This document shows positions 1-64,000 of a stretch of 64,000 bases of DNA, piece after piece. The stretch covers positions 69,918 through 133,917 of the forward strand of contig JAFZVZ010000006.1 in NCBI GenBank assembly GCA_017617545.1, given 5' to 3'. The translations under genes and the position numbers were made by a program. The stretch is from Lachnospiraceae bacterium (GTDB lineage Bacteria; Bacillota; Clostridia; Lachnospirales; Lachnospiraceae). The notes under the pieces are model-generated. The model made no database searches and had not been told where the DNA came from. It saw only the letters and a program-made list of their open reading frames with translations. Within the stretch, counting starts at the first letter, position 1, and each line of letters begins with the position of its first letter.

Positions 1-29
1 GCCTTTTGACATAAAATGAACATCGTTCC

Positions 30-102
30 GGGGTATTAGCTCAGCTGGGAGAGCGCTAGGTTCGCAATCTAGAGGTCAGGGGTTCGATCCCCCTATGCTC
101 CA
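30..102 (+). tRNA. tRNA-Ala (anticodon CGC)
   Basis: A 73-base cloverleaf can be folded by hand: acceptor stem 30-36 with 95-101, D stem GCTC/GAGC, a five-pair anticodon stem, loop TTCGCAA giving anticodon CGC (reads GCG, alanine), and a T arm with TTCGATC. The third acceptor pair is G-T, the G3:U70 identity element of alanine tRNAs. The 3' CCA is not encoded (discriminator A at 102). A TAAAAT at 12-17 could be its -10 box. Confidence 0.95.
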
Positions 103-144
103 CTTCTTTCGAAACACCAGTAGAATAAGGGATTTAAAGCAAAT

Positions 145-182
145 GCAGAGATGAGTTTTTGTCGATTCATCTCTGCTTTTTT
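145..182 (+). terminator. Rho-independent terminator after tRNA-Ala
   Basis: Ten-base stem GCAGAGATGA (145-154) with TCATCTCTGC (167-176), followed by six T. It lies 42 bases after the tRNA and before the next gene. Confidence 0.85.
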
Positions 183-250
183 GTGTTTTGCCATTATGTT
201 TTGCCATTATTTTCAGAAAAAGAGGTTTAATACCATAAGGAGATCACATC

Positions 251-1153
251 ATGACTCAAAAGAACAACCTTACAAAAAAAGATTTCACTTATATCTATCA
301 GGTCGTCTTGCGGGACAAAACTCTCAACGCTTTTGATCGCGGAATGCTCATAACTTTGGTTAATCTGGCCGATTCATGGGAAATCAGCGTAGAGGGCCTC
401 AGCAGGATCCTGCCGGACGGCAAGACCGCCATATCAAGCTCTTTGAAACGACTGACTGACAAAGGTTATGTCCGCCTCTCTCATACGAGAGATTCCAAAG
501 GAAAGTTTAAGACGACACTTGAATTCCGCACTCCCGATGAACCTGAAGCCTCAGAACCGAAAACATCTAACCATAACAGAAAAACCGTCACGGGCAATCC
601 GTCACCGTCCATCCGCGACGGACAATCCGATACCGATATTGAGCCGCAATATAAAGAGAACAAAAAACAAAATATTAAAAACTCCGATAATCATTCCATC
701 ATTCTTTCAATGCGTCCTCGGGAAAGAACGAAAGAGCACGAACTCACCAAGGAAGAGGAATGTTCCGCCTATCGGGAGCTTATAGCTAAAAACATCCAAC
801 TTGACCTGTTACGGGATGCAGCAGAACGCACACAGGATCCGGCAGAAAAAGAGATGGTGAAGGAAATCTATGACACCATCTGTGATATTGTCTGCTTCCC
901 TCGAGGAGACATTATCATCAAAGGAACCAAATACCCTTGGTCTGTCGTGAAGAAGCAGTTTCTGTCGCTGAATTACGGCCATGTGTCCGGTGTTCTCAAT
1001 CGCGTGGTAAACAAGAGTCTATGTATACAAAACATGCAGCAATACTTGATTGCGACACTCTACAGTGAAAGCCTGTGCGGAACCATCAAGAATCAAGCCG
1101 ACCTCTATGATGACTATCTGATGAGTCTCCGGGGCAGCCCCTATGCCATATAA
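251..1153 (+). CDS. Helix-turn-helix / DUF6017-type mobile-element protein
   Basis: A 300-residue protein. Residues about 1-95 look like a winged helix-turn-helix (LTKKDFTYIYQVVLRD, then a GYVRL wing). A polar linker covers about 95-170. The C-terminal part (about 175-290, YRELIAKNIQ, GTKYPWSVVKKQFLSL, YLIATLY) matches my knowledge of DUF6017. Such proteins are common in plasmids and integrative elements of Clostridia and are often proposed to act in replication. An AAGGAGA precedes the ATG. It is followed 31 bases later by a second element-type gene, and the DNA is AT-richer than what follows. No integrase, relaxase or other element gene is in view, so this may be the end or a remnant of an element beside the tRNA gene. 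The function is inferred from family only. Confidence 0.75.
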   Translation: MTQKNNLTKKDFTYIYQVVLRDKTLNAFDRGMLITLVNLADSWEISVEGLSRILPDGKTAISSSLKRLTDKGYVRLSHTRDSKGKFKTTLEFRTPDEPEASEPKTSNHNRKTVTGNPSPSIRDGQSDTDIEPQYKENKKQNIKNSDNHSIILSMRPRERTKEHELTKEEECSAYRELIAKNIQLDLLRDAAERTQDPAEKEMVKEIYDTICDIVCFPRGDIIIKGTKYPWSVVKKQFLSLNYGHVSGVLNRVVNKSLCIQNMQQYLIATLYSESLCGTIKNQADLYDDYLMSLRGSPYAI

Positions 1154-1184
1154 CAATCATTAGCCATGAAAGGAGCACGTAACC

Positions 1185-1610
1185 ATGATCGAAAAGCATT
1201 GTTTTTTCATTGACGCGAAATCATATAAACTCATTCAATCAATCTACAAACTCAAAGGTTTCAAAAGCCCCAGCGCCTTAGTGAACCAGGCAATCAGTGA
1301 TTGGTTTGCCCGGGACGCCGGCAAGGATGTCACGGGGTATCTACGCAAAGAACTCCACGATGAACTCGATGCAATTAAAATGTATCAGTACCGCTTGAGC
1401 CAGGCACTCTTCCGCTTAGCTGTTAGTGATGCAGAAATCAAAAAAGTTCTGGCTATGGAATTTGACTTTGATGAAGACACACTGGCTGACATATATGACA
1501 GGAGTATCCGCGAAGTTCGATCCACCAATGGCTTTGTCAATTTGATCGAAACCGTTAAGAGAATAGATGAAGAACGAGAATCTTTCCGATGGCGAGATGA
1601 ATATCGCTGA
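1185..1610 (+). CDS. Hypothetical protein, element-associated, possible ribbon-helix-helix N-terminus
   Basis: A 141-residue protein preceded by AAAGGAG. The N-terminal 45 residues (FFIDAKSYKLIQSIYKLKGF, then SPSALVNQAISDWFA) have the look of a beta strand plus two helices, as in ribbon-helix-helix DNA-binding proteins. The rest is predicted to be helical and charged. It lies 31 bases after the HTH/DUF6017 gene on the same strand, so the two are probably co-transcribed. I recognise the general type from clostridial integrative elements but not a named family; a DNA-binding accessory role is a guess. Confidence 0.6.
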   Translation: MIEKHCFFIDAKSYKLIQSIYKLKGFKSPSALVNQAISDWFARDAGKDVTGYLRKELHDELDAIKMYQYRLSQALFRLAVSDAEIKKVLAMEFDFDEDTLADIYDRSIREVRSTNGFVNLIETVKRIDEERESFRWRDEYR

Positions 1611-1652
1611 TTCAATCGTCATACAAACAGAAAAATCAGAAAAGCAGGATAA

Positions 1653-1711
1653 AGGAAAGTCTCCTTTTCTGTAGACTTTCCTCTGCCACAGCTATCGTCG
1701 GAGCCGATAGC
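1653..1711 (+). terminator. Two inverted repeats after the element genes
   Basis: The first hairpin pairs AGGAAAGTCT (1653-1662) with AGACTTTCCT (1673-1682), ten perfect pairs, but without a T run. The second pairs GCTATCG (1691-1697) with CGATAGC (1705-1711). They could end transcription of the upstream pair or be structural sites of the element; the sequence does not decide. Confidence 0.45.
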
Positions 1712-1776
1712 ACAAGGCTTTGCGCGTGTCGACAAAACTGATATCACAATGCTTCGTCCAGTCGACAAAAAACTAT
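1711..1776. repeat. Imperfect 34-base direct repeat, two copies
   Basis: Two adjacent units begin with CACAA (1711 and 1745) and share GTCGACAAAA (1728-1737 and 1761-1770). The period is 33-34 bases. They lie between the element genes and the end of the ABC permease gene. They could be iteron-like or attachment-related sites, but nothing else supports a specific role. Confidence 0.45.
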
Positions 1777-1864
1777 CTTTTCCATTCTTCATAAGAATCT
1801 GTGGGCATTGCGATTGTAGACTTACTTTTCATATCAATCAGAAAGCCTATTTGCACCACCCGTC

Positions 1865-3991
1865 TCACAGAAATAACCCGTTCAGCAGCACCCGATCCAG
1901 CAACTCCGCCTCGAAGAAGCACAGCAAAAGCGGCAAAACCAGGATCAACACGCTGCCAACCACCGCGAGGATAAAGCTCTTCACCTTGCGGATCACGAGG
2001 ACGGCAACGGCGGCGCCGATGAGGAGACCTGCAAAGCGTTTCAGGCAGACCCACGCGATGTACTGCCGGATGGAAAAGTGCGCGGAGATGGATGCGAGAT
2101 CCCTCACACTGTACGCTGCCTCCCGGATGCCGACGGTGCCGCAGCCCTGCGCGACCTGGTAAAGGTAACGGCCGTAGATCAGCGCGAGGATCACGAGAAC
2201 CGACGCGGCAAGGAGAAGGAGCTTCCACAGGTGGACGCGGTACTTGCCGGCGTAGGAAATCCGTACCATCTCATTCATTCCGGTGCGGTACTCGATGTAA
2301 TAGAGAGACGTTGCGCACAGGATGACCAAAAGGAGCGCCCCGGCGCCCATGATGATGTTCTGCCTTCGGTTGTTGTACATGAGCTCGAACACGCGCTCGT
2401 GGACAGCCTTTGCGCCGTCAAGCGGCTGCAGGTACGCCACGTACGCGGTGATGTTCACAAGCGCCTGTTCCCGGTCATACAGCATGCTCGGATTGCTGCT
2501 CGTGCGTTTCGCTTCCTCAAACTCGGCCTGAAACGTTTCAATCATCGCCGGATACTCCTCCGGCGACACCTCCTGAAGCCGCAGAAGATACCCCCGGTAA
2601 TGCATCTCCTCGATGGAATACGGCAGGCTGACCGGTTTCGTGAACAGCGCCACCCACAGCACGAGCAGCACGAACACGATGCCGATCCGCTCGAGGCGGA
2701 AGTATTTATAGCACTCGTGCAGGAACAGGCTTTCATGGCAACCGTGAGAACGATGAGGAAGGCCACCGAGGGCTGCATGGGTCGCATGGGCCTTGCCCTT
2801 TCTGCGGGCGGCAAAGCCGATCCCGCGGTTTACAAGCAGGATGGTAACAACCCCGAGCAGGATCCCAAGCGCAACAACGCTCACCAGCGCCACAAGCCAT
2901 TCATTGACCGGGCAATTAAACACATAGATGTTCCGGTAGTGTCCGAGACGTCCCGCCACATCGGAGAAAGCAACGAGATTGATCCGTTTCCAGTTCGCCA
3001 GATACGACAGATCGTCGATCTTCAGGTAGAGGATTCCTTCCGCTCCGACCAGAAGAAACAGCAGAAGATACACCGTGCGCGAGGAACCGCACACAATTCC
3101 AAGGAAGGCCGTGAGCATGGCAAAGAAGACGGACACCATGCAGGAGCCCGCATAGACAAACAATAGAAATGTGAGGATGTTCACCGGCAGAGCCGCCGTC
3201 TTAAAACCCGGCACGGACTGCAGGGGCTGCAGCCAGTCATCCGGGGCAGGCATCCCGTACAGGATGCAGCCGGTAAGGATCGTGGAGCCGAACAGTACAA
3301 AGTTTCCGATCACGATCCCGAGCGTGACAGCACCAAACCGGGCACACATTGACCGCCCGCGGCCGTTTGGCATCGTTGCGTACAGAGACAACAGGTCCTG
3401 CTCCTTCTCGCGGATCAGCACCACGGAAGTGAGCAGGATCGCCAGCAGGATTTCCAAAAAGATCACGCTCGGAAGGGAGAGCGCGCGGCTGATCCCCCTG
3501 GTGCGCGTGTGCGTAAGAGTGAGGTCCGCGAGTTTTTCGTAGTCCTCCGCCGTCTTGTTCACGTTTTTTAGCATCCGGTCATCGACGTCGGAAAAAAGGC
3601 TCAACACCTGATACTTCTTCGGCGCCTCCAGGACCTTCGCAAGATACTGCGGATACGTGAGGATATCCTCATACTCCCCGAGCATCTGCGAGTACAGTGC
3701 CATCTCCGTCCACAGGGTATCACAGTACTTAAGCTTCACGTCGGACAGCGACGGACCCTCCTCAAAGTACAATACGGAGCGAAGTGCATCATGCTCCTCC
3801 GCAAGCCTTGCGGAAGCCGCTTCGTCCGACATCCCCGCGAGGTCATCCTGCAATGCGCGGTACGCGTCCGACGGCGGCGACAGGTGTTTCTCGCGGTACG
3901 CAAAGTAACCGCAGTTCAGAAGCACCAGGAGGAGGATGATGCCGACCAGTCTGCGGTTATGCCATAGTTTATACCATTCGTACCGGAACAT
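1865..3991 (-). CDS. ABC-2 type exporter permease, duplicated
   Basis: A 708-residue membrane protein with a membrane segment at about 13-32, a soluble loop to about 170, then several segments. A second module begins near residue 420 with a segment resembling the N-terminus (YKYFRLERIGIVFVLLVLW against YEWYKLWHNRRLVGIILLLV). I read it as two ABC-2-like permease units in one chain. Its ATG overlaps the TGA of the ATPase gene by one base, so the two are translationally coupled and should form one exporter. It is the last gene of the sigma-factor-headed run. The substrate is unknown; family members export peptides, antibiotics or lipids. Confidence 0.8.
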   Translation of the reverse strand: MFRYEWYKLWHNRRLVGIILLLVLLNCGYFAYREKHLSPPSDAYRALQDDLAGMSDEAASARLAEEHDALRSVLYFEEGPSLSDVKLKYCDTLWTEMALYSQMLGEYEDILTYPQYLAKVLEAPKKYQVLSLFSDVDDRMLKNVNKTAEDYEKLADLTLTHTRTRGISRALSLPSVIFLEILLAILLTSVVLIREKEQDLLSLYATMPNGRGRSMCARFGAVTLGIVIGNFVLFGSTILTGCILYGMPAPDDWLQPLQSVPGFKTAALPVNILTFLLFVYAGSCMVSVFFAMLTAFLGIVCGSSRTVYLLLFLLVGAEGILYLKIDDLSYLANWKRINLVAFSDVAGRLGHYRNIYVFNCPVNEWLVALVSVVALGILLGVVTILLVNRGIGFAARRKGKAHATHAALGGLPHRSHGCHESLFLHECYKYFRLERIGIVFVLLVLWVALFTKPVSLPYSIEEMHYRGYLLRLQEVSPEEYPAMIETFQAEFEEAKRTSSNPSMLYDREQALVNITAYVAYLQPLDGAKAVHERVFELMYNNRRQNIIMGAGALLLVILCATSLYYIEYRTGMNEMVRISYAGKYRVHLWKLLLLAASVLVILALIYGRYLYQVAQGCGTVGIREAAYSVRDLASISAHFSIRQYIAWVCLKRFAGLLIGAAVAVLVIRKVKSFILAVVGSVLILVLPLLLCFFEAELLDRVLLNGLFL

Positions 3992-4722
3992 CAGGACTCC
4001 CCCTCGTTCAGGCGCATGTAGATCTTCTCGACGGAAGGCTCCTCCATCGTCTCACGGTAGCGGGCAAGCAGCTCCTCCATCGTGCCGCTCTCCACGATCT
4101 TCCCGTGGCTTAGGAAAATGATCTCCGACGCCAGCTTCTCCAAATCGCTCACGATATGCGTGGCGATGATGACCGTCCGCTCCTCAGCGATGGACGCCAC
4201 CAGTTCGCGGAAGTTGACGCGCTCCTTCGGATCGAGACCGACCGTTGGCTCGTCCATGATCACGATCTGCGGATTCCCAAGGATCGCCTGTGCAAGCAGA
4301 GCTCGCTGCCGCATACCGCCGGAGTACGTACCGATGGTATCTTCCCTCGCGTCCCACAGGTTGACCGCGTGGATCGTCCGTTCCACATCCTCCGAAGCAG
4401 ACTTCTTCTCAATCCCCTTCAATGCCGCGATGTAATACAAGAACCGCTCCAGGGAAAATCCGTCATACAGTTTCTGCTGCTGCGGCATGTAACCGATGTA
4501 ACGGCGGTACTCCCTGCCCATGGCGCGGATATCACGGCCGTCGAGGAACAGTTCCCCCGCCGTCGCTTTCAGATTCGTCGTCATGATCCCCATGAGCGTG
4601 CTCTTGCCCGCTCCGTTCGGCCCTAAGAGCCCGTAGATTCCGGAATGAAAGTCATACGAAAAATCCACAAGCGCCGGTTTCTTCCCGTAGTATTTCGTTA
4701 ACCCCTTAGCCTCCAGCAACAT
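3991..4722 (-). CDS. ABC transporter ATP-binding protein
   Basis: A 243-residue ATPase of the drug/peptide exporter class: Walker A GPNGAGKST, a signature variant YSGGMRQR, Walker B IVIMDEP, the D-loop GLDP and a switch histidine in IIATHIVS. I chose the ATG at 4722, eight bases after a GGAGGAGA. A GTG at 4743 in the same frame would add seven residues and overlap the previous stop. It energises the adjacent permease. Position at the end of the run suggests that an export or self-protection function is switched on together with the upstream surface proteins. Confidence 0.93.
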   Translation of the reverse strand: MLLEAKGLTKYYGKKPALVDFSYDFHSGIYGLLGPNGAGKSTLMGIMTTNLKATAGELFLDGRDIRAMGREYRRYIGYMPQQQKLYDGFSLERFLYYIAALKGIEKKSASEDVERTIHAVNLWDAREDTIGTYSGGMRQRALLAQAILGNPQIVIMDEPTVGLDPKERVNFRELVASIAEERTVIIATHIVSDLEKLASEIIFLSHGKIVESGTMEELLARYRETMEEPSVEKIYMRLNEGES

Positions 4723-4739
4723 TTTCCGCCTCTCCTCCG

Positions 4740-6053
4740 TCACTCATCCTCCGGCCCGACGTGGAACACGACCGCCCGGTCAAATGCCCCGCTCCAGAAG
4801 TCCTCCGCCGCGATGTACGCCGCATGAAGTCCGTCCGACCAGTTTCCGGAAACCATTCCGTAATAACTGTTTCCGGCGGCAACGCCCAGGTGAAACACGC
4901 CGTCGGGAATGTCGATCTCCCGCAGCACCTCATCCTTGTCGATATCATACATGCGATATTTCGTAACCCCGGATTCCCATGTGGACAGGATCGGGGTTCC
5001 GTCCGTATGCTTGCTGTCGCTGACCTTCCACGGCATTTCACGGATCAGTTCGCCGTCCATGCGGTACAGCTTCGCTCCGTCCCCGCTGATATGGTCGCTG
5101 TACTCCAGGATAAAACCGTCTCCGAACCGGAACCCGGTACCGAGGTCATCTCTTCGGAAAATCATCCGAAGTTCTCCGGTTGCGATGTCATAATCATAGA
5201 GTTCCGCGTGCCTGTGTTTCTGGTTCTCCCGGTCCACCTCCTGCCAGTCGCTCATGTCATCGTTGTACTGCCGCAGAGAATCGAACGGAACATCACAGTA
5301 GTAATCAACAAAATACAGGTGGTTCTCATATTCGTATAAGTCCGTCACACTTGTATCATAATGCTCCCCATCGCGAAAGACATACCGGCTGCTGCCGTCC
5401 GTAAGCGACACCATGACAACTCCGGAGATCCTCTTCTCCAGCGGATCCCCGACCAGCCAGTTGCCGTTTACCCGCGACTCGGTATCCTTAATATGCTCAT
5501 ATGCGATGCCAAACGTAGAGCAGTAATACTCATCCGTATACAACTCATACATCTGAATTTCAAACGGTTCATCGACGGTCGCGATCGTCTTCTGGTTCAG
5601 TCCCTGACGATCCGTACGGATCAGATTCGGGGAATCAAAATAGTACCCGCATTCGTCCGTGAGATAAAAGGAACCGTTCCCGAGGCTCCAGGACGCGCAG
5701 TGATCCCCGTGCCAGGTATTTGTCCACGGATCCAGTTTCCAGCCGAGATGCTCGCAGTTCGGTTCAAAACAAAACAGAACATCGGTGCGTGAGGCAACGT
5801 CGAAGTATCTCGCACCGCCTCCGTTTCTCGCCGACAGAAACGCATACGACTCCGTCATCGTCGCATTGCACATAAAAGAATCGAAGAATACTCTCTCCTT
5901 CTTCTTCGTTGGCTCCGTCGGTGTCAACGACTCATTGCCGTCTTCGCCGCTACCGCCGCTCACGTTACCTCCATTGCCGCCATTGCCGCTGCATGCTGTC
6001 AGCAGGACACACAAAAACATGACAAGCAGCGCCGTCCTCAAGTGTCGCTTCAT
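4740..6053 (-). CDS. Lipoprotein, CEH-motif family (paralogue of 9430-10677)
   Basis: A 437-residue secreted lipoprotein. The signal ends in lipobox LTAC (C21), followed by a Gly/Asn/Ser-rich tether. The body carries FCFEPNCEH near residue 90, DRQGLNQK, and near the C-terminus AAEDFWSGAFDRAVVF. These three features recur in the protein at 9430-10677, so the two are paralogues. Repeated short strand-turn stretches suggest a beta-propeller-like fold, which is only a guess. The start at 6053 follows GAGGAGG; a longer in-frame ATG at 6095 lacks this site. It lies 73 bases after the solute-binding-like gene and 17 before the ATPase gene. No enzymatic motif was recognised. Confidence 0.75.
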   Translation of the reverse strand: MKRHLRTALLVMFLCVLLTACSGNGGNGGNVSGGSGEDGNESLTPTEPTKKKERVFFDSFMCNATMTESYAFLSARNGGGARYFDVASRTDVLFCFEPNCEHLGWKLDPWTNTWHGDHCASWSLGNGSFYLTDECGYYFDSPNLIRTDRQGLNQKTIATVDEPFEIQMYELYTDEYYCSTFGIAYEHIKDTESRVNGNWLVGDPLEKRISGVVMVSLTDGSSRYVFRDGEHYDTSVTDLYEYENHLYFVDYYCDVPFDSLRQYNDDMSDWQEVDRENQKHRHAELYDYDIATGELRMIFRRDDLGTGFRFGDGFILEYSDHISGDGAKLYRMDGELIREMPWKVSDSKHTDGTPILSTWESGVTKYRMYDIDKDEVLREIDIPDGVFHLGVAAGNSYYGMVSGNWSDGLHAAYIAAEDFWSGAFDRAVVFHVGPEDE

Positions 6054-6126
6054 GGGTTCCTCCTCTCCGCGGTTAGGTTTCCGACAACGCCTCATTGCTA
6101 CCTTCTCTCCCGCAGGTTTCCGAACA

Positions 6127-7890
6127 TCACGACTGTCTCCCGGCTTCCACCAGATATTCCGCGATCTGCCGGTTCAGTTCACCGATCAGCGCGTCTACGT
6201 CATCGCCGGAAAACTGACTGAACAACGTAGCCGCATTGAAGTCCTTCGCAAGAACCGTTCCGCTGTTGTTGTGCACATATACCATTCCACCGTTATCGGA
6301 TGCGCTCAGTATGCCCATGATCCGCAGATACAACGTCCGTTGTTCCTCCGTCATAGTCGGAACGAATCCCGCAAGTTCGAACGCTTCCTCGCTTTCCCTG
6401 ATTTTCTCCGTCCGTGCGATCTGCTCTGCTGTCGTACGACCGCTTTGGAGAAGTACTCGGATTTCAGGATCCTCCATGCACACCGACAGAACCTTCAACG
6501 CCAGCTCCTTCCGCGGGGAATCGCGATAGATTCCGAGGCTTAGGGCGAGCGAAGGTCGGTAATTGTCCGAATCGATTCGGAACACCGTGTACCCGTCCCC
6601 GACAGTTCCCGCGCCGACGACATACTCCGCCAGTATCCGGTCACCGACACCGTTCGTCAGACTTCTGTCACCGATCAGTCCGGATCCGATATCATGGTAC
6701 AGGGAATTCCACATTGCGGCTGCCTCGGCAAATCCCCGGAACGCCTTGATTTGATGTGTACCCGTATCGTACGGCAACTGACCGAAGGATGAATATCCCA
6801 TCAGTGCACTGACGATCCGCTGATCCAGCCTCGGAATGACGATCTGCAGGGCGGGATCTCCGATGGTATCATAGATCGCCCGCAGACTTTGATATGTTCC
6901 GTCAAACCCGTCAAAATACGACGCGTACTCATTGTTGACAAGCAGATAAACACCGTAGCTTGAGAACGTGAGCGGAACCACGTACGCATTGCCGTCCACG
7001 GTGACATCCTTCCAGCTTGTCTCTGAGAAACAGTCACGCAGTCGGTTCCCGTCCTCCGTACCAAAGTAATCCTGCAGCGGAAGGAACCAGTCACGGGCGA
7101 ACTCATAGGCACCTTCGGTTCCCAACCCTCTCGGCTCCGTATCGGTCCATAATCCGGAAAAAAGAATATCCGGAACGGCTCCGGCGGCGTACTGCTGTTC
7201 CATCCACAATTCATTCTCACCGTCCATGAGCACACCCATGTTGACGAAATCAATGGCGCAGTCTAACCCCTTTTCATAGAGCAGGCGGTTGATCTCCAGC
7301 TGCTCCTCCTCGGTCGGCGCATAGCGGGCAAACGGCCTCGCCCAGGTGATATGATTGCTCACGGGGTACACCATCGGAGTCGGAGTCGGGGTTGCCGTAA
7401 CAACCGGCGTAGGCGTAGGCATCGCCGTCGGCGCCGCCGTCGGGGTCGGGATCGCCTCGGGAAGGTTCCATTTCCACGACAATTCATTTTTCGCCGTATG
7501 ACTCGCAGTATCCGTAACGAAACCATGCTGTACGTCAATATACTCGTTGTCGTCAAAATTCACATTGTAAAGGAACTCTTGGCCGAACGCCCTCCGCACC
7601 AGTGTTGTGCCGTTGCTCATGACGCCCGCTGCCGTAGTAACGCTCGTGCGAACCTCCCCGGTATACGGGTCCACGGAGGCAACCTTCATCAACACATCCC
7701 ACCGGTCCACGGCATAACTCGTCCATAGCGATGCATACGCGACACTACCGTCGCGCACCACGTCGATAGATATGACCTGCTCCCGCCCGGAATACTTATC
7801 CCTGGAAAACTCATCCGCTGACGCGATTCCGATGATCGCGGACATGACCATCCCGAGGAACGCGATCGCGATCCATGCTCTCTTTCTCAT
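6127..7890 (-). CDS. Secreted two-domain protein with solute-binding-like C-terminal domain
   Basis: A 587-residue protein. It has an N-terminal signal or anchor (ends near ASA, residue 25), a short domain to about 140 with no recognised family, a Pro/Thr linker (about 150-175), and then a domain of about 400 residues related to extracellular solute-binding proteins of ABC sugar transporters. Motifs shared with three other proteins here are EINRLLYEKGLDC, YVVP, FDGTYQSLRAIYDTIG, MGYSS and ELALKVLSVCMEDPEI. No sugar-ABC permease genes are near, so a binding or sensing role without import is more likely. It is separated by 13 bases from the upstream paralogue gene. Confidence 0.72.
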   Translation of the reverse strand: MRKRAWIAIAFLGMVMSAIIGIASADEFSRDKYSGREQVISIDVVRDGSVAYASLWTSYAVDRWDVLMKVASVDPYTGEVRTSVTTAAGVMSNGTTLVRRAFGQEFLYNVNFDDNEYIDVQHGFVTDTASHTAKNELSWKWNLPEAIPTPTAAPTAMPTPTPVVTATPTPTPMVYPVSNHITWARPFARYAPTEEEQLEINRLLYEKGLDCAIDFVNMGVLMDGENELWMEQQYAAGAVPDILFSGLWTDTEPRGLGTEGAYEFARDWFLPLQDYFGTEDGNRLRDCFSETSWKDVTVDGNAYVVPLTFSSYGVYLLVNNEYASYFDGFDGTYQSLRAIYDTIGDPALQIVIPRLDQRIVSALMGYSSFGQLPYDTGTHQIKAFRGFAEAAAMWNSLYHDIGSGLIGDRSLTNGVGDRILAEYVVGAGTVGDGYTVFRIDSDNYRPSLALSLGIYRDSPRKELALKVLSVCMEDPEIRVLLQSGRTTAEQIARTEKIRESEEAFELAGFVPTMTEEQRTLYLRIMGILSASDNGGMVYVHNNSGTVLAKDFNAATLFSQFSGDDVDALIGELNRQIAEYLVEAGRQS

Positions 7891-7903
7891 GCTCCGCCCC
7901 CTC

Positions 7904-9370
7904 TCACTCGCTCTTCACGCTGCCAAGCGCTTGTAACTGTTCACTGAGCACACCAATAAAATTCCCGTATTTGTCATCCAAGAAGGCTTCTCCAAGCGAC
8001 GCGGCATCAAACTCTCCCGCAAGGTACTGCCCGCTCAGATCCGCCGTGTAGCATGCATTTTCCACAGCATACATGCCGTTCTTCAGCTCCCTGTAGATGG
8101 TCCACTGCGCAAGCGTTAACTCCGGGATGAACCCTGCGGTGATCCCCGTCGTGCGCTCCGCCAGCGCCGCACGGTAGCATTCAACTGCCTCCGCCGTGCC
8201 GAAACGGGGGTTCAACAGTGCGACGATCTGCGGATCCGCCATGCACGCGCTGAGCACGCGGAGCGCCTGTTCAGTCTTCGACGAACCTCTGTATATTCCG
8301 TATGCTCCGTTGATCACCGGCTCGCCGGCATCCGCGATGATGCAGATGTCGGTGTATCCCTCCTGTTTCTCCCTCAGACCGAAGTAAATCTCGGCAACGA
8401 CATTGGCATTCATCGGAAAATGATCCACACCACCCGCTGTGTCGCCCGTATTATCCGGCTGTGATATACCGCTCACCGAGAGGTCAACCACTTTGCCCTC
8501 TCGGATATCCCGATACAACGTGTTCCAGAGATTGAGGAGTTTCTCGTCTTCCGTCCAGAGAATTGCCTCCCCCGTCTTCGGATCGTACGGGATGCCATCA
8601 TAGCTTGCGTACCCTGCCAGCGCGGAGACTATTGTCCAACGAAGATACGGGATTGCGGGCACACCGTTCGCTTCCCCGCAGATCCGTAGTAGCTCCCCGT
8701 ACGTGCCGTCCCACACATCGAACCGCGCCGCGTCTCCGTCCTTCACACGCAGATACACGCCGTGCTCTCCGCTCTCCGGGTCATACATCCTCGGCACCAC
8801 ATAAGCCTTCCCGTTGACCCGGGAACGGCTCCACTCAAACTCACTGAACGCCTTCGCAAGCTCCGTCCCTTCCGCGGACGCAAGATACTCATCCAGCTGC
8901 AGACAGTACGTCTCCGCCATCGTTTCGGCACCGTGCTGCGTATACCAGTTGCCGGTGTTCACGATGTCGGGTTCCTGCCCTTTCGCTGCAAGTTTATTAA
9001 GCCAGGTGTCATACTCCTGATCCGTCATTACATCCATATTCACAAAGTCGATCTCGCAGTTGATCCCCTTCTCCTTCAGAAGACGGTTGATCTCCGCGCG
9101 GCCCTCCTCGGTCGGTGCGTTGAAGAAGGGAACCGCCCACACAATTCGGTTGGACAAATCCGGTCCCTCCGTGGGGGACAACGCTGAACTCGGCGTTACC
9201 GTCGCATCCGTCGCAGCTCCCGACGGAGTTATCACACCGGCCCCAGACGTCACCGTCCCCGGAATCACAGTTCCGTTTTGATCCTTGCCGCCGGAACAGC
9301 CTGTCATTCCGAGCAGAAGCAGCAGGATCAACGCCATCGCGCATATATGCATTTTCCGAAATCTCGCCAA
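7904..9370 (-). CDS. Solute-binding-like lipoprotein
   Basis: A 488-residue lipoprotein: basic start, hydrophobic core and lipobox MTGC (C25), a Val/Thr/Pro-rich tether, then a solute-binding-like domain with EINRLLKEKGINCEIDFVNM, KAYVVP, GTYGELLRI and QALRVLSACMADPQI. I chose the TTG at 9370 because AAAGGGGGTG lies five bases before it. An ATG at 9352 would still give a usable signal peptide, and one at 9406 has no ribosome binding site. It is in line with the other surface proteins, 59 bases after the CEH-motif lipoprotein gene. The ligand is unknown. Confidence 0.75.
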   Translation of the reverse strand: MARFRKMHICAMALILLLLLGMTGCSGGKDQNGTVIPGTVTSGAGVITPSGAATDATVTPSSALSPTEGPDLSNRIVWAVPFFNAPTEEGRAEINRLLKEKGINCEIDFVNMDVMTDQEYDTWLNKLAAKGQEPDIVNTGNWYTQHGAETMAETYCLQLDEYLASAEGTELAKAFSEFEWSRSRVNGKAYVVPRMYDPESGEHGVYLRVKDGDAARFDVWDGTYGELLRICGEANGVPAIPYLRWTIVSALAGYASYDGIPYDPKTGEAILWTEDEKLLNLWNTLYRDIREGKVVDLSVSGISQPDNTGDTAGGVDHFPMNANVVAEIYFGLREKQEGYTDICIIADAGEPVINGAYGIYRGSSKTEQALRVLSACMADPQIVALLNPRFGTAEAVECYRAALAERTTGITAGFIPELTLAQWTIYRELKNGMYAVENACYTADLSGQYLAGEFDAASLGEAFLDDKYGNFIGVLSEQLQALGSVKSE

Positions 9371-9429
9371 GATAACACCCCCTTTTATAATCCGCACGCC
9401 GGTCACTCCCTTTCGTGGTCACCGTTTCG

Positions 9430-10677
9430 TCACTGCTCCTCAGAACTGACAGTAAACACAACCACCCGATCAATTGCCCCACTCCAGTAATCTTCCGCAG
9501 ACAGATACCCCGGCGTCTTACTGCGGTATGTGCCGTAACAGCTGCTGCCGATGATCGTGCTTGGTATAAACTCATCAGCAGGGATGGGCGATGTCTTCAC
9601 GATATCGCCGGTGTTCTCGTCGATCTGCACGAAGCTGTCGCCCTTACGGCAGACAAGGCCGCTGTCACTGCGAACGCCGTTCGTCATCGGAAAATCCAGC
9701 TCGCGGAACCGTTCTCCGGTGTAGCGATACAGACCTGTTGTCGTTTCTTCCTCCATCGCGAAGAAGTCCTTGCAAAACACAACTGTTTCGGACTGTTTAT
9801 GCTGCAATACCGTACACAGCTCTCCCGTGGATATCGTATAGTCATAGACATCCACCCACCCGTGTTTCCGCAATTCTTCCCAATAATTCTCGACCGTCAT
9901 TCCCTCCGGAATCAGCGATGGGTCCTCAGTTTCCAGATTCGGGCTGATATAGGGAATGTCCATATAACACAACTGATAATATAGATGATCCCCCCGAACA
10001 TCGTGTTCGATGATCAATGCTGCGTACTCCTCGATTTCCTGCAGTTCCCGGTACTCCCCAGTCTTCAGATCGACCGTCACAATTCCGCATGTTCTTTTCG
10101 GCTTTGGATCACCGACGATCCACTGCGTCTCTCCGTTTTTCCCCTTCGTTTCGATCATTTCATAGTCAATTGCATACGTCACAAAGATGGTGTTCGCAGC
10201 GAAAAATACACTTTGAGGAAGGATATACTGCGGAATGGTTCCGATCACCTTTCGGTTCGCTCCTTGCCGGTCCGAGCAGATGACCTCTCCCGTTTCCTGA
10301 TTAAGGAAGTAGCAGTTCTCCCCGAGAAACATGACCGGATACGAAGAATAGTTGTATGAAACACAGCCTTCCTCAAGCAACTCTCCGGTCCGCGATCTTT
10401 TTTCTTTATGTTCGCAGCTCGGGTCAAAACAAAAAGCAATATCGGTCCTGCTCTCCGTGTCAAAAAAACGCACCTGAAAATCGTTGGCATGATACAGAAC
10501 ATAGTTTTCGGTCATAAATCCATCTTGGAAGAAATCATCGCATACAAAGGAAACTTCCGTGGACGTCGGTTCCCCCGATGGTACCGGTCGTTCCGAAGCA
10601 TTCTTCTCTCCGTCTTTCCCGCATGCCGTAACTAAAAGGCATGCGAGGAAGAACAATACAAGTATCTTACACTTCAT
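9430..10677 (-). CDS. Lipoprotein, CEH-motif family (paralogue of 4740-6053)
   Basis: A 415-residue lipoprotein with lipobox VTAC (C19). FCFDPSCEH, DRQGANRK and the C-terminal SAEDYWSGAIDRVVVF match the paralogue at 4740-6053. The spaced cysteine and histidine of the CEH motif could bind metal or form a disulphide; this is untested. It lies 23 bases downstream of the solute-binding sigma-partner gene, so it is probably the first surface gene of the run. I do not recognise a named family with certainty. Confidence 0.75.
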   Translation of the reverse strand: MKCKILVLFFLACLLVTACGKDGEKNASERPVPSGEPTSTEVSFVCDDFFQDGFMTENYVLYHANDFQVRFFDTESRTDIAFCFDPSCEHKEKRSRTGELLEEGCVSYNYSSYPVMFLGENCYFLNQETGEVICSDRQGANRKVIGTIPQYILPQSVFFAANTIFVTYAIDYEMIETKGKNGETQWIVGDPKPKRTCGIVTVDLKTGEYRELQEIEEYAALIIEHDVRGDHLYYQLCYMDIPYISPNLETEDPSLIPEGMTVENYWEELRKHGWVDVYDYTISTGELCTVLQHKQSETVVFCKDFFAMEEETTTGLYRYTGERFRELDFPMTNGVRSDSGLVCRKGDSFVQIDENTGDIVKTSPIPADEFIPSTIIGSSCYGTYRSKTPGYLSAEDYWSGAIDRVVVFTVSSEEQ

Positions 10678-10700
10678 TCTTCGTTCCCCGCATGCATTAC

Positions 10701-12206
10701 TTATTCCCTGTTACTGAACCATGTCTCCAGCTGTTCGTTCAGCACGTCAAATATGTCCCCGTAGTCTTTCGGGCTGCTGAAATAGTTTTCCAGGTACTCC
10801 GGATAACTCGTGTTCACCCTGAAAGTCCCGTTGATCTCCCACGACATTTTACTGCACAGATCGGAAAGCTCATCGCCGTACTTCCGCAGCACGTCATATT
10901 GATCCGTCGATATATCGGGAAAAAACCCTGTTGTATATCGCGTCGTCAGCGAGTTCATATATGCCGTTTTCGCCGTCCATCGCTCCGCATCCACTTTCTC
11001 TTTCCAGCACAGGAGCGAAGCAATCTCGGGATCCGAATAACATGCCGCAAGAACCTTCAGCGCAAGTTCTTTCTGATTTGAAGAAGCAGATACTCCGTAC
11101 GCACTGCCGATATTGGTATTGCAGGGATCAGGCACCCAGATGACCTTCGTATACCCTTCCGGTAATTCCGCTTCCTCGCCTGTGATATAGACAAGCGTAT
11201 CTTCCGACAATTCCATTGATTCTTCATACCCCATCATATTCCAGAGGCCGTTTTGATAATCCAGGAATATCGTCTGCAGCAGCTCTTTCGTTTCATTTTG
11301 ATCCGTCAACACCTCCACCCTCTGCGTCTTAAGATTGTACGAAGCATTATACAAATTCTGATATCCCATAAATGCCATGAGAAGGGATTTCGTAAAACCT
11401 CTCGTCGCGATCACCCGGGGCGAATCCGGATCTGCGCTGCACAGCGCTCGAAGGGATTCGTACGTGCCGTCAAAAGATGCGCTGAATTCCTCCAGATATC
11501 GGTCATTGACATACATATACCACTCGAACGACCCAAAGTAGCGATACGGAACCGTATAGTATTTCCCGTGGAGTTCGGTCTTGTCCCATTCCACTTCCGC
11601 AAACGAGTCCCACAACGCCTTCCCCTCTTCCGTTTCCAGATAGTCGTTCAACGGAAGCATCTCCGCTTCCTCAAATGCGGCAGCATCGATCATTCCGTGT
11701 TCCCAGGCGCCCGCAGAGATAATGTCCGGCTCTGTTCCCTTCTTTTTCATCTTGTTCAGCCAATCCCAGTAGTCTTTACCGGGATCATTGACTTCGACGA
11801 ACTCGATACGACAATTGAGTCCCTTTTTGTCCAGCATCTCCTGGATCTGAACCCGTGCTTCTTCCGGAATCCACGATGTGATCAAAACCGCCCAAACGAT
11901 ACGCGAATCACTTTCATTGATTGGTCGTAGCGTCGGAGTCGGACTTGCCGTAACCGTCGGTTGTGCCGGTTCCGTCGGTGTCACCGTAACTTCTCTTGTC
12001 GGCGTCACTGTCGTCTCAGTGTTGTCCGCGGGAGTTTCCTTCCTGCCCGGTCTCTGCAGGTACACCGCAATCGAGATGCCGACGATCACAACCATCATGA
12101 AAACAAGGACCACGTTCAGTATCCGGTTGTTTCTCCTGAGCCGCTCCAACTCGTATTGTTCCGCTCTCTCTTTCACTCTCTCAAAAACTTTATCAGGATC
12201 TCTCAT
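10701..12206 (-). CDS. One-pass membrane protein with solute-binding-like outer domain, putative sigma regulator
   Basis: A 501-residue protein: charged cytosolic segment 1-27, membrane span about 28-50, a Thr/Pro linker to about 95, then an outer domain of the same solute-binding-like family as its neighbours (EEARVQIQEMLDKKGLNCRI, YYTVPY, FDGTYESLRAL, KELALKVLAACYSDPEI). Its ATG lies inside the end of the sigma factor gene (14-base overlap), the usual position of an anti-sigma gene. The cytosolic start MRDPDKVFERVKERAEQYEL resembles those of the partners at 12964-14349 and 46326-47702. No zinc anti-sigma motif is present. The role as sigma regulator is inferred from position and topology. 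Confidence 0.75.
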   Translation of the reverse strand: MRDPDKVFERVKERAEQYELERLRRNNRILNVVLVFMMVVIVGISIAVYLQRPGRKETPADNTETTVTPTREVTVTPTEPAQPTVTASPTPTLRPINESDSRIVWAVLITSWIPEEARVQIQEMLDKKGLNCRIEFVEVNDPGKDYWDWLNKMKKKGTEPDIISAGAWEHGMIDAAAFEEAEMLPLNDYLETEEGKALWDSFAEVEWDKTELHGKYYTVPYRYFGSFEWYMYVNDRYLEEFSASFDGTYESLRALCSADPDSPRVIATRGFTKSLLMAFMGYQNLYNASYNLKTQRVEVLTDQNETKELLQTIFLDYQNGLWNMMGYEESMELSEDTLVYITGEEAELPEGYTKVIWVPDPCNTNIGSAYGVSASSNQKELALKVLAACYSDPEIASLLCWKEKVDAERWTAKTAYMNSLTTRYTTGFFPDISTDQYDVLRKYGDELSDLCSKMSWEINGTFRVNTSYPEYLENYFSSPKDYGDIFDVLNEQLETWFSNRE

Positions 12207-12750
12207 GACGATATCCCTCCTTCTTCAACTCCTGCCTCAGTGCCGCTTTCGCGCGCTTCAGCAGGCCGTTGACACTGTGCTTCGACTTGTTCATCACCGT
12301 ACCGATCTCCTCCGCGGACATCTCCTCAAAATACTTTAGCAGCAACACCTGTCGGTGATCCTCCGTGAGACGCTGCATCGCCGAACGCAGCATTCCCGCT
12401 TCCTCCTCCCGGATCAGCTCCGAGAGATTTCCCTCTCCCGATTGCATATACCCGGACATATCCTCCGGCGTGAACAGGATTTCCCGCCTGCTCTTCCGAA
12501 GATGCTTCAACGTGACATTTCTCCCGACGCGGTACAGCCATGTCTTGAACTCCGCCTTCGGCGTGTACTTCGGCCGTTTCACCGCCAGCGTGTAAAATGT
12601 CTCCTCCGCCATATCCTCCGCATCATGCATATTATTCAGATACCGGTTGAGATACAGAACCAGACCACGGTAGTATTCTTCCGTGACTTCCTTCAATCCG
12701 TTCCAGTCTCCGCCCAGAAATCGCCTGTAACCGTCCGCTCCGTCAGCCAT
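12193..12750 (-). CDS. ECF-type RNA polymerase sigma factor
   Basis: A 185-residue sigma-70 family protein of the ECF group with only regions 2 and 4. Region 2 holds DAEDMAEETF and FKTWLYRVGRNV; region 4 holds HRQVLLLKYFEEMSAEEIG and a recognition helix SKHSVNGLLKRAK. I chose the ATG at 12750 (GGAGGTG six bases before) because it aligns with the N-termini of the two paralogues (a GA..YRRFL.GD start); an ATG at 12768 is less likely. It heads an eight-gene run on the minus strand. Such factors usually control their own operon. Confidence 0.93.
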   Translation of the reverse strand: MADGADGYRRFLGGDWNGLKEVTEEYYRGLVLYLNRYLNNMHDAEDMAEETFYTLAVKRPKYTPKAEFKTWLYRVGRNVTLKHLRKSRREILFTPEDMSGYMQSGEGNLSELIREEEAGMLRSAMQRLTEDHRQVLLLKYFEEMSAEEIGTVMNKSKHSVNGLLKRAKAALRQELKKEGYRHERS

Positions 12751-12885
12751 CCGTATCACCTCCCGCATCGTTTTAGGGAAACACCGACCCGATCGGCGTC
12801 TCTTACACCCTTCTACTCATTAATACCATATTCTTCGGAAAATAGCCGCGTTTTTTTCAGTTTTCTCATTTTCCGCGAGATCAAC

Positions 12886-12921
12886 GAAAAATGCCGGCAA
12901 CCTTACCCGGGTCACCGGCAT
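12886..12921 (-). terminator. Terminator after the serpin gene
   Basis: On the minus strand ATGCCGGTGACC pairs with GGTTGCCGGCAT over twelve pairs including two G-T, with a seven-base loop and T run. It separates the serpin/sigma unit from the next sigma unit. Confidence 0.85.
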
Positions 12922-12963
12922 CCTGCGTTTCATGTGGTTTTCATTTTCCGGAAAATCCTGTGT

Positions 12964-14349
12964 TTACTTTCCCTCGTATGTTCCGATGAAGATCGGAAGT
13001 CCGTCGGAGTCCAGGATCATGTAGACAAACGGTCGGTCGAGCGTTACATAGTACTCCTTCACTATGCCCCTATAACCCACTATGACATCGGTAGCTGCCT
13101 CCGCCTGCGTTCCCTTCTCGTCCACCTTGATATGTGTCTTGTGGGATACGCTGTCTACCCAAACGTCCGCCCCCGTCATAAGCCTGTGGAAATCGGCTTT
13201 CCCCCCGTCAAACGCATCCGTCATTCCGAGGTTCTTCAGGATGTCATTGAGATTGAGGGAGTACTCCTGCTCGTATTTCGGCATGGCGATATGGACCTTA
13301 TCCAGAGACCGGGGGCTGCTATTGCGCAATCCGTGAACAAACTGCGGTGTCAGCGAGGTCAGAAGTTCATGTAACGTCACGCCCTCCCTCGGAAGCAGTG
13401 CCATGAAGGTGAACTCAAAGCCCTTGTATTTCTTGGAAAAACCAATGGCGAGATCATTTTCCATGTACCCGTACTCCTGCACGGCGTACATCATGTCAAC
13501 CTTCTCGGTCGTTCCGTCCGATCTCGTGAACGTGCATCCTTTTTTGGTGTCCGCCTCGTCGAACTCGTCCTCCCACGCGGCATCCAGCGCGATCGCGTTC
13601 ATCAGGACCATCGCCGTGTTCGCCGGCAGACTGTCGATGAGCTCGTCGATCATGTCCATCGTCTTCGCCTTCACCCACGCGTTGATATCCGCCACGGTAC
13701 TGTCGTCCATCGGCGTCGAGTAGACGGCTGCGCGGTAATACTGCGCGCAGATGTCCAGAAATTCCTTCGGTACGCCCGACTCCATTGCATCATAAATCCA
13801 GAGGGAGTCCGCGTTGGAAAATGTGGTCGCGCCGTTGCCGCCCTTCGTCAGATCCGCGATCCATGCGGCCAGGTAAGCGTTGCGCTCCTCTGCCGTCAGC
13901 CCGAGCAGTTCGTCGAGCTGCGCGAGCGTCTCTCCCTCGGCTCCGTTAGCAAGCATGCTGAGCGCCACGTAGATGGAAAACGGGGATATCATCCGCGTCT
14001 TGCCCTCCGGCAGCTGCGCGAACAGTTTGTACGCAAACTCCTCGTAGGCCATTCTCATGTCGACGCTCATCGTCTTCGTGGTCGGCGCCGATCCGGACGA
14101 TCCCGCAGTCAGATCCTTCGCCGTCAGGGTTTCGAGCCGTTTCTCAGGGGTATCCTTACCGGTGTCCGTACCGGAATTATTGCGGAGCAGCCCCAACTTC
14201 CAGATTCCTACGCCAAGCAGCGCCACAAGGCACGCGGCACACACCGGGATGAGAACCTTCATCCTCGCCGCACGCTTTCTTTTCTTCTCTGTTGTATACT
14301 GTTCTCTTCGTTCAAACAGATCATTGATCATCTCATCCGAGCTCTTCAT
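12964..14349 (-). CDS. Membrane-anchored serpin paired with an ECF sigma factor
   Basis: A 461-residue protein: cytosolic segment 1-30 (MKSSDEMINDLFERREQYTT), membrane span about 31-53, a polar linker, and a full serpin domain (about 98-461) with SPFSIYVALSML, NAWVKAKTMDMIDELID and a reactive-loop hinge EKGTQAEAAT. Counting from the hinge places P1 at Arg427 (GYR-G), which predicts a trypsin-like target, and DRPFVYMI follows as in inhibitory serpins. The start at 14349 lies inside the sigma gene (17-base overlap). Serpins inhibit serine or cysteine proteases by trapping them as their loop inserts into a sheet. Position and topology suggest that this one may act as a protease-sensing sigma regulator; that part is inference. 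Confidence 0.88.
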   Translation of the reverse strand: MKSSDEMINDLFERREQYTTEKKRKRAARMKVLIPVCAACLVALLGVGIWKLGLLRNNSGTDTGKDTPEKRLETLTAKDLTAGSSGSAPTTKTMSVDMRMAYEEFAYKLFAQLPEGKTRMISPFSIYVALSMLANGAEGETLAQLDELLGLTAEERNAYLAAWIADLTKGGNGATTFSNADSLWIYDAMESGVPKEFLDICAQYYRAAVYSTPMDDSTVADINAWVKAKTMDMIDELIDSLPANTAMVLMNAIALDAAWEDEFDEADTKKGCTFTRSDGTTEKVDMMYAVQEYGYMENDLAIGFSKKYKGFEFTFMALLPREGVTLHELLTSLTPQFVHGLRNSSPRSLDKVHIAMPKYEQEYSLNLNDILKNLGMTDAFDGGKADFHRLMTGADVWVDSVSHKTHIKVDEKGTQAEAATDVIVGYRGIVKEYYVTLDRPFVYMILDSDGLPIFIGTYEGK

Positions 14350-14893
14350 AGGTGAAACCCTCCTTTTCCAACTCACTCTTCAGGGATTGTTTCGCGCGAT
14401 AGAGAAGATTTTTCGTCTGTCGGTCGCTCTTTCGAAGGATCTGCGCAGTCTCCCCGTTGGAAAAGCCCTCGAAATAAACAAGCCAGAGGACAGCCCGGTA
14501 ATCCGGGGCAAGTTTCCGAAGAGACCGGTGTACCGCTCTCTTTCGCTCCTCCCGAATGTACGAGTCCTCGAGGTCGCTCTCCTCCCTCCGATACGTCTCC
14601 ATATCCTCGGGAGCAGTCTGCGTCTGTTTTGATTCGCGTCGAAGCCAGTCGAACGCCATATTCCGCCCGATCGTGTAGAGCCAGGTTTTGAAGGAACTCT
14701 TCCCGGAAAATCCAGGTTTTTTCGTCATCAACCGGAAGAATGTATCCTCCGTCAGATCCTCCGCGGTGTGCAGGTTGTCCACGTACCCGTTCAGATACAG
14801 GATCAGACCGTCCTTGTACTCCCGTACGATATCCGCAATTCCCTCATCATCGCCCTCCAGATAACGGCGGTAGCTACTTGCACCGTTGTCCAT
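14333..14893 (-). CDS. ECF-type RNA polymerase sigma factor (serpin partner)
   Basis: A 186-residue ECF sigma factor. Region 2 has TAEDLTEDTFFRLM and FKTWLYTIGRNMAFDWLR; region 4 has DYRAVLWLVYFEGFSNGETA and SDRQTKNLLYRAK. The N-terminus MDNGASSYRRYLEGD is almost identical to that of the sigma at 47689-48243. GAGGAG precedes the ATG. The gene end overlaps the serpin gene start, so the two are translationally coupled. A possible ECF-type promoter lies 52-79 bases upstream (14945-14972). Confidence 0.93.
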   Translation of the reverse strand: MDNGASSYRRYLEGDDEGIADIVREYKDGLILYLNGYVDNLHTAEDLTEDTFFRLMTKKPGFSGKSSFKTWLYTIGRNMAFDWLRRESKQTQTAPEDMETYRREESDLEDSYIREERKRAVHRSLRKLAPDYRAVLWLVYFEGFSNGETAQILRKSDRQTKNLLYRAKQSLKSELEKEGFTYEELG

Positions 14894-14944
14894 GGGAACT
14901 CCTCACTGTGTTTTGTTTCTCTATCGCAGTGTCCTTTCACCTAT

Positions 14945-14972
14945 TAGACGGATGAAACTCCGAAAAGTCTCA
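14945..14972 (-). promoter_or_regulatory. Candidate ECF-type autoregulatory promoter of the serpin sigma gene
   Basis: On the minus strand TGAGAC (14967-14972), 16 bases, then CGTCTA (14945-14950). This resembles the TGAAAC-N16-CGTA/C pattern of Bacillus ECF factors. The two boxes also sit in the arms of a nine-pair hairpin (14947-14955 with 14970-14978), which might instead end the upstream transcript. Confidence 0.35.
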
Positions 14973-15038
14973 TCCGTCCGGGTCGCGTACCGTGTCCCCG
15001 GTCACGCCACAGAGGCCGATATCCGGGATCAGGTGTGA

Positions 15039-16472
15039 TCATTTTCCGTTCAACCAGTCCCGAACCTCCTCATTGACAGTCTCACAAACTCCGGAATACC
15101 GCGCAACGCACTTTTTGAATGTTTCCCACTCCGTTTCGATATTCCACCGGGACTGACCCTGCCGTGCGAACATTCCGCCGATCAGTCGGGTATACGCCTG
15201 GTCCGGACTCATGCGATCCTCATCCGTCGGATCATAGAGCGCGGCATACTCCTTTTCCGTCCTTAGCAGGAGGATGCCCGACAGATCGCTCTTCGGCAGC
15301 ACGGAAAGGAGTTCTTTACGCCGCACGACGGTTTCCTTCTGAAGGCCGGGGTACAACAGTCCGAGGATTTCCGGATCCGTAGAGCACAGGGAAAGAATCT
15401 CGAATGCCAGATCCTTCTGCCCGGAAGCCGTTGAAATACCGTATCGGCAGTTTACGTTGAACGCATCGATATAGCGGCCGAGGAAATATTCCCGATACCC
15501 TTCCCGGGGCAATCGTACGTTCCGGTGGATATAGGCCAGCACATCCCCCTCCATATCCTGCATCTCGTCCTCGAGGACCAGAATACCCGATGCCTTATCA
15601 CTGCTCAGTCTCATCAGAAGAAACGCCAATTCATCGTTCTCCGTGATGTCGACAACCGTTTTGGTGTCTTCCCGATACGGAAAATCATACAGCACCGAGT
15701 ATCCCATAAGTCCGTACACAACATCCTTATCGGCACCGCAGAGCACGATATGAAGATCGCTGTTTCCGATCGTATCGTAGATCTTCCGCAGGGAATCGTA
15801 CGTTCCGTCAAATCCGTTGAAATACTCCGCATACTCTTCCCGGACGGAGAGGAATATCCCCAACCCGACCGCATCATACAAATTGTTGTAATTCTCGTCC
15901 TCACCGGAATGACACGCCGACGTGGGAACGACATAAATATTTCCCTTGTAAGCGGCCTGCTTCCACTCATTTTCCGTAAAGAACTCACGGAGGGTTTGCC
16001 CGTCCGCCGAGTTGATCCGATCATTCAGGGGGATCATCCGTTCTTCCAGAAATGCAACTTTCCCTTTCGTATCGACCCCGTTGCCGAGACCGGAGCACAC
16101 AATGTCGAGGTGTCCGTAAGTGCCGGAGAGGTCCTTCTCGTAGATATCCATCTGTTCCCCGAGGGCCGGCGTTTCGTCAACCATCCCGGCATTCACAAAC
16201 ACGATCTGACAATCCAACCCGCGCTCGTATAAGATCCGGTTGATCTCCTTCGCCGTTTCTTCCTTGATCCCTCCGAATGCCCCCGAAAAATAATCAAACA
16301 TCCATGTGACGGTACGCGATGTCTCATGTTCGGGTTTGAACACCTCGATCTTCGGAAGCGGCTCCCGGGGTCTGGGTGTCACGGTCGTGTTATCGGTCGG
16401 CTTTTTGCCGCACCCCGCTACCATTGCACACAGAACAACGATGCCTACTGCCGCAAGAAACTTTCTTCCCAT
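15039..16472 (-). CDS. Solute-binding-like lipoprotein
   Basis: A 477-residue lipoprotein with lipobox VAGC (C21) and a short Thr/Pro tether. The solute-binding-like domain has KEINRILYERGLDCQIVFVN, NIYVVP, FNGFDGTYDSLRKIYDTIG, LMGYSVLYDFPY and DLAFEILSLCSTDPEI, so it is the fourth member of the local family. It lies upstream of the serpin sigma gene with a gap of about 145 bases. It may share that control region or be transcribed alone. Its leader carries 13-base purine-rich repeats (16494-16545). Confidence 0.75.
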   Translation of the reverse strand: MGRKFLAAVGIVVLCAMVAGCGKKPTDNTTVTPRPREPLPKIEVFKPEHETSRTVTWMFDYFSGAFGGIKEETAKEINRILYERGLDCQIVFVNAGMVDETPALGEQMDIYEKDLSGTYGHLDIVCSGLGNGVDTKGKVAFLEERMIPLNDRINSADGQTLREFFTENEWKQAAYKGNIYVVPTSACHSGEDENYNNLYDAVGLGIFLSVREEYAEYFNGFDGTYDSLRKIYDTIGNSDLHIVLCGADKDVVYGLMGYSVLYDFPYREDTKTVVDITENDELAFLLMRLSSDKASGILVLEDEMQDMEGDVLAYIHRNVRLPREGYREYFLGRYIDAFNVNCRYGISTASGQKDLAFEILSLCSTDPEILGLLYPGLQKETVVRRKELLSVLPKSDLSGILLLRTEKEYAALYDPTDEDRMSPDQAYTRLIGGMFARQGQSRWNIETEWETFKKCVARYSGVCETVNEEVRDWLNGK

Positions 16473-16493
16473 AGCTGATGCCTCCTCCCTGCT

Positions 16494-16545
16494 TTCTCTT
16501 CCTGTTTTCTCTCCCTGTTTTCTCTTCCTGTCTTCTCTTCCTCTA
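16494..16545. repeat. 13-base tandem repeat, four copies, in the leader of the gene at 15039-16472
   Basis: Units of the type TTCTCTTCCTGTT start at 16494, 16507, 16520 and 16533 with one to three changes; a fifth degraded unit follows to 16558. On the coding (minus) strand the tract is purine-rich and each unit contains a GGAAGAG-like sequence, 22-72 bases before the start codon. Confidence 0.8.
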
Positions 16546-16573
16546 TTCTCCCTTGATCATATCATACGGATAA

Positions 16574-16626
16574 TAAAAAGACCATCCCGCACTGCAGAAA
16601 ATGCTCTCGCAATGCGGGATAGGTCT
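16574..16626 (-). terminator. Terminator after the esterase gene
   Basis: A long minus-strand stem: AGACC plus ATCCCGCA pairs with TGCGGGAT plus GGTCT, then TTTTTA. It stops transcription from the esterase gene before the lipoprotein gene. Confidence 0.88.
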
Positions 16627-16658
16627 TCTCTCGTTCTGCTTTACCTGTCCGGGAACGG

Positions 16659-18257
16659 TTATCTGCTGAACTGCGACAGGAACAGCCACGCCTGCTCGCA
16701 GGTGTGCTGCCTGCACTCATGTCCCTGACCGCTGATACTGCCGAGCACGGTGCGGCATACGCCGTCCTCGCTGTCGAAGTAGTAAAGTGTCAGTGTGCTG
16801 TCGCGCGTCGGGTCGTAAATCTTCTCGATGCGGTCGCCGTCGACGCCCCATATCTTGTTCGGCCAGTTTTCACGCCCCTCGAAGGTCACATCGTACGGTT
16901 TCTTCACGCGGTTGACGCCGAAGACGTAGCGGATGCGGTCCCAACATTTGTCCGCCTGGAACGGAAGCTCCGGCAGCGGCGTGATCTCGCCTCCGGTGTA
17001 GAACAGCGGCACCGGCGTGTCGCGGTTGATCTCGCAGGGCGCGGGCTTTCCATAGGAGTTCAGGCCGACTTCGAACGTCGCGTCCATCGGCGCGAGGCCT
17101 GCGAACACCTGCGGGTACTCCTGGAAGAGATCCCAGGATTTGCAGCCGCCCATGGAAAATCCGCTCGCGTAGATGCGGCTTCTGTCAATGCTGTATTTCG
17201 CTGCCAGGCGGTCGATGAGTGCAACCATCTCCGTCGCAGTGCTGTTGAGATGATCCTCGATCGAGACGAGCAGGAAGTTGTAACGATTCGCGATGCGGTA
17301 CCAGCCGGAGATGTTCGCGATGTACATCGCCGAATCCCCGCCGCCGTGGAACGTAAGCACCAAAGGCACAGGCCCGTTCGCGAACAGGTCCTTGTTGTAA
17401 TATGCTACATATCCGACGCGATGCTCCGTCGTCCCGCGGTCATCCCCGTTGTTGTCGGGCGATGTCCGAAGCACCTCGAAGCACTCCTCGCGCACCATGC
17501 CGATCTCCGGAAGCACCGTCTCGATCTCCGTGTTGCCGCACCATCTGCGGTATCTGCGGATGAACGTGTCAAACTCCCATACATAATCGGCCTTGTCTCT
17601 CGTCAGAAGCGTGTCGCAGCTCTCCGCAAGCGCCTTGTTCACGGCCGTGGTGTTGCCGATCGACACGATCGGGATATCCCTTCTCTGCGGCTTCGGTACG
17701 TACGAAAGTCTCTCGAGGGTGCATACCGCCGGCGTGATCTCGCCGGGACCCCACAGATACTCGCCGTTCACGGTCGTCAGCAGATTCTTCGCGATATAGT
17801 CCGCCGAAGCGCCGTAGCCGTACAGGTAAGTACGGAATATCGCTCCGCGGATGCTGTACCCTTCCGTCCCGCCGGTAAAGCGGTTGCGAAGCGTCACATA
17901 ACCGTCCTTGTGGTACTGGTGGATCTTCGAGTTCGCGATCAGCTCCGCAAACAGCGACTCGTCCGCGCTTGCCCATCCGTCCGCTGCCGTCGGGCTCACA
18001 AACACAACACTGCCGCCGTAGCGCGCCGCGATCTTCGCAAGGCCGTTTCCGTCCGCCCACGCTGCCGCGTCCTCCGCGGAGCGCGCCGTCTCCTCAAGCA
18101 CGATCAGGTACGGAGCCTCAAACCCGTAGTTGATGATATCGTCCGGAAGCTCCTGTGCCGGCACATACACCTTCGCGGCAAATTTCTCAAACGTGTGCTC
18201 CCATACTTTTCCGCCGTTCGCCCGCGCGGTAACCGCGGGCAGTTCCTTCATAGCCAT
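16659..18257 (-). CDS. Alpha/beta-hydrolase, PHB-depolymerase/esterase-like
   Basis: A 532-residue protein without a clear signal peptide. The C-terminal half is an alpha/beta hydrolase: oxyanion segment LTFHGGGDSAMY (about 305), nucleophile motif GFSMGG with serine near 365, and a likely catalytic histidine in GQGHECRQH near the end. The N-terminal 250 residues are also globular and contain a second region (SIGNTTAVNKAL) that I cannot assign. The layout resembles secreted polyhydroxyalkanoate depolymerase-type esterases, but the substrate cannot be read here. GGAGGG lies eight bases before the chosen ATG; a second ATG two codons on is possible. It is flanked by terminators on both sides, so it is probably monocistronic. 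Confidence 0.8.
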   Translation of the reverse strand: MAMKELPAVTARANGGKVWEHTFEKFAAKVYVPAQELPDDIINYGFEAPYLIVLEETARSAEDAAAWADGNGLAKIAARYGGSVVFVSPTAADGWASADESLFAELIANSKIHQYHKDGYVTLRNRFTGGTEGYSIRGAIFRTYLYGYGASADYIAKNLLTTVNGEYLWGPGEITPAVCTLERLSYVPKPQRRDIPIVSIGNTTAVNKALAESCDTLLTRDKADYVWEFDTFIRRYRRWCGNTEIETVLPEIGMVREECFEVLRTSPDNNGDDRGTTEHRVGYVAYYNKDLFANGPVPLVLTFHGGGDSAMYIANISGWYRIANRYNFLLVSIEDHLNSTATEMVALIDRLAAKYSIDRSRIYASGFSMGGCKSWDLFQEYPQVFAGLAPMDATFEVGLNSYGKPAPCEINRDTPVPLFYTGGEITPLPELPFQADKCWDRIRYVFGVNRVKKPYDVTFEGRENWPNKIWGVDGDRIEKIYDPTRDSTLTLYYFDSEDGVCRTVLGSISGQGHECRQHTCEQAWLFLSQFSR

Positions 18258-18293
18258 TGTTGTACACCCTCCATATATTTACTCGCTGTTTTA

Positions 18294-18352
18294 CGAAAAA
18301 AAGCTGATGGACTCAGCTTTCTTCATAACGCAGGGGACCGCAGTCCCCTGCG
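18294..18352 (-). terminator. Double hairpin terminator after the DUF937 gene
   Basis: On the minus strand a ten-pair stem (18329-18338 with 18343-18352) is followed by AAGCTGA/TCAGCTT (18301-18307 with 18313-18319) and a T run. Confidence 0.85.
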
Positions 18353-18377
18353 CATATTACATTTTGATCCGACGCTC

Positions 18378-18962
18378 TTACTTGAACAGACCGCCGAGAA
18401 GATCGGTCACGCTGTCAAGCGGCGAACTCTTCTTGGTATCCTTCTTATCCGTCTTCTTAGACTCGGTTTTCTTCTTGGAATCGGTCTTCTTGCCCGATGC
18501 AGGCTTCTTGCCCGATGCCGCCGACTCGGTCTTTTTCTTCTTGCCCGACTTCGGCTTCTTCGGCTTCTCCTCTTCCTCTTCCTTCTCGTCGTCATCGTCC
18601 GCCGACACAAGGTTCATCAGTCCGGACGCAAGGCTGCCGATGTTCACGCTGCTGAGCAGACCGCCCAGAAGAGCTGCGGTTCCCGATGCATTCGAGGACG
18701 AGGACTCATTTTGCGAAGAACCGCCGCCGAGAAGTCCCGAGAGAAGCGGACCTGCTGCGGACAGAATGCCCTTCGTCTTAGCCTTGGTGACACCGGTCTC
18801 CTTCGAGATCTCTTCCGCGGAAGTCTCCTTGCCGCCGAGAAGCGACGGAAGCGCCGTGGACAGTACGCTCTTAACCTGCGTCTGGGTTGCGCCGGCCTTG
18901 CCTGCGATGTCCTTCACATTGGCCGCACTGAGCAACGATTTGGTTACTTCTTTGATATCCAT
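18378..18962 (-). CDS. DUF937 (YidB-like) protein with acidic and lysine-rich tail
   Basis: A 194-residue protein. Residues 1-120 resemble DUF937/YidB: short helices with Gly-rich turns (LPSLLGG, PLLSGLLGGG). Then come an acidic block (DDDDEKEEEEE), about 50 residues rich in Lys/Ser/Thr with KK and GKK repeats, and a short C-terminal hydrophobic motif LLGGLFK. The start at 18962 follows AAGGAGA; a longer ATG at 18980 is less likely. It has its own TTGACA promoter and a terminator. The role of DUF937 is not settled. The basic tail could bind nucleic acid, which is inference only. Confidence 0.75.
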   Translation of the reverse strand: MDIKEVTKSLLSAANVKDIAGKAGATQTQVKSVLSTALPSLLGGKETSAEEISKETGVTKAKTKGILSAAGPLLSGLLGGGSSQNESSSSNASGTAALLGGLLSSVNIGSLASGLMNLVSADDDDEKEEEEEKPKKPKSGKKKKTESAASGKKPASGKKTDSKKKTESKKTDKKDTKKSSPLDSVTDLLGGLFK

Positions 18963-19020
18963 ACACTGTCTCCTTCTCACTCATGATTCGACCGGCTCTG
19001 CGAGCCCGCCCTATGGATTT

Positions 19021-19049
19021 ATACTACTCTCATCATCGGAAAATGTCAA
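19021..19049 (-). promoter_or_regulatory. Promoter of the DUF937 gene
   Basis: TTGACA (19044-19049), 17 bases, TAGTAT (19021-19026), minus strand. The -35 box runs directly into the window-wide motif (TTGACATTTTCCG). Confidence 0.8.
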
Positions 19050-19112
19050 CCGATACACGCCCCGTCACCGCATTTCATACGATGCTCGTCACTGCTTCTC
19101 ATACATGACGCG

Positions 19113-19871
19113 TCAGCGCAGTTTCATATTGCCCACGAGCACGTCCTTGAGCACCCCGACGACCTCACGCGTCATATTGTGCGGCAGGTACTCCGCCGTG
19201 GAGCGCGCGGGCACTCCCGACACGTTTTTGTATCCGCATGCTTCCGCGATCCCGAGCGCGCGGTACATATGAAAATTGTTGGTCACGATGCCGACCGGCG
19301 TGTCTGCGGAAGGAAGCAGGGAAAGGCAGTAGCGAAGATTTTCCGAGGTGTCGGTCGACTTGTCCTCGAGAATGATCCGCGACGCGTCAATGCCGTGCGC
19401 GACAAGGTAATCCCGCATGCCCTCGGCCTCCGAGACCGTCTCGTTGCTGCCCTTGCCGCCGGACACGATACACTTCACCTGCGGGTGCTCCGCAAGGTAC
19501 TCTGTCGCCGTCTCCAGACGGTACTGCAGCACGACGCTCGGGCCGTTCTCGCGCATCTGCGCGCCGAGCACGATCAGGTACTCGGTCTCGGCGGTCTTCG
19601 TCTGAAACTCCGATGCGATCCTTGCGATCAGCGTGATATACACCGCAAGCCCGAAAACCACCAGCGTGACAAACGTGATCCGCAGTCCCTTCGGGACGCG
19701 TCCCCACAGCCGCAGATACACCGCGGCCGCCATGCCGAACAATACCGCGCCCAGCACGTACCATATCCGGTAAAATGTGTTGCCCGCCCCGACGGAGCGC
19801 ACAAAGCCCCCGTACCAGATGCTGCAACCGCCTGCGATCACATACAATGCCATTCGTATCCAATGCCACAT
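19113..19871 (-). CDS. YdcF-family (DUF218) membrane protein
   Basis: A 252-residue protein with three predicted N-terminal membrane spans (about 5-25, 33-53, 63-85) and a DUF218 domain: YLIVLGAQMRENGPS, KCIVSGGKGSNE, EDKSTDTSENL and GIVTNNFHMYRA. Relatives such as SanA and ElyC affect envelope integrity in E. coli. The start follows GAGGAG and lies 11 bases after the stop of the alanyl-tRNA editing gene, so the two probably form an operon. Confidence 0.88.
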   Translation of the reverse strand: MWHWIRMALYVIAGGCSIWYGGFVRSVGAGNTFYRIWYVLGAVLFGMAAAVYLRLWGRVPKGLRITFVTLVVFGLAVYITLIARIASEFQTKTAETEYLIVLGAQMRENGPSVVLQYRLETATEYLAEHPQVKCIVSGGKGSNETVSEAEGMRDYLVAHGIDASRIILEDKSTDTSENLRYCLSLLPSADTPVGIVTNNFHMYRALGIAEACGYKNVSGVPARSTAEYLPHNMTREVVGVLKDVLVGNMKLR

Positions 19872-19882
19872 ACGTATACTCC

Positions 19883-21166
19883 TCAGTCTGCCAATGCCGC
19901 AAGCGCTTCCTTAAGCGCCTGCTCCTCCGCCGTAACACTCCCCTGTACGGAATTCTTCGGGCCGCCGCCCTTCGCGCCGAAGCGCTCGCGAAGCATCTGC
20001 TGCCACACGCTCACATCGCCGCTGTCCTGCTCGATCAGGTAGCGAAGCGTGCTAACCTCCGCAACACCGCTGTCCTCTGCTGTTCCCTGCGCGGCTCCTC
20101 CGGCCGGAAGCAGCGCGCAGCAGACACCTGCGTACCGCGCCTTCAGTTCATCGACCGCGTACCGGAGGATTGAGGCCTCGGCGGGCTCCAGGAACAACAC
20201 GCACGAGGCGTTGATCCTGCCGTCCTCCGTCCTCGCGCGTCCGTCCGCTGCCGCGAGCTCCGCGATGCGCGTGCGCACGATCGCGCGATCCTTCGCCACA
20301 AGCTCGTACGCGAGGCGTTTCCGCTCCTCCTGGAGCTTCTCCACCGTCGCGCAGAGATCCTCCGTCTTCACCGACAGCACCTGCGACAGTTTCGTCAACA
20401 ACGCCAGGCGCTCTCCGTAATCCTCCATCGCCCGGAAGCCGCAGCGGTACGACACTCTCACACCGCCCTTGTAGTTCTCCCAGCCGATCAGTTTAAAGCA
20501 TCCGACCTCGCCGGTCGCGCGCACGTGCGGCGCGCAGCAGGCGCACAGGTCAACACCGTCGACCTCCACCAGACGGACTGCCCCGTCGATCGCCTTCTTG
20601 CTGCGGTACGACATCCTCGCAAGCTCCTCCTCGGAGGCGTACCAAGTGTTCACCTCACGGTTGTCCGTGATCACGCGATTGGCCCGCTCCTCAAGCTCAT
20701 GAAGCTGCTGCTCCGTTAATTTGCCGTTGTAATCCATCGTCGCCGTGCGGTCACTCAGATGAAAGCCCACGTTGTCATACCCGAAGATCGAGTGGACCAA
20801 TCCGGAGAAAATATGCTCGCCGGTGTGCATCTGCATGTTGCGGTAGCGGTACTCCCAGTCGATGACGCCGTGCACGGTCGCGCCGACAGAAAAAACGGCC
20901 TCTCCTCCGCCCGGCTCGCATCCCATGTCCACCTTATGCCGGATCACATCGTTTTTGATCTGCACATCCGTCACGGCCAGACCGTTGATCGTGCCGCGGT
21001 CCGGCGACTGCCCGCCTTCCTCCGGGAAGAACAGCGTTCCGTCGAGCGTCAGCCATGCACAGCCCTCGTCCCTGTCCTTCTCGACCGCCGTGATCACCGC
21101 GTCAAACGCTGTCGCGTACGCGTTGTCGTCATACAGTTTCTTCGTCTTCTCACCAAGCTCGTCCAT
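19883..21166 (-). CDS. Alanyl-tRNA editing protein, AlaX-L type with DHHA1
   Basis: A 427-residue free-standing trans-editing enzyme that removes serine or glycine wrongly attached to tRNA-Ala. The editing core shows FFPEEGGQSPDRG (about 50), the zinc motif HTGEH (about 118) and CCAPH (about 205). It continues into a coiled region and a DHHA1-like C-terminal domain ending in GAKGGGPKNSVQGS. The start at 21166 follows GGGAGG; an ATG five codons earlier is possible. Length fits the long AlaX class. It is followed closely by the YdcF gene. Confidence 0.9.
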   Translation of the reverse strand: MDELGEKTKKLYDDNAYATAFDAVITAVEKDRDEGCAWLTLDGTLFFPEEGGQSPDRGTINGLAVTDVQIKNDVIRHKVDMGCEPGGGEAVFSVGATVHGVIDWEYRYRNMQMHTGEHIFSGLVHSIFGYDNVGFHLSDRTATMDYNGKLTEQQLHELEERANRVITDNREVNTWYASEEELARMSYRSKKAIDGAVRLVEVDGVDLCACCAPHVRATGEVGCFKLIGWENYKGGVRVSYRCGFRAMEDYGERLALLTKLSQVLSVKTEDLCATVEKLQEERKRLAYELVAKDRAIVRTRIAELAAADGRARTEDGRINASCVLFLEPAEASILRYAVDELKARYAGVCCALLPAGGAAQGTAEDSGVAEVSTLRYLIEQDSGDVSVWQQMLRERFGAKGGGPKNSVQGSVTAEEQALKEALAALAD

Positions 21167-21197
21167 AGTACCTCCCGCCAAGTGTCATAGTGCAAGT

Positions 21198-21234
21198 GAA
21201 AAATCGGAGGATCGGCGCTCCGTCCGGTCCTCCG
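21198..21234 (-). terminator. Terminator after the GH18 gene
   Basis: Minus strand: CGGAGGA pairs with TCCTCCG, plus an inner CGG/CCG, followed by ATTTTTC. Confidence 0.75.
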
Positions 21235-21285
21235 CATACAATACGCTTTGATGATTCCCGTGGGACGGGATCCGTCATCACGGTG

Positions 21286-23013
21286 TTATTCGCCTTCGCT
21301 GAAATACGACTGGATCAGCGTCCAGATGTCCTTCGACTCCATGCCGAGCTTCCATGCGGAACAGCCGGCAAGATCATTTTCCTTCATCACTTCCAGCTTC
21401 AGCTTCATGGACTCGGCGTCCTCCAGCCAAACCTTGACCAGCTTGCCCTCCACGGTGACTTCCGCGTAGTTCTGGCCGATTTCCTCAAGCCAGGTCGTCG
21501 TGCCGCCGTTGTCCTTGATGAACTTCTTGAGCGTATCCATTCCGGCCGCCTCGTTCGGCACCGGCTCATCCTCGCCGTGCGCCTCGCTCACCATCCATTT
21601 TCTGGCGAAGAACGGAACACCGAGGATCAGGCGGTTCGCGGGAACCTTCTTGAGCATCGTCTCAACGCCGCCCTTGACGAAACCGATGGATGCCACGGAA
21701 CCGGCCTCCTTCGACTTGGAGTAGTGCTCGTCATAGCCCATGAAAATGATGTAGTCGACGAACTCGCTCTGCTCATCCAGACGATAGTACGCGTTCAACT
21801 GGTTCGGATAGTAGTTATCCGTGGAGATCGTGAGACCTTTCTCCTTGCACGCGAGATACAGCTCGCGAAGGAACTGCAGAAAATGAGGTGCCGACTCCTT
21901 CGTGATGTACTCGAAGTCAATATTGATACCGTCCGCGCCGACACGCGTGACTTCGCTCACGAGATTGTTGATCAGGTTCTCGCGGGACTCGGTGTGGGAA
22001 AGTACATCCAGACCCTTGACATCCTTCGCAAAATCATCCGCCAGTGCCCAGACCTTCAGGCCTGCCGCGTGAGCAGCCTTGACATACGACTCGCTGGCGA
22101 GTGAATTGATACCTCCCTGCGTATCCGCGAAGGAAAACCAGGTAGGTGAGATTACATTGAGACCCTTCGTATCCTTGATGGCCGCCTTGAGATCCGCCTC
22201 GCTGATCTCCGCGCCGACCTGATGCCATACCATGCAAACCTTTCCGTCGAGACCGTGGCGCTCGTAAGCGACGCCCTTCGTCGGTACGGAAACCGTGGAG
22301 TACGCGTAGGTTGTCGTCTCCAGATTGCTGACATAGCCCCAGCGTCCGTCCTCGGTCATGACCTTCGACCAGACGTTGCCGGAGAGATCCTCGGCCAGAT
22401 ACAGAACCGTGCCCTTGGTAAGCTCCGCAACGATCGGGTTCGTCTCATCGCGACCCTCGCGCATGATGGTGCCTTCCTCGGCTTTGACCGTCGCGCGGTA
22501 GATCTGTTTGCCCGCGGTCATGAGGGACACGCGGTTGGGCTCCTCGGACTCGCTCACGTTCATGCGTCCGTACTGCTGCAGAATGTCCGTGCACACGTAC
22601 ACGTCACCTTTGACCGTGATGACCATCGGTGCCGAGCTCGTCTTCGAATCGTTATTCTCCAGGTAGCCGTTCTCGTTGGCCTTGAAGATCAGACGCGTCG
22701 AAGCGTTCGTCACAAACATCTGCTTTTCGTTGTCATTCCAGTAAAAACGGCTGTCAAGCTCGCTGGCAAGCGTGATCGGCACATACTTCTTGCCGTTGTT
22801 CACCAGACCCTTGCTCTCGCTCAGTCTCGCGTTGACCATCAGCATGACCTCGTCCTCGCCGAGCTCGTAAAACTTGTTTAAATCCGATTTCTCCGTAGAA
22901 GGGCCCTTCGGCTTCTTGTCCGTTTCGTTTGTTTCGTTCTCTACCCCACATCCGGCCAGCAAACATGCCGCAATCACAGCAATGATGGCCGCGATCAAAC
23001 TCTTCTTGCTCAT
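21286..23013 (-). CDS. GH18 glycosidase lipoprotein with SH3 domain
   Basis: A 575-residue lipoprotein with lipobox LAGC (C22). Residues about 45-165 resemble a copper-amine-oxidase N-terminal-like domain. About 171-235 form a bacterial SH3 domain (GTIMREGRDETN, WGYVSN). About 257-565 are a GH18 barrel with the catalytic DGINIDFE (acid Glu368) and IIFMGYDEHY. The group includes spore-germination and cortex-lytic enzymes such as YaaH/SleL; a cell-wall substrate is likely, not proven. The start at 23013 follows GGGAGGA; in-frame codons further upstream give no signal peptide. A TACAAT with extended -10 lies at 23123-23128. Confidence 0.9.
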   Translation of the reverse strand: MSKKSLIAAIIAVIAACLLAGCGVENETNETDKKPKGPSTEKSDLNKFYELGEDEVMLMVNARLSESKGLVNNGKKYVPITLASELDSRFYWNDNEKQMFVTNASTRLIFKANENGYLENNDSKTSSAPMVITVKGDVYVCTDILQQYGRMNVSESEEPNRVSLMTAGKQIYRATVKAEEGTIMREGRDETNPIVAELTKGTVLYLAEDLSGNVWSKVMTEDGRWGYVSNLETTTYAYSTVSVPTKGVAYERHGLDGKVCMVWHQVGAEISEADLKAAIKDTKGLNVISPTWFSFADTQGGINSLASESYVKAAHAAGLKVWALADDFAKDVKGLDVLSHTESRENLINNLVSEVTRVGADGINIDFEYITKESAPHFLQFLRELYLACKEKGLTISTDNYYPNQLNAYYRLDEQSEFVDYIIFMGYDEHYSKSKEAGSVASIGFVKGGVETMLKKVPANRLILGVPFFARKWMVSEAHGEDEPVPNEAAGMDTLKKFIKDNGGTTTWLEEIGQNYAEVTVEGKLVKVWLEDAESMKLKLEVMKENDLAGCSAWKLGMESKDIWTLIQSYFSEGE

Positions 23014-23669
23014 GGAATCCTCCCGATCCTCAAGAATGAAGCTTCCGACCTGATACCGTCGCCTGCCGCATGGCAGACAATACCGTCCGGCATCCCCCGT
23101 GTCAAAAGCCTTCGCAGCGACCATTGTACCACAAAAAACGCGGAAAAGAAACCCCGCTTTGCATTTCTGTGTTTCGCGCGTCCGATTCTTTGCCCGGCAG
23201 GGTTTCCATCCGCTGTTATTCGTCCGAAAAACGCACGTCCGGTCCGACGGCGGAGAAACCTGCGCACAATCCCTCCGACCGGCCTGACACGATCCGTTCG
23301 CATCTCCGACCACATGTCTCATCTGTCGCTCCTCCGTCTTTCCGCGGCTGCTCGGTGCACTGTAAAAAACTTGCTTTCTTTCGAACAGGGGTAACACCGT
23401 GATATGCCCACATTCCCGCTAAGACCGACCGCCGCGTTTCGCACGGACCGTCGCGACATCCGATGTAGAAAGCATAGCAGAATGCGTCGGAAAATACTAT
23501 CGGCAACCTCCCCAAACATCCGGTTTCGTATTTTACGACATCAGCCGCAAATTACTTGCTTTCCGATTTTGCGATATACATATTTCACAATTTCGGTGAT
23601 TGACTTTCGTGCACATTTCTCTTATACTCAAGCCGTGCTACAAGTACGACAGAAAGGAGGTCCGGGTAT
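23014..23669. other. Long intergenic region between GH18 and mecA
   Basis: This 656-base stretch holds the divergent promoters: TGTGGTACAAT for GH18 (minus, -10 at 23123-23128) and the mecA promoter (23600-23628). The middle, about 23150-23590, holds no gene I can support: open frames there are short and look random. I see no tRNA, CRISPR or strong terminator. Confidence 0.6.
23600..23628 (+). promoter_or_regulatory. Promoter of mecA
   Basis: TTGACT (23600-23605), 17 bases, TATACT (23623-23628), 41 bases before the start codon. Confidence 0.8.
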
Positions 23670-24488
23670 ATGGAAATGGAATTGCTGGAAAACGGTGCCA
23701 TTCGCTGCATCGTCGGACAGTCCGACCTTGAAAAACACAATCTCACAATGCTCGACTTCGTGATCCATCCCGAGTCCTCCCGTTCCATGCTGCAGGAGTT
23801 CATCAATCTCGCGCGCATCCGCTACGGGTTCTGCCCCGCGGGCAACACGCTGATCGAAGCCGTTCCGCTTGCCAAGGACCGCCTGGTTCTGACATTTTCC
23901 AACGGACAGCCTCCGTTCTTCTCGGATCTTCTGAGGGATTCCGATCTGCCCGATGCGGACGACGAGGAGTGCGATGACGATGCGGATTGCACGCACCAGG
24001 ATGATTCGTCCGACGGCTTGCCGGATGAATTCTTCTCCGGAACCGGCCGAAGCGAAGCGGGAAGAAAGAGTTCCGCCGCCAAGAGAGCCCGCCGCTATTC
24101 CGGCAGGGAGCCTGAGCTTTACCGGAACACCCGCCTTTTGATGAGCTGCAACGACATTCTCAACACGGACAGCAGCGAGCCTGCTCCCGCGGCTGAGGAG
24201 AACACCGAAGTCGTCATCTGCTTCCGCAAGCTGGACAACCTGATGTCGTTCGCCGACATCACGGCGTCACTGCAGCTTTCGAGCACCCTGTTCTACGGCG
24301 CGATCGACCGCTGCTATGTGCTGCGCCTCGATCCGGAGCACAGCGATCCGAAGGATCTCCGCTACGCCGGCAACCTTGCCGACGAGTACGGAACCCGCAT
24401 CTTCGACTATTCGCTTGCGTACTACCGCGAATACTTCAGCTGCATCGCCGAGGATGATGCCCTGGAGAAGCTCCGCTCGGTGCGGTAA
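23670..24488 (+). CDS. mecA: MecA-family ClpC adaptor protein
   Basis: A 272-residue protein. The N-terminal domain (about 1-85) has the MecA pattern (a DLEKHNLTMLDF-like segment, then MLQEFINLARIRYGF). The middle (about 90-165) is acidic and then basic and probably disordered. The C-terminal domain (about 180-270) has the MecA features ICFRKLDNLMSFA, STLFYGAIDRCYVLRLDP and LADEYG. MecA proteins deliver substrates to the ClpCP protease. The chain is longer than Bacillus MecA (about 220 residues) because of the linker. AAAGGAGG lies nine bases before the ATG; a second ATG two codons later is possible. Confidence 0.85.
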   Translation: MEMELLENGAIRCIVGQSDLEKHNLTMLDFVIHPESSRSMLQEFINLARIRYGFCPAGNTLIEAVPLAKDRLVLTFSNGQPPFFSDLLRDSDLPDADDEECDDDADCTHQDDSSDGLPDEFFSGTGRSEAGRKSSAAKRARRYSGREPELYRNTRLLMSCNDILNTDSSEPAPAAEENTEVVICFRKLDNLMSFADITASLQLSSTLFYGAIDRCYVLRLDPEHSDPKDLRYAGNLADEYGTRIFDYSLAYYREYFSCIAEDDALEKLRSVR

Positions 24489-24522
24489 TATTCGAATAAC
24501 AGAGCCGTTCAGGCATAAAAAT

Positions 24523-24548
24523 CAGGGGCCGTCATCCGACGACCCCTG
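24523..24548. terminator. Shared terminator between mecA and the DUF1858 gene
   Basis: CAGGGG/CCCCTG plus CGTC/GACG around a four-base loop, with A run on the left and TTCTTATT on the right, serving the two convergent genes. Confidence 0.8.
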
Positions 24549-24575
24549 TTCTTATTGCGTTTCGCTGCGTTCCGA

Positions 24576-24776
24576 TTACTTGGAAGCGAAGTAGGTGTTG
24601 ATCTCCTCAACGAGCATGTCAACGTCGATGCCGTGAACCATGCACGCCTGCTCCAGGGTCTCGCCCTGTGCGGACGGGCAACCTACGCAATGCATGCCTG
24701 CGCCCATCAGGATCGGGGCAACTTCGATATCCGCGCGGAGAATCTCTCCGATCTTCATGTCCTTGTTAACGATCAT
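24576..24776 (-). CDS. DUF1858 protein
   Basis: A 66-residue protein of the DUF1858 family ([30 protein letters not shown] would be the core; the [10 protein letters not shown] motif carries two conserved cysteines). Such small domains occur alone or fused to ScdA/hybrid-cluster-type proteins and may bind a ligand or metal. AGGAGG precedes the ATG, and the promoter is close to perfect. Divergent to the ferredoxin gene. Confidence 0.9.
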
Positions 24777-24824
24777 GTGTATTACCTCCTGACTTTACAT
24801 TAGCGGCCTTCCGCCGCCACGGTG

Positions 24825-24853
24825 ATTATAGACGATTCTTTTCCCTCTGTCAA
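24825..24853 (-). promoter_or_regulatory. Promoter of the DUF1858 gene
   Basis: TTGACA (24848-24853), exactly 17 bases, TATAAT (24825-24830) on the minus strand: a full consensus promoter, implying strong expression. Confidence 0.9.
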
Positions 24854-24903
24854 TCACAGTAAAGCAAAAGTTCAATATTATTTACATATTTTTCAAAAAT
24901 CGC

Positions 24904-24932
24904 TTGCATTCCTTGAATGAATGAAGTACACT
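24904..24932 (+). promoter_or_regulatory. Promoter of the ferredoxin gene
   Basis: TTGCAT (24904-24909), 17 bases, TACACT (24927-24932). The leader contains a six-pair hairpin TGAGCC/GGCTCA (24941-24958) before the AGGAGG. Confidence 0.75.
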
Positions 24933-24984
24933 GTAGGCAGTGAGCCGACGGTGGCTCATGAGTTCTGACAGGAGGATCTAAACA

Positions 24985-25155
24985 ATGGCATTTGTTATCA
25001 ATGACGGTTGTGTTAAGTGCGGTGCTTGCGCAGGCGAGTGCCCCGTTGGAGCGATCACCGAGGGTGAAGACAAGTACGAGATCGATCAGGATGCTTGCCT
25101 CGGCTGCGGCACCTGTGCTGCTACCTGCCCTACCGGTTCCATCGTAGAGGAGTAA
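24985..25155 (+). CDS. 2[4Fe-4S] ferredoxin
   Basis: A 56-residue clostridial-type ferredoxin, a low-potential electron carrier in the cytosol. It contains two cluster motifs, CVKCGACAGECP and CLGCGTCAATCP, the classical CxxCxxCxxxCP pattern twice. AGGAGG lies ten bases before the ATG. It has its own promoter and two downstream hairpins, so it is monocistronic. Codon use favours highly expressed forms. Redox partners are not identifiable from the window. Confidence 0.96.
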   Translation: MAFVINDGCVKCGACAGECPVGAITEGEDKYEIDQDACLGCGTCAATCPTGSIVEE

Positions 25156-25180
25156 TTTACCAAACCGACTAAACCAATGA

Positions 25181-25212
25181 AAGCGCGGACACCCGAAAGG
25201 ATGTCCGCGCTT
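25181..25212. terminator. Hairpin after the ferredoxin gene
   Basis: Eleven-pair stem AAGCGCGGACA/TGTCCGCGCTT with a ten-base loop. T run is weak. Confidence 0.7.
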
Positions 25213-25236
25213 CTTGCATTCTTACCCAAATACTCT

Positions 25237-25270
25237 GCCGGCATCCGCTTTCTGCCGGCTTTTATTATTC
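25237..25270 (+). terminator. Second hairpin with T run, ferredoxin side
   Basis: GCCGGCA (25237-25243) with TGCCGGC (25253-25259), then TTTTATTATT. Confidence 0.75.
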
Positions 25271-25299
25271 TGTCAGGTATCTGCGCTGTTCAGCCGCGA

Positions 25300-26649
25300 T
25301 CACTGTCCGCGGTTGCCCTCGAGGTTCGCAAACTTCGTCTGCTCACCGATCCACGCAAGCTTCACCGTACCGGTGGAACCGTTTCTCTGCTTACCGATGA
25401 TCACTTCTGTGATGCCCGGCTCCTTGCATTTTTCTTTCGTATAATACTCGTCGCGGTACAGGAACATAACAACGTCGGCATCCTGCTCGATGGCGCCGGA
25501 TTCACGAAGGTCCGACAGCACCGGGCGCTTGTCGTCACGGCTGTCCGGCTGACGCGAGAGCTGCGACAGAGCGATGACCGGGCAGTCGAGCTCACGCGCG
25601 AGTGCCTTGAGGGAACGGCTGATCTCCGAGATTTCGTTCTGACGGGACTCGCTGCGGCGCGGGCCCTTCGACTCCATCAACTGAAGGTAGTCGATCATGA
25701 CGAGCTGAATGTTGTGGTCCAGCTTCAGTCTGCGGCACTTCGAGCGCACCTCCTGCACCGAAGCACCGGGCACTTCCTCGATATACAGCGGCGCCTCGCC
25801 GACACGGCGCGCGGCCATCATCATATCTTCCCAGTCGTGGTCCTCGAGCTTACCGGTTCTGATCTTCTGGAGGTTCACTCCGGAATCGAGCGCCAGAATA
25901 CGGTTGGTAAGCTGTACGGAACTCATTTCGAGACTGAAGATCGCGGTGGGCACATGCTTGCGCACCGCAATATTTTCCGCGAGATTCAACGCGAACGCGG
26001 TCTTTCCCATGGAGGGACGAGCCGCGATCAGGATCAGATCCGACGGCTGAAGTCCTGCCGTGCGGTAGTCGAGGTCGAAAAATCCTGTCGGAATACCCGT
26101 TGTCTGTCCGCCGCTCTTGGCGGCCTTCTCGATGTTGTTGAGCGCCTCGACGACGATCCGGCTGATCGGCATCGTCTCCGCTGCCTGTCCCTCTTGGAAA
26201 AGGCGGAACATCTGCTCCTCCGCGTGTCCGAACAGCTCGTCCACCGGCTCCTCTTCCTTGTAGCACTCAGCAGCGAGCTTGTCGCTCATGCGGATAAAGC
26301 GGCGCAGGCGGGATTTGTCGCGCACGATGGCGGCATAATCCGCGGTGTTGGCCGACGAAGGCACTCCGTTCATAAGTTCCAGCATATATTCCGGCGAACA
26401 CTGCGCGTCCGGCACATGTCTTGCGCGCATGCGCTCCTGCACCGTCACTTCATCGGTCTCCAGACCCTGCTGGTTCATCTCAACAAGCACATCGAAGTAA
26501 ATCCCCAGTGTGCTGTCGTAAAAATCTTCACCTGTAATAATCCCGGTAACGATACCGATCGCTTCCTTGTCCAACAGCATGGACCCGATGACCGACCGTT
26601 CCGCTTCGAGGTTGTGAGGCATGCCTTTGCGGCTTACCGATTCTTCCAT
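25300..26649 (-). CDS. dnaB: Replicative DNA helicase DnaB
   Basis: A 449-residue hexameric helicase that unwinds DNA at the replication fork. The N-terminal domain (about 1-115) begins with PHNLEAERSVIGSMLL, the typical DnaB start. The RecA-like domain shows Walker A ARPSMGKTAFA (about 210), IFSLEMS, Walker B MIDYLQLM and SQLSR. The C-terminal segment SGAIEQDADVVMFLYRDEYY is complete. It is the third gene of gdpP-rplI-dnaB, 80 bases after rplI, the standard order in Bacillota. Confidence 0.98.
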   Translation of the reverse strand: MEESVSRKGMPHNLEAERSVIGSMLLDKEAIGIVTGIITGEDFYDSTLGIYFDVLVEMNQQGLETDEVTVQERMRARHVPDAQCSPEYMLELMNGVPSSANTADYAAIVRDKSRLRRFIRMSDKLAAECYKEEEPVDELFGHAEEQMFRLFQEGQAAETMPISRIVVEALNNIEKAAKSGGQTTGIPTGFFDLDYRTAGLQPSDLILIAARPSMGKTAFALNLAENIAVRKHVPTAIFSLEMSSVQLTNRILALDSGVNLQKIRTGKLEDHDWEDMMMAARRVGEAPLYIEEVPGASVQEVRSKCRRLKLDHNIQLVMIDYLQLMESKGPRRSESRQNEISEISRSLKALARELDCPVIALSQLSRQPDSRDDKRPVLSDLRESGAIEQDADVVMFLYRDEYYTKEKCKEPGITEVIIGKQRNGSTGTVKLAWIGEQTKFANLEGNRGQ

Positions 26650-26729
26650 TCAATTCCACTCCGTGAGAAAAATCCGTCCGGCAGCGCCCCGCTCATTCGC
26701 CGTGCGCCGTCGGACACCTCCGTTCCGTA

Positions 26730-27179
26730 TTATCGGACACCTTCCACCTTGACTTCCAGCTCCGCGCTCACCTGAGGGTGAAGGCGGATCGCCGCATGAA
26801 CGACACCCTCATTCTTGATGGCGATCGGAAGCGTGATCTTCTTCTTGTCGATCTCAAGACCAAGCTGCTCCTTGATGGCCTCGCTGATCTCCTTCACGGA
26901 AACCGAGCCGAACACGCGGCCGTTCTCGCCGATCTTGATCGGCACCGTGACCGACTTGCCCTCGAACTGCGCCGCGAGCTGCTGCGCTGCCTCGAGCACC
27001 TCCTGCTCGTGCTTCGCCTCCGCTGCCTTCTGCAGCTTCAGATCGTTGAGGTTCTTCGGCGTTGCCTCCAACGCGAGCTTCTTCGGGAACAGGAAGTTGC
27101 GCGCATAACCGTCACTCGCCTTCACTACCTGACCCTTCTTGCCGAGAGCCTTGACATCCTGTAACAAAATGACATCCAT
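26730..27179 (-). CDS. rplI: 50S ribosomal protein L9
   Basis: A 149-residue protein with the L9 start [19 protein letters not shown] and [13 protein letters not shown], the long connecting helix, and the C-terminal domain ([17 protein letters not shown]). It binds 23S rRNA. AGGAGG precedes the start. It lies between gdpP and dnaB. Confidence 0.98.
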
Positions 27180-27270
27180 CTATCGTTTCCTCCTGAAATT
27201 CTGAGTATCGGGAACCTTGCTCCCCCGTGATCCGACCCCTGCGATCCGGGTCGGTGTGTTTCGGAAAATC

Positions 27271-29325
27271 CTACTTAAGTTCCCCGTTTTGTTTCATCTG
27301 GCTCAGCACGTTCTTCACCTGCTGCATCGCTTCCGCGATGGACACGCCGGAAAGCTGGGCACCGGCAACCGTCATGTGACCGCCGCCGCCGAATTTCTCC
27401 ATCACAAGCTGCACGTTCAGCTCGTCGATGGAACGCGCGCTGACGTACACCTGGTTCTGGAACATCGTGAACACGAACGACGCCTTCACGCCGTCGATCT
27501 CCATCAGCTCGTTCGCGACCTGCGCGCCGAGCACGTTGGGCGATTCCAGTCCCTCACCGTTGCACTCCGCAAACGCGTAGTCGTTCAAATACATCTCCAT
27601 GCCCGCGATCGCCTTCGCGCGCGCCATGTACTCCTTCTTGTCGGAGCGGAACGCCTTGCGGATACGCGTGACCTCCGCACCGTTGCGGCGCAGGTACGCT
27701 GCCGCTTCAAAGGTGCGCACACCGGTCTTGGTGAGGAAGTTGTTCGTGTCGATCATGATGCCTGCGTACATCGCCTCCGCCTCGATCGGGCGAAGCTTCA
27801 GACCCTCGCCGATGTACTGCAGGATCTCCGCGACAAGCTCACACGCCGAGGATGCGTACGGCTCCACGTAGGAGAGCGCTGCGTCGTCTACGGAGTCCGT
27901 CGTCTTGCGGTGGTGGTCCAGAACGATGACCTGCTTGATGCGGTCGTACAGCTCCGGGCACTCCGTGTAGCTCGGACGGTTCACGTCCACGATGACGAGG
28001 AGGTCGTCCTCCTTCGCCAGCTCCCTCGCGCGGAACGCGCTGATGAACATGGTCGGCTCGTACTCCGGGTTGTTCAGGAAATTGCTGACGGTCGGACGCA
28101 CCGCGTTGCCGACTTCGTTCAGCACGATATACGCGTTCTTGTTGCAGTGCTTGACGATGCGGTACACACCGATCGCGGCGCCGATCGCGTCGACGTCGGG
28201 GTTCGCGTGACCCATGATGAAGACATTTTCCTTCGCCTCCACGAGCTCCTTCAGAGCGTGCGCCTTGACACGGGCACGCACACGGGTGTTCTTCTCGATG
28301 GACTCGCTCTTGCCGCCGAAGTACGTGATCATCTCGCCGTCGCGGACAACCGCCTGGTCGCCGCCTCGTCCGAGCGCGAGATCCATCGCCGCGCGGGCAC
28401 TCTCGTATCCTTCCTCGTAGCTCTTCGCGTTGACGCCGAGACCGATACTGATCGTCAGGCCGACTTCGCTCGGACCGCCGATGTTGACGGAACGGACGTC
28501 ATAGAGGATGGAGAATCTGTCATCCTGCAGCCACTGCAGGTAACGGTTCTGGAAGATAAAGAAGTACTTATCCTTCTCGAGCTTACGAATGACCGCGTCG
28601 ATCCCGTTCATGTAGGTCGTGATCTTCCGGTCGATGAGCGCCGTCAGAAGCGAACGCTTCACTTCCTCGTAGCTGTCGAGCACTTCATCGTAGTTATCGA
28701 TGTACAAAAGGCCGAACACAAGGCGGCTGTCGTAGTTCTCCTGGCGGAGAGCCGTCACTTCCGTCTCATCGTACAGAAACGCCGAGACGGTTCTCGTGAG
28801 CTTCACGCCCGCGCCGCGCGAGATGCGCTTCAGCTGCGCGTCAAACTCCGGTGTCTCCTGCGTGCGCATCACGATCTTGTATACCTTGTTGTTGATCCGC
28901 GCGCGGTACGTACGCTCGTCCGAATCATGCTTCGGCAGCGTGTACGCCTTGACATCCGGGATCAGGTCGCGGAAGTTCATTCCGACGCCCTTCTTGCCGC
29001 ACACGATGGAAAATGTCTTGTTGCACCACAGCACTTCGCTGTCGCCGTCAAGCACCGCGAACGGGACATCCATCTCCGTCAGCAGCTTGCTCTCGACCTC
29101 ATCGTATGCCGTGGAAAATGCGATATAATCCCGCAATATCCGCTTCCGGCGCAGCAACAGCATCACCAGCGCCGCGGCAAAATACAGCAGCGTGGCTCCG
29201 ATCCCGATTGCCGCCGCCTTACGGCTGACAAACAGCAGGGCCACATCCGTGATCAGCCACAGAGCGGTGAGCAGGATCGGCCACAGCATATAGGTAATCA
29301 ATTTTCCGCCAGCGTTTTTCTTCAT
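27271..29325 (-). CDS. gdpP: Cyclic-di-AMP phosphodiesterase GdpP
   Basis: A 684-residue membrane enzyme that hydrolyses c-di-AMP, controlling cell-wall and osmotic balance. It has two N-terminal membrane spans (about 10-55), a PAS-like region (about 80-150), a degenerate GGDEF domain (about 170-300), and DHH/DHHA1 domains with GHANPDVDAIGA, VDVNRPSY, VLDHHRK and GGGGHMTVAGAQ. The start at 29325 follows GGGGAAAGGA; an ATG six codons earlier is possible. It is the first gene of the gdpP-rplI-dnaB operon, with its own promoter at 29376-29404. Confidence 0.95.
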   Translation of the reverse strand: MKKNAGGKLITYMLWPILLTALWLITDVALLFVSRKAAAIGIGATLLYFAAALVMLLLRRKRILRDYIAFSTAYDEVESKLLTEMDVPFAVLDGDSEVLWCNKTFSIVCGKKGVGMNFRDLIPDVKAYTLPKHDSDERTYRARINNKVYKIVMRTQETPEFDAQLKRISRGAGVKLTRTVSAFLYDETEVTALRQENYDSRLVFGLLYIDNYDEVLDSYEEVKRSLLTALIDRKITTYMNGIDAVIRKLEKDKYFFIFQNRYLQWLQDDRFSILYDVRSVNIGGPSEVGLTISIGLGVNAKSYEEGYESARAAMDLALGRGGDQAVVRDGEMITYFGGKSESIEKNTRVRARVKAHALKELVEAKENVFIMGHANPDVDAIGAAIGVYRIVKHCNKNAYIVLNEVGNAVRPTVSNFLNNPEYEPTMFISAFRARELAKEDDLLVIVDVNRPSYTECPELYDRIKQVIVLDHHRKTTDSVDDAALSYVEPYASSACELVAEILQYIGEGLKLRPIEAEAMYAGIMIDTNNFLTKTGVRTFEAAAYLRRNGAEVTRIRKAFRSDKKEYMARAKAIAGMEMYLNDYAFAECNGEGLESPNVLGAQVANELMEIDGVKASFVFTMFQNQVYVSARSIDELNVQLVMEKFGGGGHMTVAGAQLSGVSIAEAMQQVKNVLSQMKQNGELK

Positions 29326-29375
29326 ACCGTATCCTTTCCCCAAAACTTAACACTCCCCCATGTAACCATACGGAT

Positions 29376-29404
29376 ATAGTACCACAAAGCAAACGCAATA
29401 GCAA
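29376..29404 (-). promoter_or_regulatory. Promoter of gdpP-rplI-dnaB
   Basis: TTGCTA (29399-29404), 17 bases, TACTAT (29376-29381) with extended -10 TGTGG just before it. Confidence 0.75.
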
Positions 29405-29406
29405 AC

Positions 29407-29448
29407 GAAAAAGAATCCGGTCCGAACGCTTTCGCATCCGAACCGGAC
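29407..29448 (-). terminator. Terminator of the rpsF-ssb-rpsR operon
   Basis: Minus-strand stem of fifteen pairs (29434-29448 with 29415-29429, some G-T) closed by a GAAA tetraloop and followed by TCTTTTT. It lies 20 bases after rpsR and just before the gdpP promoter. Confidence 0.92.
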
Positions 29449-29467
29449 CCCGATGTTTCGTATGAAA

Positions 29468-29740
29468 TTACTCTACCGTGTAAGGCAGAAGTGCGATGTG
29501 GCGGGCTCTCTTCACGGAAGTCGTGAGAAGGCGCTGATGCTTAGCGCAGGTACCCGTGATTCTTCTGGGAAGGATCTTGCCTCTCTCGGAGATGAATCTC
29601 GAGAGGGACTTCACATCTCTGTATACGGTGAACTCATCGTAAGGCTCCGTGCAGAATGCGCAAACCTTCTTCTTTCTGCGGATCGGTCTCTTTCTCGGAG
29701 CTTCGCTGCGCTCGCCCTTATCGGTTTTATTAAAAGCCAT
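29468..29740 (-). CDS. rpsR: 30S ribosomal protein S18
   Basis: A 90-residue protein with the S18 pattern: basic N-terminus, [27 protein letters not shown], and CAKHQR. The CAFC pair together with CAKH could bind zinc, as in the C+ forms of S18. AGGAGG precedes the ATG. It is the last gene of rpsF-ssb-rpsR; S18 pairs with S6 in the 30S platform. Confidence 0.98.
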
Positions 29741-29817
29741 GGTGTTACCTCCTGTTCGATTGCGTCAGGCATACGCTGCCCGACCGTGTTACGGATGGCG
29801 CATGCGCGCCCCGCGTG

Positions 29818-30246
29818 TCAGATAAACGGCAGATCTTCCTCGATGCCGTCGTTGATCTCAACAAACCCGTTGCCCGCATTCGCTGCGTCCGGTCTCGGCT
29901 GTGCAGCACTGCTGCCCGTCGAAGCGCCCGAAGCATTCTTGCTCTCCGCAAACTCCTGCTCGTCAACGATCACCTGCCAGGAATAGACCTTCTGTCCTTC
30001 CTTGTTGGTGTAATTATCGCTCTGGATACGTCCGGTGATCAGGATCTTAGTGCCCTGACGGAAGTATTTATCAGCAAATTCCGCGCTCTTTCCGAACGCC
30101 GTGCAGTTAAAGAAATCTGCCTCCGGCTCACCTTCTCTGCGGAATCTGCGGTCCACGGCAAGCGAGTACCGGCAGATCGAGGTGGATCCGGAATTTCTCA
30201 TCTCAGGGTCTCTCGTGAGACGACCCATCAAAATAATCTTGTTCAT
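29818..30246 (-). CDS. ssb: Single-stranded DNA-binding protein
   Basis: A 142-residue SSB. The OB fold starts MNKIILMGRLTRDPEMR, continues with FFNCTAFGKSAEFADKYF and GRIQSDNY. A Ser/Ala/Asn linker leads to the acidic tip EEDLPFI, which recruits partner proteins. It protects single-stranded DNA in replication and repair. It lies 13 bases after rpsF. Confidence 0.98.
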   Translation of the reverse strand: MNKIILMGRLTRDPEMRNSGSTSICRYSLAVDRRFRREGEPEADFFNCTAFGKSAEFADKYFRQGTKILITGRIQSDNYTNKEGQKVYSWQVIVDEQEFAESKNASGASTGSSAAQPRPDAANAGNGFVEINDGIEEDLPFI

Positions 30247-30259
30247 AAAGGATTCCTCC

Positions 30260-30550
30260 TTACTCCTCTTCGCGACTTACGCAAAGATACCGAAGAACGT
30301 TATCCATGATTCTCATGCGATGTTCGATCTCGGCCGGAGCCGTGGTTTCTGCTTCGAACTGTACGAAGTAGTAGAAACCCTCGTTCATCTTCTGGATTTC
30401 GTACGCCAGATGCTTCTTGCCGCCGTCGATCACTTCCGTGATCACGCCGCCGAATCTCTCGATAAGCGCTTTTACCTTACCGAGGACTTCTTCTCTGGCT
30501 TCGTCTTCGATTCTCGCATTCACAACTACCGCTAATTCGTATTTCTTCAT
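30260..30550 (-). CDS. rpsF: 30S ribosomal protein S6
   Basis: A 96-residue S6 (MKKYELAVVVNARIED, KKHLAYEIQKMNEGFYYFVQF, NVLRYL). The start at 30550 has AAAGGAGG eight bases before it; an ATG four codons earlier is unlikely. It heads the rpsF-ssb-rpsR operon. In many bacteria the S6:S18 complex binds the rpsF leader and represses it. Confidence 0.97.
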   Translation of the reverse strand: MKKYELAVVVNARIEDEAREEVLGKVKALIERFGGVITEVIDGGKKHLAYEIQKMNEGFYYFVQFEAETTAPAEIEHRMRIMDNVLRYLCVSREEE

Positions 30551-30570
30551 AGTTGCGTGCACCTCCTTTT

Positions 30571-30614
30571 GGTCTCTGGCCCTTGCCTAGACAAGAGCAA
30601 GGAAAATGGTCTCT
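30571..30614 (-). promoter_or_regulatory. Structured rpsF leader, possible S6:S18 autoregulatory site
   Basis: The leader contains the stem CCTTGC/GCAAGG (30581-30586 with 30597-30602) flanked by direct GGTCTCT copies (30571 and 30608, plus-strand reading). It sits where the S6:S18 motif lies in other bacteria. I could not match the conserved motif base by base. Confidence 0.35.
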
Positions 30615-30668
30615 CCGCCCCGCAAAATGCAGGGTTTCAAGGTAATGTGTAACATATCACGGATTTGC

Positions 30669-30697
30669 ATTGTACCATAGCTTCCCGTGAAATGCAA
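30669..30697 (-). promoter_or_regulatory. Promoter of rpsF-ssb-rpsR
   Basis: TTGCAT (30692-30697), 17 bases, TACAAT (30669-30674), with TGG before the -10 box. Confidence 0.85.
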
Positions 30698-30798
30698 GCG
30701 GTATTTTACACAAAATAACCGCTTTCAATTCTCCGAAACCGCACGGTTTTCGCGGTTTTGCGGAAAATCCTTCGTCAAAACGCCGAAGCGGTGACGTC

Positions 30799-31131
30799 TC
30801 ATTTGTTCAATGTGTCGTTTTCGGGCGTTTCTGCCGTGGTTTCCACTGTGGTTTCCACTGCATTTTCCGCTGCCTGCGCCGTCAGTTCCGCAGCCGGCTC
30901 CTCCGCCGCGCTGTCCCTCTTCGGCACGAGATCGAGCGGTTTGTAGGCAACGCCGTCGCGCATCAGAAGCCGCAGGTTCTTCTCCGCCAGCTTGCGCGGC
31001 ACCATGATCATGCGCCCGCACTTGAGGCACTGCAGCCGGAAATCCATTCCCACACGGTGCACCTCCCACTCGTTGCCTCCGCAGGGATGCCCCTTCTTCA
31101 TCCGTAAAATATCGCCAAGCCGTATATCCAT
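30799..31131 (-). CDS. DUF951 protein
   Basis: A 110-residue protein. Residues 1-70 match DUF951 (MDIRLGDILRMKKGHPCGGN, EVHRVGMDFRLQCLKCGR), a small fold with CxxC and a further cysteine that may bind metal. The tail from about 72 is Glu/Ala/Thr-rich and probably disordered. In Bacillota this gene often sits next to ychF and rpsF, as here next to rpsF. Its function is unknown. GGGAGG precedes the ATG. Confidence 0.88.
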   Translation of the reverse strand: MDIRLGDILRMKKGHPCGGNEWEVHRVGMDFRLQCLKCGRMIMVPRKLAEKNLRLLMRDGVAYKPLDLVPKRDSAAEEPAAELTAQAAENAVETTVETTAETPENDTLNK

Positions 31132-31328
31132 CGTAGTTCCTCCCGGATTAACTGTCCTTACTACAAAAGTACATCTATAAAGTAATCCTCAGAAAATGCT
31201 CCGCGCTTTTCCTCTTTAGTCTTCTTCTGTATTTATTCTGTATTTACTGCCCGTTATCATAGCACATTTTGCGGCACCGGTGCAACCGCAATCATTGTTT
31301 CGTATATGTCTTATGCGGGCGTTCGTTG

Positions 31329-31359
31329 AAAAAAACGGCGGTGCCGCCGGGGCACCGCC
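31329..31359 (-). terminator. Terminator after the acidic-tailed protein gene
   Basis: Minus strand GGCGGTGCC/GGCACCGCC, nine pairs, followed by a run of seven T. Confidence 0.9.
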
Positions 31360-31387
31360 ATAGTTTTTGTTCATGAGTAAATCCCAC

Positions 31388-32548
31388 TTAGACTTCTTCA
31401 TCTTCTTCCTCGTCTTCGTCAAAGTCTTCGTCGGTCTCGAGGTCTTCATCTTCGTCGAAGTCTTCGTCCTCGTCATCCTCGTCATCGTCGCGGCATTCAA
31501 GGATTGCGCCTGACAGATTGATCATCATTCCGTTGGCTGCGAGCTCAACGAGTTTGTCGAACTGCGACTTCTTGCGGATGACTGCCCCTGACAGATTCAG
31601 CGACCCTTTGGACCCGGTTCCGTTTCCGATACCGTCCGAGATCCCGTTTGCGATCGCGATGGCCTTGCGGACATTTTCCGGAATTCCGTCGGAAAATGAC
31701 ATCGCCTTGCGAAGTCCCTCGGGAATTTCAGAGAAGGATTTTTCGAACGCTGCCGTTTTCTCCGCCTCCAATGTCTGCGTGCGCTGCTCGCGCCACTGCT
31801 CGTAGGTGAGATCCTCAAGACCTGCGTACGCTTCGTTGTCCTTCGCGCGGAAGAACCGTGCAACCGCGTGCTGCGCGACAAACATGACTTTCCACTCGGT
31901 GCGGCTGTCCGTGCGGAATGGAAGCTCAAACACCCGGATCATGGTGTCCTGCTCGGGATCACGCTTGCTGATCACCGGCTGAAAACGGCTCTGCTTGATG
32001 CAATAGGTGTACCGCTCGTCCCACGCCTTCTGCCGTGCCGCCTCCTCGCGGAGACGCTCCGGATCGTCGTCGGCTCTGTGGTCGTTCGGATCCGCATCGG
32101 GAACCGCCGGGAAGATATTCACTAACGACTCTTCCCTGTTGTCATCGTTATGCCCCAAGGTCATTGCGAAGCGGAACACATAGTCCGTGTCCGGCTCAAG
32201 ACCCTTAAGCACCGTGATGATCTGCGTCCAGTTCCAGTTCCAGTCGCCGATCTCCCAGATTTCCTCATTGCCGTTCGGCGTTGTGACAAATCCGCGGAAT
32301 CCTCTGTTGACCTTGCAGGTTGCGTCAAATACAAAGTCTCTCGTGTTGAAATTGATTACTTTACTCATAGTTTCATCCTCCGTAGTATATACGGTCGATG
32401 CATGAGTATTCTTTAGACGTATCTCGCGGTCACTGACATACTCTGCCCGACCGTTTTTTAGAAGCCCCTTTGCCCGTTTCGGGTAAGTGGTGCCGATCCG
32501 TCTGCCGTCTACGTCCGTTACAATAATGTTTTTTTCTATGGGTATCAT
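31388..32548 (-). CDS. Conserved clostridial protein with YPKRAKGL motif and acidic tail
   Basis: A 386-residue cytosolic protein. The N-terminus (KNIIVTDVDGRRIGTTYPKR, then AKGLLKNGRAEYV) belongs to a conserved clostridial hypothetical family. The middle has RGFVTTPNGNEEIWEIGDWN and a charged helix with many Arg/Glu. Near 320-355 are two copies of a short motif, SLNLSGAVI and MINLSGAIL. The last 35 residues are almost only Asp and Glu. The ATG at 32548 has its GGGGG directly adjacent, a poor site, whereas an internal ATG at 32368 (MSKVINFNTRDF) has GGAGG nine bases before it; two products or a later start are possible. No function is known. Confidence 0.7.
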   Translation of the reverse strand: MIPIEKNIIVTDVDGRRIGTTYPKRAKGLLKNGRAEYVSDREIRLKNTHASTVYTTEDETMSKVINFNTRDFVFDATCKVNRGFRGFVTTPNGNEEIWEIGDWNWNWTQIITVLKGLEPDTDYVFRFAMTLGHNDDNREESLVNIFPAVPDADPNDHRADDDPERLREEAARQKAWDERYTYCIKQSRFQPVISKRDPEQDTMIRVFELPFRTDSRTEWKVMFVAQHAVARFFRAKDNEAYAGLEDLTYEQWREQRTQTLEAEKTAAFEKSFSEIPEGLRKAMSFSDGIPENVRKAIAIANGISDGIGNGTGSKGSLNLSGAVIRKKSQFDKLVELAANGMMINLSGAILECRDDDEDDEDEDFDEDEDLETDEDFDEDEEEDEEV

Positions 32549-32678
32549 CCCCCTTGCCGTTACGTGATGCAGTTATGACCTCTGTTTTTTGTAATGGGTG
32601 TCGTCCCCGGACCGGTCTGCCCGGCCTGTCAAATCCGTTATGTAAAATGCGGACAGCATATCGCGCTATCCGCCTTCT

Positions 32679-32707
32679 ATACTATAGGAAAATGCCTGTT
32701 TCGTCAA
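32679..32707 (-). promoter_or_regulatory. Promoter of the acidic-tailed protein gene
   Basis: TTGACG (32702-32707), 17 bases, TAGTAT (32679-32684). The window-wide motif CATTTTCC lies in the spacer. Confidence 0.8.
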
Positions 32708-32791
32708 TCATTTTCGCACCTGTTTCACCACGATCTTCGGTCCCGGTTCGCCGCGATCCCACTGCAATTCCGCCGCGCCCGCATCCTTTGA

Positions 32792-32821
32792 TTGACAAAT
32801 ACATACCTCTTAGATTACAAT
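32792..32821 (+). promoter_or_regulatory. Promoter of the plsC-like gene
   Basis: TTGACA (32792-32797), 18 bases, TACAAT (32816-32821). Confidence 0.82.
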
Positions 32822-32939
32822 ATGCAGAGTTAAAAACTACATCCTGCCGCGAAGCAAACTATACGGGCAGCATTTCCCTCCGCGGACAGCGATGACACCC
32901 TGACTCGGGTGGGAACGTTTTTAACGGAAAGGCTTTACC

Positions 32940-33761
32940 ATGGTTCGGTCATTTTTCGTAGTTTTATATATCTGCATCGGCGCCGTGATCTTCACGCCGA
33001 TGTGCCTGTTCCTTCTGCTGATCCGCCTGTTCTCGCGCAAACTCGCGTCGCGGATCGGTCAGCCGTTCGCCTGCGTTGCGGCATTCTGGCCGATCTTCCT
33101 GCTGTCCGGCGTGCGGCTCAAGGTCGAAGGGCGGGAGAACATCCCGAAGGGCACGGCAGTGTTGTTCGCGGGCAATCACCGCAGCATGTACGATATCCTC
33201 GCGGGCTATCTCGCGATCCCGTGGTCGCACAGCACCGCGTTCATCGCCAAATACGAAACCCGAAACGTTCCGTTCCTCAGCTGGTGGATGCGCGTTCTGG
33301 ACTGCAAATTCCTGAACCGCACCAACCCCAAGGAGGGTCTCAAGACCATCCAGGACGCGATCGAGGACAACAAAAAGGGCATTTCCATGTTCATCATGCC
33401 CGAGGGCACGCGCAACCACGATGACGGCGTGAAGCCGTTCAAGGCCGGAAGCCTCAAGATCTCGGAGCGCTCGGGTTGCCCGGTCGTACCGGTCGCCATG
33501 ATCGGCATGGACGATATCCTCGAGAAGCATTACCCGAAGATTCACGCCACACGCGTCACCGTCATCTTCGGCGAGCCGATCCCGACCGCGGACATGACGC
33601 GCGACGAGAAGGTTGCCCTGCCCGGCGTCGTGCGCGGACGCATCATCGACATGCTCACCGCACACGGAGTTCCGTGCCCGGATGACGCGGAGCCGAAGGA
33701 AGAAGCCGCGAAGCCGTCGGGGGACACCGCAAAGCCGAAGGAAACCGTCGCGAGACAGTGA
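32940..33761 (+). CDS. plsC: 1-acyl-sn-glycerol-3-phosphate acyltransferase (PlsC-like)
   Basis: A 273-residue membrane enzyme adding the second acyl chain to lysophosphatidic acid in phospholipid synthesis. It has an N-terminal membrane span (about 5-28), the acyltransferase motif NHRSMYD (about 79-85), a KYETRNVPFLSWWM segment, PEGTRN (about 155) and the C-terminal VVPVAMIG. The last 30 residues are Glu/Ala/Lys/Pro-rich and probably unstructured. AACGGAAAGG precedes the ATG. It has its own promoter and a long leader. Confidence 0.9.
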   Translation: MVRSFFVVLYICIGAVIFTPMCLFLLLIRLFSRKLASRIGQPFACVAAFWPIFLLSGVRLKVEGRENIPKGTAVLFAGNHRSMYDILAGYLAIPWSHSTAFIAKYETRNVPFLSWWMRVLDCKFLNRTNPKEGLKTIQDAIEDNKKGISMFIMPEGTRNHDDGVKPFKAGSLKISERSGCPVVPVAMIGMDDILEKHYPKIHATRVTVIFGEPIPTADMTRDEKVALPGVVRGRIIDMLTAHGVPCPDDAEPKEEAAKPSGDTAKPKETVARQ

Positions 33762-33771
33762 TCATTTTCCG

Positions 33772-33800
33772 TTGATTTCCCCTCCGTTCCGTGTTACAAT
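33772..33800 (+). promoter_or_regulatory. Promoter of the gene at 33884-34363
   Basis: TTGATT (33772-33777), 17 bases, TACAAT (33795-33800), directly after the plsC stop. Confidence 0.8.
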
Positions 33801-33883
33801 GTTCACGCTGTGTGGAGATTGTTCGGTTCGTGACACCACGGACGGATTGCATACAAGTACCAACAAGAAAGCAGGTATGTTCC

Positions 33884-34363
33884 ATGATTCAAACATCTCT
33901 CTTACCGCTTCTGTCGCTCAAGTGGCTCTGGATCACGCTGGCGATCATCGCGGTTGTTGTCATCGTTCTCTTCATCGTTCTGTCCATCGTCGGCAAGCGC
34001 CTCCAGGCGAAAAATGATGCCGCCATGGCCGAGATGAAAGCGTCTGCCCGCCCTGCCTCGATGCTCGTCATCGACAAGAAGCGGATGCCCCTGAAGGACG
34101 CCGGCTTCCCGCAGGTCGTGCTCGACAACACTCCGAAGTACGCTCGCCGTGCGAAGGTTCCGGTAGTCAAGGCCAAGATCGGTCCGCAGATCCTCTCGCT
34201 GATGTGCGACGACAAGATCTTCGATCTGATCCCCGTCAAGAAGGAATGCAAGGCGATGATCAGCGGTATCTACATTATGGAAGTCCGCGGCGTGCGCGGT
34301 GCTCTCCAGAAGGACGAGACGCCGAAGAAGCGCGGTCTGCTTGCCCGCCTTCGCGGCAAGTGA
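33884..34363 (+). CDS. One-pass membrane protein of unknown function
   Basis: A 159-residue protein with a membrane span (about 14-38, ITLAIIAVVVIVLFIVLSIV) and a compact basic cytosolic domain. Conspicuous stretches are MLVIDKKRMPLKDAGFPQVV, KAKIGPQILSLMCDDKIFDL and KKECKAMISGIYIMEVRG. I believe it is conserved in Lachnospiraceae but know no function. I chose the ATG at 33884 with AGCAGG eight bases before; an in-frame ATG at 33791 overlaps the promoter and is rejected. It has its own promoter and terminator. Confidence 0.75.
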   Translation: MIQTSLLPLLSLKWLWITLAIIAVVVIVLFIVLSIVGKRLQAKNDAAMAEMKASARPASMLVIDKKRMPLKDAGFPQVVLDNTPKYARRAKVPVVKAKIGPQILSLMCDDKIFDLIPVKKECKAMISGIYIMEVRGVRGALQKDETPKKRGLLARLRGK

Positions 34364-34400
34364 TCCGGAATATCTTCGGAACAACATACGCATAAGACAC

Positions 34401-34435
34401 AAAAAAGCGCTGCAGCTTCGCAGCGCTTTCTTTTT
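34401..34435. terminator. Bidirectional terminator
   Basis: AAAGCGCTGC (34404-34413) with GCAGCGCTTT (34420-34429), A run before and TCTTTTT after, between two convergent genes. Confidence 0.9.
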
Positions 34436-34474
34436 GCATTTTTCGTATTCTTCGGAAACTGTATCCCGCACAAT

Positions 34475-34900
34475 CTACGCTTCCGCCTCCGCGGCCGTCG
34501 CCTCGATCAGGAGCTCATTTTCCGAGACGGGAACATCGGCAAGGCGGATCTCATAGACCAGCCGGAGCTTCATTCCTTCGTCGTTCGCCTCCGCCTCCGC
34601 GGCGATGCCGTAGAAATCCAGCTGCAGCGAACCGTACGGCGTCTCATACTCGCACTGGTTGAGTTCGCCCGGCACGATATGCATCTTCGACCGGATCGCG
34701 CCGCTCCGCTGGATATCGACGCTGTTGCCGCTGATGACGATCCGGTGCCGTGTGATCAGCTGCGGCGTCTCCTCGTCCACGCCCTCGTAGAACAGGTAGA
34801 TGTCGTCGTCCTTGCGGTAGTACGAGCCGCGCACGAGCGATTCCGTCACCTCTTCCGTTTCCGAGCGGATCGTTGCTGTTATCTTAATCAGAACATCCAT
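34475..34900 (-). CDS. DUF1934 (YwiB-like) beta-barrel protein
   Basis: A 141-residue protein of the DUF1934 family: MDVLIKITATIRSE, a calycin-like series of strands, YETPYGSLQLDFYG and a C-terminal LRLVYEIRLADV. Family members are small cytosolic proteins of unknown role. The gene starts 3 bases after ddl on the same strand, so it is co-transcribed with it. Confidence 0.85.
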   Translation of the reverse strand: MDVLIKITATIRSETEEVTESLVRGSYYRKDDDIYLFYEGVDEETPQLITRHRIVISGNSVDIQRSGAIRSKMHIVPGELNQCEYETPYGSLQLDFYGIAAEAEANDEGMKLRLVYEIRLADVPVSENELLIEATAAEAEA

Positions 34901-34903
34901 TGC

Positions 34904-35956
34904 TCACCGCCGTGCCGCCAGTTCGATCAGCTTCGTGATCAGCGACTTCTTGTCGATACCCTTCGCTCCCCAGAGCATCGGGTACATGCTGATCGCCGTG
35001 AAGCCCGGCAGCGTGTTGATCTCGTTAAACACGATCTCGTCCGTGTCCTTCTCGAGGAAGAAATCCACGCGCGAAAGTCCGAAGCCGTCAAGCGCACGGA
35101 ATATGTTTCTCGCGTCCTCACGGAATTCCTCCTCCTTGCCGTCCGGCAGCTCGGGTCCAATGACCGTGCGGGATTCCTCGTTGTTGTATTTTGCATCGTA
35201 GCTGTAGAACTCGTCCGCGGCAAGGATCTCACCGACGCCGCTCGCGTCCACGGTGATGCCGTCGCCGAGCACCGCGCACTCGATCTCGCGGCCGACGATC
35301 GTCTCCTCGACAAGGATCTTGCGGTCATGGTACGAAGCTTCCTTCAGCGCGTAGACAAGCTCGTTGCGGTCGTGCGCCTTGTTGACGCCCTTCGAGGAGC
35401 CCGCGTTGGAGGGCTTGACGAACACGGGGTACGAAAGCTTCTCCTCCACGCGCGCCACGCACGCGTTCATATCCGCGAGCTCATGGCCGAACACCGCGAC
35501 AAATTTCGCCTGGCGGATGCCGAGCGTATCGACAACGATCTTCGTGTACAGCTTATCCATGGAAACCGCCGAGCAGAGCACGCCGCATCCCACGTAGGGA
35601 ATTCCCGCGAGCGTGAACAGACCCTGCACGGTTCCGTCCTCGCCGTACAAGCCGTGGAGCACGGGGAAAATAACGTCGACCGGACGGAACGTCACCTGAT
35701 CCCCGTCGATGATCAGCACGCCCTTGCGGCTGCGGTCGGGCGAGATGATCGCCGTCCTCGTTCCCTTCTTCCAGCTTCCGTTCTCAACCTCCTGAAGGGA
35801 ATCAACGGCGAGCCATCTGCCGTCCTTGGTGATGCCGATCAGGATCGCGTCATATTTCTCCGTATCGAGATTCCGGATGACCGTCGCGCCCGAGACGCAC
35901 GATACATCGTGCTCCGACGACTGTCCTCCGAACAAAATTGCTACTGTTTTTTTCAT
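34904..35956 (-). CDS. ddl: D-alanine--D-alanine ligase
   Basis: A 350-residue ATP-grasp enzyme making the D-Ala-D-Ala dipeptide for peptidoglycan. It has the N-terminal FGGQSSEHDVS, HGLYGEDGTVQG, KPSNAGSSKGV, EIECAVLG, the omega loop with YSYDAKY (a tyrosine as in D-Ala-specific enzymes rather than the histidine of D-lactate ligases) and FNEINTLPGFT. The start at 35956 follows GGAGG six bases away. It is followed by the DUF1934 gene; a weak TTTTCC-17-TACAAT promoter lies at 36049-36077. Confidence 0.96.
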   Translation of the reverse strand: MKKTVAILFGGQSSEHDVSCVSGATVIRNLDTEKYDAILIGITKDGRWLAVDSLQEVENGSWKKGTRTAIISPDRSRKGVLIIDGDQVTFRPVDVIFPVLHGLYGEDGTVQGLFTLAGIPYVGCGVLCSAVSMDKLYTKIVVDTLGIRQAKFVAVFGHELADMNACVARVEEKLSYPVFVKPSNAGSSKGVNKAHDRNELVYALKEASYHDRKILVEETIVGREIECAVLGDGITVDASGVGEILAADEFYSYDAKYNNEESRTVIGPELPDGKEEEFREDARNIFRALDGFGLSRVDFFLEKDTDEIVFNEINTLPGFTAISMYPMLWGAKGIDKKSLITKLIELAARR

Positions 35957-36259
35957 AGAAAACCTCCGTTCATGCATCGCGCCGGCACCCGGTCACCCCG
36001 GAAGCGTCCGCTTTCGCGTACCGCCTGCCGTGTCGCCGCATCGCCCTTATTGTACCACAATCCCCCGGATAGGAAAAGAGGGTTTCGAAGTTGCATGAAT
36101 ATCCGAAACATTTTCGCACAAACGTGCCCGGAAAGAGTTTTTCACAAGTTTCGGAGTATTTTCCTCCCTTGCATTTTCCGTTCTTCAACCGTATACTGAA
36201 AAGTGACATAGGAGATTCGCGGGCGGGCACGTTCGTGCGGTCCGACGGAGGAAAGGAGT
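35957..36259. other. Divergent control region between ddl and ispE
   Basis: 303 bases containing the ddl -10 box TACAAT with extended TGTGG (36049-36054, minus) and the ispE promoter (36169-36197, plus). The rest holds no gene that I can support. Confidence 0.65.
36169..36197 (+). promoter_or_regulatory. Promoter of ispE
   Basis: TTGCAT (36169-36174), 17 bases, TATACT (36192-36197). The -35 box merges into the window-wide motif CATTTTCCG. Confidence 0.78.
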
Positions 36260-37129
36260 ATGTCCATGAAAACGATAACGGAATACGGTTATGCGAAGAT
36301 CAACTTAGCGCTCGACGTGACCGGCGTGCGCGATAACGGATACCACGATGTGCGGATGATCATGCAGTCCGTCGACCTGCATGACACCCTGAAACTGACG
36401 AGGACGGACACTCCGGGGATCACGCTTTCCGTCGGCAGCTCCTCGCTCCCGACGGGCCCCGGCAACCTTGTCTACGACGCGGCACAGCTGATGTTCGAGA
36501 CATATTCGCTCCCGGGTGGCGTCTCCATCTCGCTCGACAAGCGGATCCCGATGTCCGCAGGTCTTGCGGGTGGCAGTTCGGATGCGGCAGCCACGCTGCG
36601 CGGCATCAACCGCCTCTTTGAACTCGGGCTCTCCGCAACGGAGCTGTGCAACCTCGGTGTGACGCTCGGCGCGGACATTCCCTACTGCATCACGGGCGGA
36701 ACCGCTCTCGCGGAGGGGATCGGCGAGATCATCACCCCACTTCCCGCGATGCCCGGCTGCCGGATCCTGATGGTCAAACCGCCGGCAGGCGTCTCCACAG
36801 GCTTCGTCTACAAGAACCTCAACATGGATGCGCTCAAGCATCCCGATGTCGACGGCATGATCGACGCGATCAAGCGCGGCAGCTATGTCGGTGTCGTCTC
36901 CAAGCTCGGAAATGTGCTGGAGAGCGTCACTCTTGCGCACTGCCCGGAGATCGCGACCATCAAGACACAGATGCAAAGTTTAGGCGCGGACGGCGTTCTC
37001 ATGAGCGGCTCCGGCCCGACGGTTTACGGCATTTTCCCGACCAAGGAAGCGGCGTCGTTCGCTTACACGCACTTCCGCGTCGGCCCTTACGGCAGCGAGA
37101 CCTATCTCGTGCGTCCGCTGCAGCCGTAA
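36260..37129 (+). CDS. ispE: 4-diphosphocytidyl-2-C-methyl-D-erythritol kinase
   Basis: A 289-residue GHMP kinase, the fourth specific step of the MEP route to isoprenoids, which supply undecaprenyl phosphate for the cell wall. It shows AKINLALDV, RDNGYHDVRMIMQSVDLHD, the ATP loop PMSAGLAGGSSDAAA, GADIPYCITGG and SGSGPTVYGIF. Either the ATG at 36260 (GGAGG eight bases before) or the one at 36266 (AAAGGAG) may be used. The GH5 gene follows after 78 bases. Confidence 0.96.
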   Translation: MSMKTITEYGYAKINLALDVTGVRDNGYHDVRMIMQSVDLHDTLKLTRTDTPGITLSVGSSSLPTGPGNLVYDAAQLMFETYSLPGGVSISLDKRIPMSAGLAGGSSDAAATLRGINRLFELGLSATELCNLGVTLGADIPYCITGGTALAEGIGEIITPLPAMPGCRILMVKPPAGVSTGFVYKNLNMDALKHPDVDGMIDAIKRGSYVGVVSKLGNVLESVTLAHCPEIATIKTQMQSLGADGVLMSGSGPTVYGIFPTKEAASFAYTHFRVGPYGSETYLVRPLQP

Positions 37130-37207
37130 ATTACGGATATCCCAGACGGGAACCTGTTTATTTGGAAAAATCATTCGGAAAATGTCCCACAGAAAGGAAC
37201 AACACAC

Positions 37208-38248
37208 ATGAAGAAATGGCCCGGTTATGAGCACGGCATCAATTTCGGAGGCTGGCTGTCGCAGTGCAGCCACACGATCAGCCACTACGACTCCTTCATT
37301 CAGCCTGAGGATTTCGCGAAGGTGAAGGAATGGGGTCTCGACCACATCCGCGTCCCCGTGGACTATGACCTGATCATGGACAACGGAGGCATTTTCCTCG
37401 AGCGCGGCTTCAGCTACATCGATTTCGCGATCGAGGAGTGCCGTAAGAACGGCCTCAACATGATCCTCGATTTGCACCGCACGCCGGGCTTCTCGTTCGA
37501 CCCCGCGGTTCATGAGAACGGCTTCTTCGAGAGCGAGTTCTACCAGGATATGTTCTACCGCATCTGGGACCGCTTCGCGGAACGCTATGCCGACTGCTCC
37601 GAGTTCCTCGCATTTGAGCTTCTGAACGAGGTGACTGCACAGGAGTACTGCGAGACGTGGAACCGCATCTCGAACACCTGCATCGAGCGCATCCGCCGCG
37701 TTGCGCCGGACATCTCGATCCTGGTCGGCGGCTACTGGAACAACAGCGTGGAGGCCGTGCGCGACCTTGCGTTGCCGCACGATGAGCACATTATCTACAA
37801 CTTCCACTGCTACGAGCCCCTGCTGTTCACGCACCAGGGCGCGCCGTGGATCGCTTCGATGGACCACGAGTTCCGCTGCCCGTTCCGCATGAAGTACAGC
37901 GAGTACGCGAAGGGAAGCGTGGAACAGCTCGGCGCCGCATTTTCCGCATCGTTCGACCGCTTCGACGCGGACGCCGTTCCGGATGACCGCTATTTCGAGG
38001 CGCTGTTCGCCGACGCGATCGCCGCTGCCGACGAGCGCAACGTTCCGCTCTACTGCGGAGAGTACGGCGTGATCGACCGGGTTGACCCGGAGGAGGTTCT
38101 GCTGTGGTACGAGGCGTTCCACACCGTGATGAAGCGCCACAACATCGGCTCCGCCGCATGGAGCTTCCGCCGCATGGACTTCGGCATCGATGACGCGCGC
38201 ATGGACGGTGTGCGCGAGAGACTGCTCTCGCTGATGAAGCACGAGTGA
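37208..38248 (+). CDS. Glycoside hydrolase family 5, cytoplasmic
   Basis: A 346-residue GH5-type barrel enzyme. The acid/base glutamate is in AFELLNEV (about 139) and the nucleophile glutamate in LYCGEYGV (about 286). Also seen: GINFGGWLSQC at the start, HIRVPVDYDL, ILDLHRTPG and NFHCYEP. There is no signal peptide, so it should act in the cytoplasm on imported oligosaccharides or glycosides. Substrate cannot be named: GH5 covers cellulases, mannanases and glucosidases. AGAAAGGA precedes the ATG; a terminator follows. Confidence 0.88.
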   Translation: MKKWPGYEHGINFGGWLSQCSHTISHYDSFIQPEDFAKVKEWGLDHIRVPVDYDLIMDNGGIFLERGFSYIDFAIEECRKNGLNMILDLHRTPGFSFDPAVHENGFFESEFYQDMFYRIWDRFAERYADCSEFLAFELLNEVTAQEYCETWNRISNTCIERIRRVAPDISILVGGYWNNSVEAVRDLALPHDEHIIYNFHCYEPLLFTHQGAPWIASMDHEFRCPFRMKYSEYAKGSVEQLGAAFSASFDRFDADAVPDDRYFEALFADAIAAADERNVPLYCGEYGVIDRVDPEEVLLWYEAFHTVMKRHNIGSAAWSFRRMDFGIDDARMDGVRERLLSLMKHE

Positions 38249-38273
38249 GACCCGATCTAACAACACGAACAAC

Positions 38274-38308
38274 AAAAAGGAAACGCTGACGAAAGCGTTT
38301 CCTTTTTT
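38274..38308. terminator. Terminator between GH5 and the FtsX-like gene
   Basis: GGAAACGCT/AGCGTTTCC, nine pairs extended by A/T runs on both sides, six T after. Confidence 0.92.
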
Positions 38309-38371
38309 CATCGTTTCACTTGTTATTCATATCGTTTTTGAAACTTATTTTTTTCAATTCTTGCCCGCGTC

Positions 38372-39607
38372 TCATTCCTTCGAAAACTTACCGTATTTCC
38401 CGTCCGTCAGGAAGATAAACGTTCCGATCCCGCACGTGGCGAGCACGTACAGGCCGAAGATGATGGTCGCGCGAAGCCTGAGCCCGAGCGTTGCGAAGAG
38501 CAACACCACCAAAGCGCCGATCACCGCGCATATAAGCCAGAACCAGCGGTAATGACCGCGGAACAGACGCCGGAACTCCATGCGCTCCTCCGCGTCGTGA
38601 CTCGGCATTTTCCGAAGACATTTCTTGTCGCTCGCGGTCAGGATCCCGCTGACGAACGCCTCCGTAATCGCCGCCGGAAGAAGCAGCATGAGAATCGCGT
38701 ACAGCGTCAGCTCTCTCGAAGCGCTTCGGTTCGCAACATCATAAAAGACCTCGGAGCACACCGTCGTCTTGGGGTACTGCTGCATCACGTAGTCGGTGAA
38801 TTCCTGCGCCTCGCCGGTTCCCGTGAACACCGCTGTGTCGACCTCGCGGTCCGGCGTCTCCGTCCCCGCGTAGTACGCCTTCTGGCGCTCGCAGAACTCC
38901 TCATATGTGTCCGCGGAATAGCGGTAGACGCCGCGGTTGCTTCCCTCCTCGTAGGAGAGGAACGCCTTCCGGTCGGACCCGAGCGTGAGCCACAGTATAT
39001 GCACCTCGCGGCTGATCCCGACAACCTTATACTCGTTCCCGTCCACGGTGATCGTCGCACCGGACCAGTTGTCCGGATCGATCCCGTAGGCGACCGCCGC
39101 ATTTTCCGAAAGCACTGCCTCACGGGCGCCGTCTTTCGGCAGCGTCCCCGATTTCACAGCGTAGTTCAGCGTATCCTTCCAGTCGTCGCCGGCACGGTTT
39201 CCCGCCAGAAACGCCTCCGGGATCGAGTACACCTCGACTGAGCCATCCTTCTCCGCCGCGCTCATGATCTCGCCGACCTTCGCCGCGTCCGTCAGATACA
39301 CATCCTTCACGGAAAATTTTCCCGCAAGCGCCGGGACATCCTCGAACTTGATCGCAAAATCCTGCCGTCCCATCCCGATCTCCAGCTTCTGTATGCTTCT
39401 GTACTCGCTCTGCCAGTCCTCGCTGCTCTCCGCCACGTTGTACAACACAACGGTATCCGCGACCGCGGGCTCTCCGACGTTGTACCGCATGTCCAAAAGG
39501 TACATCATCACCCCCGCGAACAGCGTGGTGAACGCGAAAACCACAGCCGCGCCGACGATCGCGCCGCGCTTCCAGAACATTTTCCGTGCTAAACTCTTAA
39601 ACTCCAT
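38372..39607 (-). CDS. FtsX/MacB-like membrane protein
   Basis: A 411-residue protein with one N-terminal span (about 15-37), a large outer domain (about 40-300) and three C-terminal spans (about 303-325, 353-375, 380-402). This 1+3 layout is that of MacB/FtsX-type permeases. No ATPase gene lies next to it, so it may use a distant ATPase or have another function. It is the last gene of a close-packed minus-strand run, 21 bases after the SIMPL gene. Confidence 0.65.
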   Translation of the reverse strand: MEFKSLARKMFWKRGAIVGAAVVFAFTTLFAGVMMYLLDMRYNVGEPAVADTVVLYNVAESSEDWQSEYRSIQKLEIGMGRQDFAIKFEDVPALAGKFSVKDVYLTDAAKVGEIMSAAEKDGSVEVYSIPEAFLAGNRAGDDWKDTLNYAVKSGTLPKDGAREAVLSENAAVAYGIDPDNWSGATITVDGNEYKVVGISREVHILWLTLGSDRKAFLSYEEGSNRGVYRYSADTYEEFCERQKAYYAGTETPDREVDTAVFTGTGEAQEFTDYVMQQYPKTTVCSEVFYDVANRSASRELTLYAILMLLLPAAITEAFVSGILTASDKKCLRKMPSHDAEERMEFRRLFRGHYRWFWLICAVIGALVVLLFATLGLRLRATIIFGLYVLATCGIGTFIFLTDGKYGKFSKE

Positions 39608-39628
39608 CGTTACCTCTTCAGCATTATC

Positions 39629-40312
39629 TTACTTCGCGGCAAGCTTCCACACTACCGTCACCGTGTCCGACACCTCGATGTCGTCCGGCTCGATGTCCAT
39701 GTCATAGCTCTGCTCGCATTCGTCGACCGCTCCGTACGCCTTCGCCATCATCAGGCGGCCGTTCATCGGGCGGCACGTAAAATCAATCTGCGCGAACGAA
39801 TAATCGATCCGCAGAACATCGCCGAGTTTCACCCCGGACGCGCCCGCAAGGATCGTCGCCTTCGCCTTCGCATCCTCCATCGCCGCTGCCAGGAGCGCAT
39901 TTTTCGACGCCTCGGGGTCCTTCACCGTGTAGCTGAACTGCAGCTCCGGCTTCACCTTCGAGTGCGCGAGCGCGTAGAGGATCTTCCCCAGGCGGTCATT
40001 GTCCGACGGAAAATCCACCTTCAGCACGTGCCGGAACTCATACCCGACCATGCGCTCCTTCCACTCGTGATTCTTCGTCTGGTAGCTCTCCGTGCGTGTG
40101 TGAATGTCAAACATCAGCGTCTTCAGATCCGTCCGCTCAAACCCGAGCCCCGCGATGACGTCCTTCAGGCTCTCCGTGTCCTCGGAGGAGCGCTTCAGGC
40201 TCTCCGCGTACTCCTTGTAGCACCCTGTGAGGGTGATCGTGATGCGCGTGACGTCCGGCTTCAGCCGTAACATTCCCTTTCCCGTCACGCGGATGGTTGC
40301 TTCTCGTTCCAT
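39629..40312 (-). CDS. SIMPL (DUF541) domain protein
   Basis: A 227-residue protein of the SIMPL family: ITVTGKGMLRLKPDVTRI-like start, strand-rich body, and EDAKAKATILAGASGVKLGDV. SIMPL proteins form ring assemblies; many are exported, but this one has no signal peptide and should be cytosolic. Its start overlaps the end of the EamA gene by 28 bases, so the two are translated together. Function is not established. Confidence 0.85.
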   Translation of the reverse strand: MEREATIRVTGKGMLRLKPDVTRITITLTGCYKEYAESLKRSSEDTESLKDVIAGLGFERTDLKTLMFDIHTRTESYQTKNHEWKERMVGYEFRHVLKVDFPSDNDRLGKILYALAHSKVKPELQFSYTVKDPEASKNALLAAAMEDAKAKATILAGASGVKLGDVLRIDYSFAQIDFTCRPMNGRLMMAKAYGAVDECEQSYDMDIEPDDIEVSDTVTVVWKLAAK

Positions 40313-41196
40313 GTTGTCTCTCCTTTCTCTTTCTCCCTGCGGTCACGCCACAGCATGTAGCGCCATTTTCCGACCGCAGTTCCGATGATGATCACATAGC
40401 CGATCCAGCTGAATATATCCGGCAGTTCCGCGAGGAAGATCCACCCGAGGATCGCCGCAAACAAGATCTGTGAGTAGTCAAATACCGAGATGTCTCTCGC
40501 CGCCGCCTTCGTGTACGCCTTCGTAATGCACAGCTGTCCGCCCGTCGCGGAAAGACCCGTCAGCAGCAGAAACGTCAGCTGCTGCCCGCTCATCGGGTGG
40601 TAATCGAAGATCAGCGCGGGCGCCGTCGCCAGGCACGAAAACAGCGAGAACCACAGTACGATCACCGGCCCGCGCTCGCCGCGCTTTCCGAGGTACCGGA
40701 TAAACGTGTACCCAAGACCCGCCGCCAGGCCGCCGGCAAGACCGACAAGGCCGTACAGCGTTGTGACGCCGCCGGTCGGTTTCACGACAAATGCCGCGCC
40801 GATCAGCGCGACCACAACCGACAGCCACTCCACCGCGTTCGCTCTCTCTTTCAGGATGATGTACGACACCGCGATCGCGAAGAACGGCGAGAGCTTGTTG
40901 AGCATGCTCGCGTCCGCGATGTGCAGGTGGTCCGCCGCGAAGAAGTTGCACAGGATGCCGCAGGTGCCGAAGAAGCTGCGCGCCAGAAGACCCGGAATGC
41001 TTCCCTTCTGAACGCGGAAGCCCTGCTTGCTGCGCAACAGCAGCACAAACGCCACGAACACCGCGACCACGTTTCGGAAGAACGCCTTCTGGATCGTCGG
41101 CAGGTCACCCGATTTGCGGACAAAAAACGTCATCAAAGCAAAGCAGAAACCTGCCCCGATGATGAAAAGAATCCCTTGTTTCTTGTTTTTGTCCAT
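40285..41196 (-). CDS. EamA/DMT-family transporter
   Basis: A 303-residue membrane protein with ten predicted spans in two EamA repeats (FRNVVAVFVAF..., LSPFFAIAVSYIILKE; second repeat DYSQILFAAILGWIFLAELP). It is a drug/metabolite exporter of unknown substrate. It lies 38 bases after the TIR gene and overlaps the SIMPL gene. Confidence 0.9.
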   Translation of the reverse strand: MDKNKKQGILFIIGAGFCFALMTFFVRKSGDLPTIQKAFFRNVVAVFVAFVLLLRSKQGFRVQKGSIPGLLARSFFGTCGILCNFFAADHLHIADASMLNKLSPFFAIAVSYIILKERANAVEWLSVVVALIGAAFVVKPTGGVTTLYGLVGLAGGLAAGLGYTFIRYLGKRGERGPVIVLWFSLFSCLATAPALIFDYHPMSGQQLTFLLLTGLSATGGQLCITKAYTKAAARDISVFDYSQILFAAILGWIFLAELPDIFSWIGYVIIIGTAVGKWRYMLWRDRREKEKGETTWNEKQPSA

Positions 41197-41234
41197 GCCG
41201 TGTTCCCGTATTGTTTATTGTTTTTCAAAATGTA

Positions 41235-42371
41235 TCACTGCGCGTCCCCGATCCACTTGGCCGCTGCCTCGCGGCTCACGTGACCTTCGTCCACGAGCGA
41301 CGTGATACTCGCGATGCAGTAGTTTCTCGTGTACCCTTCCGCGCCGCTGTCGAGCGCCTTGCCGAACCACACAAGCATCTGCTCATAGTCCTGCTCGACA
41401 CCGCGGCCGTACCAGTACGCCTCGCCGACCATGACCATGCACGGCACCGAGCCTGCCTCCGCGCCCTTGCGCGCAAACTCATAGACCTTCGCGGGATCCT
41501 TGCCGTCCGGGTCCGCGTCGTATTGATACGCGAGCCGGTAATACTCATCGGCCGTCAGCTTCTCCCCACTACCGCCGTTGTACGCCTTCTCCAGGTACTG
41601 CAGTCCCTTCTCCTCGCTTGCCTCATCATCGATCTTCCCTGTGAGGTATATCTGCGCGATCCTGTAATACACCGATGTGTCCGTGTTTCCATGCTCCATC
41701 GACTTCAGGTAGTGCGCGAGCGCGTCGCCGTACTCGCCCTTCTCGTAGCAGGCATCGCCGAGTTTCTTGTCCTCGAAAAATTCATCCTTCTCCCCTTCCG
41801 CCTCGCTGTGGCCGCCGTCCTCGGTCGGTTTCTTATCGGAACCAAACGGCTTCCAGATCAGCAGGACAACCGCCGCGATCGCCAGCACGGCAAGGATGCT
41901 TCCGAGAAGAAGCCCTCTCTTTTTGCGGCCTCCCTGCTCGCGGTTCTCCGCCGCGTGCGGTGCCGCCCCGCTGAGAATGATCTCGACATACTTCCGAAGA
42001 TCCACGATGTGAGCGTTCAGCGGCTCTGACACCGCGTCCAGCCAGTGAACACGCGTGAGGTAGTACTCGAGCTCGTCGCTCATCTCCTCCTTCGTCAGCT
42101 TGAACGGGACGATCGTCTTCTCCGCGTTGAACGCCAGCGCCACCTCGTTCATGACCTGGCGCGAGTTGTTGGATTCCTCTGTGAACAGCAGGACGAAAAC
42201 CTTCGCGGACCGGATGCCCTCTTGGATGGCCGTGACCCACTCCGTTCCCGGCATGATGTCCCTCGGCGCGTACCAGCACCGGATGCCGTTCTGCTCGAAA
42301 TCAGAGACCACGGCGTCTGCCACGCTCTTATTTTTCGACGAATAACTGATAAAAACATCAACGTTGACCAT
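41235..42371 (-). CDS. TIR-domain membrane protein with Sel1-like repeats
   Basis: A 378-residue protein. Residues 4-135 are a TIR domain: DVFISYSSKNKSVAD, CWYAPRDI, KVFVLLFTEESNNS, and SRQVMNEVALAF with Glu76 in the place of the NADase glutamate. A membrane span follows at about 153-173 with KKR before it, so the TIR domain is inside and the C-terminus outside. Residues about 195-375 form Sel1/TPR-like helical repeats (LGDACYEKGEYGDALAHY, EAYWYGRGVEQDYEQMLVWF). Bacterial TIR proteins serve in phage defence or as signalling NADases. The family assignment is firm; the role is not. Confidence 0.88.
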   Translation of the reverse strand: MVNVDVFISYSSKNKSVADAVVSDFEQNGIRCWYAPRDIMPGTEWVTAIQEGIRSAKVFVLLFTEESNNSRQVMNEVALAFNAEKTIVPFKLTKEEMSDELEYYLTRVHWLDAVSEPLNAHIVDLRKYVEIILSGAAPHAAENREQGGRKKRGLLLGSILAVLAIAAVVLLIWKPFGSDKKPTEDGGHSEAEGEKDEFFEDKKLGDACYEKGEYGDALAHYLKSMEHGNTDTSVYYRIAQIYLTGKIDDEASEEKGLQYLEKAYNGGSGEKLTADEYYRLAYQYDADPDGKDPAKVYEFARKGAEAGSVPCMVMVGEAYWYGRGVEQDYEQMLVWFGKALDSGAEGYTRNYCIASITSLVDEGHVSREAAAKWIGDAQ

Positions 42372-42403
42372 AGTTTCCCCGTTTCTCTGGTTCTGACACC
42401 CGC

Positions 42404-43441
42404 TCAGCCCATGTAGCTCGCAAAATCAATGTCCGTCGTCAGGTAGTGCTCGACCCGGTCGAGGCACCGTTTCACGGCCTCGCGGTCTTCGCCCGCCTGC
42501 TGCAGTTCCTCCACGCGGATGTACCACAAAGGCTTCAGGCAGCGGTACAGCGGGAGCGCGATCGCCTTCTCTTCCTCGGAAAATGTGTAATACCGTCTCG
42601 CAACCGTGAGCGCCCTGCGGATATCCTCGATCTCGTCCTCAAAACTGTCGAAGTTTTCGCGCATGAGGTAGTTCAGGAACACATCCCTTCCGCAGAGGTT
42701 GAAATCGCACACGCCTGCGAACTTTCCGTCCTCGTCCACCAGCAGGTTCGTCGAGTTCAGGTCCGCCTGGAATACCGAAGTCGGAAGCTTGGCGTACGGC
42801 TCCCTAAGCGCCTCGCGGTTGTCGATCCACAGCTTCCAGATCCGCTCAACCTGCTCCGAGAACTCCTCCGGCAGTTTGTCCGCCGTCTCCTTCCAGGTCT
42901 GTGCATTTTCCAACACCTCGTCGACCTCGTCGCTCGGGCAGAACAGCTCGAACAGGCAGTACGCCGACGGGAACTTCGAGTATTGAAACTTCTTCGCCGC
43001 GACCTTCGCAGTCATCGCCCACATGTCGTCGAAATACGGCGTGCAGTCCGCGTTCTGTCCGCTCGCATCCGCGGCAGCGCGGTCCTCCACGGTCTTGTAC
43101 TTCGCGAATTCCTCGACGTACGCGACGCACTCGCGTCCTTCGTACGTGACCGTCGGGAACACGCCCGTTTTGTCGCTGTAGATCATCGGGCAGTAGTACC
43201 CGAGCGCCCGATACTCCTCAATCGTCCGCTGCCATACGCGGATCCGCTCATCATTCGTAAAATCATTCGCCGTAATCTTGAGCACATACCGGTTTCCCTC
43301 GGCAGTCTCAAGGATCACCGCGTTCCGGAAATCCTCCTCGTCGCGGCTCGTTACGATCACCTTCGCGTCCACCGGCTCCTCATCGAAGAAGAGTCGGAAA
43401 ATGTCCCGGATCTCCCCGGTAAGTTTGTTCTCCTCAGACAT
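42404..43441 (-). CDS. Aminoglycoside-phosphotransferase-fold protein
   Basis: A 345-residue kinase-fold protein. It has a lysine strand (YVLKITAND), the catalytic loop FQADLNSTNLLVDEDG and CDFN in place of the DFD/IDFE metal motif. APH-fold proteins phosphorylate small molecules such as aminoglycosides, choline or homoserine; the substrate cannot be read here. Its start overlaps the end of the GNAT gene by 8 bases. Confidence 0.78.
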   Translation of the reverse strand: MSEENKLTGEIRDIFRLFFDEEPVDAKVIVTSRDEEDFRNAVILETAEGNRYVLKITANDFTNDERIRVWQRTIEEYRALGYYCPMIYSDKTGVFPTVTYEGRECVAYVEEFAKYKTVEDRAAADASGQNADCTPYFDDMWAMTAKVAAKKFQYSKFPSAYCLFELFCPSDEVDEVLENAQTWKETADKLPEEFSEQVERIWKLWIDNREALREPYAKLPTSVFQADLNSTNLLVDEDGKFAGVCDFNLCGRDVFLNYLMRENFDSFEDEIEDIRRALTVARRYYTFSEEEKAIALPLYRCLKPLWYIRVEELQQAGEDREAVKRCLDRVEHYLTTDIDFASYMG

Positions 43442-43928
43442 AATTTACCCTCACCATTCTCATTTCCGTCACCGGCGAGACGAGCGTGATCTCCTTCTCC
43501 GATCCGTCCGCCGCGAAGCCGCAGCGCTCGTAAAACCGGATTGCCCGCGCGTTTTCCTTCAGCACCCAGACCGCTACCCTGTCATACTCACTGAGTTCTG
43601 TCAGCGCCATCTGCATCAAATGATACCCTACGCCCTGCCCGTAGTACTCCGCAAGAATGTAGATCGCCGAAACCTCGCCCGCATTTTCCAGATCGTCATC
43701 ACGGCATTGGCCGTAGCACGCAAAGCCGACGACCCGCTCGCCGTCCAGCGCGATCACGTTGTTCTCACGCCAGTGAAACGCGATGTTCTCACATTTCTCG
43801 AGCGTCATTTTCTCAAGGTATGCCGGATCGATGATGCCCTTGTACGCCTCCTGCCACGCCTTCCAATGGACATAAGCCTTACCGCGGATCTCGTCGTCCG
43901 TCTCCAACCGCTTATATATAATTGCCAT
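43434..43928 (-). CDS. GNAT N-acetyltransferase
   Basis: A 164-residue acetyltransferase: VVGFACYGQC, EVSAIYILAEYYGQGVGYHL (the acetyl-CoA loop, here Q.GVG) and NARAIRFYERCGF. It transfers acetyl from acetyl-CoA to an unknown amine. The ATG at 43928 follows GGGGGAG; an earlier ATG at 44054 lies in the MBL gene and is rejected. It overlaps the kinase-fold gene. Confidence 0.9.
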   Translation of the reverse strand: MAIIYKRLETDDEIRGKAYVHWKAWQEAYKGIIDPAYLEKMTLEKCENIAFHWRENNVIALDGERVVGFACYGQCRDDDLENAGEVSAIYILAEYYGQGVGYHLMQMALTELSEYDRVAVWVLKENARAIRFYERCGFAADGSEKEITLVSPVTEMRMVRVNYV

Positions 43929-44010
43929 TTCTCCCCCTTCGAAAAATGCCGTTCCGTCACTCTTCTGTGCATTGTACCACATCAGCGGCCCAATGGAAAC
44001 CGAAACCATA

Positions 44011-44859
44011 CTATTTGTTCTTGATCTCGATCCGGTCCAGGATCCCCTGGACACCGACGTTTTGATGCGTCAGATACATTCGCATAACGTCCTCGATGAA
44101 GCCCTCGTCGGCTCCCGTCTTCTTTCGGATCTTCGCGATGTCCCAGCCCTTGTCGATGCCCTTCATGATGGCGGCGACAAGGATATAGCGGTCAGTTGAG
44201 GATGACTGCTGATGCACCGTCGCCCGGGCTGTCACGTTACCATTGTCTTTATTTCCATGGTTTGGGCCCTCATTACCCAGAACCGCCGTCTTCGCGTGCC
44301 CGTAGTACACGGTCCGCGGCTTCCTCGCAAGAAGCTTGCTCCAGCTCTCCGCAATCGTCGTCCCTCCGTGAAGCTCAAGCTCATACAGGGGATTCAGATC
44401 CCCGACGAACAGACTTCCGTCATCGAGCGCTAGCGAGATGCTGTCCTCGCTGTGCCCGGGCGTCACGATGATCTCACCGTCGATCCCGAGCTCCGCCAGA
44501 AACTCCCGGCTTTCCCCGGGCGTGATCCAACGTATCTTCGCATCGTCAATCGGCTGAAAATGCACCTTCGCATCCTTCGCGAATACTCCGTCAGCCGCGT
44601 GGATGTACTCCCTCTGTACTTCCGCCGCCGCGATCACCGCGCCACGGTCCGCGATCTCCTGCGCGATTCCCATGTGGTCCGGATGATAGTGCGAGATCAG
44701 GATGGTATCGATCGACTGCACCGGGATCCGCAGCTCCCCCATCGCCCGGCAGAACGCCTCGAACGTCCCCGCCCAGCCGGTGTCAAACAGTAATCTGCCG
44801 CGTTCGCCTTCGATCAGGTACGTGTTCGTGGCGGCATAGTGTAGTTCATGAATTATCAT
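44011..44859 (-). CDS. MBL-fold metallohydrolase
   Basis: A 282-residue metallo-beta-lactamase-fold enzyme: SHYHPDH (the HxHxDH metal motif), TPGHSEDSISL, FVGDLNP and a late YYGH. The C-terminal 80 residues form a helical domain with a Gly/Asn-rich insertion (GNEGPNHGNKDNG). The reaction is unknown; the group includes glyoxalases and lactonases. It lies 32 bases after the kinase-DUF4298 gene. Confidence 0.88.
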   Translation of the reverse strand: MIIHELHYAATNTYLIEGERGRLLFDTGWAGTFEAFCRAMGELRIPVQSIDTILISHYHPDHMGIAQEIADRGAVIAAAEVQREYIHAADGVFAKDAKVHFQPIDDAKIRWITPGESREFLAELGIDGEIIVTPGHSEDSISLALDDGSLFVGDLNPLYELELHGGTTIAESWSKLLARKPRTVYYGHAKTAVLGNEGPNHGNKDNGNVTARATVHQQSSSTDRYILVAAIMKGIDKGWDIAKIRKKTGADEGFIEDVMRMYLTHQNVGVQGILDRIEIKNK

Positions 44860-44891
44860 TTTAGTAACCCTGTTCGGAAAATGTCATTCCG

Positions 44892-46190
44892 CTAAATCTC
44901 CGCGTACTCCTCCAACAGATCGTACACGCCGTCCTCGGAGAGCACACCGCGCTTCATTCCCGTGGGGAACTTGCCTTCCTCGTCGGCCGTAAAATCCTCC
45001 TTCCACAACGGGCTTTCATAGTATGCCGTAAGCTTGACGATCGCCTCCTGAAGCTCCTTGCGAAGTTTCTTCGCGGCACGCGTTGCCTTCGCTTTCGCAG
45101 CAGGCGTCTCGATGCCGGAACCTTTCTCCGTATATGCCATCGTGTCCTCGATCGCCTTCACCAGCGCAGATGCCTTGTCGAAGACGCCCTCCATCTCGCG
45201 GACGCGCAACTCCCGAAGCGTCCCGCAGATCTCCTCCTCGGCCTCGCCGAGCGCCTTGATCCGCGCGACGGTGTTCCTTACTTCCCACTCGCCGAGCTGT
45301 CGCTCGTCCTCCCCGCTGCCCTCCAATCCGAGCGCACGGCGGATGTTGTACTCAAGCCACTCAACCCACGTGTACGCGATCCCGTACAGCGCGTCGTACG
45401 CGAGAAAACCGTTGTCGTACGCGCTTCGGTATCCTTCGTAAAATGCGACCAGATTCTCCTTCCTGTAAGCACCGTTCACCATGCCCGCCCACTGCAGCGC
45501 AAGGTCGACAAATGCTCCGACCGGATTGCCGTACGCAAGGCACTCCAGGTCGATGACATAAGGCTTGCCCCGGAACCACATCACATTTTTCGGATCCATA
45601 TCATCATCGCAGATGCTCACGATCGCCGGGAGCGCCTCCCGCGCCTCGTTCAGACGTTTCTGCGCGGCCGCGAGCAGCTCCGTGCTCTCTAAAAGAAGCT
45701 CCGCCACCGGGCTTTTCGCCTTTTGTGCCATCCGCGCATATTTCGCAAAATCAATCTCACTAAGCTCGGGCTCATCCTTCTCCGCCGCCTTCGAGTCGAT
45801 CGCGTGGATCTTCCCTAGAAGCTCGCCCGCCTTGCGGCACTGCTCCGCAGTCACGGTGTTCGCGTCGGTGATCTTCCCTTTCTGCCAGTGGAAAATGTAG
45901 AAGAAATCGCCGTCGAGCTCCTGCATTTTCCGACCCTTGATCGTCATCGCCGCAACCATCGGAATGCGCGCTTCCTCAAGCCGCGCCTCCAGCGCCTCCG
46001 CAACCGCGTAGTTTTCGCGCGCGGTCGGGCGCTTCATGATCTCCGGGTTCAGACATTTCACAGCGTATACACCGCTGCCCGTCTGCACCTTGTACATACG
46101 GTGCATCAGCCCGCCGGACACCGGCTTGATCTCCGCCGTGATCTCACCGAGGCCGCAGGTTTTCATTAGTTTGCTTATTTTGTCGTTCAT
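44892..46190 (-). CDS. Phosphotransferase fused to a DUF4298 domain
   Basis: A 432-residue protein. Residues 1-300 have the APH/choline-kinase fold: VSGGLMHRMYKV, ICDDDMDPKNVMW as the catalytic loop and YVIDLE as the metal motif. Residues about 330-430 match DUF4298 (RELRVREME, AYYESPLWKEDFTADEEGK, KRGVLSEDGVYDLL). DUF4298 is usually a stand-alone small protein, so this is a fusion. I chose the ATG at 46190 with AAGGA seven bases before. It opens the minus-strand run down to 38372. Confidence 0.82.
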   Translation of the reverse strand: MNDKISKLMKTCGLGEITAEIKPVSGGLMHRMYKVQTGSGVYAVKCLNPEIMKRPTARENYAVAEALEARLEEARIPMVAAMTIKGRKMQELDGDFFYIFHWQKGKITDANTVTAEQCRKAGELLGKIHAIDSKAAEKDEPELSEIDFAKYARMAQKAKSPVAELLLESTELLAAAQKRLNEAREALPAIVSICDDDMDPKNVMWFRGKPYVIDLECLAYGNPVGAFVDLALQWAGMVNGAYRKENLVAFYEGYRSAYDNGFLAYDALYGIAYTWVEWLEYNIRRALGLEGSGEDERQLGEWEVRNTVARIKALGEAEEEICGTLRELRVREMEGVFDKASALVKAIEDTMAYTEKGSGIETPAAKAKATRAAKKLRKELQEAIVKLTAYYESPLWKEDFTADEEGKFPTGMKRGVLSEDGVYDLLEEYAEI

Positions 46191-46286
46191 TGTCAAATCC
46201 TTGTTAAGTGATGCAAATTGTTTATAATCTGCTGAAACTTCATTTCTACCGTATCACAAAACCTTCCGTTTTTAAACTATTGTTTA

Positions 46287-46317
46287 TCAAAAAGCGGCCG
46301 CCCGAAAGCGACCGCTT
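46287..46317 (-). terminator. Terminator after the third sigma/membrane-protein pair
   Basis: Minus strand AAGCGGTCG/CGGCCGCTT, nine pairs with one T-G, then TTTTTG. Confidence 0.88.
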
Positions 46318-46325
46318 CTTCCCGA

Positions 46326-47702
46326 TCAACGGTACTTTTCATAATTCTCAACGGCGATTTCCCATGCGCCTCCTGTTGATACTCCGTTCTCTCCCACATA
46401 AAACGAAATCGAGGTTCTACTCCCGAGCCAAGTTCCTTCACTCGGCGGCTCACCGAAGTCCCACGAAAAGCTGAGAACGATTTTGCCCGTATTTCCCACT
46501 TCATAGTTTGAAAAATCAATCACGACCCTTTCGTGTCTTCCCTGAGAAATACTATCATATGGCCCGAGTTCCATCGAAGGCATCTCTTCCAGAGTAAAAA
46601 TCCGAGAGTATTTGTTTCGTGTTCCGTTGATCAGCAGCTTGTCGTCATTCAAAATACGGTACTGAAAATCATTGAGGGCACTTGAGTAAACCTGCAGATT
46701 GGGATACCCGTTTTCACCATAGGTATCATAGCTTGGTTCACCGCCGCACCTCTGGTGATACTCATACGAGTAGTCCCCGACATATACATCAACGATGAGT
46801 TTTTCACCTTTCCGAACGAAGGTCGGACACCTGTATGCAATTCTCTGCGGCATCATCGGTTTGCCGTTTCCGTCATCATCGAAACCAACGACAAGTTCTT
46901 CCGGAAGGTACTCAACCGACTCCCCCTGCCGATTCAGGTCATCTATATACTGCCTTACCTTCTCTGAGTAACCGTACAACCCGTCAACATAATTCAGACA
47001 TACATAATCCTTCTGTCCGATGTTGCTTGCATATATCGTCTGCTTTAGTTCCTTCATCCCCTCCTGCTCCGCCTGCTCCTGATCCACGAACGTCGGAACC
47101 ACGAAAAATTCGACGCTGCCGGGGTCAACAGCATCATTCACACGAACCCGTATCGTTACGTTCCATACATACGTCCATGGCTCTCCGTTGCCTTCGGCCG
47201 TATCGGTCGAGACCACCTCCACGCCATCACTCTTGGTGACAACAATCTCACAGCCGGTCATCTCCAACGTGCTGACGATCTTATACTTTTTTTCAATGAT
47301 ATCTCTGTGGTTGTACTCTCTCTCCATCTCGTTCTCACATGTCAAATACCATGTGCCCATATCCTTTCCGCCATGCGGCGGCTCCTCGCTGATCGTGGGT
47401 GTTGCAGAAGGAGTTGTGGTTCCCGCGGGGTTATCAACTGCCGGAGATGTTGTCACAGTTCCTGTGGGTCTGTCTCCGGGTTTCTTTGCACCACCCAATT
47501 TAGATGCGGCGAAAAATACCAGCCCGATCAGGACACCGCAGCTCGCAACAACCGTTGCTCTCCGGAACAGTTTTCCGGAGAAGAGGTTTGTTTTCTGCGC
47601 AGAGACCTCTTTCTTTCCTCCGACAGTCCCATTTTCCTCTTCTCTCTCAATCTCCTCCGCCCTCTGCAGGACATACTTTATGACTTCATCATGATCTCGC
47701 AT
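46326..47702 (-). CDS. One-pass membrane protein, putative sigma regulator, unknown outer domain
   Basis: A 458-residue protein: cytosolic start MRDHDEVIKYVLQRAEEIER, span about 49-68, a Pro/Thr/Gly linker to about 105, then an outer domain of about 350 residues rich in strands (CEIVVTKSDGVEVV, RVRVNDAVDPGSVEFFVV, VVIDFSNYEVGNTGKIVLSF). I recognise no family for the outer domain; parts look Ig-like. The ATG at 47702 overlaps the sigma gene by 14 bases, exactly as in the pair at 12193-12206. Role as sigma regulator is inferred from this. Confidence 0.72.
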   Translation of the reverse strand: MRDHDEVIKYVLQRAEEIEREEENGTVGGKKEVSAQKTNLFSGKLFRRATVVASCGVLIGLVFFAASKLGGAKKPGDRPTGTVTTSPAVDNPAGTTTPSATPTISEEPPHGGKDMGTWYLTCENEMEREYNHRDIIEKKYKIVSTLEMTGCEIVVTKSDGVEVVSTDTAEGNGEPWTYVWNVTIRVRVNDAVDPGSVEFFVVPTFVDQEQAEQEGMKELKQTIYASNIGQKDYVCLNYVDGLYGYSEKVRQYIDDLNRQGESVEYLPEELVVGFDDDGNGKPMMPQRIAYRCPTFVRKGEKLIVDVYVGDYSYEYHQRCGGEPSYDTYGENGYPNLQVYSSALNDFQYRILNDDKLLINGTRNKYSRIFTLEEMPSMELGPYDSISQGRHERVVIDFSNYEVGNTGKIVLSFSWDFGEPPSEGTWLGSRTSISFYVGENGVSTGGAWEIAVENYEKYR

Positions 47703-48243
47703 GGTATCCCTCTCTTTCCATCTCTTCACGCAATGCCTTCCCGGCGCGCTTCACCAGATGATTGACGCTGTATACCGATTTGCCCATCGCTGCTGCAATC
47801 TCCGCCGCCGACATATCCTCAAAATACTTGAGCCATAACACTCTGCGAAAGTCCGGTCGCAACCGCAACAGGCACTTATGCAGCGTTTTCTTTTCCTCGT
47901 CCGCAAAATAATCCCTTGCCGCTTCCTGCTCCTCCACCGACAGAAGCGCCAGTTCCTCCGGCGAAGACGTAGTGATCCTGTGGTTTTTCCTCAGATAATC
48001 GACCGTAACATTCCGCCCGATGGAGTAAAGCCACGTCTTAAAAGTGGACTTCCCCGCAAACACCGGCTTCTTCGACACCAGAACCACAAGGGTTTCCTGC
48101 GCCATATCCTCCGCATCATGGAGGTTGTTCAGCCAGGTGTTCAGATAGAGAACAAGTCCGTCATAGTAATCATACACGATCTGTGCAAAACCGTCCCTGT
48201 CACCTTCTAGGAAACGTCGGTAGCTGCTTGCGCCATTATCCAT
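47689..48243 (-). CDS. ECF-type RNA polymerase sigma factor
   Basis: A 184-residue ECF sigma factor. MDNGASSYRRFLEGD at the start, region 2 DAEDMAQETLVVLV and FKTWLYSIGRNVTVDYLR, region 4 RRVLWLKYFEDMSAAEIAAA and SVYSVNHLVKRAG. The start at 48243 follows AGAGGA eight bases away and matches the paralogues; an ATG at 48291 is rejected. The pair is followed by a terminator, so it forms a two-gene unit without surface genes. Confidence 0.93.
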   Translation of the reverse strand: MDNGASSYRRFLEGDRDGFAQIVYDYYDGLVLYLNTWLNNLHDAEDMAQETLVVLVSKKPVFAGKSTFKTWLYSIGRNVTVDYLRKNHRITTSSPEELALLSVEEQEAARDYFADEEKKTLHKCLLRLRPDFRRVLWLKYFEDMSAAEIAAAMGKSVYSVNHLVKRAGKALREEMEREGYHARS

Positions 48244-48402
48244 ACTTCTATCCTCTTGTGAACGTAGTACTATCGCGATATCTACTTTCATCCTTTAGTC
48301 GTAAGCCAACACTCGAAATAGCCATGTTTTCGAAAAATACCCTCTTCAATATCTCAATTGAGAACTTGGCCAATAATTTATAGAAGTTATCATCGGCTTT
48401 CT

Positions 48403-48431
48403 TGACTTTTATTTATTTATCCGATATAATT
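48403..48431 (+). promoter_or_regulatory. Promoter of the AAA ATPase gene
   Basis: TTGACT (48403-48408), 17 AT-rich bases, TATAAT (48426-48431). Confidence 0.85.
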
Positions 48432-48481
48432 TAATTGCGAAGTTGTCTAATATATTAGCTAAGTTATCAATGGAGGCCGCT

Positions 48482-49783
48482 ATGGAAATCAAACGCGATG
48501 TATACCTGAGGAAACTTGTTTCCTTTATGTGGAGCGGACAGGTCAAGGTCATCACCGGTATCCGACGCTGCGGAAAATCCTATCTCCTTCACACACTCTT
48601 TCGAAACTATCTCCTTGAACAAGGCGTTCCTGCAGATCACATTCTTTCTTATGAACTGGATCTCGCTAAGGACATCCGGTACAGGAATCCTCTCGAGTTA
48701 GCAAGTGCAGTTCGCGAACGGGTTGACGGTCAGCCGGATCGATTCTTTCTGTTTGTTGACGAAATACAAATGTCAGACGAAGTTCCCAATCCGTACAACC
48801 CGGCAGGGAAGGCTATCACCTTCTATGATGCTCTTAATGATCTGAATTCGCTCCCGAATCTGGACATCTACGTAACCGGAAGTAATTCCCGCATGCTTTC
48901 CAGCGACATTCTGACAGAATTCCGGGGGCGCAGTGACGAAATCCGTGTCCATCCGCTCAGTTTCGCGGAGTACTACGCTTATACCGGAGGGGATAAAGAA
49001 GATGCATTTGACAATTATGCTTTTTACGGAGGCCTTCCGCTGATTCTCTCAAGGCCGGATGATACAGCCAGAATGGAGTATCTCAAGTCGCTTTTTTCCG
49101 AAGTATATCTCCGAGACATTGTTGAACGGAAGAAGATTAAACGAGAAGATGTCCTCTCTGCCACGTTGGATCTGTTGTGTTCCTCCGTCGGATCCCTTAC
49201 CAATCCGAACAATATCGCGAACGCTCTGAACACAAAGCAAAAGCTTAACGGGGAAGACACTGTTGCTCCGAATACTGTGAAGTCTTATATCGGTCATTTG
49301 GCAGACGCCTATCTGTTCAAAGAGTGCCGACGGTATGATGTGAAAGGGAAAGACTACTTTGACTATCCCAATAAGTATTACTGTGACGATCTCGGTCTCA
49401 GAAATGCTCGCATCGGATTCCGTCAGCAGGAAATGACCCATATCATGGAAAATATCATTTATAATGATCTGCGCATCCGGGGCTGTGAAGTCGACATAGG
49501 TATCGTGTACGGCACCGAAAAAAACAAGTCAGGACAAACCGTTCAGGTTCCGAGAGAGATAGACTTTATTGCTGCCAAGGGATCAAAAAAGACTTACATT
49601 CAATCTGCATACGCGTTGGAGACGGAAGAGAAAGCTCGTTCGGAAAATAAGCCCCTTGCACTTACCGGGGATTCTTTTCCCAAGATTATTATTCGTCACG
49701 ATATCCGCAAGCGGTGGTACGATGACCATGGAGTACTGAATATCGGTATTCTGGATTTTCTGCTGGATGATACGATCATCTGA
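48482..49783 (+). CDS. AAA ATPase with DUF4143-type C-terminus
   Basis: A 433-residue protein of the prokaryotic AAA_14/DUF4143 group: Walker A GIRRCGKSYLL, Walker B FFLFVDEIQM, sensor YVTGSNSRM, HPLSFAEYY, and a C-terminal nuclease-like DUF4143 domain (REIDFIAAKGSKKTYIQ). Such proteins are common and often strain-specific; their role is unclear. The ATG at 48482 follows GGAGG; an ATG at 48443 is less likely. The gene is AT-richer than its neighbours and is flanked by its own promoter and a terminator, which fits acquisition by transfer. Confidence 0.88.
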   Translation: MEIKRDVYLRKLVSFMWSGQVKVITGIRRCGKSYLLHTLFRNYLLEQGVPADHILSYELDLAKDIRYRNPLELASAVRERVDGQPDRFFLFVDEIQMSDEVPNPYNPAGKAITFYDALNDLNSLPNLDIYVTGSNSRMLSSDILTEFRGRSDEIRVHPLSFAEYYAYTGGDKEDAFDNYAFYGGLPLILSRPDDTARMEYLKSLFSEVYLRDIVERKKIKREDVLSATLDLLCSSVGSLTNPNNIANALNTKQKLNGEDTVAPNTVKSYIGHLADAYLFKECRRYDVKGKDYFDYPNKYYCDDLGLRNARIGFRQQEMTHIMENIIYNDLRIRGCEVDIGIVYGTEKNKSGQTVQVPREIDFIAAKGSKKTYIQSAYALETEEKARSENKPLALTGDSFPKIIIRHDIRKRWYDDHGVLNIGILDFLLDDTII

Positions 49784-49785
49784 TC

Positions 49786-49841
49786 GCAAAAGAGGCTGAC
49801 GCTCAGCGATAAAATTCGCCGGTGCGACAGCCTCTTCTCAT
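49786..49841. terminator. Bidirectional terminator between the AAA ATPase and purL
   Basis: AAGAGGCTG (49790-49798) with CAGCCTCTT (49828-49836), a 29-base loop, A/T runs on both sides. Confidence 0.8.
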
Positions 49842-49849
49842 TTTTCTGT

Positions 49850-52800
49850 TTACTTGAAGTACGCTACACCGCTCTCGAAGATCAGCTGATTCTGCTCGCC
49901 GGTGATGTTCATCGCAACGCCGGTTCCGCGGCGCTCGCTGTGTGCCATCTTGCCGAGCACGCGGCCATCCGGAGAGGTGATACCCTCGATCGCCCAGTAG
50001 GAGCCGTTCGGGTTGTACTGCTCGACCATCGTCGGGTTGCCCTGCGCGTCAACGTACTGCGTAGCGATCTGACCGTTCGCCATGAGTTTCTTGAGCCACT
50101 CATCGTTCGCGACGAAGCGTCCCTCGCCATGGGAAGCCGGAATGCTGTAGACGCCGCCGAGCGTTGCCTTCATGAGCCAGGGGCTCTTGTTGGTCACGAC
50201 CTTCGTGTACACGCTCTTGCTGATGTGGCGTCCGATGTTGTTCATCGCAAGCGTCGGGCTGTCTGCGGTCTGCGGGCGGATCTCGCCGTACGGCACCAAG
50301 CCGAGCTTGATGAGCGCCTGGAAACCGTTGCAGATACCCAAGGCCAGACCGTCGCGCTCCTTGAGGAGACGGTTGACTGCGTCGCTGATGCGAGGATTGC
50401 GGAACGCGGTAGCGATGAATTTGCCGGAACCGTCGGGCTCGTCACCTGCGGAAAATCCGCCGGGGAACATCAAAATCTGTGCATCGTCGATCGCCTTCAC
50501 GAACGCCTCAACGGACTCCTGAATGCCTGCGCCGGTCATATTGCGGAATACCACCGTGTTGACCTCTGCGCCTGCGCGCTGCCATGCAAGCATCGAGTCG
50601 TACTCGCAGTTCGTACCCGGGAATACCGGAATAAATACCTTCGGAACCGCAACTTTATTCTTAGCAACATAGATCGTCTTCGCGTCGAAGAGCTGCGTCG
50701 GAACCGCCGTAGGCTCGATCGCGTCGGCCATGTTCGAGCGGGTCGGGAACACCTGCTCAAGCGTTCCGGTGTAAGCTGCCAGAGCATCCGCGAGCGGAAG
50801 CACCATCGCGGCCGCTTCATCCTTGCAACCTGCGTCAACTGCGCCATTCTTGCCGCAGCATGCGCCGGGTGCCATTTTCCAAACGATGCTGCCGTCGCCG
50901 GTCACCTTGCCGACCTTGCGGTACGCAATGCCTGCAGCGTCGAGCATCGCAAGCTTGTCCTCGTCGATCTCGGCGAGGATGCTGCCGTATGCCGGTGCCA
51001 TCGCCTCCTCGTAGGAAACCTTGCCGCAGAGCTTGAAGCCAAGGCCGTTACCGAACGCCATCTTGCTCATCGCCTCTGCGATACCGTTCTTGCCGAGCGC
51101 GTACATTGAGAGGAATGCTCCCTTGCCCGCGAGCTCGTGGATCGTATCGTACATCGCCATGGCCTTGTCGTAATCCGGCAGGTCATAAGCGTCCTTCGCC
51201 ATGTCAAATACCACAACGCGGCTTCCGGCCTTCTTGAACTCATCGGTCACGACATCGGAGAGTTTCGCGATGTCGACCGCGAACGAAACGAGGGTCGGCG
51301 GAACGTCGATCTCGTTGAAGGAGCCGGACATCGAGTCCTTGCCGCCGATGGACGGAAGACCGAGCTTCGTCTGCGCATCGTATGCACCAAGCAAAGCCGC
51401 GAGCGGCTCGCCCCAGCGCTTCGGGTCGGTACCGAGTCTGCGGAAGTACTCCTGGAACGTGAAGCGGATCTTGCGGAAGTCACCGCCGGCCGCCACGATC
51501 TTCGCTACCGAGCTGATCACCGCGTACGCGGAGCCGTGGAACGGGCTCCAGGACGAGAGATACGGATCGAAGCCGTAGCTCATCATCGTCACCGTGTCGC
51601 TCGCGCCGTCCAGAACGGGCAGCTTCGCGATCATCGTCTGCGTGGGCGTCGCCTGGTAAACACCGCCGTAAGGCATCGTCACCGTCGCAGCGCCGATGGA
51701 GGAGTCGAACATCTCCACAAGGCCCTTCTTCGAGCAGACGTTGAGGTCGGCGAGCATCGAAAGCCATGCTGCTTTACGTCCCTCAGGCGTATCGGAGGCC
51801 TCTCCGTAACCGCCCTTCTTGTCGGTCGAATGCGCCGTATATGCGCTTGTCTTCGTAAAATAGGAATCCTTCTTCGACGGCACCGTCACCTCGGCCGTCG
51901 TCTCCTGGTGAGCACCATTCGTGTCGAGGAACGCGCGGGAAATGTTTACGATCTCCTTACCTCTCCATACAAGCACGAGTCTGGGCTCTGCCGTAACCTC
52001 GGCAACCGTGACAGCCTCGAGGTTCTCCTCGTCGGCAAATGCGAGCATCGCCGGTACGTCCTTTTTGTCCACGACGATCGCCATACGCTCCTGGGACTCG
52101 GAGATCGCAAGCTCCGTGCCGTCAAGGCCGGCGTACTTCTTCGGTACCTTGTCGAGGTCGACGCGAAGGCCGGGAGCCAGCTCGCCGATTGCTACGGAAA
52201 CACCGCCCGCACCGAAGTCGTTGCACTTCTTGATGAGGCTGCTGACCTCGGGACGACGGAACAGTCTCTGGAGCTTGCGCTCGGTCGGAGCGTTACCCTT
52301 CTGAACCTCGGCACCGCAGGTGTGGATGGACTCGGTCGTATGCTTCTTGGAAGATCCCGTAGCGCCTCCGCAGCCGTCGCGGCCGGTGCGTCCGCCCATC
52401 AGAATGATGACGTCGCCGGGATCGCTGTTCTCTCTCTTGACGTTTGCGCGGGGTGCGGCACCCATGACGGCACCGATCTCCATACGCTTCGCAACATAGT
52501 TCGGATGATAGATCTCATCGACAAGGCCGGTCGCCAGACCGATCTGGTTACCGTAAGAGCTGTAGCCCTTCGCAGCGCCGGTCGTGAGCTTTCTCTGCGG
52601 AAGCTTGCCCGCCAGCGTGTCCTTCAGGGAAGCGGTCGGATCGGCAGCGCCGGTCACGCGCATCGCCTGATATACATAGCCGCGGCCCGAGAGCGGATCG
52701 CGGATCGCACCGCCGAGGCAGGTAGCAGCGCCACCGAACGGCTCGATCTCGGTCGGATGGTTGTGCGTCTCATTCTTAAAGAAGACGAGCCACTCCTCGG

Positions 52801-53758
52801 TCTCGGTCTTGCCGTTTCTCTCAACGTCAACCGGAACGACCACGGAGCAGGCGTTGATCTCGTCGGACACCTCCATGTCCTCGAGCTTGCCCTCGGCGCG
52901 CAGCTTCTTCATCGCGAGAAGAGCTACGTCCATGAGGCAGATGAACTTGTCGTCGCGACCCTTGTACAGGATCTCGCGCTCTGCCTTGTATGCGTCAAAT
53001 GCGGCCTTGATCGGCTCGCTGTAATCACCGTCATCGATCTTCACGCTCGTGAGCTCGGTCTGGAACGTCGTGTGGCGGCAGTGATCCGACCAGTACGTAT
53101 CCAGCACGCGGATCTCCGTCACGGACGGATCGCGCTTCTCCTCGCCGCTGAAGTACTCCTGGATAAACAGGAAATCGCGGAACGTCATCGCGAGGTTGAG
53201 GGAATCATAAAGCTCCTTGAGCTCGACCTCGGGCATCGTCGTGAACCCGTCGAAGATCTTGACATCCTCGGGAACGGCGAACTCGGTAACGAGCGTCTCG
53301 GGCTTCGTCTCGTCGGTCTCTCTCGAGTCGACGGGGTTGATGCAGTATGCGCGGATGCCGGCGAACTCCTCGTCGGTGATCTCGCCCGTCAGCACGTACG
53401 TCGTCGCGCTGCGGATGATCGGCTCCTCCGCGTCATTCAGAAGCTTCACGCACTGCTCCGCGGAGTCGGCACGCTGATCGAACTGTCCGGGCAGGTACTC
53501 TACGGAGAACACGCGGTCCCCTGCTGCTGCCGGCAGCACTTCCTCGTATACATCGTCGATCGGAGGCTCGGAAAATACGGTCCCGAGAGCCTTCTTATAC
53601 GTATCCTCGCTGATATTTTCCACATCATAGCGAACGAACACGCGCACATTCGTGATCGTCTTCAAACCGAGATACTCACGGATCTCCCCCGCAAGTTCCT
53701 TCGCGCGCACCGCAAAGGGTGCCTTCTTCTCCACATAAATCCGTCTGACAAGACCCAT
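49850..53758 (-). CDS. purL: Phosphoribosylformylglycinamidine synthase, fused form
   Basis: A 1302-residue enzyme for the fourth step of purine synthesis. It joins in one chain a PurS-like N-terminus (about 1-90), the two AIR-synthase-like synthetase halves (HCRHTTFQTEL, ETHNHPTEIEPFGGAATCLGG, FGAGGVSVAIGELAPG, GGKDSMSG) and a C-terminal glutaminase domain with PGTNCEYD, nucleophile ALGICNGFQ and SHGEGRF. Length fits the single-chain type. Transcribed from its own promoter at 53836-53863. Confidence 0.97.
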   Translation of the reverse strand: MGLVRRIYVEKKAPFAVRAKELAGEIREYLGLKTITNVRVFVRYDVENISEDTYKKALGTVFSEPPIDDVYEEVLPAAAGDRVFSVEYLPGQFDQRADSAEQCVKLLNDAEEPIIRSATTYVLTGEITDEEFAGIRAYCINPVDSRETDETKPETLVTEFAVPEDVKIFDGFTTMPEVELKELYDSLNLAMTFRDFLFIQEYFSGEEKRDPSVTEIRVLDTYWSDHCRHTTFQTELTSVKIDDGDYSEPIKAAFDAYKAEREILYKGRDDKFICLMDVALLAMKKLRAEGKLEDMEVSDEINACSVVVPVDVERNGKTETEEWLVFFKNETHNHPTEIEPFGGAATCLGGAIRDPLSGRGYVYQAMRVTGAADPTASLKDTLAGKLPQRKLTTGAAKGYSSYGNQIGLATGLVDEIYHPNYVAKRMEIGAVMGAAPRANVKRENSDPGDVIILMGGRTGRDGCGGATGSSKKHTTESIHTCGAEVQKGNAPTERKLQRLFRRPEVSSLIKKCNDFGAGGVSVAIGELAPGLRVDLDKVPKKYAGLDGTELAISESQERMAIVVDKKDVPAMLAFADEENLEAVTVAEVTAEPRLVLVWRGKEIVNISRAFLDTNGAHQETTAEVTVPSKKDSYFTKTSAYTAHSTDKKGGYGEASDTPEGRKAAWLSMLADLNVCSKKGLVEMFDSSIGAATVTMPYGGVYQATPTQTMIAKLPVLDGASDTVTMMSYGFDPYLSSWSPFHGSAYAVISSVAKIVAAGGDFRKIRFTFQEYFRRLGTDPKRWGEPLAALLGAYDAQTKLGLPSIGGKDSMSGSFNEIDVPPTLVSFAVDIAKLSDVVTDEFKKAGSRVVVFDMAKDAYDLPDYDKAMAMYDTIHELAGKGAFLSMYALGKNGIAEAMSKMAFGNGLGFKLCGKVSYEEAMAPAYGSILAEIDEDKLAMLDAAGIAYRKVGKVTGDGSIVWKMAPGACCGKNGAVDAGCKDEAAAMVLPLADALAAYTGTLEQVFPTRSNMADAIEPTAVPTQLFDAKTIYVAKNKVAVPKVFIPVFPGTNCEYDSMLAWQRAGAEVNTVVFRNMTGAGIQESVEAFVKAIDDAQILMFPGGFSAGDEPDGSGKFIATAFRNPRISDAVNRLLKERDGLALGICNGFQALIKLGLVPYGEIRPQTADSPTLAMNNIGRHISKSVYTKVVTNKSPWLMKATLGGVYSIPASHGEGRFVANDEWLKKLMANGQIATQYVDAQGNPTMVEQYNPNGSYWAIEGITSPDGRVLGKMAHSERRGTGVAMNITGEQNQLIFESGVAYFK

Positions 53759-53835
53759 AATCCGCCTCCGTTCGGGGCCTCAAAGCCCTTATTTTTCTAA
53801 GAAATGCCGTGTTTCACGGCGTTTTTGTTGAAATA

Positions 53836-53863
53836 ATTATAGCACCCGGGCAATCATAATCAA
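53836..53863 (-). promoter_or_regulatory. Promoter of purL
   Basis: TTGATT (53858-53863), 16 bases, TATAAT (53836-53841). The leader holds a GCCGTG/CACGGC hairpin (53806-53820). No purine riboswitch seen. Confidence 0.78.
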
Positions 53864-53900
53864 AATGAATATCCATCATTGACTTTATAAGTAACACTTA

Positions 53901-53929
53901 TTGTTTTTTTACTACAGTTGTGGTATACT
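53901..53929 (+). promoter_or_regulatory. Promoter of mraY-like gene
   Basis: TTGTTT (53901-53906), 17 bases, TATACT (53924-53929) with extended -10 TGTGG. Confidence 0.75.
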
Positions 53930-53990
53930 ACAGAGTGCGAAGTTATCAGCATTCCGCGGGCCTCCCGAAGACCATGCGGCAGGAGGAATC

Positions 53991-54995
53991 ATGATCACAG
54001 AGATCTTTTCCCCGGATACGGTCCGGGGAGTTGCAACTATCCAACTGTTCTACTATATTGCCTGTCTCGGATGCACGCTCTCGCTGCTTCTTCTGCTGCG
54101 CAACTCCATGCCCTGTGACCAGGGGCGGGCATTCGCGGTCAACGGAGAGCTCTCGAAGGGCAAGACTCGCGGCGTGGGGCTGTTGTTTATCTTAGGCTTC
54201 ACCATTCCCACCTTCCTGTTTTTGAAGATCACGTGGGAGCTGGCGATCCTGCTCGTACTGCTGATCGCATGCATGCTGACCGGCTATCTCGATGACGCGG
54301 GATCCGTGCCGTGGAGCGGATTGAAGAAGGGTATCCTCGATCTCGCGATCGCGCTCGGCGCCGGTATCGCCACATGGCAGTTCTACGGGACGAAGGTGTC
54401 GTTCCACCTGTTCTCGGTTGAGTCGGAGTACGGATACCTTGTTCCCGCCTCCATCAAGCTGCCTGCGCCGATCTACATCATCATCGCAGCGGCGCTCGTG
54501 TGGGGATCCATCAACGTGGTCAACTGCACCGACGGCGTGGACGGCCTGTGTACCTCTCTCGCCATCCTCGCGCTGATCACGTTCGGAAGAATGGGCAGCC
54601 TGTCATCCCTCGGCGTTGGCAACGGCGTTCTGGCCACCGGTATGATCCTGTGCCTGATCCCGTACCTGTGGTTCAACGCATCCCCGAGCTCGATGCTGAT
54701 GGGCGACGCGGGTTCACGCGCCCTCGGCTTTCTGTTCGCGATGCTCGCGCTGCGCTCGGGATACATACTCGAGTTCATCCCGATCTGTATCGTGTTCATC
54801 CTTGACGGCGGTCTCGGACTTCTGAAGCTTGCGCTTCTCCGCTCCGTCAAGGTCCACATTTTGAAAAATGTCCGTCTGCCGCTTCACGACCACGCCCGCA
54901 AGAACCTGAAGTGGGACGATGCGCAGACCGTATTCCGGTTCGTGCTCGTACAGCTCGCGGTCATCCTGCTGTACTGGGCGCTGATCGCCTTATAA
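53991..54995 (+). CDS. mraY: Phospho-N-acetylmuramoyl-pentapeptide-transferase (MraY-like)
   Basis: A 334-residue membrane enzyme of the MraY/WecA superfamily with about ten spans. It shows GYLDDAG, VNCTDGVDGL, SSMLMGDAGSRALG and PLHDHARK in the place of the MraY HHHxE loop. MraY makes lipid I for peptidoglycan. The gene is away from an mra cluster, so it could be a second copy or a relative acting on another sugar nucleotide. The ATG at 53991 follows AGGAGG. Confidence 0.88.
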   Translation: MITEIFSPDTVRGVATIQLFYYIACLGCTLSLLLLLRNSMPCDQGRAFAVNGELSKGKTRGVGLLFILGFTIPTFLFLKITWELAILLVLLIACMLTGYLDDAGSVPWSGLKKGILDLAIALGAGIATWQFYGTKVSFHLFSVESEYGYLVPASIKLPAPIYIIIAAALVWGSINVVNCTDGVDGLCTSLAILALITFGRMGSLSSLGVGNGVLATGMILCLIPYLWFNASPSSMLMGDAGSRALGFLFAMLALRSGYILEFIPICIVFILDGGLGLLKLALLRSVKVHILKNVRLPLHDHARKNLKWDDAQTVFRFVLVQLAVILLYWALIAL

Positions 54996-55020
54996 ACCAT
55001 TGCTTGATTAACGAAACCAT

Positions 55021-55923
55021 ATGGATATCAGCTACGAATTATACAAAGTATTTTACTATGTCGCGACTTCCCGGAGTTTCTCCGAGGCCGGCACGAAACT
55101 GTTCATCTCGCAGTCCGCGGTGAGCCAGTCGATCCGGTCCTTGGAGCGAAGGCTCGGGCAGACGCTCTTCGTGCGCAAGACAAAAAGGGTCACGCTCACG
55201 AAGGAGGGGGAAATGCTCTTCAAGCACATCGAGCCGGCCGTACAGCTGATCCTGCGCGGCGAGGCGCAGGTGCTCAACTCGGGGAGCCACTCCTCACAGC
55301 TGCGCGTAGGCGCCAGCGACACGATCTGCCGCTACGTGCTCGTCCCGTACTTTAAGAAGCTGCACGAACAGCTGCCGGACGTGCACATCAACATTTTAAA
55401 CGGCACCTCCCCGCAGTGCGCGCGCATGCTCGACGCCGGGGATGTCGACCTGATCATCACGAACTCGCCGAACGCCGCATTGAGCGGTGATCGCAACGTG
55501 ATCCCCGTCAAGACATTTCACGATGTCTTCGTCGGAAACCCGACCGCGTTTCCGTCCTGCTTCCGCGAAGTTGCAGGCCACCGGAAGCCGCTGTCACTGT
55601 CGGAGCTTCTGCACTACCCTCTGATGATGCTCAGCAAGCGCTCCGCCACAAGCGAGTTCTTGCACGAACAGTTCCAGCGGCAGTCGCTCGACCTCGCTCC
55701 GGCGATCGAGCTGAACAGTAACGACCTTTTGATGGATCTCGCCCGCATCGGTCTCGGCATCGCCTGCGTTCCGGACTACTGCCTGAGTGAGGATCCCGAG
55801 CTGCGGGAGCTTCTCCTCGCGGAGCCGCTTCCGAACCGCCAGCTGCTTCTCGCGTACGATGAGACACGACCTCTCACACCCGCCGCGGAAGCACTGAAGA
55901 CAATGTTGACAGAACAGAACTGA
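55021..55923 (+). CDS. LysR-family transcriptional regulator
   Basis: A 300-residue regulator. The N-terminal HTH (YKVFYYVATSRSFSEAG, FISQSAVSQSIRSLERRLG, LFVRKTKRVTLTKEGEML) is followed by a co-inducer-binding domain. It begins only 25 bases after mraY without a clear ribosome binding site, so it may be co-transcribed. Target genes and ligand are unknown. Confidence 0.93.
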   Translation: MDISYELYKVFYYVATSRSFSEAGTKLFISQSAVSQSIRSLERRLGQTLFVRKTKRVTLTKEGEMLFKHIEPAVQLILRGEAQVLNSGSHSSQLRVGASDTICRYVLVPYFKKLHEQLPDVHINILNGTSPQCARMLDAGDVDLIITNSPNAALSGDRNVIPVKTFHDVFVGNPTAFPSCFREVAGHRKPLSLSELLHYPLMMLSKRSATSEFLHEQFQRQSLDLAPAIELNSNDLLMDLARIGLGIACVPDYCLSEDPELRELLLAEPLPNRQLLLAYDETRPLTPAAEALKTMLTEQN

Positions 55924-55985
55924 AGCCGGCCAGGAAACCCGGCATAGCATACAGAAGATATTACACGACCAGGAGGTATCCCTTC

Positions 55986-56924
55986 ATGAGTAAACCGTTA
56001 ACCGCTCTCAAAACCAACATTCAGAAGGTCATCATCGGCAAGGACGATGTGATTGACGAGTTGTTCGCTGCGCTGCTTGTCGGCGGACATGTCCTCATCG
56101 AGGATGTCCCCGGAACCGGCAAGACGACGCTCGCGAAGGCACTCGCTGCTTCGATTTCCGGCGCTTTCGCCCGTATTCAGTTCACGCCCGACCTGTTGCC
56201 GTCGGACATCACCGGCATCAACTATTTCAACCGCAAGAAGGATGACTTTGTGCTGCGTTACGGTCCGGTCTTCACCAACATTCTGCTCGCGGACGAGCTG
56301 AACCGTGCGACGCCTCGTACGCAGTCGGCTCTTCTGGAGTGTATGGAGGAGAAGCAGGTCACCATCGACGGTGTCACCTACTCGCTCGCCGCTCCGTTCT
56401 TCGTAATCGCTACGGAAAATCCGATCGAGACCGCAGGTACGTTCCCGCTGCCCGAGGCGCAGCTCGACCGTTTCCTGATGCGTCTGCCGATGGGATATCC
56501 GACGCAGGAGGAGGAGATGAGCATCCTCAACCGCTTCAAGACCGACAACCCGCTTGATTCCCTCCAGCCCGTGTACACGCAGGAGGATATCGTTGCGATG
56601 CAGCAGGCGTACATCAAGGTGACGATCCATCCGATCCTTCAGAAGTACATCCTCGACATCGTTGCGGCAACCCGCAGCAACCCGAAGGTTCCGATCGGCG
56701 CTTCGCCGCGTGCTTCGCTTGCTCTGCAGAACGTTGCCAAAGCTTACGCGTTCATCCAGGGCCGCAGTTACGTGACGCCTGAGGACATCGTCCACCTGGC
56801 ATGCCCGGTGCTTGCGCACCGTCTCTGCATCGGCCGTGGCGCGTCCCACAGCGCTTCCCAGACGCTGCCGATCATGAAGGACATCCTCTCGAAGGTTCCG
56901 GTCCCGACGGAGAGCTGGAGCTGA
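55986..56924 (+). CDS. MoxR-family AAA ATPase
   Basis: A 312-residue MoxR chaperone-type ATPase: Walker A EDVPGTGKTTLAKALA, Walker B ILLADELNRATPRTQSALLE, sensor IATENPIETAGTFPLPEAQLDRF. MoxR proteins usually act with a VWA or DUF58 protein, but none is adjacent here. AGGAGG lies ten bases before the ATG. Confidence 0.94.
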   Translation: MSKPLTALKTNIQKVIIGKDDVIDELFAALLVGGHVLIEDVPGTGKTTLAKALAASISGAFARIQFTPDLLPSDITGINYFNRKKDDFVLRYGPVFTNILLADELNRATPRTQSALLECMEEKQVTIDGVTYSLAAPFFVIATENPIETAGTFPLPEAQLDRFLMRLPMGYPTQEEEMSILNRFKTDNPLDSLQPVYTQEDIVAMQQAYIKVTIHPILQKYILDIVAATRSNPKVPIGASPRASLALQNVAKAYAFIQGRSYVTPEDIVHLACPVLAHRLCIGRGASHSASQTLPIMKDILSKVPVPTESWS

Positions 56925-56984
56925 TCCGGTGCCCCGCGACCGCGGGGAGCTCTCGAATGCTTGGAATTGAATTTTCCGAAGACA

Positions 56985-57022
56985 CAAAAAAGGCTGCCGC
57001 AGCAACTGCGACAGCCTTTCTC
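56985..57022. terminator. Terminator between MoxR and the PrsA-like gene
   Basis: AAAGGCTG/CAGCCTTT with inner GCAG/CTGC; T6 on the minus side, TTTCTC on the plus side. Confidence 0.88.
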
Positions 57023-57037
57023 ATTATCTTTTTGTGA

Positions 57038-58153
57038 TCACTTCTTCGGCGCGGCGAGAATGGTTCCCATCGTGATGTTGTCCCACTCCTCGGTCTTCGT
57101 GATCGTGTACTGCTGCTCGATCGTCTTGTAAATACTGTTGATGCCCTTATTTTGCGCTTCCGAAACAGCCTCGGTGACGGCGTCCTCGTATCCGTAGTAG
57201 GTTGTATCGTCCGTCAGCTGGATGATGTAGATACCGTAGTTTGTCTCCAGAAGGCGGATGTCACCGACCTTCATGTTCAGCACGACGTTGACGTACTGCT
57301 CGTCAAGGCTCGCGCTGTCGGCGATGCTGAAATCGCGCTGGCCGTAGTTGAGGATGTCCGACTTCTTCGCGTAAACATCCGCAAGCGTTGTTCCCGAGAG
57401 CGCGTCCTGATAGCACTCATTCATCGTTGCCACGCGCTTTGCGGTATCGCCGGCCTTCATCGTCAGCTCCGCGTTCTCATCGCTCTTGGTCAGATATACG
57501 TAATATGTCTTGTACGTTCTGTAATTCTCCTTGTCGATCGTAGCGGCGATCGCATCGCGGTCAATCACCACGTTGGATGCCATAATAGAACTGAACTGAT
57601 CCGCAAGGAAGATACGCTCATAGTTGTCGCGGATCACTTCCGTCGTCATACCGCAGCGGGCGCGCTGCTCCGGCGTGAACTTGGCAAGGAACTGCTGCGT
57701 CGTCGTATCCAGCATCTTCACGCGGCCGTCCGTCATCGTGACATTGGACTCCTTCGCCTCGTAGTACATCAGAAGGGTGTAGAGCATGCTGGAGTACACA
57801 GCCTCCTTGTAGATCGCTCCCATCGTCTGTCCGTTCGTTCCCGGCATATCCCAGAAGCTTGTCTCTTCTCCGTAAATGCTCTGATAATAGTCAAGGTTCG
57901 TGTTGTAGTTGTCATTGCCGTCGGCTTCGTTGTACGCCAGGTAGTACGTGAACATGTCGAGTGTCACATCGTACTTCTTGTCGCCCTTCTCGATGGTAAG
58001 CACAACCTTCTTGGCGTTGGCTGCCGCATTGGTCTTCGCGAGCTCCGCGTACTCCTCTTCCGTCAGCTTTGTTTCGCCGCATCCGGTAAGCACTCCCGCA
58101 CACGATGCGACAAGACAGAGTGCGCAGATCACGGCAAGTATCCTTCTTTTCAT
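57038..58153 (-). CDS. PrsA/SurA-like peptidyl-prolyl isomerase lipoprotein
   Basis: A 371-residue lipoprotein with lipobox LTGC (C25). A helical chaperone-like region (about 45-210) is followed by a region with the parvulin layout (YYVYLTKSDENAE, ADVYAKKSDI, VNVVLNMKVGDIRLLETNYGIYIIQL). The isomerase core is weakly conserved, so I would call it foldase-like. Such proteins help exported proteins fold. Own promoter at 58212-58240. Confidence 0.72.
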   Translation of the reverse strand: MKRRILAVICALCLVASCAGVLTGCGETKLTEEEYAELAKTNAAANAKKVVLTIEKGDKKYDVTLDMFTYYLAYNEADGNDNYNTNLDYYQSIYGEETSFWDMPGTNGQTMGAIYKEAVYSSMLYTLLMYYEAKESNVTMTDGRVKMLDTTTQQFLAKFTPEQRARCGMTTEVIRDNYERIFLADQFSSIMASNVVIDRDAIAATIDKENYRTYKTYYVYLTKSDENAELTMKAGDTAKRVATMNECYQDALSGTTLADVYAKKSDILNYGQRDFSIADSASLDEQYVNVVLNMKVGDIRLLETNYGIYIIQLTDDTTYYGYEDAVTEAVSEAQNKGINSIYKTIEQQYTITKTEEWDNITMGTILAAPKK

Positions 58154-58211
58154 CTTTTACCTCACTTCATAACCGCCCCGAAAAACGGCGGGATTCCCAC
58201 AATCGGACTTT

Positions 58212-58240
58212 ATCATACCATAGAAAGCCGCGACGGTCAA
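58212..58240 (-). promoter_or_regulatory. Promoter of the PrsA-like gene
   Basis: TTGACC (58235-58240), 17 bases, TATGAT (58212-58217), TGG before the -10. Confidence 0.78.
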
Positions 58241-58283
58241 AAGAATTTTCTGTGTCATGGCTTTCGCATCAAGGGTCTCCGCG

Positions 58284-59285
58284 TCACAGCACCGACAGCA
58301 CGATACCGGTGATGACCACCGCCGCGCACAGCAGCTTCTGCACGATCTTCTTCTCACGGAACACAAGCCAGCCGCCGAGGATCGTCACGATCGTGCACGC
58401 CTGCTTGAGGACCGTCATCACGATGACGCGACTCTCCGCGTACCCGTTGGCGATGAACAGTGCCCGATCCGCGATCACAAACAGAATGCTCAGGCCCCAG
58501 ATCCACGGGTTCTTCAGCATTCCTCGCACGTTCAGACGGATTTTGCGCACAAGCACATACAACACGTAAAATGCGACCATGAACACCATGTACCACAGCT
58601 GCAGCTGTCCGCTCGTAAGGTCGCCGTCGCTCATCAGCACCTTGTCCATGTTGCCGCTGACCGCGTTTAAGAAGCACGACACCATCGCGAGGAAGACATA
58701 GAAGCCTCTGCTGTGGCCGCTCTGCGGGGTCTCCGCCTCCTCGGCGGACGGAACGGTAGTCTCGGGCGCCGGGGTCTCATTTTCCGTAATCTCCGCGCGG
58801 TCCGCGTTCCCGGAATCGTCCGTTTTCTCCTCATCCGCGGCGTCGTCCTTCACAAACCGCAGAAGGAACAATCCGAGGCACACAACCACGATACCCGCGC
58901 ACTGCCACACCGACGGGCGCTCCCCGAGCACGAGAATTCCCAGCATCGCGGAAAATACAACCCGCGCCATGTCGAGGATCCCGTAGACGCTCACGGGCAT
59001 GCGCCGAAGCGCGCGAAAGCCGCAGATCCACGCCACGAAGATGACGAAGGATTTGACGGCGATGGCCGCGTACTGCTCTGCCCGAAGGCCGAACAGATAC
59101 TGCTTCGCGCCCATGTCGCCGACCGCGATCTCCGCTGCCGTCGTGCCGATCACTATAACGAGGGAAAGCACGGTGTAGAGGACCAGTACCTCGATAACCG
59201 TGCTTTTGACCATTGCTTTTTTCTTGAAAATCTCCCGTGCCCCTTTCAGAACACCGTATAGGAGCACACACGAAATCCAAACCAT
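58284..59285 (-). CDS. EamA/DMT-family transporter
   Basis: A 333-residue membrane protein with two EamA repeats (YGILDMARVVFSAMLGILVLGE; second repeat ending VFREKKIVQKLLCAAVVITG). An acidic, Glu/Thr/Pro-rich loop (about 147-190) separates them. Substrate unknown. Confidence 0.88.
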   Translation of the reverse strand: MVWISCVLLYGVLKGAREIFKKKAMVKSTVIEVLVLYTVLSLVIVIGTTAAEIAVGDMGAKQYLFGLRAEQYAAIAVKSFVIFVAWICGFRALRRMPVSVYGILDMARVVFSAMLGILVLGERPSVWQCAGIVVVCLGLFLLRFVKDDAADEEKTDDSGNADRAEITENETPAPETTVPSAEEAETPQSGHSRGFYVFLAMVSCFLNAVSGNMDKVLMSDGDLTSGQLQLWYMVFMVAFYVLYVLVRKIRLNVRGMLKNPWIWGLSILFVIADRALFIANGYAESRVIVMTVLKQACTIVTILGGWLVFREKKIVQKLLCAAVVITGIVLSVL

Positions 59286-59373
59286 ACTGTCTGCGCCGCC
59301 GCGATCACCCCATCACCGCAGCCTGCTCTCCTGTAGTATCTCTGAATTCCCCCAATATTGTCTCACCGCTGTC

Positions 59374-60762
59374 TCAATCCTCGGCACTGTCGTCGAAAAT
59401 GCAGTAGCCGAGTTCGAGCTTATCGATGGTGAGCGTGGTCTCGCCGTTCTCCACAGCGTAACCGATCGTCGCCACAACCTCGACCACATCCAGCCCGTCG
59501 CCGAAGTGCACCAGGTACGCACCGTCCTTCTTGCGGACATCAAACGTGTATCCCGAAAGCGCCACGGTGCTCTGCACGAGCTCCTTCGCTGCCTTTTTGA
59601 TCTCGTCCTCCGAAGTCCCGGCGATCGTCTTCGTCACGCCGACCGCAAGCGAACCCTTGGCAAGACTTACAACCGGTTCACCGTTCCAGTAGTGCTCCTC
59701 GTCGTAGATCTCAAAGTCCGCCGAGACGGTGCTTTTTGAGTCATCCTCCGCATTATCGCACTCTTTCACCACCGTGTCAACATAATACTCGACATCGCGC
59801 ACTTCGCTGTCGATACTGATCACCGAGACGTGCTTGCTGACGCGGTAGGTGCTTCCGTCCTCGGATGCCGGCGCGATGTGGGACAGTTCAAACACGAGAT
59901 CATTCACACGGTCCGTAAACTCGCGGTAGTACAGATCCGCATCGGTCGTCTCACCGGTCGGCTCAACCTCCTCGCCGAGGCCTGCCTTGCAGAGCGTGTA
60001 ATCATACGTATCGACGTAGCCGCTGTTGCGGAAGTACATCCAGTATCCGCTGCGCTCCCTGATGTCACTGCCGGGCGTAGCGCCGTAAGCCGCTGCCTCG
60101 CGAACCTCGATCTCGAGAACGCCCGCCGCATATTCCTCATCGGTGAAGAAAATGCCCTTGAAGAGACTGTATTCCTCGTCGTCTCCGTTCCACCAGTACC
60201 AGCCTTCCCAGACGTCAACCTCCTCAAAGCCTGCCTCGGGAAGCGTCGCGAGATCCAGATACACGACATAGATCATGTTGTCCTCAAGGATCGTGCGGCC
60301 GTCAAACCGGCCTTTCAGCTCCGCAACGCGCGTCACAGAACGCTCCTTGCCGAGCTCCGTGAAAAACGTTATAAATTCCTTCGCGCTGATGGCGTCATTC
60401 TCGCAAACCGGCGTCGGTGTTGCGGTAGGCTCGACAACCGTCGTCGGTGTCGGCAGCGCGATCGTATTCGTAATCTCAGGCTCCTCCGTGGGAACCGCCG
60501 TAGGCTCCGGTGCCTCTCCCGTGATCGTCGGCTCTGCGGTAGGCTCCGCAGTCGGCTCAGCGGTAGGCTCTGCGGTCGGCTTCGCCGCTGTGGTGGTCGT
60601 CGCCGCGTTCGGGTCAACCGGCTCGGTCACCTCCTGCACCTGATTGGATCCGGTCGCGGTCGGTGTCGCTTCTGTCATGTTGTCGGTCTTCGGGTTGTTT
60701 CCCCCACAAGCTGCAAGAAAGATCATCATGCACCCACACAAAACTGCTAAAATCTTTTTCAT
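59374..60762 (-). CDS. Lipoprotein with TAEP repeats, probably PhoB/PhoP-type regulated
   Basis: A 462-residue lipoprotein: lipobox LAAC (C19), a long Thr/Pro/Glu tether to about 125 containing four PTAE units, then two soluble regions (about 130-300 with GYWMYFRNSGYVDTYDYTL, and 300-462). I recognise no family. The ATG at 60762 follows AAAGGG; an ATG at 60813 lacks a signal peptide. Four TTACA boxes with 11-base period lie upstream, so expression is probably under an OmpR-class response regulator. Confidence 0.75.
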   Translation of the reverse strand: MKKILAVLCGCMMIFLAACGGNNPKTDNMTEATPTATGSNQVQEVTEPVDPNAATTTTAAKPTAEPTAEPTAEPTAEPTITGEAPEPTAVPTEEPEITNTIALPTPTTVVEPTATPTPVCENDAISAKEFITFFTELGKERSVTRVAELKGRFDGRTILEDNMIYVVYLDLATLPEAGFEEVDVWEGWYWWNGDDEEYSLFKGIFFTDEEYAAGVLEIEVREAAAYGATPGSDIRERSGYWMYFRNSGYVDTYDYTLCKAGLGEEVEPTGETTDADLYYREFTDRVNDLVFELSHIAPASEDGSTYRVSKHVSVISIDSEVRDVEYYVDTVVKECDNAEDDSKSTVSADFEIYDEEHYWNGEPVVSLAKGSLAVGVTKTIAGTSEDEIKKAAKELVQSTVALSGYTFDVRKKDGAYLVHFGDGLDVVEVVATIGYAVENGETTLTIDKLELGYCIFDDSAED

Positions 60763-60835
60763 CGTATCAACCCTTTCCGATACCATTTTCCGACAGTCGC
60801 TTCCCGACCGCAATCGTTTTTCTGTCTACAGTCAG

Positions 60836-60890
60836 AGCATACCACGAAAATGTTACATGTGGGTTACAACCCGATTACACTTTTGTTACA
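60836..60890 (-). promoter_or_regulatory. PhoB/PhoP-type operator and promoter of the gene at 59374-60762
   Basis: TTACA occurs at 60853, 60864, 60875 and 60886 (plus strand), exactly 11 bases apart, giving four TGTAA direct repeats on the coding strand. A -10 box TATGCT lies at 60836-60841, and the nearest repeat takes the place of the -35 box. This is the layout of Pho boxes bound by PhoB/PhoP-type regulators. Confidence 0.75.
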
Positions 60891-60923
60891 AGTTCTAACA
60901 AAAATATTACGGAAAATGTCACA

Positions 60924-60950
60924 CAAAAAAGCAGCGGGATGACCCGCTGC
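60924..60950 (-). terminator. Terminator after DUF3899 / transporter ATPase genes
   Basis: GCAGCGGG/CCCGCTGC, eight pairs, four-base loop, then six T on the minus strand. Confidence 0.92.
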
Positions 60951-60992
60951 CTGCAGTTGTTTTTGTTGTGTATTTTCCTTATAATCGCCGTA

Positions 60993-61406
60993 TTACACTT
61001 CCGCCACGCCGTTGAACAGCACCAGAAACAGCACCGCGATCAGCAGGAACAGCCCGCCGATGACGAACATGCACGCGTGCGGCCGTGTCTTGTTGGCACT
61101 CCGCTCTTTCAGGTACTCCGAGTAGGAGACCCGGTCGAGCGCCTTGCCGGGGATGAGCAGGTAAATTGCGTTCCGCAGAAGCCATTTGACGCCGGTGAAC
61201 GCGCCCTCCGAGGATGCCCAGAACAGTATCCCGAACGCGATCAGCAGGATGCCCGGCACGGTGAACGCGTCGCACAGCGCGCGGTACCGGTCAGCCTTCC
61301 CGGAATCGGCGGTCAGGCCGCGGCTTAGGTAGACGCCGACGGTCATCGCTCCCGCGATGAGCGCGGTGACCAGATACGGCAGTAGTCTTTTCCAAAACGG
61401 TTTCAA
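60993..61406 (-). CDS. DUF3899-like membrane protein
   Basis: A 137-residue protein with three predicted spans (about 8-28, 48-66, 110-132) and a SGKADRYRALCDAFTVPG segment, as in DUF3899. Function unknown. Its start overlaps the stop of the upstream transporter ATPase gene by 4 bases, so it is translated with it. Confidence 0.75.
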   Translation of the reverse strand: MKPFWKRLLPYLVTALIAGAMTVGVYLSRGLTADSGKADRYRALCDAFTVPGILLIAFGILFWASSEGAFTGVKWLLRNAIYLLIPGKALDRVSYSEYLKERSANKTRPHACMFVIGGLFLLIAVLFLVLFNGVAEV

Positions 61407-62605
61407 ACGCCCAGCTCCTTCTTGTACTTCTCTTCCTCTGCGTCGTTGCAGTGCACGAAATGTCCCGGAACGATCTCACGCAGAGACGGCTTGTCCGTCG
61501 AGTAATCGTGCTCCGCGAGCGCGTTGTACACGATACGCGTGCGCTTCTTCTCCGAGCGCGGATCCGGAAGCGGAATGGCCGAGAGAAGGGACTTCGTGTA
61601 CGGATGAAGCGGATGCGCAAAGAGCTCGTCCGACGTCGTCAACTCCACCATTTTACCGAAATACATAACGCCGATGCGGTCGGAGAAGTATTTTACGACC
61701 GAAAGATCATGCGCGATGAACATGATGGTGAGGTCAAACTGCTCCCGAAGCTCATTCAGAAGGTTGATGACCTGTGCCTGGATCGACACGTCCAGAGCGG
61801 ACACCGGCTCGTCGGCAATGATCATCTCGGGACGCATCACGACGCTTCTGGCGATACCGATTCTCTGTCTCTGTCCGCCGGAAAATTCGTGCGGATACCG
61901 GCCCGCGTGCTCACGCACGAGACCTACCAGCTCGAGGATCTCGTACACGCGCTCATCGATGTATTCCTTGTCCTTGATACCGTTGATGATCAGACCTTCC
62001 GAGATGATCTCGCGGACCGTCATACGAGGGTCAAGCGACGCGATCGGGTCCTGGAAGATCATCTGGATCTTCGTGATCAGGCGCGTCTTCGACGCGATGC
62101 TGCGCTCCTTGCGGTACTCCTTGCGAAGCTTCGAAGCCTCCTCGGGCGACTTGGCTTCCGCGATCAGCTTCTTGTATTTCTCGTCCGTCTCGGCGACCAG
62201 CTTCCTGGCGTATTCCTTGTCGCACATCTTGTGGTCATACCGCGCCTTGGTGATCTCCTTGCGGCTGTCCTCGATCTCTTTCTCAAGCTCCGCACGGCGC
62301 GATTCGTCCGTGCAGGTCTTCAGCTCCTTGCGCGCTGCCTTGATGGCATCCTTGTACGTACGGACGCCTGCGCAGATGCGCTGCCCCTTGAAATAGATGC
62401 TGCCGCCCGTGATGTCGTAGATCTTCAGGATGGATCGTCCGGTGGTCGTCTTGCCGCAGCCCGACTCGCCGACAAGGCCGAACACTTCGCCCTTGCGGAT
62501 CTCAAAGCTGACATCGTCCACAGCCTTGAACTCGCTTCTGCCCATCTTGAAGCTCTGTGTCAGGTGATCGACCTTCAGCAGGACTTCCCTTTTATCGTCT
62601 TCCAT
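61403..62605 (-). CDS. Oligopeptide ABC transporter ATP-binding protein, OppF type, with coiled insertion
   Basis: A 400-residue ATPase. Walker [10 protein letters not shown] (46-54), Q-loop [15 protein letters not shown] (about 184), signature FSGGQRQR, Walker [15 protein letters not shown], and the oligopeptide C-terminus [15 protein letters not shown]. Residues about 82-170 form a charged, probably coiled insertion ([20 protein letters not shown]) not present in the usual OppF of about 320 residues. GGAGG precedes the ATG at 62605. Confidence 0.9.
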
Positions 62606-62704
62606 ACAAACCTCCGAAATCGGTCCGGCGCTCATGCGCCTCGCCGTGGTTTCGTATTATCCGAAGCACACGCAAGATCGCGTGCTCCTCTCATGCGGCA
62701 GGCT

Positions 62705-64000
62705 TTACGCCTCCGCCTCCGCTGCCTCGTTCTTCTTTCTCATCCGCTCGATACGGTCGGAGATCGTCTTCGGGATCTCCACCTTCGGAGCATCCGGATG
62801 CAGCAGCCAGGTTGCCGCCCAATGCGTATCGGAAACCGCGAACTGCGGCGGCTGCTCCTCGTAGTCGATCTGCATCGCGTATTTGTTACGCGCGGCAAAT
62901 GCATCCCCCTCCGGAGGGTAGATCATGTTCGGAGGAGTGCCGGGGATGGCATCCAGTTTTTCCTTGGTATCCAGGTCCGGCATGGACGACAGGAGCGCCC
63001 ATGTGTACGGATGGCGGGGATCGTAGAACACATCGTCCGCCGTGCCATACTCAACGATCTTGCCGGCATACATGACCGCGATATCGTCCGCCATGTTGGC
63101 GACGACGCCGAGGTCGTGCGTGATGAACACAACGGAGAGATTACGCTCCGCCTTCAGCTTGTTGATCAGCTCCAGGATCTGCGCCTGAATGGTAACGTCC
63201 AGAGCCGTCGTAGGCTCGTCGCAGATCAGGATGTCCGGGTCAGCCGCAAGCGCGATCGCGATAACGATACGCTGGCGCATACCGCCGGAAAATTCAAACG
63301 GATACTGGTTGTAGCGGATACGCGGCTCGGAGATACCTACTTCCTTCATCAGACGGATGGCCTTCTCCTTCGCGATACGCTTGTTGATCTTGTAAACCGC
63401 CTGTGATGCCTGATGGCGGAACCACTCGATCATCTCGGTAGCGCGGGCAGCCGTGTTGCCGTTCGTATCGTTCTCGATATAGTCGCGGTAGCGCTCATCC
63501 TGCGTCGCCACAACCTTCGAAACCTCCTCCCGGAGTTCCGCGAGATCGCGGACACGCTTCGGAACAACCTTCCAGTCGACCTTCTTGCCGCGGGCGATCA
63601 GCGCCTCACGCTTCTTCGACTGACGGGCGAACCGTGCCTCCTCCTTGGGATTATGCTTCGTAAAATAGAAATACTGCTCGATCGCGTGCAGCAGGCTGCT
63701 GCGGAATGTATACGCATAGCTGTCCTTGACGATCTCGAGCTCATCGATGGAGTTCTCCACGCCGCTCGCCAGCTTCTTGGCGTACGACTTCGCCGCGGAC
63801 TTCGTGTAAGCGCCTTCGTAATATGTCTTCGCGCTGTCGAGCTCCGCGAGGATCTCCTTCTTCTTCCCGATCGACTGCTCGTGGGAATAGCGAATCGCCT
63901 GATCAACGTACTCCGTGAACTCGTTGAGGAATTCATCGCGCAGGCACGCGCTCGTCTTCTTGTTGATCGCCGCCGTATCCAGGCTCTCAATATCCTGGGC
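62705..64000 (-). CDS. Oligopeptide ABC transporter ATP-binding protein, OppD type, N-terminus outside the window
   Basis: The visible 431 residues are in frame to the window edge, so the gene starts beyond 64000. It ends with a normal OppD part: FEFSGGMRQR, ILICDEPTTALDVT, HDLGVVANMADDIAVMYAG and HPYTWALLSSMPD. The first roughly 180 visible residues are Lys/Glu-rich helices (SIGKKKEILAELDSAKTYYE) that are not ABC core. The Walker A and Q-loop are not in view. It pairs with the OppF-type protein 99 bases downstream. Confidence 0.9.
   Translation of the reverse strand, partial: AQDIESLDTAAINKKTSACLRDEFLNEFTEYVDQAIRYSHEQSIGKKKEILAELDSAKTYYEGAYTKSAAKSYAKKLASGVENSIDELEIVKDSYAYTFRSSLLHAIEQYFYFTKHNPKEEARFARQSKKREALIARGKKVDWKVVPKRVRDLAELREEVSKVVATQDERYRDYIENDTNGNTAARATEMIEWFRHQASQAVYKINKRIAKEKAIRLMKEVGISEPRIRYNQYPFEFSGGMRQRIVIAIALAADPDILICDEPTTALDVTIQAQILELINKLKAERNLSVVFITHDLGVVANMADDIAVMYAGKIVEYGTADDVFYDPRHPYTWALLSSMPDLDTKEKLDAIPGTPPNMIYPPEGDAFAARNKYAMQIDYEEQPPQFAVSDTHWAATWLLHPDAPKVEIPKTISDRIERMRKKNEAAEAEA

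What the first reader, a model, noticed from the sequence alone, without database searches (positions are those of the whole stretch)
12964..14893. ECF sigma factor gene overlapping a gene for a membrane-anchored serpin
The sigma gene ends 17 bases inside the gene of a one-pass protein whose outer part is a complete serpin with a canonical hinge (GTQAEAAT) and a predicted P1 arginine at 427. The usual place of such a gene is that of an anti-sigma factor. Serpins change shape strongly when cut, so the protein could report extracellular trypsin-like protease attack to the sigma factor. I know of no described system of this type.
Basis: partly seen in the sequence, partly recalled or inferred. 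Interest (0 to 1): 0.85.

Follow-up and report, generated by a model that had tools for sequence, protein, structure and literature searches.

The report
Sigma factor held by membrane serpin
A gut bacterium has a gene switch (a sigma factor) paired with a membrane protein whose outer half is a single-use protease inhibitor, probably so that the cell makes more inhibitor when proteases use it up; related bacteria carry the same pairing, and I found no description of it.

Summary
Confirmed and extended. Window 14333-14893 (-) is an ECF sigma gene. It overlaps by 17 nt a one-pass membrane protein (12964-14349, -) whose outer domain is a complete serpin with an inhibitory-type loop (P1 Arg427). 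In 22 genomes of the genus at least 23 of 88 serpin matches (12 genomes) directly follow an ECF sigma gene; in a family sample, 14 of 111 serpin ORFs. Two distant sigma groups and several serpin lineages are involved (one origin rejected, p 6e-6). Many of the cytosolic N-termini resemble those of non-serpin partners of sibling sigmas, so they are probably anti-sigma segments. In 4 of 5 orthologs without the sigma gene this segment is truncated or diverged while the serpin stays. A conserved ECF-type promoter precedes the operon; its genome has no second copy at up to 2 mismatches. Elsewhere an anti-sigma-like gene stands between the sigma gene and a lipoprotein serpin, so the serpin looks like the output. 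Best reading: an autoregulated ECF operon whose anti-sigma factor is itself a protease inhibitor; protease engagement probably frees the sigma factor and replenishes inhibitor. Signal direction is inferred. Nearest precedent: RsiV, which senses and inhibits lysozyme. Ten literature searches showed no serpin-ECF link.

The parts
14944..14972 (-). ECF-type promoter-like site TGAGAC-N16-CGTCTAA upstream of the sigma gene
   Evidence: same -35/-10 elements in the 5 genus genomes that carry the closest orthologs of this operon; 0 hits in the other 17; control 0. No other site with fewer than 3 mismatches in the own genome.
14333..14893 (-). ECF sigma factor, 186 aa (type A, SYRR group)
   Evidence: PF04542 and PF08281; 42-49% identical to four sibling sigmas of the genome
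12964..14349 (-). membrane-anchored serpin, probable anti-sigma factor, 461 aa; overlaps the sigma gene by 17 nt
   Evidence: PF00079 272.8 bits; best PDB match 2pee (tengpin), 1.3e-69
14257..14349 (-). cytosolic segment, residues 1-31, probable sigma-binding segment
   Evidence: mean 21 of 31 identical between sigma-linked orthologs; truncated or diverged in 4 of 5 orthologs without sigma
14197..14256 (-). single membrane span, about residues 32-51
   Evidence: hydropathy scan
14059..14196 (-). extracytoplasmic linker, about 46 residues, 7 Lys/Arg, 35% Ser/Thr/Pro
12979..14049 (-). serpin domain, residues 101-457
   Evidence: (renumbered from the ATG)
13066..13119 (-). reactive-centre loop, P17 Glu411 to P1 Arg427 / P1' Gly428
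12193..12768 (-). sibling type A ECF sigma gene
   Evidence: L015
10701..12206 (-). its overlapping one-pass partner with a different outer domain; its cytosolic N-terminus is of the kind found on type A serpin anchors of relatives

Best explanation
The two genes form an autoregulated ECF sigma / anti-sigma operon in which the anti-sigma factor's outer domain is an inhibitory serpin. At rest the cytosolic N-terminal segment of the membrane serpin binds and silences the sigma factor. Outside, the serpin inhibits attacking proteases, in this species probably Arg/Lys-specific ones, and each molecule is used once. Engagement or loss of the outer domain exposes the membrane-proximal linker to a first cut; a site-2 protease cuts the span; the sigma factor is freed and transcribes its own operon, making more serpin. 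Sensor, inhibitor and regulated product would be one molecule, so inhibitor supply would follow consumption. Shown by computation: the gene pair, its anatomy, conserved pairing, repeated recruitment, change of the cytosolic segment where sigma is absent, a conserved ECF-type promoter without a detectable second copy, the three-gene version. Inferred: sigma binding, promoter activity, protease as the signal, the cleavage route.
For: Genus: 23 of 88 serpin matches in 22 genomes directly follow a sigma gene, in 12 genomes. Family: 14 of 111 serpin ORFs from 100 regions. One origin of the link rejected (AU p 5.9e-6; strongly supported branches force at least 13 changes; 92 rows, 36 linked). N-terminal models built only from non-serpin partners, 1909 ORFs: type A 14 rows at 6 bits or more, 13 of them after a sigma gene, 6 of them serpins; type B 34 rows, 30 after a sigma gene, 17 of these serpins (some genes appear twice). 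Between sigma-linked orthologs the N-terminal segment shares on average 21 of 31 residues; L081 and L107 (no sigma) have 9 residues left, and L073 and L099 share on average 15 and 14 of 31 with the linked ones. Promoter: 5 hits in 22 genomes, each before an ortholog of this operon; type B promoter: 12 of 14 hits lie before sigma-serpin operons. Three-gene sigma / anti-sigma-like / serpin operons; L270 (fused) and L156 (split) are one group: sigmas 119/179 identical, anchor segments 25/47. One M50 site-2 protease in the genome. RsiV senses and inhibits lysozyme (PMC5014341, passages). Tengpin, the best PDB match, is inhibitory (PMC6718151, passage).
Against: The window protein itself matches the non-serpin N-terminal model at only 6.0 bits, E 1.4, and its four closest sigma-linked orthologs do not reach 6 bits; the two models together find 21 of the 37 linked serpins in the searched set. 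By identity to the window protein alone, the sigma-less L073 and L099 (18 and 17 of 31) are no worse than the sigma-linked L080 (17 of 31), and sigma-less L097 keeps 16 of 25. Some anchored serpins without an adjacent sigma gene look intact at the N-terminus (L072; weaker L070). No evidence of sigma binding, of protease inhibition, or that proteases are the signal. Type B serpins have a less canonical hinge (Val at P14, bulky P9 in many) and no basic P1 as a rule. L270 has no Lys/Arg in its linker. The promoter patterns were derived from the same operons; three further type A sigma-serpin operons (L075, L091, L100) do not carry the window pattern, and 3 of 15 type B operons lack theirs. True ECF regulons may tolerate more mismatches. 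No structure could be predicted.
Confidence: 0.57

Rival explanations
1. The membrane serpin is the anti-sigma factor but the serpin is only the output. The signal is something else (envelope damage, or direct cutting of the linker by any protease), and the operon simply makes protective inhibitor.
For: In three-gene operons the serpin is a separate gene, mostly a lipoprotein, and the anti-sigma-like protein has another outer part. Orthologs keep the serpin without the sigma gene, so inhibition is useful without signalling.
Against: The serpin became joined to sigma-partner segments more than once, which a pure output would not need.
Confidence: 0.27
2. The serpin domain is a passive, non-inhibitory sensor or structural domain on the anti-sigma factor.
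For: Type B serpins have Val at P14 in many members and often a bulky P9.
Against: The window protein has G-T at P15-P14, Ala at P12 and P10, Thr at P8, and a basic P1 recurs in its clade; best PDB match is tengpin.
Confidence: 0.08
3. The two genes are only co-transcribed; the serpin's cytosolic end does not touch the sigma factor.
For: Sigma binding was not tested; the window N-terminus is only a weak match to the model from non-serpin partners; orthologs L073, L097 and L099 without sigma keep about half or more of the residues.
Against: The same segment occurs on unrelated outer domains after sibling sigma genes; two sigma-less orthologs have lost it while the serpin is kept.
Confidence: 0.08

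Closest known systems
RsiV / sigma-V of Bacillus subtilis (PMC5014341, passages seen)
   Same: membrane anti-sigma factor whose outer domain binds and inhibits the enzyme it senses; first cut by signal peptidase, then site-2 protease RasP
   Different: senses lysozyme, not protease; outer domain is not a serpin (recalled); controls lysozyme-resistance genes
Bifidobacterium breve serpin with protease-inducible two-component system (as cited in PMC8012564, passages seen)
   Same: bacterial serpin induced by external protease (papain)
   Different: two-component system, not an ECF sigma; the serpin is not described as the regulator
SigI / RsgI of Clostridium thermocellum (PMC3990059, passages seen)
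   Same: sigma factors with membrane anti-sigma partners proposed to sense extracellular substrate
   Different: proposed to sense polysaccharides; SigI is not of this ECF group (recalled)
Tengpin (PDB 2pee, 2vh4)
   Same: closest solved serpin; its N-terminal tail AANLMDRI aligns with ATDLMANI of fused L270 and AKDLMKGI of lipoprotein serpin L260; an N-terminal tail stabilises its native state (PMC8233489 and PMC6718151, passages)
   Different: no sigma partner mentioned in the passages seen; the comparable stretch of the window protein (AKDLTAGS) was not part of its alignment
Cellulosomal serpins of C. thermocellum (PMC12484212, passage seen)
   Same: extracellular clostridial serpins suggested to protect surface proteins from proteases
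   Different: cellulosome-associated; no ECF partner mentioned in the passages seen

Membership tests
ECF sigma factor | regions 2 and 4 only, short protein | tested here: met
   186 aa, PF04542 and PF08281; TIGR02937 102 bits, cut-off 42.9
ECF sigma factor | autoregulated promoter of its own type (common, not universal) | tested here: inconclusive
   TGAGAC-N16-CGTCTAA conserved before this operon and 4 orthologs, not before 3 other type A sigma-serpin operons; transcription not tested
membrane anti-sigma factor | gene directly after the sigma gene; short N-terminal part, one span, outer domain | tested here: met
   (topology from hydropathy only)
membrane anti-sigma factor | cytosolic segment homologous to that of other partners of the same sigma group | tested here: inconclusive
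   clear for serpin anchors L172, L075, L091, L100 (E about 1e-6); weak for the window protein (6.0 bits, E 1.4)
membrane anti-sigma factor | binds and inhibits the sigma factor | not testable with these tools
   needs binding and reporter assays
class I anti-sigma domain (ASDI) proteins | N-terminal four-helix ASDI (PMC7406223, passages) | tested here: inconclusive
   only about 31 cytosolic residues and no anti-sigma Pfam model matched at E up to 1; an ASDI model itself was not run
serpin | complete serpin domain | tested here: met
   PF00079 272.8 bits, profile 2-366 of 370; PDB tengpin 1.3e-69
inhibitory serpin | hinge with Gly P15, Thr P14 and small inward residues P12, P10, P8 (criterion recalled) | tested here: met
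   window GTQAEAAT: P15 G, P14 T, P12 A, P10 A, P8 T
inhibitory serpin | forms a covalent complex with a protease | not testable with these tools
   needs biochemistry
RsiV-type sensor-inhibitor anti-sigma | outer domain binds the sensed enzyme, which triggers site-1 and site-2 cleavage | not testable with these tools
   only an M50 site-2 protease gene was found

The most novel reading that the evidence does not exclude
A self-replenishing suicide inhibitor: the membrane serpin is anti-sigma factor, protease sensor and sole product of its own sigma factor. In members with a tengpin-like tail (clear in L270) the tail that steadies the native serpin is the stretch next to the membrane tether; loop insertion on protease attack frees it, exposes the linker to a first cut and releases the sigma factor, so each consumed inhibitor calls for a new one. 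The design arose repeatedly in gut and rumen Clostridia, where three-gene sigma / anti-sigma / serpin operons also occur.
Probability: 0.35. Interest if true: 0.88.

Novelty: new variant of a known kind. Interest (0 to 1): 0.77.

Why it matters
Serpins are single-use inhibitors, so a cell would profit from knowing how fast they are consumed. An anti-sigma factor made of the serpin itself would solve this in one molecule and would be a protease counterpart of RsiV. The association recurs in many gut and rumen Clostridia, so it could define a protease-defence response at the host-microbe interface, and it makes two questions testable: what these bacterial serpins are for, and what activates a large set of clostridial ECF sigma factors.

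Tried and rejected
Chance neighbourhood: rejected. In the named-genome set (106 serpin ORFs on 80 loci, flanks up to 4 kb) a sigma gene lies within 2.6 kb same-strand upstream 23 times, same-strand downstream 6, opposite strand upstream side 0, opposite strand downstream side 1, with similar numbers of bases available on both sides. The 23 include one sigma counted for two serpins (L257) and near-copies (L270/L273, L236/L237).

Serpins as such being sigma-linked: rejected. The three tandem lipoprotein serpins of this genome have no sigma gene upstream, and 0 of the 30 best-scoring class-level loci are linked (a biased set of the highest scores).

A wider regulon: not found. At 3 or fewer mismatches the own genome gives 25 hits against 41 for the reversed control; only the operon itself has fewer than 3.

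Strict trypsin specificity for the whole group: rejected. Type B loops mostly have no basic residue at P1, and L066, L075 and L088 in or next to the window clade lack it too.

Shape change carried straight through the linker: considered unlikely because of linker length. The tail idea was tested by a crude motif count, which hit 5 of 38 sigma-linked and 58 of 193 other serpins, so the tail is not a general mark of linked serpins.

Simple statement that the cytosolic segment always decays without sigma: dropped on recount. It is cut to 9 residues in L081 and L107, diverged in L073 and L099, and largely kept in L097.

Limits and dropped rows: ORFs under 600 nt left out; entries identical over the last 200 aa counted once; some serpins lie at contig ends, so linked counts are lower limits; the family list was cut by the tool and I fetched 100 regions from its upper part. 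L091, L100, L110 and the secreted L184 serpin were left out of the tree and 34 of the unlinked family serpins drawn at random; the AU test was done after I had seen a first tree. In one search, 35 of 276 loops were not found by the pattern; the ends of six of those rows were printed, where L091 and L100 end before the loop. L158 was not counted as a three-gene operon because its frame is unclear. L083, L202 and L223 count as linked only at the wider distance limit; in L184 the gene directly after the sigma is a secreted serpin and the anchored serpin comes third.

Literature: ten searches, six of them with lists cut short. None of the titles listed joins a serpin to an ECF sigma or anti-sigma factor. 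One main ECF classification paper was not held. The absence is limited to this library.

Full report
1. The observation. The sigma gene (14333-14893, -) is a standard ECF sigma factor. The next gene overlaps it by 17 nt if translation starts at the ATG at 14349, which has a good ribosome-binding site and is shared with the closest orthologs. The product (461 aa) has about 31 cytosolic residues, one span, a linker of about 46 residues and a full serpin domain (PF00079 272.8 bits; best solved relative 2pee, tengpin, 1.3e-69). The loop is EKGTQAEAATDVIVGYR/G with Arg427 at P1.

2. The same genome. It holds 7 serpins. Three directly follow an ECF sigma gene: the window one (contig 41), one on contig 10 (followed by a second anchored serpin) and one on contig 20. 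Three on contig 44 are tandem genes with lipoprotein-type starts and no sigma gene upstream. Two distant sigma groups are involved. Type A is the window sigma and four siblings (42-49% identical), each followed by an overlapping gene for a one-pass protein with a different outer part (one-pass by eye); one of these pairs is the next pair in the window (sigma 12193-12768, partner 10701-12206). Type B sigmas are about a quarter identical to the window sigma, and their partners begin with a segment like M-K-x-E-x-L-x-D-A-I-x-x-I-D-[DE]-x-L.

3. Conservation. In 22 genomes of the genus 21 have serpins, 88 matches in all. With flanks fetched, 23 of the 88 directly follow a sigma gene, in 12 of 22 genomes: 8 type A and 15 type B. 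In a sample of 299 genomes of the family, nearly all from different genera, 105 have serpins; of 111 serpin ORFs in 100 fetched regions outside the genus, 14 directly follow a sigma gene (12 at the first distance limit). In the named-genome collection 5 of 106 serpin ORFs do; that set holds the best 80 of 563 relatives and overlaps the others. The records named there are mainly uncultured Lachnospiraceae, Oscillospiraceae and other Clostridia, many from ruminant gut. After removal of duplicates there are 39 pairs. Of the 30 best-scoring class-level loci, 0 are linked. Because some serpins lie at contig ends, these are lower limits.

4. Repeated recruitment. On a 92-row tree the 36 linked serpins do not form one clade: the AU test rejects it (p 5.9e-6), and strongly supported branches force at least 13 changes, gains and losses together (the grouping was tested after a first tree). 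The smallest supported clade around the window protein has 11 rows, 6 linked and 5 not, and nests in a larger supported clade with 13 unlinked rows, which the first tree fills with lipoprotein serpins of the genus.

5. The cytosolic end. Two profile models were built from non-serpin partners only (four sequences each) and run against 1909 ORFs of the fetched genus and family loci. Type A: 14 rows at 6 bits or more, 13 right after a sigma gene; 6 are serpins, of which L172, L075, L091 and L100 reach E about 1e-6, while the window protein (present twice) scores only 6.0 bits (E 1.4). Type B: 34 rows, 30 right after a sigma gene; 19 are serpins, 17 of them after a sigma gene. The other two serpins (L072, and the third gene of L184) are anchored as well; no lipoprotein serpin reached 6 bits. 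Some genes appear twice because loci overlap. Against this: only 21 of the 37 linked serpins of the searched set are found, and the four closest orthologs of the window protein are among the 16 missed. So sigma-partner segments have been joined to serpins, but for the window protein this test is weak.

6. A natural experiment. Five orthologs in the window clade have no sigma gene in front (L073, L081, L097, L099, L107), and their genomes give no match to the window promoter. Between the five sigma-linked members (window, L066, L080, L087, L114) the N-terminal segment shares 17-25, on average 21, of 31 residues, at 62-72% serpin identity. In L081 and L107 it is cut to 9 residues. L073 and L099 share on average 15 and 14 of 31 residues with the linked members, with changes at hydrophobic and aromatic positions; measured against the window protein alone (18 and 17) they are no worse than linked L080 (17). 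L097 keeps 13-18 of 25. The serpins stay 59-75% identical to the linked ones, and L099 and L107 serpins are 96% identical to each other. So the serpin is kept without the sigma gene, and the segment is truncated or diverged in 4 of 5, but not always.

7. The promoter. Upstream of the five closest orthologous sigma genes lies TGAGAC-N16-CGTCTAA, followed by a GGTGAAA stretch. With up to 1 mismatch the pattern occurs 5 times in 22 genomes, each time before this operon, control 0; three other type A sigma-serpin operons (L075, L091, L100) do not carry it. In the own genome no other site has fewer than 3 mismatches. A type B pattern occurs 14 times with up to 2 mismatches, 12 of them before type B sigma-serpin operons (of 15 such operons in the genus), against 7 for the reversed control. 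The patterns came from these operons, so the result speaks for conserved autoregulation and against a second strict target, not more.

8. The split version. In the family set nine serpin genes lie behind a sigma gene with one gene between them (L138, L141, L147, L154, L156, L168, L169, L174, L213), and two more (L201, the second serpin of L168) with two. By eye the protein between has a span near its start and, except in L168, a start like that of sigma partners. In the named set 14 loci have the sigma gene 551-903 bp upstream; for 13 of these the gene between was printed (L284 gave no row) and has such a start by eye. Two of these loci are also in the family set (L237 is L156, L243 is L138). 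L270 (fused) and L156 (split) belong to one group: their sigmas share 119 of 179 residues and their anchor segments 25 of 47; 9 of 15 printed upstream stretches, those of this group including L270, share a TAAGGA ... GTATAA promoter. So serpin production recurs as the apparent output of ECF control, and fusion puts the output on the anti-sigma factor.

9. Mechanism. RsiV (PMC5014341, passages) shows that an anti-sigma factor can sense and inhibit the same enzyme, with cuts by signal peptidase and RasP. The genome has one M50 site-2 protease. The loop of the window protein is inhibitory in type, and aromatic-[RK]-[GS] at P2-P1-P1' occurs in 10 of 13 readable loops of its clade and next neighbours (not in L066, L075, L088; four of the ten are close copies), so trypsin-like targets are likely there, not in type B. 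Linkers of 29-161 residues argue against direct force transmission. In tengpin an N-terminal tail steadies the native state (passages in PMC8233489 and PMC6718151); it aligns with the tail of L260 and of fused L270, where it lies next to the membrane. That gives a concrete way for loop insertion to expose the linker, but in the window protein the tail is not recognisable with confidence.

10. Verdict. A real, conserved arrangement for which I found no description; anti-sigma role likely (about 0.8), protease sensing with replenishment the best single mechanism (0.57). None of the titles listed in ten literature searches joins serpins to ECF control, in a library that lacks most subscription journals.

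Noticed in passing
window 10701-12206, 7904-9406, 15039-16472 (-): The partner of the second sigma gene has an outer domain about 30% identical to two neighbouring lipoprotein-like proteins without a Pfam match over cut-off: as with serpins, one outer domain in free and in sigma-partner form.
   Followed up: partly
window about 46326-48243 (-): A third type A sigma / partner pair in the same window (L018), with another outer part.
   Followed up: no
L009 8387-9955; L103 4267-5709: A second anchored serpin follows the sigma-linked one in two genomes of the genus; by eye it lacks the type B cytosolic motif.
   Followed up: no
L184 2236-5961: Order sigma, secreted serpin, anchored serpin with a sigma-partner-like start: a possible intermediate between split and fused forms.
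   Followed up: partly
L121/L131: Sigma-linked anchored serpin with a long C-terminal extension that looks like leucine-rich repeats by eye; no family search done.
   Followed up: no
L258, L291, L296; L156, L236, L260, L286, L287: A recurring domain (FSFSLTW..GISSYDS.TG.L.KTTDATHPEDY) sits on the anti-sigma-like protein or on a separate gene of split operons; possibly an unknown sensing domain.
   Followed up: no
L226 2342-2941; L229 5649-6209; L280 3650-4138: Sigma genes also lie just downstream of some genus serpins; in L114, L081 and L099 a further sigma / partner pair follows the serpin.
   Followed up: no
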